Shown: one piece after another, positions 1 to 24,995 of the stretch | How positions within the stretch are numbered: the stretch's first letter is position 1 | Layout of the letters: each line of letters begins with the position of its first letter | Origin: a virus | Direction: 5' to 3' (one strand) | Virus record (IMG/VR): IMGVR_UViG_3300009124_000097 | Coordinates: 1 to 24,995 of that record | Length of the DNA: 24,995 nucleotides | Notes under the pieces: model-generated | Seen by the model: the letters and a program-made list of their open reading frames with translations, nothing else | Told to the model about the DNA's origin: nothing | The model's database searches: none | Position numbers and translations under genes: made by a program

Positions 1-26
1 CTAAAGAAATTAAGGAAACTCTTCAT
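1..26 (-). CDS. Start of a further late gene, cut by the window edge
   Basis: An ATG at 26 opens a frame that runs off the window, reading MKSFLNFF over the eight visible codons. It lies 25 bases past the end of the HNH-domain gene, with a late-promoter-like box at 48-55. Many cyanophage structural and assembly proteins begin MK(S/T)FxxF, which fits, but eight codons cannot establish function. Confidence 0.4.
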
Positions 27-47
27 TTCTACCAATATCCTATATTG

Positions 48-55
48 TATTTATT
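48..55 (-). promoter_or_regulatory. Late-promoter-like box (NATAAATA)
   Basis: The minus strand reads AATAAATA, matching the NATAAATA version of the T4 late promoter described for cyanophages. It lies 21 bases before the ATG at 26 and overlaps the two TAA stop codons ending the upstream gene. The position is right for a -10 element, but the motif is AT-rich and can arise by chance. Confidence 0.4.
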
Positions 56-2132
56 AGAAGAACCTATTGTTCTTATTATACTTGGAAAGAAAGGACTTTC
101 CATATTCAATAGCTTCTTGAATAGTTTTGAACATTTTGGAGAGGGCTTTGTATTTACCAATCCTTTCCATATCCACACCACCATTCTCAACCATATAAGA
201 GGCAAAGGCTGCGTCACCACCACCAGAATCCTCTGCATACCTGATTGCATCGCGATAGGTACTCTTAATCCTGTTCTGTTCTTCAGGAGATTTACCAACC
301 ATTGAGAGAAACACTCCACGATAATAATTGTCAGATCCCATAGAGTTTGATCTTGGCTTAGATCCCTCAACATTCTTTTGTTTGTTATATCCTCTAGGTA
401 ATCCTATTGCGGTGATAAGTTCTTTTGCTAACTTGGATTGAGTTTCAATCGACTTCCATGCATCTTTGATCTCTTTATCACCACTCGCAGCTGCACCAAC
501 ACCTAGTTCTTTCTTAGTTTTCTTCAGTCCTGCTTCATGATTCTCCATCATATCCATAAAAATTTCACCAGACATACCCTCAACAATATTCCCATCTTTA
601 TCAACGAATGAACCCATGAGTTCAGCTTCTTTTGATGGGATAGAGTTTCTATAGTCAAAAATTTCCGATCTTGTTTCCCAATAAGAGTCTTCCTTTGCGG
701 CAAGAGGATCGACTTGTTTTTCAAAAAAATCTTTCATTGAAAGATCACTCTTCGCTTGGTTAACGTTTGCGTTGACAAGGACCCAATTCTTCTCATGTTC
801 TCTTGTTTTAAACTCCTCTAGATCACCCTCAGCCTTTGATGCTGGACGAATATGTTCCAGGTCAATATTATCAATATTCAATGGTAATCCAGTGTAAGCA
901 TCGACTCCACCTTGTTCAAGATACATTCTCCAAACATACTTGGCTCTATCTACACCACCCTGACCTCTCATCTCGTTTCCATCTTTATCATAACCCAGGA
1001 AGTGATTTCTACCAAGTTCACCTTTACCTGCCATACCTTTTTTACCCCAGGTCTGTTTCAGTTTTTTAGGGAGAATTTCAAAGGTAGAATCAACAAACTC
1101 ATCGTCTACTTCATTACCTCTTACACTTCTTACAAACTTTTCGACACTTTGTTTATCATCAAAATCATAGTTTTCAAACATCCTATTCTTACCAAGGGCA
1201 AGTTGTTCTACATCAAATTTACCAAGCGAATTCAAACCAGCACCACTGTTTGATCTACCAGTGAACTTATGTGCATTGGCAACCAGTGGAATAAAAGAAT
1301 TTTTCTTTTGGTCATCCATCTTCGAGACAAGATCTTCAAACGGTTTAAATACCTTGTCCATGTATTTGGCATATTTAGCTTCACTCTTTTGAACTGCCTC
1401 GCTTGCCTGCTTACCAGCAAGTTTTCTGAGTTCTAACATAGTGTCTTGAATATCTGCAACATTCTCAGGAGAGGATTCATCCTTCATCATTGAGTCAAGT
1501 TCACCAGTCTTCTCTTTGACTTGATTATCCTTAACTCTATTCAAAGCAGTCTTCATACTAATTGGTTTAGGAGCTCTATCTAATTTCTCCTGTTCAGCTC
1601 TTGCTGCGTCTATTTCTATTTGTTGTGCTTCTATCTCGCCTGCCAATGCCGCTTCAGCCTCAGCTTCTTTCTCTGCTCTCATCTGAGCAATGATGTTTTG
1701 TGCCTGTTGCTTAATCTGATCCTTTCTCGCAGGACTCATCACGTCTCCACGACCACGCATCAAACCTTTTTCAATTTCTTTTACATTACCACTATCAACA
1801 GCAGTTGATGTTGGTCCACCAGGAACAACTCTCCCCATCTGATCACTAACTGGTGTTTGAGGTTCTTGTGGAACTTCTGCCTTAAATTGAGAGAGTGTTT
1901 TTGGTTCTGCCTGACCTGCAGGAGAACTTGCCATCCTGTCAAGAAGTTCATCCTTAGATGCGGGTTGGAATTTATCTCCTACAACCTTTCCAACATATTG
2001 TCCTTTGTCATTATAATACTTACCAAACTTTGACGTAACTCCACCAGCACGTTCAGCATCTTTCCTTGCCTGAGACTCATCATTCTCGGCAAGGTATGCA
2101 TCTGCTTTCTTCAGATATTTAAATACGTCCAC
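54..2132 (-). CDS. Large late protein with an internal HNH nuclease-like domain
   Basis: This 692-residue protein has a charged N-terminal half. A helical, Glu/Ala-rich, probably coiled-coil stretch runs from about 135 to 190, and a compact domain from about 280 to 480. Residues 400-465 look like an HNH nuclease core: a YTG motif at 413-415, LEHIRP at 425-430 with candidate catalytic His427, then NWVLVNANVN at 449-458 and Lys461. No zinc-binding cysteines flank it. The spacing from the YTG turn to the His resembles the HNH module of Cas9/IscB proteins more than the cysteine-flanked HNH of homing enzymes. It sits with the late genes behind a NATAAATA box, so it may be virion-borne or act in assembly. 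The HNH call is moderately firm; the role is unknown. Confidence 0.75.
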   Translation of the reverse strand: MDVFKYLKKADAYLAENDESQARKDAERAGGVTSKFGKYYNDKGQYVGKVVGDKFQPASKDELLDRMASSPAGQAEPKTLSQFKAEVPQEPQTPVSDQMGRVVPGGPTSTAVDSGNVKEIEKGLMRGRGDVMSPARKDQIKQQAQNIIAQMRAEKEAEAEAALAGEIEAQQIEIDAARAEQEKLDRAPKPISMKTALNRVKDNQVKEKTGELDSMMKDESSPENVADIQDTMLELRKLAGKQASEAVQKSEAKYAKYMDKVFKPFEDLVSKMDDQKKNSFIPLVANAHKFTGRSNSGAGLNSLGKFDVEQLALGKNRMFENYDFDDKQSVEKFVRSVRGNEVDDEFVDSTFEILPKKLKQTWGKKGMAGKGELGRNHFLGYDKDGNEMRGQGGVDRAKYVWRMYLEQGGVDAYTGLPLNIDNIDLEHIRPASKAEGDLEEFKTREHEKNWVLVNANVNQAKSDLSMKDFFEKQVDPLAAKEDSYWETRSEIFDYRNSIPSKEAELMGSFVDKDGNIVEGMSGEIFMDMMENHEAGLKKTKKELGVGAAASGDKEIKDAWKSIETQSKLAKELITAIGLPRGYNKQKNVEGSKPRSNSMGSDNYYRGVFLSMVGKSPEEQNRIKSTYRDAIRYAEDSGGGDAAFASYMVENGGVDMERIGKYKALSKMFKTIQEAIEYGKSFLSKYNKNNRFF

Positions 2133-2155
2133 TATACAACCTAGTTCTCATGAAA

Positions 2156-3670
2156 TTATTTATTTTTGAGATTTGCCTTACGATACTCAATATCAGCACG
2201 GGTGCCACGATCCATCTTACCTTGTGACTTAGGCTTGGTCTTACCACCTACATCAGGTTGCATACCAGGGTTTCCTGCCTTGACTCTGCGACCATGGGTG
2301 TATTCAGCACCACTCATCTTTGAAGTACCAGACACCATCTTACCACCCTCAGAACGGGAATCGGCGTACTCTTTCTCAGACTGACCGTGCTTACCCTTGT
2401 AGAGTTCATCAAGTGCCATCTGAGTCATGATCTTAAGAGCTTCAGACTTTGTATAACCCTCTTCAATCAGAGAGTCAAACATCAGATCAAAATCTTCTAT
2501 ATTCTCAGTTTCTTCTTTGACAGGAGTAAACTTAAAACCTTTTACCCGAGATGATCCAGCACTCTTGGCATCATAGTGTGGGTTTCCTTTACCCATACGA
2601 GAAATTGTTTTCTTAATCTTTTTGGCTTTCTCTGGATCTACTTCTTCCTTAACTTTCACTTCTTCTTGACGAAGTGCCTTACGACGTTTTTTCTCGACCT
2701 GTTTATCAGTAAGAACTTCTCCTTGACCACGATTGGCATCAGGATCATAATTACTAGGAGGAGTATAGTTGCTTCCAAAAGACTTAATGTTGGATCTTAC
2801 ACGTTGAGTATGTTGCTTATTGCTCATACGACGTGAATCCTCATCAATTGTCATCTCAAAACTCTCATCATGAGTTCCCTTACCTTTGCAATGAGAACAA
2901 CCTTTGCCATCACACTTGGGACACTCTTTCTTACCCATCGCCTTCTTGATGGCTTTGTCTCTTGAACCCATGTACTCATCAGTACCTGATTCAATCTCAC
3001 CATCACCATCATAATCCTTATCTGCTTTCTTCTCATAGATGGATCTGTAAGCATCACCCCAACCCTTACGGATTTGTGATACTTCTTCAAAGTGTGGGTT
3101 CTTCTGACCCTTCACCTTTGCCATTTCCTTACGAGCCTTCTCGTTATTCTCCTGTCTCTTCTTCATATCTGTCTCAAGATATGACTTATCAGCTTTCTCT
3201 ACCAGTTGAAGGAGAAGAGTCTTGACATTCAATGACTCTTGTGCAACCAATTGATTATGAGTTCTTTGTACTCTCTTCTCTTGATTGAATCTTGCCGACC
3301 AAGATTCTTGGAGTTTTTTATTATGTCTATACTTAGCAAACTCTTCCAAAGCAATAGTCGATGCCTTGGAATCAATTACATCAAATGCCCTATTCAGGGA
3401 CTCACACAATCTGTCAATCTTTACCTGTCTTCCAACAATACTCGACTCAACAAACATCTCAGAGAAAATTGCGTGTGCAGAATCTACTGAGTAACCTTTC
3501 TGGAACATTTCCTCCAGAACACTTTCAACAATCTCGTTAAGATCAGTGTCAGTCAGAACGGAAAGATTCATCTCAGAGATGTGATCCTTTCCAGAAGTCA
3601 ATTCTTCTTTTGCTTCGGTGTTATGGACAGCAGTATATGCTTCCATAAAATTACGCATTGATGAAGACAT
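2156..3670 (-). CDS. Conserved late/structural protein with DnaJ-type zinc motif and calcium-loop motif
   Basis: This 504-residue hydrophilic protein resembles cyanophage late proteins of unknown function. The N-terminus (1-120) is predicted helical. Residues 217-228 read like an EF-hand/dockerin calcium loop (DKDYDGDGEIES). Residues 250-265 hold two adjacent CxxCxGxG motifs (Cys250/253 and Cys258/261), the repeat unit of the DnaJ zinc-finger, with two units instead of four. Two segments look related: LEEMFQKGYSVDSAHAIF at about 52-69 and LIEEGYTKSEALKIM at 401-415, suggesting an internal duplication. The C-terminal 80 residues are Gly/Lys/Arg-rich and probably disordered. A late-promoter-like box precedes it. 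A virion or prohead-associated role is inference from the family and location. Confidence 0.8.
   Translation of the reverse strand: MSSSMRNFMEAYTAVHNTEAKEELTSGKDHISEMNLSVLTDTDLNEIVESVLEEMFQKGYSVDSAHAIFSEMFVESSIVGRQVKIDRLCESLNRAFDVIDSKASTIALEEFAKYRHNKKLQESWSARFNQEKRVQRTHNQLVAQESLNVKTLLLQLVEKADKSYLETDMKKRQENNEKARKEMAKVKGQKNPHFEEVSQIRKGWGDAYRSIYEKKADKDYDGDGEIESGTDEYMGSRDKAIKKAMGKKECPKCDGKGCSHCKGKGTHDESFEMTIDEDSRRMSNKQHTQRVRSNIKSFGSNYTPPSNYDPDANRGQGEVLTDKQVEKKRRKALRQEEVKVKEEVDPEKAKKIKKTISRMGKGNPHYDAKSAGSSRVKGFKFTPVKEETENIEDFDLMFDSLIEEGYTKSEALKIMTQMALDELYKGKHGQSEKEYADSRSEGGKMVSGTSKMSGAEYTHGRRVKAGNPGMQPDVGGKTKPKSQGKMDRGTRADIEYRKANLKNK
2157..2164 (-). promoter_or_regulatory. Late-promoter-like box (NATAAATA)
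   Basis: The minus strand reads AATAAATA, 24 bases before the ATG at 2132 of the HNH-domain gene. It overlaps the last codons and TAA stop of the 504-residue gene. Spacing matches the boxes at 48-55 and 3699-3706. Confidence 0.45.
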
Positions 3671-3681
3671 CTTTTTACAAT

Positions 3682-3891
3682 TTACTTTTCTATATCTTTA
3701 TTTATCATCTCCAAATATTCTCTCTCCTCTTCATAAATCGAAGAGGGGTTCATATACAAATGAATCCCCTCTTGAATACCTGGTATCAACCATTGGTCAA
3801 CACGATAACAATACTTCCAGTTGACTGGTTGAATACAGTTCATAACAACCACTGACCAAAATGCAGCAATATAGTTCAAAAAGGTTGTCAT
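3682..3891 (-). CDS. Small conserved-looking protein, unknown function
   Basis: The product has 69 residues starting MTTFLNYIAAFWSVVVMNC. The frame could extend five codons upstream to a TTG, but the ATG at 3891 overlaps the stop of the upstream small gene in the ATGA arrangement common here. Residues 3-18 are hydrophobic and could be one membrane-associated helix; the remainder is aromatic-rich (W, Y) and ends in a charged helix (EEEREYLEMINKDIEK). No family is recognised. Confidence 0.6.
   Translation of the reverse strand: MTTFLNYIAAFWSVVVMNCIQPVNWKYCYRVDQWLIPGIQEGIHLYMNPSSIYEEEREYLEMINKDIEK
3699..3706 (-). promoter_or_regulatory. Late-promoter-like box (NATAAATA)
   Basis: The minus strand reads GATAAATA, 28 bases before the ATG at 3670. 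It lies in the last codons of the upstream 69-residue gene. It is the best-placed of the four boxes, because the 504-residue gene it precedes is a late-type gene and the gene before it is a small early-type one. Confidence 0.5.
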
Positions 3892-4034
3892 AATTCTTGT
3901 TTCCAAACCAATTGATGGGCCATCTTATCTCTAAGATTATTAATACGACTTTCATCAAAGTGTGCAAAGTTTGGATATTTTTCCACCTTTTTGTAATAGT
4001 GTAACGCATTAAGGATAATTGTATAATCCTCCAT
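3888..4034 (-). CDS. 48-residue small protein, unknown function
   Basis: An ATG at 4034 opens a 48-codon frame starting MEDYTIILNALHYYKKVEKY and ending in TGA, which overlaps the next gene's ATG by four bases. The composition (charged helix with regular hydrophobics, DESRINNLRDKMAHQLVW near the end) looks like a real protein, and it fills an otherwise empty stretch between two coupled genes. No family is recognised. Confidence 0.6.
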   Translation of the reverse strand: MEDYTIILNALHYYKKVEKYPNFAHFDESRINNLRDKMAHQLVWKQEL

Positions 4035-4048
4035 GGTCAAATCAAACT

Positions 4049-4330
4049 TCACAATTTACCACCAACAAATCCACTATTTACAACTCTAGTGTATAGATGA
4101 AGTGTTCCTTCTTGTTCACATTTAAGATACCATCGAGTCATTTCTGTCACCTTTTCTTTGGTGAGTGCAAACAAAAAATCTTTTCCAGTATCTTTTCTAA
4201 CACTCTTCCACATAAAACGGGTTTCCTCAACATAGAATGAATTATCAATCCAGTCTACTTCTGCAATTTCTGGATGTTCATTTACTGATTCTCTTGCTTG
4301 TGCCTCATCGAGCATTTCCTCATGTGTCAC
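4049..4330 (-). CDS. Hypothetical protein, 93 residues
   Basis: The likely start is the GTG at 4330, whose bases overlap the TGA of the glutaredoxin gene (GTGA). A later in-frame ATG would remove five residues. The protein has an acidic N-terminal helix, then FMWKSVRKDTGKDFLFALT and a WYL-containing strand pattern suggesting a small alpha/beta fold. No motif assigns a function. Coupling to glutaredoxin places it in the small-gene early cluster. Confidence 0.65.
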   Translation of the reverse strand: MTHEEMLDEAQARESVNEHPEIAEVDWIDNSFYVEETRFMWKSVRKDTGKDFLFALTKEKVTEMTRWYLKCEQEGTLHLYTRVVNSGFVGGKL

Positions 4331-4566
4331 TTAAACATTCCTCTCTCTTTCATAAACTGCAATGTCTCTTTCATGTTTCCAATATGAGAATATCCTAATG
4401 CAACTTGTGGATATGTTGCATCTTTTCCGAATTCAGATTCAAACGCTCTTTGTGTGAAATGATTGTTGAGTTGATACTCCAATATATCAAGTTGTAATGT
4501 TTTAAGGAGAGTTCTCATTCTCTCACACTCTTGATTACCGTTGGTGTAAATAACTGCCTTAGTCAT
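4327..4566 (-). CDS. Glutaredoxin-like protein with atypical active site
   Basis: A complete 79-residue glutaredoxin fold is readable: a first strand (KAVIYTNGN), the active-site helix around Cys14, the cis-proline loop TYPQV (Pro53), and an IGNMKET segment where glutaredoxins usually have GG(x)D/E. The usual CxxC/CxxS active site reads N-Q-E-C: the nucleophilic first cysteine is replaced by Asn11 and only the second (Cys14) remains. Glutaredoxins reduce disulphides or glutathione mixed disulphides and in phages support ribonucleotide reductase. This variant cannot use the standard mechanism unless Cys14 acts alone. It may be a conserved cyanophage variant rather than a decayed gene, since the rest of the fold is intact. 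Confidence 0.8.
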   Translation of the reverse strand: MTKAVIYTNGNQECERMRTLLKTLQLDILEYQLNNHFTQRAFESEFGKDATYPQVALGYSHIGNMKETLQFMKERGMFK

Positions 4567-4714
4567 GTTCGATTATAATACGTTGCTTTACCTCTCCTCT
4601 ACTATTTACAACAGTCTGTCGAATAACGTTAGCATTCAATAATGAGGAGATATTATCTACAAGGTTCTTCGCAATTACCTTGTTTGTTTCTTCTTTCCAG
4701 TTTTCAGTTTTCAT
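4559..4714 (-). CDS. 51-residue hypothetical protein
   Basis: The ATG at 4714 (MKTENWKEETNKVIAKNLVD) is preferred over an upstream in-frame start at 4753, which would lie deep inside the preceding small gene. The end overlaps the glutaredoxin start by eight bases. The protein looks like an amphipathic helix followed by two short strands (NVIRQTVVNSRGEVKQRIIIEHD). No family is recognised. Confidence 0.55.
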   Translation of the reverse strand: MKTENWKEETNKVIAKNLVDNISSLLNANVIRQTVVNSRGEVKQRIIIEHD

Positions 4715-4829
4715 TATTTTGCCATTCGTCAATTTGTTCTTGTGTTGGAACAATCCACCTAAAATTTGTGTCCTCTCTGATAAATTCTTCGTTCATCTTT
4801 TCATAAGTTTCAGGTGTAAGTTTTTCCAT
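4704..4829 (-). CDS. 41-residue small protein
   Basis: An ATG at 4829 opens a 41-codon frame starting MEKLTPETYEKMNEEFIRED and ending VPTQEQIDEWQNNEN, then TGA inside the next gene's start region. The acidic helical composition and exact tiling between neighbours support a real gene. Function unknown. Confidence 0.5.
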   Translation of the reverse strand: MEKLTPETYEKMNEEFIREDTNFRWIVPTQEQIDEWQNNEN

Positions 4830-4881
4830 AATCAATCTCACTACTCTTAATTGTCATTGACCAAATAACTACTTTAGTCAT
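4810..4881 (-). CDS. Possible 23-residue peptide gene
   Basis: An ATG at 4881 overlaps the stop of the thioredoxin gene and opens a 23-codon frame (begins MTKVVIWSM) that ends inside the next small gene. The tiling suggests either a translated micro-gene, a decayed gene whose start survives, or simply translational coupling across the gap. Very short; treat as tentative. Confidence 0.25.
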   Translation of the reverse strand: MTKVVIWSMTIKSSEIDYGKTYT

Positions 4882-5161
4882 TATTCACTTCACTTTCGAT
4901 ACCGTAACGATTAAAAGAATTTCTTAAATTCCACATTATTTTATCTACGCCAGTAAACCTTTCAAGTTCAATACCTTCAGAATCAATAATGATAAGTGTT
5001 GGTACACCATCATGTGGATATTTCTTGATAGCTGGATTATCAGATGATTCATCAATATACTCGATGTGTTTTTTTCTAGAATCATTCATTCTAGAAATAT
5101 AACGTTTTACTGATCCACAAGGGATACAGTTTTCGTCATGAAAAAATAAAAATCTAGTCAC
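4874..5161 (-). CDS. Thioredoxin-like protein
   Basis: The product has 95 residues from a GTG at 5161, preceded by GGAGG at a good distance; an ATG at 5176 gives five extra residues but lacks a comparable ribosome site. Thioredoxin signs are a strand (TRFLFFHD), active site CIPC at 12-15, and a cis-proline loop GVPT (Pro54) before the strand LIIIDSEG. The active-site dipeptide is Ile-Pro rather than Gly-Pro. It would act as a cytoplasmic disulphide reductant, for example for phage or host ribonucleotide reductase. It overlaps the upstream gene by eight bases. The glutaredoxin-like gene two small genes downstream suggests a redox pair. Confidence 0.8.
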   Translation of the reverse strand: MTRFLFFHDENCIPCGSVKRYISRMNDSRKKHIEYIDESSDNPAIKKYPHDGVPTLIIIDSEGIELERFTGVDKIMWNLRNSFNRYGIESEVNND

Positions 5162-5468
5162 GTTGCCTCCAGTCATCAGGTTTTTCTCTTTGAAACCAAT
5201 CTACAATTTCATCTGCCCCATCAAACCCCGTTTTATAATTAGATGGGTCGGGGTCTCCTAATCCCATCTTATTCATAAAATCATCCATACTACCCTCCTG
5301 AATATCTTGAGTAGCTTGACGACGTGCTTTGTTCAACCAATCTCTTGCCGTAGTATATGACTTGGCAATCTTCTCTGCCCAGATCATATCCTCTAATTTG
5401 ACTTCTTCATTATTTGCAATTCTCTTGCAAATAAACTCCAATCGAAGTCTGTATTGGGTAGATAGCAT
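5154..5468 (-). CDS. Conserved phage protein of unknown function, 104 residues
   Basis: The protein is mostly helical and charged. Its N-terminal half (LRLEFICKRIANNEEVKL and WAEKIAKSYTTARDWLNKAR) suggests a helical bundle, and its C-terminal tail is acidic and Asp/Gly-rich. It resembles small hypothetical proteins common in T4-like cyanophages. It begins 24 bases after the 69-residue gene, the only sizeable gap in this cluster, which holds a possible promoter box. Confidence 0.7.
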   Translation of the reverse strand: MLSTQYRLRLEFICKRIANNEEVKLEDMIWAEKIAKSYTTARDWLNKARRQATQDIQEGSMDDFMNKMGLGDPDPSNYKTGFDGADEIVDWFQREKPDDWRQRD

Positions 5469-5489
5469 ATCTATTTTTATTCTTTAGAG

Positions 5490-5497
5490 TATTTATT
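5490..5497 (-). promoter_or_regulatory. Possible late-promoter-like box
   Basis: AATAAATA on the minus strand, 21 bases before the ATG at 5468, overlapping the TAA stop of the upstream gene. The spacing equals that at 48-55, but the downstream genes look early or accessory rather than structural, so confidence is lower. Confidence 0.3.
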
Positions 5498-5702
5498 CTT
5501 CAGGGTTATCTTTTTTATTAAACCCAAATGGAGATTCTTTATCTTCTAATGCCAATTTAAGAGCAACTCCACCAACTGCTTCCATGACTTTGAGAATGTC
5601 TTCCGGTTTTGCATCTTCACCAAGTTCTTTGGCAACGTACCAATACTTTGGCCAAAATGTTTCTCCTGCTTTTTTATAGTCTTCGAGTGTAAGAATTTTC
5701 AT
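5493..5702 (-). CDS. Conserved phage protein of unknown function, 69 residues
   Basis: This small acidic protein begins MKILTLEDYKKAGETFWPKY and continues with a helix (PEDILKVMEAVGGVALKLAL) and a charged tail. Its ATG overlaps the methyltransferase stop (ATGA), so it is translationally coupled to the modification trio. A helper role there is possible but nothing in the sequence shows it. No domain is recognised. Confidence 0.7.
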   Translation of the reverse strand: MKILTLEDYKKAGETFWPKYWYVAKELGEDAKPEDILKVMEAVGGVALKLALEDKESPFGFNKKDNPEE

Positions 5703-6817
5703 AGTTTAGATAATACTTCTTTGTAAATGTTTTCGGCAATTGCTTTCATCATTAGTGGAGGAACCATACGACCAACACGTTCTGTTTGTTGTGAATGTGT
5801 ACCAGTAAGAATGAAATCGTCAGGAAGTGATTGAATACGTTTGAGTTCTGGAATAGAAAGTACTCTGTCTTCCTTCCAGTGAATTAAACCACCACTAGCA
5901 GTAAGTGTAGGAGATGGTTTAAAGAATGATGCCCTCTTTGTATTGAAACAATGACCCTTTTCATGATAGTCCATCCCAGATAAAATCTTTTTAGGATTCT
6001 TTGGCATCTTCTTTACAACACTCTGATAGATACCACTATTCAACATATGTTCAGTCAAAGACTGAATATTTTCAGGATCGTTTTCAACACCATCAATGAT
6101 ATCACCAATAGTAGTATCCTTTGATGATGTAGGAGGGAAAAGAGAAGATACTGTTAGTACGTTCAATCCAATGTTATCTGCAATATCCTGTCTAACAGCA
6201 ATGAAAATAAGTCGTTCTCTTGCTTGACCAACACCATAATGAGATGATTTCATCACTTTGGAAGTGACAAGATAACCAATCTGTTCAAATGCATTGGTAA
6301 TTTTAGCATAATAAGTCTTTGCCTCACCAATTGTCAATCCCTTGACATTTTCCGCGACAATAACTTTTGGCTGAATACCTTTGGCAACACGGATAAATTC
6401 AAAGAATAAGTCTTCAATGTTTTCAACTTTCTTACCATCAGAATAATTCTTTGTCTTACCCCAACCATCGGAGTGTTTAGAACCCTCACCCCGACACATA
6501 GATCCTGCAACAGAAAATGCAGAACAAGGTGGTGACCCATCAAGGATATCTAGTTCACCAGGTTTCAGTCCAGTAATCTTAAGAAAGTCCCCACCAGTCA
6601 ATTGTTTGATGTCATCAGGAACAATATAAGTAGAAGGATAATTTGCAGAATATGTCTTTCTTGCTTCTTCAACAAATTCATTAATACAAAGAATTTTACC
6701 ACCAGCAAGACGATACCCCGTGGAAGAACCACCTCCACCGGCGAATGTTGATATGACTTTAAACTTTTCTAGTGCCTCACCGTCGTAAACATCTTGTAAT
6801 TTATATGGTAACTTCAT
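5699..6817 (-). CDS. C5-cytosine DNA methyltransferase with altered motif X
   Basis: The 372-residue protein has the motifs of the Dcm/HhaI family in order: motif I FAGGGGSSTGYRLAG at 25-39 (SAM binding), motif IV GSPPC with catalytic Cys98, motif VI ENV at 156-158, motif VIII QARER at 198-202, a target-recognition region at about 205-310, motif IX-like LSIPELKRIQSLPDDF at 320-335, and motif X VGRMVPP at 348-354. Motif X normally reads GN(A/S)VPP; here Asn is replaced by Arg350. That residue lies near the SAM methionine moiety, and a basic residue at the equivalent position of engineered M.MpeI (N374K, as I recall) allows carboxy-SAM use. The ATG overlaps the AsnB-like stop. It modifies cytosine in DNA; whether the group added is methyl or carboxymethyl is the open question. 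Confidence 0.93.
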   Translation of the reverse strand: MKLPYKLQDVYDGEALEKFKVISTFAGGGGSSTGYRLAGGKILCINEFVEEARKTYSANYPSTYIVPDDIKQLTGGDFLKITGLKPGELDILDGSPPCSAFSVAGSMCRGEGSKHSDGWGKTKNYSDGKKVENIEDLFFEFIRVAKGIQPKVIVAENVKGLTIGEAKTYYAKITNAFEQIGYLVTSKVMKSSHYGVGQARERLIFIAVRQDIADNIGLNVLTVSSLFPPTSSKDTTIGDIIDGVENDPENIQSLTEHMLNSGIYQSVVKKMPKNPKKILSGMDYHEKGHCFNTKRASFFKPSPTLTASGGLIHWKEDRVLSIPELKRIQSLPDDFILTGTHSQQTERVGRMVPPLMMKAIAENIYKEVLSKL

Positions 6818-8211
6818 AAAAATAATTTCTTATAGTGGTTAGTATAATATGTTTTTGGAGATTCGACAATATCTTCATAGAGACTTTTAATACCCATTCC
6901 ATCCTGAAAGGCAACTTTCTTTCTATCAACAATATTGTCAGGAAGTTGTCCTCTAAATGACTCTTGGAGGATTGCTTTAGGTCTAGACTTTCCATCCCAA
7001 ACAATATCCTGACTTAACCCAAGAGCAGACTCAACTAATTGAGTGTTCAAGAATGGTAATCTACATTCTATACCATACTTCATGAAGATTTTGTTACACC
7101 TAGAAAAGTTTTTACGATGTTGAGATCCAAATAAATCAACTCGATAATTAGTCCAACCCTTATCTTGAATACCATGATAACTCATACCATATGATGCCCA
7201 GAGTTCATCACTTCCCTCACCAGACATAATTACCTTGAACCCATCTTCACTAATTCTACGAGCAAGTTGAATACAAGGATAACCAATTTCAACTTGCGCT
7301 TTGTAAGGCATTTCAATAGTTTTAATTACATCATTCACATCATCAATATTAGGAGGTTCAACTTTAACTTCTCTAAGTTCAACTCCCAAATATTTAGCAA
7401 CTTCTCTAGCTGACCGCAAGTCTTTTGAATTTTCATCATGGACAGCTGTGTAAGTAACAAGATTTGGTATGTGTTGTGAAGCAATTAATGTGGTAATTGC
7501 AGAATCAATACCACCAGAGAGGAGACATGCAACAGGAACATCAGAAATAGTTCTTTCATAAGATCCTTTGGTGATACCATTATAGATGTTTATTTTAGAT
7601 GTATCAACGTCCCAAGTAGATGTATCTACAATATGTTCTCTAATATTATACCAATATCCCTCCTCCACAGAATAATCAGGTCCTACCTTTATAAAGGATC
7701 CCGGTTCTAACATTTTTATAGTTTTACCATGTTCTCCTACTGCAAGAAGACCCTTTATCTCTGAACAAAAACTAAACGAAGGAAATATACCTGTAATAAG
7801 TGAATAGTGAAGTGGAACTTCCCCATGCCTATCTCTTACAATCGTAATTGATCCATCGCCTTGAGTGAATGCAATCGCAAACATTCCCTCAACTTTGTCC
7901 AAGGCGCCAATTCCATACTTGTCTAATAAAGCACAAAGAACCTCAGTGTCACCTGAAGTTCTAGTTTCAATATTCAACTCATCTCTAAGTTCACGATAAT
8001 TCCAAATCGTACCATTAAAAATCATCGTAGTAGAACCATAGACAAATGGCTGATTTGAATCACTACTAGTATCAATAATAGACAAACGGACATGTCCAAA
8101 ATAGACATTATCCGTTTGAATAATTCCTTGGCTATCTGGTCCACGATGAGCTATCGTATCAAGACCTTTTTCAATTTGGGGAAGGTCGAATCCTCCAATA
8201 ATTCCACACAT
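6814..8211 (-). CDS. asnB: AsnB-type asparagine synthetase / class II glutamine amidotransferase
   Basis: The N-terminal glutaminase domain starts with the catalytic Cys2 (MCGIIGG) and carries HRGPDSQG at 22-29, NGTIWNYRELR at 66-76 and SGDTEV at 86-91. The C-terminal synthetase domain has the PP-loop SGGIDS at 232-237 and GEGSDELWASYG at 331-342. The family hydrolyses glutamine and passes ammonia to a carboxylate activated by ATP, normally aspartate. At 465 residues it is shorter than typical bacterial AsnB (about 550), the loss being mainly C-terminal. The usual RDxxGxKPLYY reads RDRHGEVPLHY. Similar asnB genes are known in cyanophages. It is coupled by overlaps to the CmoA-like gene before it and the methyltransferase after it, so its substrate might be a modified base rather than aspartate. 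Confidence 0.92.
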   Translation of the reverse strand: MCGIIGGFDLPQIEKGLDTIAHRGPDSQGIIQTDNVYFGHVRLSIIDTSSDSNQPFVYGSTTMIFNGTIWNYRELRDELNIETRTSGDTEVLCALLDKYGIGALDKVEGMFAIAFTQGDGSITIVRDRHGEVPLHYSLITGIFPSFSFCSEIKGLLAVGEHGKTIKMLEPGSFIKVGPDYSVEEGYWYNIREHIVDTSTWDVDTSKINIYNGITKGSYERTISDVPVACLLSGGIDSAITTLIASQHIPNLVTYTAVHDENSKDLRSAREVAKYLGVELREVKVEPPNIDDVNDVIKTIEMPYKAQVEIGYPCIQLARRISEDGFKVIMSGEGSDELWASYGMSYHGIQDKGWTNYRVDLFGSQHRKNFSRCNKIFMKYGIECRLPFLNTQLVESALGLSQDIVWDGKSRPKAILQESFRGQLPDNIVDRKKVAFQDGMGIKSLYEDIVESPKTYYTNHYKKLFL

Positions 8212-8906
8212 TACTTAATTGCAATAACTCCAGCAAACTGATGATTTCTCCAGAAGATCTGACAGTCTTTGAAACCAGCACACCATATCATAGACTTGAG
8301 TTCTTCCCAAGTATTTGGTTTCAACATGTCGCGAAGTTCTTTCTCTTTGTCCATGATCTCATCTGCAGTGAATGACTTCTTCTTGTAGTCATAGTGATTG
8401 AATGTCAGTAGTTCTTGAAAGAATGCATTCTCACACATCAACTTCTCTGCGAAGATGAATGCACCACCTTCATTTAGACCCTGATAGATTTTGTTGATTG
8501 TATCTTGACGAGTAGTCTTTGGCATGAACTGAAGAGTGAACAATGATGTCACCAAAGAACAATTCTTGAACTCATAGTTGGTAACATTACCACGAACAAA
8601 ATCTAGAATTGCCCAAGGATAGTCTTTACGGATCTCTTTGTATCTCTCATCCAAATCATCATAGAACCCACCAGCAAGTTCAACACCTACGTATTGAACC
8701 TGTTTACGAGACTGATTATTGGCAAGGATCATCTTGGTCAGTTTACCAGTAGAACAACCAACATCAACGACTTTAGTATGATCTTCCACAAAGTATCGAG
8801 AGAACGATACAGTATCCTCCAGGAGGTTTGAGTAACCCCGAATAGATTTGTCAATATGATTATCGAAACCTTCTGGCGAATGTGCGAAAGAAAAGTCGTA
8901 TGTCAT
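8211..8906 (-). CDS. CmoA-like SAM-dependent enzyme (carboxy-SAM synthase family)
   Basis: This 231-residue class I methyltransferase-fold protein has SAM motif VVDVGCSTGK at 46-55 and acidic Glu76 ending strand two. Beyond the generic fold it matches E. coli CmoA (recalled from memory) in several blocks: GYSN at 24-27, FTLQF at 123-127, KIYQGLNEGGA at 139-149, HYDYK at 171-175, and the AGF...W...F...VIAIK tail. CmoA converts SAM and prephenate to carboxy-SAM, which CmoB uses on tRNA. No CmoB is visible here, but a C5-cytosine methyltransferase is. CmoA Arg199, which binds the added carboxylate, aligns with Glu188, so carboxy-SAM synthesis is plausible but not secure. A plain methyltransferase is the alternative. 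It overlaps both neighbours. Confidence 0.8.
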   Translation of the reverse strand: MTYDFSFAHSPEGFDNHIDKSIRGYSNLLEDTVSFSRYFVEDHTKVVDVGCSTGKLTKMILANNQSRKQVQYVGVELAGGFYDDLDERYKEIRKDYPWAILDFVRGNVTNYEFKNCSLVTSLFTLQFMPKTTRQDTINKIYQGLNEGGAFIFAEKLMCENAFFQELLTFNHYDYKKKSFTADEIMDKEKELRDMLKPNTWEELKSMIWCAGFKDCQIFWRNHQFAGVIAIK

Positions 8907-9133
8907 TTTCCAACTCCGTAGTCTGGTGCTGCTTCTGTTTCAAGTTCACGAATCTCCTTTGTAGCTTCTTCAAGAGCAGATTCGATTTGTGTATCCAGTG
9001 TACCAATTGTTTCACGAATGTCAACAATACGTTGAGGGATACACGTTGGATCGTAAGTATATCCTTCCTGTTCTTTATATAACACCTGGCGAATTGCAGC
9101 TGCTGTTCTTACATCAAGTTCAAGTTTAATCAC
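8903..9133 (-). CDS. 76-residue hypothetical protein
   Basis: Translation probably starts at the GTG at 9133, preceded by a strong AAGGAGG and overlapping the mazG stop (GTGA). The protein begins MIKLELDVRTAAAIRQVL and then forms a charged helix (LDTQIESALEEATKEIRELE). The N-terminal pattern, a strand followed by a helix with AAAIRQVL, is seen in small phage proteins of unknown function. It directly precedes the CmoA-like gene with a four-base overlap. Confidence 0.75.
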   Translation of the reverse strand: MIKLELDVRTAAAIRQVLYKEQEGYTYDPTCIPQRIVDIRETIGTLDTQIESALEEATKEIRELETEAAPDYGVGK

Positions 9134-9558
9134 AGGTCTCCCTCCTTACGGTTTTCAGAATAATGGACATCAAATGTTCCCTCAGGATAACGTGCAGACA
9201 ACTTTTCAACATTCATCTGAAGAACTTCATCGAATGATGTATCAAGTGCCATACATGCTTGAGCAAGATACCAACAGATATCGCCAAGTTCACGTTTCAT
9301 ATGGAACACATTTTCTTCAGTATATGGTTTACCTTGAAGAAAAATCTTTTTAACGACTTCAGTAAATTCTCCAGATTCAGCAGTCAGACCAAATGCTGCT
9401 GTCATAAGTTGAGTCACATTACAATCATCTTTTACTTCAAGTTCAGTAAGACGACTAGAAAGAGTAGGCCAATCAAGACTTGGTTTGCTAGTGGTTTGAC
9501 GAACAAACTCGACGTACTTTTCGGGATCAATTTTATTTTGAGTCATAGTAAAAGTCAT
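9130..9558 (-). CDS. mazG: MazG-like nucleotide pyrophosphohydrolase
   Basis: The 142-residue protein has the MazG all-alpha metal site: E61-SG-E64 and E90-LG-D93 (ExxE then ExxD), with following WYLAQACMALDTSFDEVLQMN typical of the family. MazG enzymes hydrolyse nucleoside triphosphates or related nucleotides to monophosphates. Cyanophage MazG is a common accessory gene, proposed either to alter host (p)ppGpp signalling or to process nucleotides released from the GC-richer host genome. The ATG at 9558 overlaps the preceding stop; a second ATG four codons in is possible. In a phage with modified DNA it could also clean the dNTP pool, though nothing here shows that. Confidence 0.88.
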   Translation of the reverse strand: MTFTMTQNKIDPEKYVEFVRQTTSKPSLDWPTLSSRLTELEVKDDCNVTQLMTAAFGLTAESGEFTEVVKKIFLQGKPYTEENVFHMKRELGDICWYLAQACMALDTSFDEVLQMNVEKLSARYPEGTFDVHYSENRKEGDL

Positions 9559-9839
9559 GGGTTAAATGGTTCTTGTTGCGTATCGGGCAAAATTTGTTGA
9601 GGTGGTAACTCAGAGTCACCAGGAATTGTTGTGTGAGAAACATCTACAGTTTCTTGAGGAGGAAAGTATATTTTAACATAGGTATAATCATATGCCCAGT
9701 TTCTCTCACAAATTTCTTGTGCATGTTTTTCAGACCCACAATGACAATACCTATTACCCCTTGTGTCTCTCACTTCAAAATAGTGAGCAGGTTCATTTAT
9801 TACAAGTTTAGATTGTAATTCTTTTGTTGTAAGTCCCAT
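9555..9839 (-). CDS. 94-residue conserved-looking protein with a Cys-His motif
   Basis: The ATG at 9839 (MGLTTKELQSKLVINEPAHY) sits just after the gp41 stop and is preferred; a longer frame would run 100 bases into gp41. The middle reads YFEVRDTRGNRYCHCGSEKHAQEIC, a beta hairpin carrying Cys-His-Cys and a later His/Cys, compatible with weak metal binding. The C-terminal 35 residues are Pro/Gln/Thr-rich and likely disordered. No family is recognised. Confidence 0.7.
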   Translation of the reverse strand: MGLTTKELQSKLVINEPAHYFEVRDTRGNRYCHCGSEKHAQEICERNWAYDYTYVKIYFPPQETVDVSHTTIPGDSELPPQQILPDTQQEPFNP

Positions 9840-9840
9840 A

Positions 9841-11214
9841 TCAGAACTTAAATCCTTCAAATGATTTTTTAGGTTTTTCATCATAAGTATACTCCTCTTC
9901 TTTCTTATTGTCAAGGAGATCATCCTGTGCATTCTGTTCACAGTCGTACAGTCTCATCTTAGCACGATCAATACCGACCACAAATCTCTTGTAGATACTA
10001 AGATCGTTGTATCTATTCTTGAGTTGTTTTACAAGTATCTGTCCCAGGGATTCGAGCTCTTCAGTCGAAATAAGGGCAAACATAAGATCAGCAGTAGCAG
10101 GGAGTCCAAAGGACTCACTAGTATCAGTAAGCTCAACATCAGAGCTACCATAACCAGAACGAGTGGTCTGCGTGGCAGATACGATAGGGACGTTTGCTTC
10201 GCAAGCCAGTCCTCTAAGTTCTTCAGCAATAGACTTAATAATCGTATATGAATTAACATTGCTGCCTCCCCGATACCGAGAGGAAGCACAAATATTAAGG
10301 TAATCAATGAAAATAATGTCAGGTCTGAATGACTTCTTAAGGGCGAGTTCATTAAGAAGTGACTTAAAGTGTCCACTATGTGCAGTCGCCGTAGGATATT
10401 CTTTGATGATAAGAGTTCCTTGAGTCTTCTGAGCAAGGTTCGTAACCTTCTTCTCAAAAGTCTGTTTAGGAAGTTCCGTTATCTCCTGTATATTTACATT
10501 AAGTAGGTTGGCATCAATACGTTCTGCAATTTTCTCTTCTGCCATCTCACATGTGATATACAAAACATTCTTGTTTTGAAGTAGGCAAGAAGATGCCATA
10601 TGACACATGAAAAGAGATTTACCTACACCTGTACCAGCAAGAGCAATATTCAGAGTCTTATTAGGTAAACCACCCTTAGTAATCTTATTAAAGTATTCAA
10701 GATCAAATTCAATCTTATTCTCTTTCTTGTGATACAGTTCAAATCTTTCTTCATAATCATTCAGGTAATCGTGACCCACATGATTATCAAAACTAACACT
10801 TAACGCATCAGAAAGAATGGAAGGGATTGCATCAGGAGTCTTCTTACTGTCTTGACCATCAGCAATCTGAATTGACTCCATCAGTGCAAGATAGATGGCA
10901 CGTTCTTTACACCACTTTTCCGTAGTGTCACACAACCACCCAAACTCCTGTGGTTCTTCGGTCAAATTACTGACTAAGTGAACCAACTCTTTGAACGTTT
11001 GTTCGTTGATATCATTCCTCTTCTCAATCTCAATACTCAAGACTTCTTGTGTAGGAGTCTCATTGTATTGATTCACAAAGTCAACAATCTCCTCAAATAC
11101 AACCTTTTGGTTTGGATCTTGAAAATATTCTGATTTGATGAAAGGAATTGTTTTTCTTAAAAATTCTTCATTATGTAATAGATTCTTGAGAACAAGAAAT
11201 TCAACTCTCTCCAT
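9841..11214 (-). CDS. 41: Replicative DNA helicase, T4 gp41 type
   Basis: This 457-residue DnaB-type helicase closely follows T4 gp41 throughout. The N-terminal domain ends around 140 with LSVSFDNHVGHDYLNDYE, near the T4 version. Walker A is GTGVGKS at 194-200, a conserved CEMAEE at 222-227, Walker B IIFIDY at 300-305, and the RecA-fold end SESFGLPATADLMFAL at 366-381. It forms the hexameric 5'-3' helicase of the replisome, normally with the gp61 primase, which is not in this window. The start at 11214 (MERVEFLVLK) matches T4 (MVEIILSHLI) better than a longer non-ATG start, and overlaps uvsX by 14 bases. Confidence 0.95.
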   Translation of the reverse strand: MERVEFLVLKNLLHNEEFLRKTIPFIKSEYFQDPNQKVVFEEIVDFVNQYNETPTQEVLSIEIEKRNDINEQTFKELVHLVSNLTEEPQEFGWLCDTTEKWCKERAIYLALMESIQIADGQDSKKTPDAIPSILSDALSVSFDNHVGHDYLNDYEERFELYHKKENKIEFDLEYFNKITKGGLPNKTLNIALAGTGVGKSLFMCHMASSCLLQNKNVLYITCEMAEEKIAERIDANLLNVNIQEITELPKQTFEKKVTNLAQKTQGTLIIKEYPTATAHSGHFKSLLNELALKKSFRPDIIFIDYLNICASSRYRGGSNVNSYTIIKSIAEELRGLACEANVPIVSATQTTRSGYGSSDVELTDTSESFGLPATADLMFALISTEELESLGQILVKQLKNRYNDLSIYKRFVVGIDRAKMRLYDCEQNAQDDLLDNKKEEEYTYDEKPKKSFEGFKF

Positions 11215-12208
11215 AACTAAATTCTTTCCGTGCAATTTGATCTAACTGTTCCATCACCTCTGGGGTGAAATATGTTTCTGGGTCTTTCAAGATGGCCTTG
11301 GCATATACCTTCTTACCATCAATCTCATACCGACCTGCCACATTCTTCCACAGACCACCGATTTCTCCAAGTTCTAACAGACCATAATATTTGTCTAGTC
11401 CTCTTTCATCATAGTAAAGACGAACTGTGACATCTTTATTCTCTTTACTCAAACGCGACTTAGCAGTCTTTGCCTTGATAAGGTTTCCAACAATTTCTGT
11501 TCCATCCTTTTCTTTTTTCTTGCTGAGATAAATGATGGTACTGGCAGCATACTTGAGACCACTACCACCACCCATTTCTTTTGTAGGAACATAAGAACCG
11601 ATAACATCATAGGTATGATTCGTTACAATCATTGGAATATTTGCCTGTCCCAACTTGAGAGTGAGCATACGGAACGCACCTTTGACTAGTTGAGATTTAG
11701 TCATATCTCTTACCTGTTTGTCATTCAATGCGTCAGTGATCTCTTTCTCAGTTGATAACATACCTAAGGAGTCTAACACAAACATACATGGTTTGCGTTC
11801 ATCTACAGGTTTTTTTAAGTATATATCTACTGCCCTGAGGGCCTTGGATCTAAACTCCTCAATTGTTACGACATTCACAACAACCAGACGACTTAGGTCA
11901 ATACCACGACTTTCAAGAAGAGATTTATTAACTGCTGCTTCAGTGTCAAAGTACAGACAGTAACCGTCAGGATTACTATCCAGAAAATTCTTAACCACAG
12001 CGAGACTAAAGAAAGTCTTGCCAGTAGAAGACTCACCAGCAATGGCAGTAATCTTATTCCCAGATACACCACCAAATATACTACCTGAAACAAGTCCGTT
12101 AAAGATGTACGAACCTGTGTCCACATATGATTCCGAGTCGTCGATGTCTGCGGCAAGTTTTGTGTAGTCATCTCCAATCTCTTTTACAATATCTTTTAGG
12201 AAATCCAT
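11201..12208 (-). CDS. uvsX: UvsX RecA-like recombinase
   Basis: The 335-residue RecA-family strand-exchange protein has Walker A GESSTGKT at 58-65 and the Walker B segment CMFVLDSLGML around 140-150. The DNA-binding loop region around MIVTNHTYDVIGSYVPTKEMGGGSG contains the conserved glycine-rich stretch typical of UvsX. It polymerises on single-stranded DNA for recombination-dependent replication and repair with gp46/47. It lies between polymerase and helicase, with a one-base stop/start overlap to gp43 and a 14-base overlap to gp41, so the three replisome genes form one operon. Confidence 0.95.
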   Translation of the reverse strand: MDFLKDIVKEIGDDYTKLAADIDDSESYVDTGSYIFNGLVSGSIFGGVSGNKITAIAGESSTGKTFFSLAVVKNFLDSNPDGYCLYFDTEAAVNKSLLESRGIDLSRLVVVNVVTIEEFRSKALRAVDIYLKKPVDERKPCMFVLDSLGMLSTEKEITDALNDKQVRDMTKSQLVKGAFRMLTLKLGQANIPMIVTNHTYDVIGSYVPTKEMGGGSGLKYAASTIIYLSKKKEKDGTEIVGNLIKAKTAKSRLSKENKDVTVRLYYDERGLDKYYGLLELGEIGGLWKNVAGRYEIDGKKVYAKAILKDPETYFTPEVMEQLDQIARKEFSYGES

Positions 12209-14703
12209 CAGCCAAAAAATAGTTCTAGGTTTACAGTCTTCTCAACATTCCATCCGATTGCATCAAGAATAGTCTTGAGTGGTTCAAGGAAAGCTTTGTT
12301 AAATTGTAGTTCGTAATCGATATATCTGTCAACACCAATCTCCCTTGGAAATTCTGAGATGAATGAAATCACATTCTCTCTGATTGGATTGGCTTTCTTG
12401 AGATAGATGAATTTGATCTTCTCACCATTATTAATTTCAGAATATTTGTTCTGAAGACCATACTCTTTAATGTAGTAATTATATAGAAGGGCGCCACGAA
12501 CATGAATAGGAGATCCCTTTGCATAGATCGTAGAGTGGCTCTTATGTTTCTTTACATCAGATACAGATCTAGGAAATGCAATCTCTTCTGGTGGTAACTT
12601 ATTGAACTTTTGTCGTGAGTCATCAATGAACTTAATAACATCATCTTCAGTACCATTCATCATCAGTTTAAGAGCATCCTTAATCATGGTTCTGCATGGT
12701 GCAGGAGTTGATGACTTTACAGCCTCAATACCCATAATCTTTAGTTTTGGTTCTGAATAACGAACACCTTCACTATCCCACACATTAAGGATATACCTTT
12801 TCTTAGCAGTCCAGATTCCACGGTCAGCAATATTCTCCCGTTTCATCTGCATCTTCTGGTCATATGCATTCACATATTCCGCGAGTTCTTGGTAACTCTT
12901 CTCAATGAACGGTTCCAGTTTCTCTTCGCACACCTTATTAAGTAAGGTGACAACTGCTGCTTTGTCGCCAGACTTAGAACTAAGAAATTTATTAACAACA
13001 GGTCCAAAATTAATATAGATTGAGTCAGTGTCAGATGCAATGACATAATCTACTTCTTCCGTTTGTAATAGGTTATTTAGATAACCATTCACCTTATTTT
13101 CAATCCAACGAATAGATGTTTGTCCAGAAAGAGTGATTGCTTCTGCATTAGCAAGTTTGAAGAAACGGAAGTATTGGTTACCAATCGCACCATAACAAGA
13201 GTTCAGTGCAATCTTACGAGCCATCTGGAAGTTATTGTACTTGGCAATATCTTTCTCAAGTTGTTTTGTTGGTGTCTTCTCATACTCCTGTTTTGCTTGA
13301 AGCATTTTCTTTTTGAAGATCTTACGTTCTGCATACATCTTCTCCATCAACTCGGGCATAAACCCTTTGATGTCCTTACGGAACATTGCACCGTTGGCAC
13401 AGACAGCATAGTCTTTGTACATCTCGAAAGTGATCTCCTTATTCAAGATCCTATCAATGGTTGCAGATGGGTGTTTCTCCTCTACCAGGGTCTCAGGAGA
13501 GATGTTGTACTGCATCATCAGGTGAGGATACAGGGAGTTCAGGTCAAACGACACCACCCAGTCATAGACACCAGGAACAGGCTGTTTGACATACGCACCT
13601 TCATACCTTTCAGACTTCTCTGAGCGGTCACGGGGAGGAATAACAATATTCCTTTTCTTAAGGTAGTTGTAGATAATCGTATCCCACATACGAACCTGAT
13701 ACATCACATCGACAAAGTTTACCTTGGCATCATATGCCATGGTCAATGCCAACTCAATCAACTTCATCTTGTCTTCCAGACGGTCAACAAGTTCTACGTC
13801 AATGATGTTATAATCAACAAATTTCTTCCAATTACCATTATAAAAATCTTTGAATGTGTCAAACTCAGAGTGATCGAGTTTCTTTTGACCAAGTTCTACC
13901 TGGGCAATATAATCCAGTCGATAACTCTCCTGGTTTGTATAGGTAAACTTCTTATACAATTCCAAATAGTCGAGTGTGGTAACACCAGCAATATCAAAGA
14001 CATTAAACTCACGACCATTGATGAATATAGTCTCATGACTGATAATCCCCCAAGGAGAAAGAAGTTTCATCTTCTTGGTTCCCATGATTCTATCAATACG
14101 ACCACAAAGATATGGGATGTCATAAAGACGACAATTCCAACCAGTCACAACTTCAGGTGGATTTCTGTTCCAATGAAATAGAAATGCATTAAGCATTGCA
14201 ATCTCATCTTCATAATGGTAGTAGGTTACATTATCCTGTGTAGGAGTGTAAGGTTTTCTACCCCATGTAGTAATTTTCTTTGTAGCATAGTCCTGCATAG
14301 AGATGGTCAACAACTCCTCAGAACAAGAATCAGGATCTGGGAATCCCTCCTCTGATTTAACCTCGATGTCGATTGTTACAAGATTGATCTTCTTAATATC
14401 AAACTTAATCTCATCTTCAGGATATTTGTCAGAAATGTATTGGAAAACATAACGGTCGTTACCGTAAATTTTAAATCCATCTACATCTTCATACTTTTTG
14501 TAAAATTCTCTACAATCTCTTACAGTACCTGGCTGAATGGGTTCTACATTTTCACCTTCAAGAGTCTGATATTCAGTCTCTCGATTGGATTTAACAAACA
14601 GAGTGGGAGAATACTCTTCTTTGAAAATAACACTCTGTCCGTTTTCATATCCACGAACCAGGAAGTTGTTTCCAACAACCTGGACATTCGTATAAAATCT
14701 CAT
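12208..14703 (-). CDS. 43: DNA polymerase, family B, T4 gp43 type
   Basis: The 831-residue gene is uninterrupted; no intein or split is seen, and T4 gp43 is about 898. The proofreading domain has Exo I TIDIEV (Asp112/Glu114), Exo II TGWNCRLYDIPYL (Asn190, Asp195) and an Exo III-like YNIIDVELVDRLED near 300. The polymerase domain has motif A FDLNSLYPHLMMQYN near 384, motif B KIALNSCYGAIGN near 504, and motif C SDTDSIYINF near 558. The C-terminal tail LELFFG is the hydrophobic clamp-binding peptide expected for interaction with gp45. The ATG overlaps the preceding stop by four bases. Confidence 0.97.
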   Translation of the reverse strand: MRFYTNVQVVGNNFLVRGYENGQSVIFKEEYSPTLFVKSNRETEYQTLEGENVEPIQPGTVRDCREFYKKYEDVDGFKIYGNDRYVFQYISDKYPEDEIKFDIKKINLVTIDIEVKSEEGFPDPDSCSEELLTISMQDYATKKITTWGRKPYTPTQDNVTYYHYEDEIAMLNAFLFHWNRNPPEVVTGWNCRLYDIPYLCGRIDRIMGTKKMKLLSPWGIISHETIFINGREFNVFDIAGVTTLDYLELYKKFTYTNQESYRLDYIAQVELGQKKLDHSEFDTFKDFYNGNWKKFVDYNIIDVELVDRLEDKMKLIELALTMAYDAKVNFVDVMYQVRMWDTIIYNYLKKRNIVIPPRDRSEKSERYEGAYVKQPVPGVYDWVVSFDLNSLYPHLMMQYNISPETLVEEKHPSATIDRILNKEITFEMYKDYAVCANGAMFRKDIKGFMPELMEKMYAERKIFKKKMLQAKQEYEKTPTKQLEKDIAKYNNFQMARKIALNSCYGAIGNQYFRFFKLANAEAITLSGQTSIRWIENKVNGYLNNLLQTEEVDYVIASDTDSIYINFGPVVNKFLSSKSGDKAAVVTLLNKVCEEKLEPFIEKSYQELAEYVNAYDQKMQMKRENIADRGIWTAKKRYILNVWDSEGVRYSEPKLKIMGIEAVKSSTPAPCRTMIKDALKLMMNGTEDDVIKFIDDSRQKFNKLPPEEIAFPRSVSDVKKHKSHSTIYAKGSPIHVRGALLYNYYIKEYGLQNKYSEINNGEKIKFIYLKKANPIRENVISFISEFPREIGVDRYIDYELQFNKAFLEPLKTILDAIGWNVEKTVNLELFFG

Positions 14704-14960
14704 TTAACCAGGTCTTCGTACTTCTCGATCAGTTTACTATTGGGCTCTACGATAGTCAAGATCTTATCGGAATGGATCATGAACGTATTTTGTCTCGTAA
14801 TGTCAACCAGCCATGGAGACAATGTGTTATCATCATTTAGTTTAAATGGTTCAACCAATTTACAATCTGGTTCTCCAAGATCAGTAGTCACTTCTTCAAT
14901 CTGAGTTAGAAGAATTTGATTATTCGTCAGTACTAGTAGCTTCAGATTCTCTAGTTTCAT
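14700..14960 (-). CDS. Divergent member of a small Sm-like candidate family
   Basis: The product has 86 residues from ATG 14960 (MKLENLKLLVLTNNQILLTQ), overlapping the previous gene by 41 bases. It aligns with its neighbour at 14920-15252: a first strand (NLKLLVL), a central SPW, and ILTIVEPNSKLIEKYEDLV at the end, against VVTITEPVNQLKKMYEDGV in the neighbour. It has lost the SGEDVVADV motif that both relatives keep. An old tandem duplication is likely. It is coupled to the gp43 start. Function unknown; the fold assignment is inference. Confidence 0.7.
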   Translation of the reverse strand: MKLENLKLLVLTNNQILLTQIEEVTTDLGEPDCKLVEPFKLNDDNTLSPWLVDITRQNTFMIHSDKILTIVEPNSKLIEKYEDLVK

Positions 14961-15252
14961 ATTGTTCAACTCCATCTTCATACATTTTTTTAAGTTGATT
15001 TACTGGTTCAGTAATTGTCACAACCCAATCCGAAACCACAGGAATAATTTTATCTTTACTCAGTGGCATCCATGGTTGTAATTGAATTTTAGATGGAACT
15101 TTAGTACCATCTACTTGTGAAAGATCACTTACAAGTTTTACTCGGCAAGGATACTTAAGGTAATAACCAACTACCTTATCTTCAACCACCATTTCCTGAA
15201 CGTCTGCAACAACATCCTCTCCAGATTTCAGGAGTAAAAGTTTTACACTCAT
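14920..15252 (-). CDS. Small Sm-like candidate protein, copy 2
   Basis: The 110-residue protein begins MSVKLLLLKSGEDVVADVQE. The pattern of strand, turn with SGEDVVADV, long beta hairpin and closing strand-helix (SDWVVTITEPVNQLKKMYED) resembles the small beta barrel of Sm/LSm proteins, whose first motif has the form hydrophobic-x-x-G-x-x-V-x-x-x-hydrophobic. A relative at 16952-17239 shares SGEDVVADV exactly. The C-terminal 17 residues are acidic, and that DNA also encodes the start of the next gene. It is preceded by the hsp20 terminator, so it may open the gp43-uvsX-gp41 transcription unit. Confidence 0.75.
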   Translation of the reverse strand: MSVKLLLLKSGEDVVADVQEMVVEDKVVGYYLKYPCRVKLVSDLSQVDGTKVPSKIQLQPWMPLSKDKIIPVVSDWVVTITEPVNQLKKMYEDGVEQYETRESEATSTDE

Positions 15253-15284
15253 TTTTTTACAGTTTTTCTTGAGATAATTATACC

Positions 15285-15328
15285 AATAAAAAAGGGAGGT
15301 GTCAACTGGATTGTGCCAGTTACCTCCC
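15285..15328 (-). terminator. Strong rho-independent terminator after hsp20
   Basis: On the minus strand GGGAGGT plus AACTGG (complementary arms 15294-15300/15322-15328 and 15304-15309/15316-15321) form a 13-pair stem with a three-base bulge and a six-base loop. It is followed by TTTTTT. It lies 24 bases beyond the hsp20 stop and separates hsp20 from the gp43 operon. Confidence 0.85.
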
Positions 15329-15351
15329 CGTCAGCGGCGACGACGTTTTAT

Positions 15352-15777
15352 TTAGAGATAATCCTTACGCTGATGATGTTCAGGCACTACCTTTGTCAAT
15401 GTGACTGATAGAAGTCCGTCTTCAAATACGACGTTGGAGACCTCAGTGTCGTCAGCGAGTGTCCAGGATCTTTCAAAGTTTCTTTGAGCCAATCCCTTGT
15501 GGATAAACGTTCCCTCTTCATCAGATGTTTCTTTTTCCCCCCTGACAAAAAGTTTTCCATACTCGGTGTAAGCATGAACCTGTTCCCTCTTAAATCCTGC
15601 TAGTGCGATTTCTAGTCTTGTTTCAGTACTATTTACCTGAATTACATTATAAGGTGGATAATTATGTACAGATGTGTTAAAAACTCTGTCGAAGTATTCA
15701 TCCATTCCGATCGAGTTTTTTGCAATCCGATCCATCAGTTGATCCAAATTGGCAGCATTATACTTTGCTAGTGTCAT
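15352..15777 (-). CDS. hsp20: Small heat-shock protein, Hsp20 / alpha-crystallin family
   Basis: The 141-residue protein comes from ATG 15777, which has AAGGAGA seven bases upstream; the frame extends 26 codons further but without a comparable ribosome site. The alpha-crystallin domain spans about 40-130: PPYNVIQVNSTETRLEIALAGF opens it, then the VRGEKE strand, FERSWTLADD, and the FEDGLLSVTLTK signature near the end. The C-terminal I/V-x-I/V motif is missing or degenerate (VVPEHH). Hsp20 proteins bind unfolding proteins without ATP; in cyanophages this gene is near-universal and may aid virion assembly or protect host photosynthetic proteins. It is flanked by terminators on both sides, so it is expressed separately. 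Confidence 0.95.
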   Translation of the reverse strand: MTLAKYNAANLDQLMDRIAKNSIGMDEYFDRVFNTSVHNYPPYNVIQVNSTETRLEIALAGFKREQVHAYTEYGKLFVRGEKETSDEEGTFIHKGLAQRNFERSWTLADDTEVSNVVFEDGLLSVTLTKVVPEHHQRKDYL

Positions 15778-15783
15778 GTGACT

Positions 15784-15801
15784 TCTCCTTTTAAAGCGAG
15801 A
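15784..15801 (-). promoter_or_regulatory. Candidate RNA thermometer hairpin over the hsp20 ribosome-binding site
   Basis: The transcript reads UCUCGCUUUAAAAGGAGA. UCUC pairs with GAGA and, after one bulged G, CUU pairs with AAG, leaving a three-base loop; the pairing covers the whole AAGGAGA ribosome site. A short, bulged hairpin of this type masks the ribosome site in cyanobacterial hsp17 transcripts, which open on warming. This is read from pairing only. Confidence 0.5.
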
Positions 15802-15851
15802 TTGTGTTGTGTGGACCCCGAAGGCATCCGTTTGTGGATCACGCATTAACA

Positions 15852-15865
15852 ACAAAGTTCTTTGT
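15852..15865. repeat. 14-base inverted repeat in the hsp20 leader
   Basis: ACAAAG-TT-CTTTGT is a perfect palindrome about 75 bases before the hsp20 ATG, in the 217-base gap 15778-15994. It could be an operator or a short leader hairpin. No clear sigma70-type promoter could be fixed nearby. Confidence 0.35.
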
Positions 15866-15912
15866 GGTTAATAGAATGAAAATATGATCCACTACTATTT
15901 AACCATAAAACG

Positions 15913-15946
15913 AAAAAAAGAGATACAGTAAAAACCGTATCTCTTT
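15913..15946 (-). terminator. Rho-independent terminator after regA
   Basis: On the minus strand AAAGAGATAC (15946-15937) pairs perfectly with GTATCTCTTT (15926-15917), with a ten-base loop, followed by a T run to 15913. It lies about 50 bases past the regA stop and closes the clamp/clamp-loader/regA operon. Confidence 0.8.
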
Positions 15947-15994
15947 ATAGGGTGTTCCGATTGTAGAGTGTGCCGCACGAAAGACACATATTAT

Positions 15995-16432
15995 TTATTC
16001 TCCTTCTTCGGATTTTCCTCTTTTACCAATGTTGTATTTCTGTTCCAGAGTCCAGTCCTGTTTGTCTTTGTAAGACAGAACTTTGATTTGATTCAGAGGT
16101 GCGATATCAATGATCGAATCCTCATTCATTATAGTAATGAGTCCCCAATCAGAAAGAAGTTTAGTAATACGATTACGACGTTGAACATCATTAATTGTAA
16201 GGTTTGCATACTTACCATCAAGAGCAAACAGCTCCTTAAAATGGACAATATAGTACTTACCTTGTTTATGAAGAATATGACAAGATTGATAGAGCTTCTT
16301 TTCCTTCCTAGAAGCAACACCAATACGAGTCAGAGTTTCTCTTACTTTAAGAAAGTCATCAGGTTCGTTTAGTTTGACCTCAATCATTTTTTCTTGAGAC
16401 CAATTAACCTGAGGTTCAGCAGTTTGGGTCAT
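15995..16432 (-). CDS. regA: RegA translational repressor
   Basis: From residue 16 the sequence matches T4 RegA closely: MIEVKLNEPDDFLKVRETL, then KKLYQSCHILHKQGKYYIVH, DWGLI and QKYNIG near the end. T4 RegA (122 residues) binds the ribosome sites of early mRNAs and represses their translation. This version is 145 residues, with 15 extra at the N-terminus and an acidic tail (KRGKSEEGE). The start at 16432 overlaps the gp62 stop as ATGA; the internal ATG at 16387 would restore the T4 length. Position after gp44 and gp62 matches T4 order. Confidence 0.95.
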   Translation of the reverse strand: MTQTAEPQVNWSQEKMIEVKLNEPDDFLKVRETLTRIGVASRKEKKLYQSCHILHKQGKYYIVHFKELFALDGKYANLTINDVQRRNRITKLLSDWGLITIMNEDSIIDIAPLNQIKVLSYKDKQDWTLEQKYNIGKRGKSEEGE

Positions 16433-16809
16433 TTTGTTCCACCAGTGTCAAGTCTTTGTTTGATAAAATCAATTTGTTCATTAGATAGAATTTTCAGAAC
16501 CTGAGATGCCTTTTCATTATTATAGCCATAATAACGTTTTACATACTCTAAATCTGATACCTTCTCCTTTCTAAGCCAAGGAGAAAATCTTTTCTTCTTT
16601 CTCAGAATATTTATATAAAAATTATATTGTATATCCTTATCTAAGAAATGATACTTATTCATTTCATTAGCAAAAAGAATACAATCTAAATGACCTGATA
16701 GACATTTATTAATGATATAAGCTGGATACTCTTTTACAAGAGTTGAATCTTCTTCAATAAGATTCTCCTTTGTAAAGTTGATAGAATTCAACCAATCTTT
16801 AAGTTCCAT
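16429..16809 (-). CDS. 62: Clamp-loader small subunit, gp62
   Basis: The 126-residue helical protein lies between gp44 and regA, exactly where gp62 lies in T4, and its stop overlaps regA. Weakly similar features to T4 gp62 include the repeated hydrophobic helices and the KKKRFSPWLRKE segment, comparable to RGKRYGKWAK in T4. It is much shorter than T4 gp62 (187). gp62 joins four gp44 subunits to load the gp45 clamp. The call rests mainly on position and shared short motifs. Confidence 0.85.
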   Translation of the reverse strand: MELKDWLNSINFTKENLIEEDSTLVKEYPAYIINKCLSGHLDCILFANEMNKYHFLDKDIQYNFYINILRKKKRFSPWLRKEKVSDLEYVKRYYGYNNEKASQVLKILSNEQIDFIKQRLDTGGTK

Positions 16810-16811
16810 AA

Positions 16812-16952
16812 TTAAAATACTGCAGTAACACTCACTACTTTAGATCCAGGATTACGAGCAAGAGCTACAGTTCTTGCATCTTGATAATCTCTGGCAATCA
16901 CCTCTTCATTAAAGACTGTTCCTGCCTTATACAAAGTTACCTTACACTTCAT
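16812..16952 (-). CDS. 46-residue conserved cyanophage protein
   Basis: An ATG at 16952 overlaps the previous stop by one base and gives MKCKVTLYKAGTVFNEEVIA, then RDYQDARTVALARNP and a closing strand VVSVTAVF. The strand-strand-helix-strand pattern suggests a tiny compact alpha/beta fold. It fills the gap between gp62 and the Sm-like candidate. I recall near-identical small proteins at this place in other cyanophages, though no function is known. Confidence 0.8.
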   Translation of the reverse strand: MKCKVTLYKAGTVFNEEVIARDYQDARTVALARNPGSKVVSVTAVF

Positions 16953-17239
16953 CAGAGAATCAATTTCTTACTAGGTGTTTTCAATGGAGAGAACATCTCT
17001 TCATATTGATCCACCAATTCATCATTAACATTGGCAATATACACAATCCATTTCTTATCAATCTCCAGTTCTTTCTCTTCACGTTTCAGAAGAGGTGCAT
17101 AAGGTGCAAAACCAAGACGACCGTCACCTTGATTAAATGCAACAATAGGATTCATGATAACAATACTGTCCTCTTTGTTTTCAAGGACATCAGCAACTAC
17201 ATCCTCACCAGAGGACATACGAAAAACTTTTACATTCAT
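16952..17239 (-). CDS. Small Sm-like candidate protein, copy 3
   Basis: The 95-residue protein starts MNVKVFRMSSGEDVVADVLE. It shares SGEDVVADV with the copy at 14920-15252 and keeps the later PYAPL and WIVYIANVNDELVDQYEEM blocks that parallel QPWMPL and WVVTITEPVNQLKKMYED there. The small beta-barrel prediction is inference. It lies 13 bases after gp44, inside the clamp-loader operon, about 2 kb from the other two copies. Confidence 0.75.
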   Translation of the reverse strand: MNVKVFRMSSGEDVVADVLENKEDSIVIMNPIVAFNQGDGRLGFAPYAPLLKREEKELEIDKKWIVYIANVNDELVDQYEEMFSPLKTPSKKLIL

Positions 17240-17252
17240 TTCAAATACTCCA

Positions 17253-18200
17253 TTACTTGAACTGACATTCCACCATAATTTCAGTGAGACATGCCAACAT
17301 ATTTATTTCTTGGTCTGCGACAAAAGAACTTTGATACTGATACTTAGCAATAATGAGAACAGCAGCAGCAATCCCACTACCATCCAAGTGTGAATATATT
17401 GCGTCGTAAACACTACGAAGAAGTACGTGAGGATCGTTATCAAGATTATCCACGACCCACTTCCTGACCTTCGCAAATTCTTTATCCTTGAGATTTTTGA
17501 ATAGTTCATCGGTTTTTACATTACTAAAAGCAGCAAGAATACCTGTATCAATCTTACCACTGACAGAATACCGTTGTAGTTCATTAAGAACTCGTCTCCA
17601 ATCAGGGAAGTGTTTTTGAATTAATTCTACAAGTACTTTCGGATCATATTCCACACTCTCTGTCTCAAGAATAGTCCTGAGACGCTGGAAGAACTTGGCA
17701 GCAAGTTCTTGTCGTTCTTTTCCTTTGATGGCAAAGTCAACAACTGCACATCGAGAGTGAAGTGGGGATATGATTTTGTTCTTGTAGTTGCAGGTGAAGA
17801 TGAATCTACAGTTACCAATAAATTCCTCTGTAAACGCCCTAAGACAGAGTTGTACATCTGGGGTTGTATTGTCTGCCTCATCAATGATGATGACTTTGTG
17901 TTTAGCAGTTGACGAAAGCGAGACGGTCGAAGCGAAATTCTTCGCATTGTTTCTGACAGTATCGAGGAATCGACCTTCGTCAGATCCATTAATGACATAA
18001 TAGTCTACTCCAAGTTCATGACAAAGTGCCTTTGCAACAGTAGTCTTACCACATCCAGGTGGGCCAGATAGAAGAAGATTTGGTACTTCTCCTTTTTCAA
18101 CAAATTGTTTGAAAGTATTCTTAATTCCATCAGGAAGAATACAATCTTCAATAGTCTGAGGTCGATACGATTCAACCCAGACAAATTCATTACGACTCAT
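17253..18200 (-). CDS. 44: Clamp-loader ATPase subunit, gp44
   Basis: The 315-residue AAA+ clamp loader starts with the family pattern WVESYRPQTIEDCILPD. Walker A is GPPGCGKT at 46-53, Walker B IIIDEAD at 104-110, and the arginine-finger motif SRC at 149-151. The C-terminal region is the helical collar. With gp62 it opens the gp45 clamp and places it at primer ends for gp43. It lies in the order gp45, gp44, gp62, regA known from T4, with accessory genes inserted between gp45 and gp44. Confidence 0.96.
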   Translation of the reverse strand: MSRNEFVWVESYRPQTIEDCILPDGIKNTFKQFVEKGEVPNLLLSGPPGCGKTTVAKALCHELGVDYYVINGSDEGRFLDTVRNNAKNFASTVSLSSTAKHKVIIIDEADNTTPDVQLCLRAFTEEFIGNCRFIFTCNYKNKIISPLHSRCAVVDFAIKGKERQELAAKFFQRLRTILETESVEYDPKVLVELIQKHFPDWRRVLNELQRYSVSGKIDTGILAAFSNVKTDELFKNLKDKEFAKVRKWVVDNLDNDPHVLLRSVYDAIYSHLDGSGIAAAVLIIAKYQYQSSFVADQEINMLACLTEIMVECQFK

Positions 18201-18202
18201 AA

Positions 18203-18880
18203 TTAATTACAATGATGGTTTCTTTCAATCTTATAAAGGAGTTGTTTCAAAATAAAGTAAGGAGATTCTTGAGACTCTTGTAGTGTCTGAGGAAAATCTT
18301 CATCAATATATTTTAAAGAATTTTGGATATCTTGCCAACACTCTCTCATAAAATCATCTTTGATTTTTGTAGTGGTCCAGAAAATTATAACATACCTATT
18401 ACCCCTCGTCACGGTATTGACTTGATGAGCAATACCAGTTTTATATGTTATTGCCTGACCTGGTTTTAGTTTTACTTGTTTGACTTCGCCATTGATATAT
18501 AATGAGAGTTCTCCCCCATCATATTCATCTGGACTATTGAGAAAAACAGTAGTACTGAAATCACCATTACTCACCACATCATGATGAGGAAGATAATATC
18601 CACCTTCAGGAGTTTTTGTTATTCGAGGAAAAGTAAGTTCTCTACATGCGGTAAAAATTTTAAAATCAAGATTAGAATCTAATTTTTTATAAACAATACT
18701 AGATACTTGACTATTAAGATTACTTGGTAATCTTAAATTAAAATTATTTTTGAAAGTTGTTATATTTCCAGTTACACTATCACTACCATCTTTCCAATAC
18801 TCATCAGAAGAATTGATGATGTCATTTAATTTAGATATATCATTCTCATCTAATAAATTAGAAATTAAATAGTCTTTCAT
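18203..18880 (-). CDS. 2-oxoglutarate/Fe(II)-dependent dioxygenase, prolyl 4-hydroxylase type
   Basis: The 225-residue protein has the jelly-roll 2OG oxygenase core. The iron ligands are H99-H-D101 (HxD) after GGYYLPH and the distal His152; Arg162 (GNRY) should bind the 2-oxoglutarate carboxylate. The block DGGELSLYI at 121-129 and the PGQAITYKTGIAHQV segment are typical of prolyl 4-hydroxylase-like members. Such genes are frequent in T4-like cyanophages; the substrate is unknown and could be protein, nucleic acid or a small molecule. It ends two bases before gp44. Confidence 0.9.
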   Translation of the reverse strand: MKDYLISNLLDENDISKLNDIINSSDEYWKDGSDSVTGNITTFKNNFNLRLPSNLNSQVSSIVYKKLDSNLDFKIFTACRELTFPRITKTPEGGYYLPHHDVVSNGDFSTTVFLNSPDEYDGGELSLYINGEVKQVKLKPGQAITYKTGIAHQVNTVTRGNRYVIIFWTTTKIKDDFMRECWQDIQNSLKYIDEDFPQTLQESQESPYFILKQLLYKIERNHHCN

Positions 18881-18881
18881 A

Positions 18882-19409
18882 TTACACCCACTCGGGTTTA
18901 CGATCAGGAATACGGAGATAGTTATCTTTCACCCAAGGTTTAGATGCAATATACATCTTGTATGCATCAAATGTCGAGATATTTGTATCAAGTTTATACT
19001 CGTCAGGCATAGCTCGAACAAAAGGTGTTGTTTCCTTTCCACTTCTTCCTGTGGGATCACCACCAGGAAGAATCTCTTGGGCAGCAAGAAGAGAATGAAA
19101 ACAAGTATGAGTTTTACCATACCTCATTTTGTATTCATCACACAAAGCAATACCGTGTTGAAGTAACCACTGCCAATTCATCACAAACTCGTTTGCCCAC
19201 TTGGTACAGGGATGGTTACGGAAGGCACCTTTCTCGGTACTGTAGGGAGTTCCATCCGCTTTAGGGATGGTTCCAAACCCATGACCCCACTTCTCCGAAC
19301 AGACGATAGAGAGCATCTGACAGGTTTCTAGAGGCATTTTGACAATATGTTTGTCGGGGAGAACCCTGGCACATTCCCATGGATCTGAGCTTGTAACAAA
19401 AATGTTCAT
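18882..19409 (-). CDS. Conserved phage protein of unknown function, 175 residues
   Basis: The protein begins MNIFVTSSDPWECARVLPDK and has polar blocks that look catalytic: DKHIVKMPLET at 19-29, RNHPCTKWAN near 65-73, and FVRAMPDEYK near 130, ending with KPWVKDNYLR. Proteins starting NIFVLD..P..A......DKHVVKM are widespread in phages and lack an assigned function as far as I know. It overlaps speD by four bases (ATGA) and abuts the dioxygenase. An enzyme acting on DNA or nucleotides is a guess only. Confidence 0.8.
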   Translation of the reverse strand: MNIFVTSSDPWECARVLPDKHIVKMPLETCQMLSIVCSEKWGHGFGTIPKADGTPYSTEKGAFRNHPCTKWANEFVMNWQWLLQHGIALCDEYKMRYGKTHTCFHSLLAAQEILPGGDPTGRSGKETTPFVRAMPDEYKLDTNISTFDAYKMYIASKPWVKDNYLRIPDRKPEWV

Positions 19410-19741
19410 TCTAATGGTCTTGTAAAAGTGTTAGAAACAAGATCTGTTGCACCCATTGCTTCGTACATGTAAGTAGCACCAGCTCTTGGATTAGTGTGAT
19501 CACCACAAGTGAACACATCACATACTGCCATACCATTCTCAGGCCATGTGTGGATTGAGATATGGGATTCTGCAAGAAGTGCAATGGCAGTCACACCATG
19601 TGGGTCGAACTTATGGGATGATACATCAAGAAGAGTACTTTTGGAAAGAGAGGCGGCATTGGTAAGAACATTGCGAATGTGAGCCTCATCATCCAATAGA
19701 CCATAAGGACAACCCTTCAGGGTGAAGAGAATGTGTCTCAT
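19406..19741 (-). CDS. speD: S-adenosylmethionine decarboxylase
   Basis: The 111-residue proenzyme is of the short bacterial SpeD class. The self-cleavage site lies in AESHISIHTWPE: cleavage before Ser59 makes the pyruvoyl group, with His60 and His64 nearby. The CDVFTCG block at 74-80 is also diagnostic. It produces decarboxylated SAM for spermidine synthesis, a known cyanophage accessory gene. The start at 19741 overlaps the gp45 stop. This window also has other SAM-using genes (cytosine methyltransferase and CmoA-like enzyme). Confidence 0.95.
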   Translation of the reverse strand: MRHILFTLKGCPYGLLDDEAHIRNVLTNAASLSKSTLLDVSSHKFDPHGVTAIALLAESHISIHTWPENGMAVCDVFTCGDHTNPRAGATYMYEAMGATDLVSNTFTRPLE

Positions 19742-20406
19742 CAACCGAAAGTTGAATCGGGTTCTAGAGCGATGTAATATGTCACATCGATATTCTGATT
19801 CTGGAAGCGAGACAGAAGTTTCTCCGATACTACGACATCATAGTTGCCAGGGACAATCTTGAGGTTTTCTTCTTTAAAGTTGAACACAAACTCAGTATCA
19901 GTCTCGCCAACGACAATAGAGAAGTCATTAGAAGTGTCGTTCTTCTTATCACGAGCAACCAACTTGATAACACCAGCTTCACCAATCACAGAGATATCGG
20001 GAAGTTGATAGACAGATGCAGCTTTTTTCAACTTCTCCAGTTGTTGACTAGTGAGTTGGAAACAAACATCCTCAGAAGGAAGAGTAATTTCTTTCTCGGG
20101 AGGTGCAACAATCACAGAAGGATCTGCAAAGAAATACTTGGAACGAGAACGACCTTCTTTAATTACCACATACTGATCATTGTCAAAGTCAAGATCAGGT
20201 GAAGAGTGGAGAGACAGACCATTAAGAAACTGGTTCAAATCGTAGATACCAAAATCTTTAGGGAACTCTTCAGATACATTAGCTTCAACCAAAATATTTT
20301 TCATCACTGAAATACTTCGGAGCTTTTGACCCTCCTTAAACAAAATAGACTGATTGATCGAAGAAAAGTTTTTGAGGAGAGATACAGTGGATTCGGACAG
20401 TTTCAT
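19741..20406 (-). CDS. 45: Sliding clamp, gp45
   Basis: The 221-residue clamp protein has the T4 gp45 pattern: MKLSESTVSLLKNFSSINQS start, repeated two-domain beta layout, and LEKLKKAASVYQLPDISV near the centre, comparable to T4 gp45. It forms the trimeric ring that tethers gp43; in T4 it also activates late transcription with gp33/gp55, relevant to the late-promoter boxes at the low end of this window. It is the first gene of the clamp-loader part of the operon. Confidence 0.93.
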   Translation of the reverse strand: MKLSESTVSLLKNFSSINQSILFKEGQKLRSISVMKNILVEANVSEEFPKDFGIYDLNQFLNGLSLHSSPDLDFDNDQYVVIKEGRSRSKYFFADPSVIVAPPEKEITLPSEDVCFQLTSQQLEKLKKAASVYQLPDISVIGEAGVIKLVARDKKNDTSNDFSIVVGETDTEFVFNFKEENLKIVPGNYDVVVSEKLLSRFQNQNIDVTYYIALEPDSTFG

Positions 20407-20409
20407 AAT

Positions 20410-20835
20410 TTAGAAAGTTTCGTAGTTATCTTTGGGTTGAGAAGTGATACCGGAGAAATGATACAGGAGAATACAATAGTGGATGGCCTTCAGAATGTCA
20501 AGTTTAGACTTGCCATTTTTCTTACCGAATCGAGAAAGATATTTGATAGCATTTGATCGACAAAATGCTTCTCCATCACCAATACTCTCAATCAGATCAA
20601 GTGTCTGAGTTTTATTCTGTTGAGATGTGTAGTGGGAGTTATATGTTCCACTCAAATAATCACGAATCTCTCGGAGAATTACATCTTCTTCATATTTCCA
20701 ATATCCATTTTCATTATTAATATTCAAATCAATTTGATTTTTATCCATTTGTTCAAGTTCAATTTTGTAATGAGTATGTTGATCAAGAGAAAGAGGTGTC
20801 CACTCAAATGCTTCTTCAGGAAGTGAATTGTTCAT
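20410..20835 (-). CDS. DUF3310-like protein
   Basis: The 141-residue protein has the C-terminal signature of the phage DUF3310 family: EAFCRSNAIKYLSRFGKKNG, then DILKAIHYCILLYHF. The family is common in phages and has been labelled nucleotide kinase-like without firm biochemistry. The N-terminal 60 residues are charged and asparagine-rich and seem specific. It lies three bases before gp45 and 28 bases after cobS, a gap with TATGAT and TATAAT-like sequences but no clear promoter. Confidence 0.75.
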   Translation of the reverse strand: MNNSLPEEAFEWTPLSLDQHTHYKIELEQMDKNQIDLNINNENGYWKYEEDVILREIRDYLSGTYNSHYTSQQNKTQTLDLIESIGDGEAFCRSNAIKYLSRFGKKNGKSKLDILKAIHYCILLYHFSGITSQPKDNYETF

Positions 20836-20863
20836 TAGTCAATGTCACATATAATCTATCATA

Positions 20864-21967
20864 TCAGATACTAGTGTCGCTGTCAACTTGTTGAGTAACT
20901 GTAGTCATGTCAAAATCCACATCAATCTTGTCATAAAGTTCCAAGAAAGCCGATTTGGTTTCAGTGTCAAATCGGTTGATACAAACTTGGATTGCCTTTG
21001 ATTTGTCTTTGAAGATACTATATGCACGAATGATATGAACAAGACGACGGGTAGAGATAATTTCATCGATACCACCATCATAAAAAGTTTTACGGATAAT
21101 ATCTGCCCAATCAGTCAGTCGCTTACAGAAATCACGGTCTTCCACACCGAGATCCAAAGCAATACCTTCAAGAATCTTCTGTTCGGTCTTGGGAGTCGGA
21201 TACTCTTGTTCAAAGGTCACAGGGAATCTTTCAAGGAATGCTTCGTTGAGAACATTGGTACCGATGAAGCGACCATCATCACTACCTTTACCCTTGGTGT
21301 TGGCAGTAGCAATGACGTTGAAACCCGCAGTAGGTTGAATATACTTACCGATCTTCTTCAGGAAGATACCCTTACCCTCAAGGATAGATTGGAGACACAG
21401 AATCTTATTGGATGCCAGGTCAACCTCGTCTAGAAGCAGCACAGCTCCGCGTGAAAGAGCCTCAACGACTGGTCCATTGTGCCAGACAGTTTCGCCATTA
21501 ACAAGACGAAACCCACCAATAAGATCATCCTCGTCAGTCTCAATGGTAATATTGACGCGAATCAACTCCCTATTTAGTTGGGCACATGCTTGCTCAACAG
21601 AGAACGTTTTACCGTTTCCAGAAAGACCCGTAATGAATGTAGGGTAGAAAAGATTGGATTGAATAATTTTTTTAATGTCGTTGAAATTACCAAACTTGAC
21701 GAAGGTATCATCTTTTTGAGGAATAAGTTTTTGTTCGATAGAAGGAATTTCTGCAAGGGCTGCAGGAGCTTGATAGGTTTGTTCCAATTTCTCTTGCACA
21801 GTCAGATTCCACTTACCTCGACCAACTTTATAATCATCAAGTTTTTTAGTAACAGTCTGGTAGTTAGAACCATTCATTGCACACCATGCACGAATGTCTC
21901 CAGAAGTAATGTTTTCACCATATAGTTCTTGGAGAGAAGAAATAACGTATTCAGTGGAAAGTGCCAT
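20864..21967 (-). CDS. cobS: CobS-like AAA+ ATPase (MoxR clade)
   Basis: The 367-residue protein is the widespread cyanophage cobS homologue. The AAA+ core has Walker A GLSGNGKT at 114-121, Walker B LLLDEVD at 177-183, sensor-1 IATANT at 219-224 and the arginine finger ERF at 246-248. About 90 N-terminal residues precede the core, with a helical start. CobS is the ATPase of the aerobic cobaltochelatase CobNST. No CobN is present here, but the upstream gene has a VWA domain like CobT. The ATG at 21967 is preferred to a TTG six bases earlier. Confidence 0.9.
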   Translation of the reverse strand: MALSTEYVISSLQELYGENITSGDIRAWCAMNGSNYQTVTKKLDDYKVGRGKWNLTVQEKLEQTYQAPAALAEIPSIEQKLIPQKDDTFVKFGNFNDIKKIIQSNLFYPTFITGLSGNGKTFSVEQACAQLNRELIRVNITIETDEDDLIGGFRLVNGETVWHNGPVVEALSRGAVLLLDEVDLASNKILCLQSILEGKGIFLKKIGKYIQPTAGFNVIATANTKGKGSDDGRFIGTNVLNEAFLERFPVTFEQEYPTPKTEQKILEGIALDLGVEDRDFCKRLTDWADIIRKTFYDGGIDEIISTRRLVHIIRAYSIFKDKSKAIQVCINRFDTETKSAFLELYDKIDVDFDMTTVTQQVDSDTSI

Positions 21968-22006
21968 AATCAAGTGGTGTGTTCAACAAAACTATAATAA
22001 AGGAAA

Positions 22007-22025
22007 ACCTCCCGTTACGGGAGGT
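22007..22025 (-). terminator. Rho-independent terminator between the VWA gene and cobS
   Basis: ACCTCCCG and CGGGAGGT (22007-22014 and 22018-22025) form a perfect eight-pair stem with a three-base loop; the minus strand continues with TTTCCTTT. It lies 40 bases before the cobS ATG, so it may let only part of the VWA transcript through. The GGGAGGT arm also occurs in the hsp20 terminator. Confidence 0.75.
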
Positions 22026-22029
22026 GCAG

Positions 22030-22043
22030 TGGACAGTTGTCCA
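22030..22043. repeat. Inverted repeat just after the VWA gene stop
   Basis: TGGACA-GT-TGTCCA is a perfect 14-base palindrome between the VWA gene stop and the terminator hairpin. It could be a protein-binding site or a second RNA hairpin. Confidence 0.3.
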
Positions 22044-22048
22044 AGTGG

Positions 22049-24166
22049 TCAACTGATAATATCTACAAACTGACTCAATACTTTTCTATTTAGAGACTTA
22101 TTTACCAAATTTTTAGTAAAGGCAGATTTAATCTTTGATTTGGTTGCACCTACTTCTACATCAAACTCAGTATCATTATCAAGTGAAGAAGAAAGAATAC
22201 CAAAGTAAGAAGTATAACCTGATGTTTTAATAGACACGGATTTTTCTTTTTTAATTTTTTTATATGATTCTTCAGTCATTGTTTTGTCATAACGACGAAC
22301 AAATGATTTGAAGTCTGTATTACTCGCAAGGCGGAACCCAACAGTATTCACATCGGGGAAAGTTTGTTTGAGATTGTTTAGGAGAATCTCAGTAAATTTA
22401 TAATACTCAGATTCAATCATATAGGTGTGACCAGTCTTACGATTACGAACATAGTCTCCAGGATAAACACGAGATGATCCCATACTATCTTCATTGGAAT
22501 AGTAACCTTTTTTGTAATACGGGAGGACATTAGCCTCACCATCAGTCAAGATAACAACGTTCACTTTCTGTGTTCTATTCTTCTGCTGAAAGAGAGGAAT
22601 AATGGAATGAAGACAAACGATGGCCTCATTTAAAGGAGTACCAGAAAGTGAATACCCATTAGGAATTTGATAGTCAACCCAACGACACTGACCCCAAACA
22701 AGACGCCACATAGATTGCATCTGCTTTTCAAGTTCCTTTTTGTTTACATCGCTTGTAAAAAAGTGTAGGAGACTGAAGTCGGGACTGACAATAAAATCGT
22801 ATTCTTTGACTTCTTGAACGGCATCATCAACATAGGAACGATAACCTTTGTTGTTATTGAAATAACTGTTAGTGAATGCATAAACATCGAAAGGAATGTT
22901 TACTTTATTGCAGAACCAAACAAGATTGAAAAGTTGTTTTGTAGTTTCAATCATGCAGTCACCCATAGAACCAGACCAATCAAGAATAAAGATAAGTCCA
23001 TGATTCTTTCCATCAGGAATAATATTTACTTTCTTGAAAAGATCCTCATTGAATTTGTAGGTATGAAGTTTAGTACAATCAAGAGTACCAGTCTTGGAAG
23101 TAAATGATCGAGAATATGCATCTGCAGATTTCTTGCACTCAAATTCTTTGACCAGATAGTTAACTTCCTTTTGTGCAGATTTTTTAAATTTTTGGTATTC
23201 GGTATCAGGAGCACTGAAGTCCTTAGGTTTGGTCATTTTGATTTTTTGGGTATATCCACAATGATACTCTCTAGGAGTGCTCAAATCAGTCCAATGATCC
23301 TCCAATTCTTTGTGGACAGTATTGTTCTTGACAATAACATCTTCAATATCAACCTCAGGAATTTCAAGATAACTCAATGGACGAGTACCAGAAGTCAGAT
23401 TGCCATTGAACTCTTGAGTACCGTTCTCAAAAATTTCATCAGTCTGAACCTCAAGGTTATCATTGTTAGAATTTGGAGCATCAACACTCTCTCCTACAGT
23501 ACTCTCAGTTTGAGTTTGTTCCTGAGAATATTCATCAGACTCATCATTACCAGATTCTGACTGACCTTCAGTTTGTCCTTGTGATGGATTGGGTAGAGAG
23601 ATGGCTTGAGTTTTTTCTTTCTCTTGTTGAGTTTTACAATACTTGTAAAGTTCTTCTGCAACCATTACTGCATCAGCAAAAGTTTCAGTTTCCTTCATCA
23701 TGTCAATGTACTTTTGTTCCTCATCTGCGATGGGAACATCAACAAAGTTACCAATTTTGAACCACAGGTTGGCACGGTCTGCAAGGTTATAAGAAGAAAT
23801 GTCATTATCTTCGATTTCAAAGAAGTCATTCTCAGACAATTCTTGATAACCTTTGTAAAAGCTTTTGGAGAGACCTGGATACCGACGTTTCATCAGTTTT
23901 TCAATACGTGCATCTTCCACAACATTGACAAATTGTTTAGGTACACGATCCTCCCAATCCCATTCGTTAGGAGTAAACAAAGCATGACCCACTTCATGTC
24001 CAACAAGCATATCATATACAACATTAGAAGCCCTCTTCCACATCGGGAGAGTAAGTACTCGCTTCTCAACATCAAACTGTGCAGTTTCTACATTACGGTT
24101 CTCAACCACCATGTTCTCAGTGGCAAGAAGTTTAGCCAGTTGTGATTTGATTTCGTAGTTGATCAT
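22049..24166 (-). CDS. Zincin-like plus VWA protein, CobT-like partner of CobS
   Basis: The 705-residue protein has two recognisable parts. Residues 50-90 hold HEVGH (57-61), a zinc metallopeptidase HExxH, with a candidate third ligand Glu84 in NVVEDARIE. After an acidic Gln/Glu/Ser-rich linker at about 185-240, a VWA domain begins near 392 with ILDWSGSMGD, the MIDAS metal site DxSxS, and continues to VVILTDGEAN near 540. CobT of cobaltochelatase and other MoxR partners combine a VWA domain with an acidic linker in this way. Adjacent cobS encodes the AAA+ partner. The start at 24166 (MINYEIKSQL) is preferred; the frame extends to a TTG at 24181. Whether it chelates metal, cleaves protein or remodels a complex is unknown. 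Confidence 0.85.
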   Translation of the reverse strand: MINYEIKSQLAKLLATENMVVENRNVETAQFDVEKRVLTLPMWKRASNVVYDMLVGHEVGHALFTPNEWDWEDRVPKQFVNVVEDARIEKLMKRRYPGLSKSFYKGYQELSENDFFEIEDNDISSYNLADRANLWFKIGNFVDVPIADEEQKYIDMMKETETFADAVMVAEELYKYCKTQQEKEKTQAISLPNPSQGQTEGQSESGNDESDEYSQEQTQTESTVGESVDAPNSNNDNLEVQTDEIFENGTQEFNGNLTSGTRPLSYLEIPEVDIEDVIVKNNTVHKELEDHWTDLSTPREYHCGYTQKIKMTKPKDFSAPDTEYQKFKKSAQKEVNYLVKEFECKKSADAYSRSFTSKTGTLDCTKLHTYKFNEDLFKKVNIIPDGKNHGLIFILDWSGSMGDCMIETTKQLFNLVWFCNKVNIPFDVYAFTNSYFNNNKGYRSYVDDAVQEVKEYDFIVSPDFSLLHFFTSDVNKKELEKQMQSMWRLVWGQCRWVDYQIPNGYSLSGTPLNEAIVCLHSIIPLFQQKNRTQKVNVVILTDGEANVLPYYKKGYYSNEDSMGSSRVYPGDYVRNRKTGHTYMIESEYYKFTEILLNNLKQTFPDVNTVGFRLASNTDFKSFVRRYDKTMTEESYKKIKKEKSVSIKTSGYTSYFGILSSSLDNDTEFDVEVGATKSKIKSAFTKNLVNKSLNRKVLSQFVDIIS

Positions 24167-24174
24167 GGTGGTCT

Positions 24175-24208
24175 GTCTCAATAAAGCTATACTACAGTAT
24201 ATCGAGAC
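24175..24208. promoter_or_regulatory. Extended dyad just upstream of the VWA gene
   Basis: TATACT-AC-AGTATA (24188-24201) is a perfect palindrome, flanked by GTCTC (24175-24179) and GAGAC (24204-24208) that also pair. It lies 9 to 42 bases before the ATG at 24166. It could be an operator or a leader hairpin; there is no clear ribosome site near this ATG, which the structure may relate to. Confidence 0.4.
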
Positions 24209-24213
24209 TCATG

Positions 24214-24280
24214 AACGGTGGGTTAGACACTTTATATATTGGCACATAAACCAATCCCACCGTTTTTAGGCGGTGGGATT
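24214..24280 (-). promoter_or_regulatory. Attenuator-like leader with two competing hairpins
   Basis: In minus-strand RNA order: segment 1 AATCCCACCG (24280-24271), segment 2 CGGTGGGATT, extended at its 5' side by AA (24264-24253), and segment 3 CCCACCGTT (24222-24214). Segment 2 pairs perfectly with segment 1 (10 pairs, 8-base loop) or with segment 3 (9 pairs), not both. The 1:2 hairpin alone resembles a terminator behind the gene at 24308, though the T run after it is weak (GGTTTAT). Confidence 0.45.
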
Positions 24281-24307
24281 TCGGTCAGAAAACTCCTTAA
24301 TTATAAT

Positions 24308-24478
24308 TCAATCTTGAGTGAGGACGTGTCTACAAAACCTCCTTGATGTACTATCGATGATGCCACATTCTGAAATGCATTGGAAGTATTCGGATACTTG
24401 ATCGTATTTGTCATCAACTGTAGTTTTTTCATCCCACTTCCAGGATGCTAATTCATTACGTGAAACAAGGTTTTTCAT
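24308..24478 (-). CDS. 56-residue conserved-looking protein with paired cysteines
   Basis: The ATG at 24478 follows GGAG at good spacing; a longer start at 24490 is less likely. The C-terminal part reads YFQCISECGIIDSTSRRFCRHVL, with three cysteines in a C-x3-C-x10-C pattern seen in small cyanophage proteins beside gp46. Function unknown; the cysteines might bind metal or form a disulphide. It lies in the gap between gp46 and the VWA gene. Confidence 0.65.
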   Translation of the reverse strand: MKNLVSRNELASWKWDEKTTVDDKYDQVSEYFQCISECGIIDSTSRRFCRHVLTQD

Positions 24479-24552
24479 GACGAGCTCCATATCACTAAAC
24501 TATATATCAGTCTTTGTGTATCTTAATGAACATTTATGGAATTATTACAAAA

Positions 24553-24995
24553 CTAAATTTTTCTTGAAAATCCTTTATGTTTTTCAAACTTAACCACATC
24601 TTCAAACTTATCTTCCATACCAGTCTTATGACTGATAACAAAAATGTTTGCGTCTTTGATAATGTACCTGATGATTTTAAGGAATTCATCCGTTCCAAAA
24701 CCATCTAGTGAACTATCAAAAACTTCATCCATAATTAAAAGATTGGTATTGACTGAGTTTTTGACCCTTGCAATTTCTCTCCAAGTGAACAAGAGAGAAA
24801 GATCAATTCTCATCTTCTCTCCTTCAGAAAATGAAGCATAAGAGAAGTCTTCATGAATAGGAGACTCTACAGTTTCATTAAACTCCTCATCAAGTTTAAA
24901 GTTGATGTAGAAGTCCATCATCTGAAGATACTTATTTACTTGTTGATTGATAAGTGGAAGATACTTTTTAATAATCTTTGCCTTGACTCCACCAT
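24553..24995 (-). CDS. 46: gp46 recombination endonuclease ATPase subunit, C-terminal part
   Basis: The gene runs off the window at its 5' end; about 147 C-terminal residues are visible. They contain the ABC signature FSEGEKMRIDLSLLF, Walker B NLLIMDEVFDSSLD and the H-loop VISHK, the layout of the Rad50/SbcC/gp46 family. With gp47 nuclease it resects DNA ends for UvsX-dependent recombination. It reads open to the window edge without a stop. Its location upstream of the CobS region is usual for cyanophages. Confidence 0.93.
   Translation of the reverse strand, partial: GGVKAKIIKKYLPLINQQVNKYLQMMDFYINFKLDEEFNETVESPIHEDFSYASFSEGEKMRIDLSLLFTWREIARVKNSVNTNLLIMDEVFDSSLDGFGTDEFLKIIRYIIKDANIFVISHKTGMEDKFEDVVKFEKHKGFSRKI

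Follow-up and report, generated by a model that had tools for sequence, protein, structure and literature searches.

A predicted cytosine hypermodification cassette with an exchangeable ligase slot in a marine T4-like cyanophage

The core pathway of DNA cytosine carboxymethylation is already known, as it was worked out in Synechococcus phage S-B43 (PMC12783734, Nature Communications, December 2025). The CmoA of this phage (SpCmoA) makes carboxy-SAM (Cx-SAM), and its CmoX (SpCmoX), which takes Cx-SAM only and not SAM, gives 5-carboxymethylcytosine at GC sites (PMC12783734). In the SpCmoX structure 8YF3, Arg350 contacts the carboxylate of Cx-SAM. The third enzyme, CmoY, links glycine to 5-carboxymethylcytosine, and the resulting glycine amide was found in virion DNA; resistance to HhaI was shown for the S-B43 homologue in vitro only (PMC12783734). 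The same work reported 5,615 candidates for CmoX and described a second, also large, cluster of ligases, these with a glutaminase domain. Ammonia use was predicted for this cluster, and the glutaminase-bearing ligase that was tried was never obtained soluble (PMC12783734).

The cassette and its gene context

The window, the whole stretch of DNA that was analysed (24,995 nucleotides), comes from a marine T4-like cyanophage and forms a 25-kb cluster of replication genes on the minus strand. The phages nearest to it were Synechococcus phages RN05-S, RB11-B, S-B43 and S-B05. The original prediction had described three genes overlapping stop to start, CmoA-like, AsnB-like and C5-methyltransferase, and inspection of the ORFs of the window confirmed that all three are intact and lie on the minus strand. 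With their two neighbours, in the order of transcription, they are:

8903–9133, minus strand: 76-aa ORF, conserved upstream neighbour, in the same order in S-B43, RB11-B, S-B05 and RN05-S; no match in a Pfam search
8211–8906, minus strand: cmoA, predicted carboxy-SAM synthase, 231 aa, by homology to SpCmoA and 4gek
6814–8211, minus strand: ligase, CmoY-type synthetase plus N-terminal glutaminase domain, 465 aa, predicted to be amidating (PF13522/PF13537 and PF00733)
5699–6817, minus strand: cmoX, predicted DNA cytosine C5-carboxymethyltransferase, 372 aa, by 93% identity to 8yf3
5493–5702, minus strand: 69-aa ORF, conserved downstream neighbour, in the same order in S-B43 and relatives; no match in a Pfam search

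The overlap was 1 nt (TAATG) at the cmoA/ligase junction and 4 nt (ATGA) at the ligase/cmoX junction. As a sign of coupling these overlaps were discounted; they are weak evidence by themselves because about 10 further gene pairs of the window also overlap, overlaps being ordinary across it. The real evidence for a cassette is the conserved adjacency of the genes across viral loci. A genome neighbourhood check of the co-occurrence that the original prediction had raised was run on 74 viral loci (IMG/VR) with a related ligase, and CmoX was present in 69 and CmoA in 60 of them, with every missing CmoX or CmoA falling at a contig end. Two gene orders were found among these 74 loci.

In annotated phages, the sole close full-length relative of the window ligase was gp124 of Streptomyces phage TurkishDelight (42% identity), which lies between CmoX and CmoA; the others were at most 32% identical. 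TurkishDelight, unlike the window, belongs to another phage group and has the order CmoX-ligase-CmoA. Clusters of CmoX-ligase-CmoA were also encoded by three Streptomyces assemblies (L145, L146 and L147), either as prophage or as host genes.

Other genes were seen in or around some of these cassettes. Extra ORFs that look ParB-like by eye were located either directly ahead of CmoA or in the CmoA–CmoY interval in L034 (1420–1865), L082 (approximately 1090–2100) and L094 (approximately 1720–2740), and annotated ParB-like genes flank CmoX in TurkishDelight and PaBG. A large ORF inside the cassette of L091 (approximately 2570–3890) resembles, by eye, a DUF262-plus-HNH nuclease and would be a homing element or, alternatively, a partner nuclease. 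The window itself also encodes an S-adenosylmethionine decarboxylase (19406–19744, PF02675), which taps the same SAM pool as CmoA. GpC and CpG are both depleted across positions 1–24995, at 0.62 and 0.56 of expectation respectively, these being figures for the window alone.

CmoA and CmoX of the window

The window CmoA showed 93% identity to SpCmoA and matched the structures 4gek, 4iwn and 1im8, the best match being E. coli CmoA (4gek, E=7e-28). Against TIGR00740 it scored 121 bits (E=6e-35) and did not reach the cut-off of 193.3. This cut-off was set aside as a verdict because SpCmoA, which is proven to be active, falls below it too (115.6 bits), and every CmoX-associated phage CmoA that was searched also scored below it. 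The window protein is close to a biochemically proven phage CmoA and lies beside CmoX.

The window CmoX, which belongs to families PF00145 and TIGR00675, aligned over its full length with SpCmoX (PDB 8yf3) at 93% identity (E=1e-233). The SPPC motif is present at residues 95–98 (Cys98), and an alignment of CmoX relatives contained it in 200/200 sequences. The altered motif X that the original prediction pointed out proved to be real: Arg350, which is in contact with the carboxylate of Cx-SAM in 8YF3, stands where ordinary C5 methyltransferases have Asn (Asn304 in HhaI), and it was found in all 197 relatives that cover the position. The 200 relatives had been gathered by similarity, hence distant phage C5 methyltransferases were also compared. 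Among 13 phages, which are a small sample and not phylogenetically independent, position 350 was Arg in all eight that encode CmoA (the window phage, S-B43, S-CRM01, TurkishDelight, Mcat8, fHe-Yen9-02, SNUABM_5 and PaBG) and Met, Leu or Asn in all five without a CmoA-family match in the whole record (LoVEphage, FpV9, phi18:3, Melnitz and CL131).

Membership of PF00145 and TIGR00675 would also suit a methyltransferase that uses plain SAM to make 5-methylcytosine, with CmoA serving tRNA through the CmoB of the host. We regard this as very improbable, as the 93% identical SpCmoX accepts Cx-SAM but not SAM, Arg350 is kept, and this residue tracks the presence of CmoA across unrelated phages. Additionally, the observation that no CmoB follows CmoA held: the CmoB family (TIGR00452) had no match in the window, which is a 25-kb fragment, or in seven related records. 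On the strength of homology, cytosine carboxymethylation by the window CmoA and CmoX is near certain. CmoA would carboxylate SAM with prephenate to give carboxy-SAM, and CmoX would then attach the carboxymethyl group to the phage DNA, on C5 of cytosine and probably at GC sites as in its 93% homologue. These two steps were shown for the close homologues and are presumed to be the same for the window copies. The route from carboxy-SAM to 5-carboxymethylcytosine that had been proposed for the window therefore matches the one published for S-B43, and any claim to priority for it has been superseded by that publication. A marine phage group is thereby assigned to a DNA hypermodification system that has only recently been discovered.

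Variants of the CmoX gene were also noted. Locus L051 encodes two tandem CmoX genes (7389–8516 and 8519–9631), the extra CmoX being approximately 69% identical to that of the window, and tandem genes were also seen in L049, L052, L053, L054 and L056. Both copies have SPPC and the motif X Arg while their target-recognition regions have diverged, so that the pair possibly serves two target sequences. The jumbo phages fHe-Yen9-02 and SNUABM_5 (L224 and L229) encode CmoX-like proteins of approximately 690–700 aa, nearly double the usual length; CmoA lies thousands of bases from them. In Moraxella phage Mcat8 (L223, 3995–4645), a divergent CmoA-like gene annotated as hypothetical directly follows the Arg350-bearing methyltransferase; this is a probable compact CmoA-CmoX pair.

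Gene-for-gene exchange of the ligase

An alignment of L110 with L039 showed 99.4% identity over 5,061 nt up to the end of cmoA and 98.2% identity over 3,370 nt from the start codon of cmoX onwards. Their CmoX proteins were identical and their CmoA proteins 98.7% identical; the slot between these genes contained a glycine-type ligase in L110 and a glutaminase-type ligase in L039, and the breakpoints fall at stop and start codons. Further ligase swaps were found in the pairs L095/L038, L104/L042 and L082/L034. The slot was empty in L083, RN05-S and S-CRM01, none of which has a ligase there. Identity between L083 and L025, which has the glutaminase type, was 99% on the upstream side of the slot and again over a segment located further downstream, but 88% in the CmoX part. 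On a tree of CmoA and CmoX, at least nine changes of slot content were counted, and the well-supported branches force four changes for each ligase label.

The ligase slot is exchanged gene for gene, and contains a glycine-type ligase, a glutaminase-type ligase or no ligase. This exchange is not mentioned in the main text of PMC12783734. The swaps between near-identical phages, with flanks of 98–99% identity and identical CmoX, represent a natural experiment in which only the final decoration of the base would differ, so that its effect on resistance to host nucleases can be asked directly.

The predicted amidating ligase and its known counterparts

The window ligase consists of an N-terminal glutamine amidotransferase domain (PF13522/PF13537) and an asparagine-synthase domain (PF00733). 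SpCmoY has the synthetase domain only (271 aa) and shares approximately 22% identity with it. At 465 aa and with a glutaminase domain, the window protein lacks the profile of a glycine-type CmoY; an Ntn glutaminase and a synthetase domain beside CmoA and CmoX make it a ligase of the glutaminase type. Many relatives of this type, sharing 55–97% identity with the window ligase, were identified, and these candidate enzymes of the amidating branch could replace the insoluble one.

In an alignment of the ligases, the rows that reach each position showed no variation at Cys2, Arg42, Asn66, Gly67, Asp88, Glu332 and Lys432 or in the SGGxDS PP-loop. Glu76 of the glutaminase site of E. coli AsnB corresponds to Thr68 in the window ligase. 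This loss, together with the example of the sister enzyme CmoY, which adds glycine, speaks for a ligase that joins 5-carboxymethylcytosine to another amine, such as an amino acid, with a degenerate or idle glutaminase domain. Free-amine and glutamine-dependent use do coexist in the superfamily, and the actual acceptor could be an amine different from ammonia. However, an idle domain would be expected to lose Cys2 and Arg42/Asn66/Gly67/Asp88, and the glycine-type CmoY has dropped the glutaminase domain entirely; transfer to another amine is thus considered unlikely.

The closest solved structures to the ligase, both by sequence and by fold, were AsnB and human ASNS. An AlphaFold model of moderate confidence (mean pLDDT 68) had AsnB (1ct9) as its best fold match, which only confirms the AsnB fold and does not fix the substrate. 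The ligase scored 266.1 against the TIGR01536 (asparagine synthase) cut-off of 267.1, a miss of one bit that decides nothing alone, and 268.2 against NF006949, far from the cut-off of 499. The structural neighbours and the near miss fit an ordinary asparagine synthetase that raises the asparagine of the infected cell and is unrelated to base modification, but the substrate side of the protein does not. The [VI]TT[IV]R that precedes GEGSDE in E. coli AsnB and human ASNS is replaced by KAQVE or KAQIE in the phage ligases; the window ligase has KAQVE, and the K, A, Q and E are invariant in its relatives. K304 and E308 were present in every glutaminase-type (94/94) and every glycine-type (39/39) ligase. 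Of the 17 cellular AsnB-type rows, which include E. coli AsnB and a few duplicates, none had the two together. Other cellular AsnB classes lack TTIR and also lack the K/E pair. A literature search found no mutational work on the TTIR residues of AsnB.

As two very distant ligase types keep the same pair, K304 and E308 suggest a common substrate, which by this conservation may be 5-carboxymethylcytosine, and the absence of the pair from AsnB rows argues against asparagine supply. Approximately 90 C-terminal residues of AsnB are also missing, the ligase was never found away from CmoA or CmoX among the loci fetched, and the same slot is exchanged with CmoY, a proven DNA ligase. Asparagine supply, the duller reading in the original prediction, is disfavoured by this gene context and the changed motif, and we hold it to be improbable.

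The account that we prefer, and consider quite probable as a whole, is that of a hypermodification cassette in which CmoA, CmoX and an amidating ligase lead to 5-carbamoylmethylcytosine in phage DNA. The ligase would adenylate the carboxylate with ATP and amidate it with ammonia that its N-terminal glutaminase domain would free from glutamine, and the bulky base would shield the DNA from host nucleases. Amidation, as originally proposed, agrees with what PMC12783734 predicted for its glutaminase-bearing cluster and with the residue and context tests. The one-bit miss of TIGR01536, the change of Glu76 to Thr and the moderate model of the ligase were counted against it. 5-Carbamoylmethylcytosine is the most likely end product; a literature search found no proof of this base in any DNA. 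The calculated m/z of its deoxynucleoside is 285.12, compared with 286.10 for the carboxymethyl and 343.12 for the glycine form. It is also likely that a glutamine-dependent ligase acting on DNA makes this new base from within a slot that is swapped between glycine-adding, amidating and empty states. Phages would then alter the final base while the CmoA/CmoX machinery that places it stays the same. What is new here is the constant adjacency to CmoA and CmoX, the gene-exact exchange of the ligase and the K304/E308 pair common to both ligase types.

The CmoA-CmoX-CmoY system of S-B43 is like that of the window in gene order, neighbours, slot, Arg350 and SPPC, and its CmoA and CmoX are 93% identical. 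It differs in the ligase, which is a 271-aa glycine type in S-B43 and a 465-aa glutaminase plus synthetase in the window, and in the product, a glycine amide in S-B43 and a predicted primary amide for the window. The glutaminase-bearing cluster (A0A7T0Q3R0, PMC12783734) shares with the window the glutaminase and synthetase domains beside CmoX and CmoA. Asparagine synthetase B (1CT9) has the same domain order, fold, PP-loop and glutaminase nucleophile, whereas the window ligase has KAQVE in place of [VI]TT[IV]R, a shorter C-terminus and a DNA modification context. The phage pathway to 5-carbamoyloxymethylcytosine (MetaGPA, PMC8670742) also ends in a carbamoyl-bearing cytosine, but there a carbamoyltransferase acts on 5-hydroxymethylcytosine to give an O-carbamoyl group and not the amide of a carboxymethyl group.

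Follow-up and report, generated by a model that had tools for sequence, protein, structure and literature searches.

The window analysed here, a cyanophage fragment (the hosts being marine cyanobacteria) that covers a virus record of 24,995 bases at its full length, carries three minus-strand genes with overlapping starts and stops, which encode a CmoA-like protein, a protein that joins a glutamine amidotransferase (GATase) domain to an asparagine-synthetase-like one, and a C5-methyltransferase. Together they are interpreted, with a probability of roughly 0.78, as a DNA hypermodification operon carried by a T4-like phage of Synechococcus, in which CmoA, CmoX and an amidating ligase would yield 5-carbamoylmethylcytosine. 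The ligase is not the CmoY that Synechococcus phage S-B43 has at the same place: it fills the CmoY slot with clean borders, and its glutaminase site is intact. The use of ammonia as the amine and the nature of the final base are what we infer. What is new is that the decorating ligase has been exchanged repeatedly and with gene-precise borders, and that a specific base can be predicted for the window's phage. The features concerned are as follows.

5699..6817, minus strand: cmoX, predicted DNA cytosine C5-carboxymethyltransferase (92.7% identity to S-B43 CmoX over 1-372; ungapped against 8YF3; PF00145)
5768..5770, minus strand: codon CGT of Arg350 in motif X, GRMVPP (same position as Arg350 of SpCmoX, PDB 8YF3)
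6524..6526, minus strand: codon TGT of Cys98, catalytic nucleophile of the SPPC motif (Cys98 of SpCmoX according to PMC12783734)
6814..8211, minus strand: LigG (name used here), glutamine amidotransferase plus asparagine-synthetase-type ligase of 465 aa, predicted to amidate 5-carboxymethylcytosine (PF13522, PF13537, PF00733; AsnB fold, Z 44.2; glutaminase and PP-loop residues unchanged across 57 rows; stands in for S-B43 CmoY)
8211..8906, minus strand: cmoA, predicted carboxy-SAM synthase (93.1% identity to S-B43 CmoA; E. coli CmoA 4gek, 6.6e-28)
5493..5702, minus strand: 69-aa ORF that overlaps the stop codon of cmoX (matched in position by a 210-nt gene in S-B43, RN05-S and RB11-B)

The Synechococcus phages RN05-S, RB11-B and S-B43 cover 72%, 65% and 43% of the window, respectively, at 84-85% identity. 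A stretch of about 590 bp (window ~4569-5155), which includes most of a thioredoxin-like ORF (4874-5176), is without a counterpart at that place in RB11-B, and the 69-aa ORF is without a Pfam match. The CmoA protein is homologous to E. coli CmoA over its length (residues 11-231 align with 39-256 of 4gek). In this alignment Glu stands at the E. coli position numbered Arg199, which we take to be a carboxylate contact, and several phage CmoAs have an Arg one helical turn later.

The preliminary description had proposed that the motif X asparagine of the methyltransferase is replaced by arginine, that the catalytic motifs are intact and that, next to a CmoA-like gene, the substitution marks a dedicated carboxymethyltransferase. 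This reading is correct, and Arg350 and its role are already in print. The residue lies in a 372-aa ORF, in the local context QTERVGRMVPPL, and falls on the Asn of IGNAVP in a HMMER alignment with M.HaeIII (1dct); the protein has the C5-methyltransferase fold (PF00145 over residues 19-366, 9.9e-53) with an intact Cys98 in SPPC, aligns with 8YF3 from residue 1 to 372 and, with Arg at position 350 and cmoA in its neighbourhood, has the features by which CmoX is recognized. In December 2025 the CmoX of S-B43 was shown to be a DNA cytosine carboxymethyltransferase, which uses carboxy-SAM (Cx-SAM) and not SAM and targets GC; in its crystal structure (8YF3) Arg350 contacts the carboxylate of the carboxymethyl group of carboxy-SAM, as anticipated for a residue facing the SAM site, and R350N is dead (PMC12783734, from the portion of its text available, as throughout). 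S-B43 CmoA is a proven carboxy-SAM synthase, CmoY adds glycine, and S-B43 DNA contains 5gcxmdC (PMC12783734). In the same work E. coli BL21 provided Cx-SAM by means of its own CmoA. The window operon resembles this system in gene order, Arg350, Cys98 and the identity of both flanking proteins. The precedent of M.MpeI also holds: N374K is an engineered DNA carboxymethyltransferase in which a basic residue at the motif X Asn allows Cx-SAM use (PMC12783734), differing from the window CmoX in that its residue is Lys and engineered, and its sites CG, while the Arg in the window is natural.

Arg350 is not a chance substitution, since Arg occupies the motif X position in 80/80 close relatives (the best 80 of 361 CmoX loci) and in 80/80 rows of a wider viral scan. 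Among 92 methyltransferase rows from bacterial contigs the position is more varied (39 Met, 35 Asn, 17 Arg, 1 Leu). The scans of viral and bacterial contigs used a search profile built from six C5-methyltransferases, five of which carry Arg, so that the scan leans to Arg; CmoA was not used in the selection, and of the 395 ORFs matching the profile only those aligned through motif X were counted (n=381). A CmoA-like gene lies within 6 kb of 92/97 Arg enzymes and of 0/75 non-Arg enzymes (39 Met, 35 Asn, 1 Leu), and in the bacterial contigs alone of 16/17 against 0/75, at a bit cut-off of 60 that was brought down from 150 after a divergent group at 86-149 bits had been noticed; at 150 bits the neighbour is found for 33/80 Arg enzymes of the wider viral scan and 6/17 of the bacterial one. 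The predicted linkage of Arg to a CmoA-like neighbour is thus borne out, and Arg without CmoA is not common. A Fisher test gives p = 2.7e-43 but takes no account of relatedness among the rows. Most of the Arg enzymes belong to a single clade, which leaves only 3 phylogenetically independent contrasts; these agree in nearly all random pairings (p = 0.25), and the Arg label changes 4 times on a 180-row tree; the association therefore rests on few independent events.

Whole-record searches account for most of the five exceptional Arg enzymes: three have a partial CmoA match on the same viral contig (L161, L172 and L187, that of L161 being only 30 residues at the contig end), and a bacterial one (L307) has CmoA on another contig of its assembly; in the fifth (L203), a 6.7-kb fragment with CmoX near its end, no CmoA was found in the whole record. 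An apparent further exception, Moraxella phage Mcat8, was rejected: its annotation lists no CmoA, yet the adjacent ORF (L135 5995-6642) scores 101 bits as a divergent CmoA-like gene. No CmoA was found in the complete 141-kb genome of Melnitz-3, which has Leu at the motif X position. In the reverse direction, within the stretch covered, 68 of 80 CmoA loci have an Arg methyltransferase (two in 7 of these), 2 have another C5-methyltransferase and 10 have none. Since three phage loci pair CmoA with a C5-methyltransferase that lacks this Arg, Arg350 is probably one solution among several for carboxymethylation.

These three loci, in two Staphylococcus phages (vB-SscS-F1 and SPbeta-like; L137 5950-8468, L138 5980-7679) and in L222 (7160-9932), place CmoA beside a C5-methyltransferase of another family (motif X VVGGVINQL and motif IV GSPCQSF in L137 and L138; GGFPCQGF in L222), with a CmoY-like ligase also present in L137 and L222; DNA carboxymethylation may have arisen separately in them, and a search for SPPC and Arg350 would overlook it. 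The divergent CmoA group (HVREQLPWYD, 86-149 bits to the CmoA profile), which comprises the Mcat8 ORF and similar ORFs in L142-L221 and L302-L327, adjoins Arg methyltransferases both in viruses and on contigs of bacteria (Endozoicomonas, Verrucomicrobia); it is not known to make Cx-SAM. A lead for adenine carboxymethylation is L282, in which a DPPW protein (414-968, adenine N6-methyltransferase-like by eye), a 372-codon ORF (953-2068) and CmoA (2032-2745) overlap on one strand and no C5-methyltransferase was found in the locus. In Yersinia phage fHe-Yen9-02 (L134 14965-17043) a CmoX-like GRVCVPQ protein carries a long insertion, intein-like by eye, right after the catalytic PPC, and CmoA lies about 13 kb upstream.

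In contrast to the conserved flanks, the gene between CmoA and CmoX differs among these phages. S-B43, S-B05 and RB11-B have a 271-aa CmoY there and the window a 465-aa GATase ligase of AsnB type with no DNA homology to it; RN05-S has 25 nt between CmoA and CmoX, and in S-CRM01 the two genes overlap. Neither ligase profile matches anywhere in the complete genomes of RN05-S and S-CRM01, and tblastn at E 1e-5 found no match to the window ligase in S-B43. The window ligase is not an orthologue of CmoY: it has a GATase domain, and its synthetase half is related to CmoY by remote profile homology only (hhalign 99.5%, 22% identity over 232 columns). The borders of the exchange are sharp. DNA identity between the window and S-B43 is 89% up to the CmoA stop and 84% again from the CmoX start, with nothing alignable between, the homology ending within ~4 bp of the CmoA stop and resuming within ~3 bp of the CmoX start. 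Metagenome pairs have these borders too. Compared with L022, a CmoY locus, the window shows 95.2% identity over 2614 bp, ending 4 bp before the CmoA end, and 90.8% over a further 1665 bp that begin 2 bp ahead of CmoX; compared with L063, which has no ligase, it shows 90.7% over 3795 bp and then 85.5% over 1665 bp. In some metagenome pairs one border is blurred by other inserts (ParB-like genes, a second CmoX).

Near CmoX in the best 80 of 361 CmoX loci (IMG/VR), a GATase ligase is found 49 times, CmoY 23 times and neither 8 times, proportions that are not population frequencies because this sample leans to the window's relatives. Both domains are present at 45 of the 49 GATase-ligase loci, the other 4 having the synthetase part alone and being read as cut by the contig end; of the 8 loci without a ligase, 5 have CmoA immediately upstream, and the others are truncated contigs or carry inserts. 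The ligase state, known for 74 of the 77 distinct CmoX proteins placed on a tree (51 GATase ligase, 17 CmoY, 6 none), changes 13 times, against a least possible number of 2 and a mean of 21.0 for shuffled states, so that the exchange is recurrent and the states are still clustered. Unsupported branches can inflate the figure of 13; the starred branches force at least 8 changes for the GATase ligase and at least 7 for CmoY. No mention of such a ligase exchange was found in the available portion of PMC12783734.

Other genes are also present in this region. A ParB-like ORF of ~315-349 aa lies between CmoA and CmoY in L021, L023, L047 and L083, and an ORF of ~445 aa, DGQHR/HNH-like by eye, in L026 and L048, which again suggests that the CmoA-CmoX interval acquires genes. 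L051, L052, L055, L082 and L084 (translated) and L054 and L059 (by gap size) have a second, tandem CmoX paralogue of 375 aa between the GATase ligase and CmoX; it keeps GRMVP and has a different target-recognition region, and therefore probably a second target motif.

An AF2 model of the window ligase (pLDDT 92.9, pTM 0.90) has the whole two-domain AsnB fold, as matched to E. coli AsnB 1ct9 (Z 44.2, rmsd 2.4 over 445 residues; Foldseek TM 0.86), a likeness of fold rather than of function, and its glutaminase and adenylating residues are intact. Cys2, R42, N66, G67, D88, the SGG-DS PP-loop and E332 are invariant in 57/57 rows, and K432 in 56 with one gap; the rows are what remains of 100 ORFs classed as GATase ligase after a start and length filter (89) and removal of identical ones. 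These residues presumably have the catalytic roles that they have in AsnB. The position of AsnB Glu76, which we take to be a glutamine contact, is Thr68 in the window ligase and Thr in 41/57 rows. The dN/dS of the GATase half is 0.06-0.15 over 36 pairs, a rough estimate with dS often >1, which argues that the glutaminase half is in use. An invariant glutaminase site that is held by purifying selection makes 5-carbamoylmethylcytosine the likely product.

The other half of the protein links it to CmoY. The fold of the CmoY model itself corresponds to that of the synthetase domain in asparagine synthetase (Z 22.8, rmsd 2.7 over 254 residues), and a Lys-x-x-x-Glu is common to the window ligase (K304/E308) and CmoY (K98/E102), where AsnB has Val/Arg. 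From these sequences K304 and E308 may be inferred to hold the shared 5cxmC substrate. None of the invariant columns of the GATase ligases corresponds to the His-x-Asn-Leu-Gln that is invariant in CmoY (H224, N226-Q228). Unlike AsnB, to which its identity is ~33% over aligned columns, the window ligase has KAQVE for VTTIR in the pocket region and is linked to cmoA and cmoX; the 74 loci with its close relatives have both CmoX and CmoA in 50 cases, CmoX in 13, CmoA in 9 and neither in 2. The differing pocket region and this linkage (72/74) argue against aspartate as its substrate. With a glutamine-hydrolysing domain and an asparagine-synthetase-like ligase beside CmoX and CmoA, it fits the description, in architecture and neighbourhood, of the GATase-bearing, CmoX-associated ligases of PMC12783734 (its second cluster, with A0A7T0Q3R0), for which glutamine-derived ammonia was proposed as substrate and whose recombinant enzymes were insoluble. 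A relative at 42% identity lies beside CmoX and CmoA in Streptomyces phage TurkishDelight, and other relatives have identities of 37-62%. The window ligase differs from that cluster in its partner, a CmoX that in near-identical relatives goes together with CmoY. An apparent fusion of cmoX and ligase in Streptomyces contig L311 was rejected, because the open frame of 970 codons is an artefact of high GC content and cmoX is read in a different frame.

As the ligase occupies CmoY's place between the same genes and is its remote homologue with the pocket Lys-x-x-x-Glu in common, it might instead act like CmoY and join glycine or a different amine to 5cxmC, the glutaminase domain being a remnant or serving another use; further ligase clusters with unknown amines in PMC12783734 also speak for this. 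It is unlikely, given a glutaminase site without a single substitution in the 57 rows, purifying selection on that half and the absence of the CmoY His-x-Asn-Leu-Gln from the invariant columns. More distant readings discard the pathway itself. The PHROG label of this CmoA family is tRNA methyltransferase and the ligase keeps the whole AsnB fold, so that CmoA could serve tRNA (cmo5U), adjoining the methyltransferase by accident, and the third gene could be a true asparagine synthetase for host metabolism; however, no tRNA genes were found in the window, no CmoB was found in S-B43 (PMC12783734, in the text available), CmoX and/or CmoA accompany nearly all ligase loci and the AsnB pocket sequence is replaced, which together make this highly improbable. 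Family assignments alone would read the methyltransferase as an ordinary 5mC enzyme with a neutral Arg, but this is ruled out in practice by the published biochemistry of the 92.7%-identical SpCmoX, which takes only Cx-SAM and is killed by R350N (PMC12783734), and by the tracking of CmoA by Arg.

The amidating pathway would accordingly run in three steps. The window CmoA would convert SAM and prephenate to carboxy-SAM, and CmoX, with Arg350 binding the carboxylate, would carboxymethylate cytosine at C5, probably within GC, a specificity assumed from the S-B43 orthologue; both activities are predicted from ~93%-identical orthologues for which others have shown them. The ligase would then adenylate the carboxylate of carboxymethylcytosine with ATP, and ammonia freed from glutamine in its N-terminal glutaminase domain would yield 5-carbamoylmethylcytosine, a primary amide, where S-B43 CmoY forms the glycine amide. 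This base is the DNA counterpart of the tRNA nucleoside ncm5U. Among the matches listed from the open-licence PubMed Central literature we found no report of 5-carbamoylmethylcytosine in DNA, nor any paper on the CmoA-CmoX-ligase DNA system besides PMC12783734.

More broadly, we see about an even chance that closely related cyanophages keep CmoA and CmoX constant while the decorating enzyme at one slot varies like an allele, being a glycine ligase, an ammonia ligase or absent, with gene-precise borders, the window's phage having 5-carbamoylmethylcytosine; this would be a serotype-like switching of DNA chemistry between 5cxmC, 5-glycyl-cxmC and 5-carbamoylmethyl-C, which host nucleases that recognize the modified base may drive. 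The exchange of the ligase constitutes a natural experiment, in which near-identical phages, isolates included, are expected to differ in the group carried on the same cytosine. It points to a predicted enzyme for a new amide base in DNA, and makes testable whether host restriction selects hypermodification chemistry.
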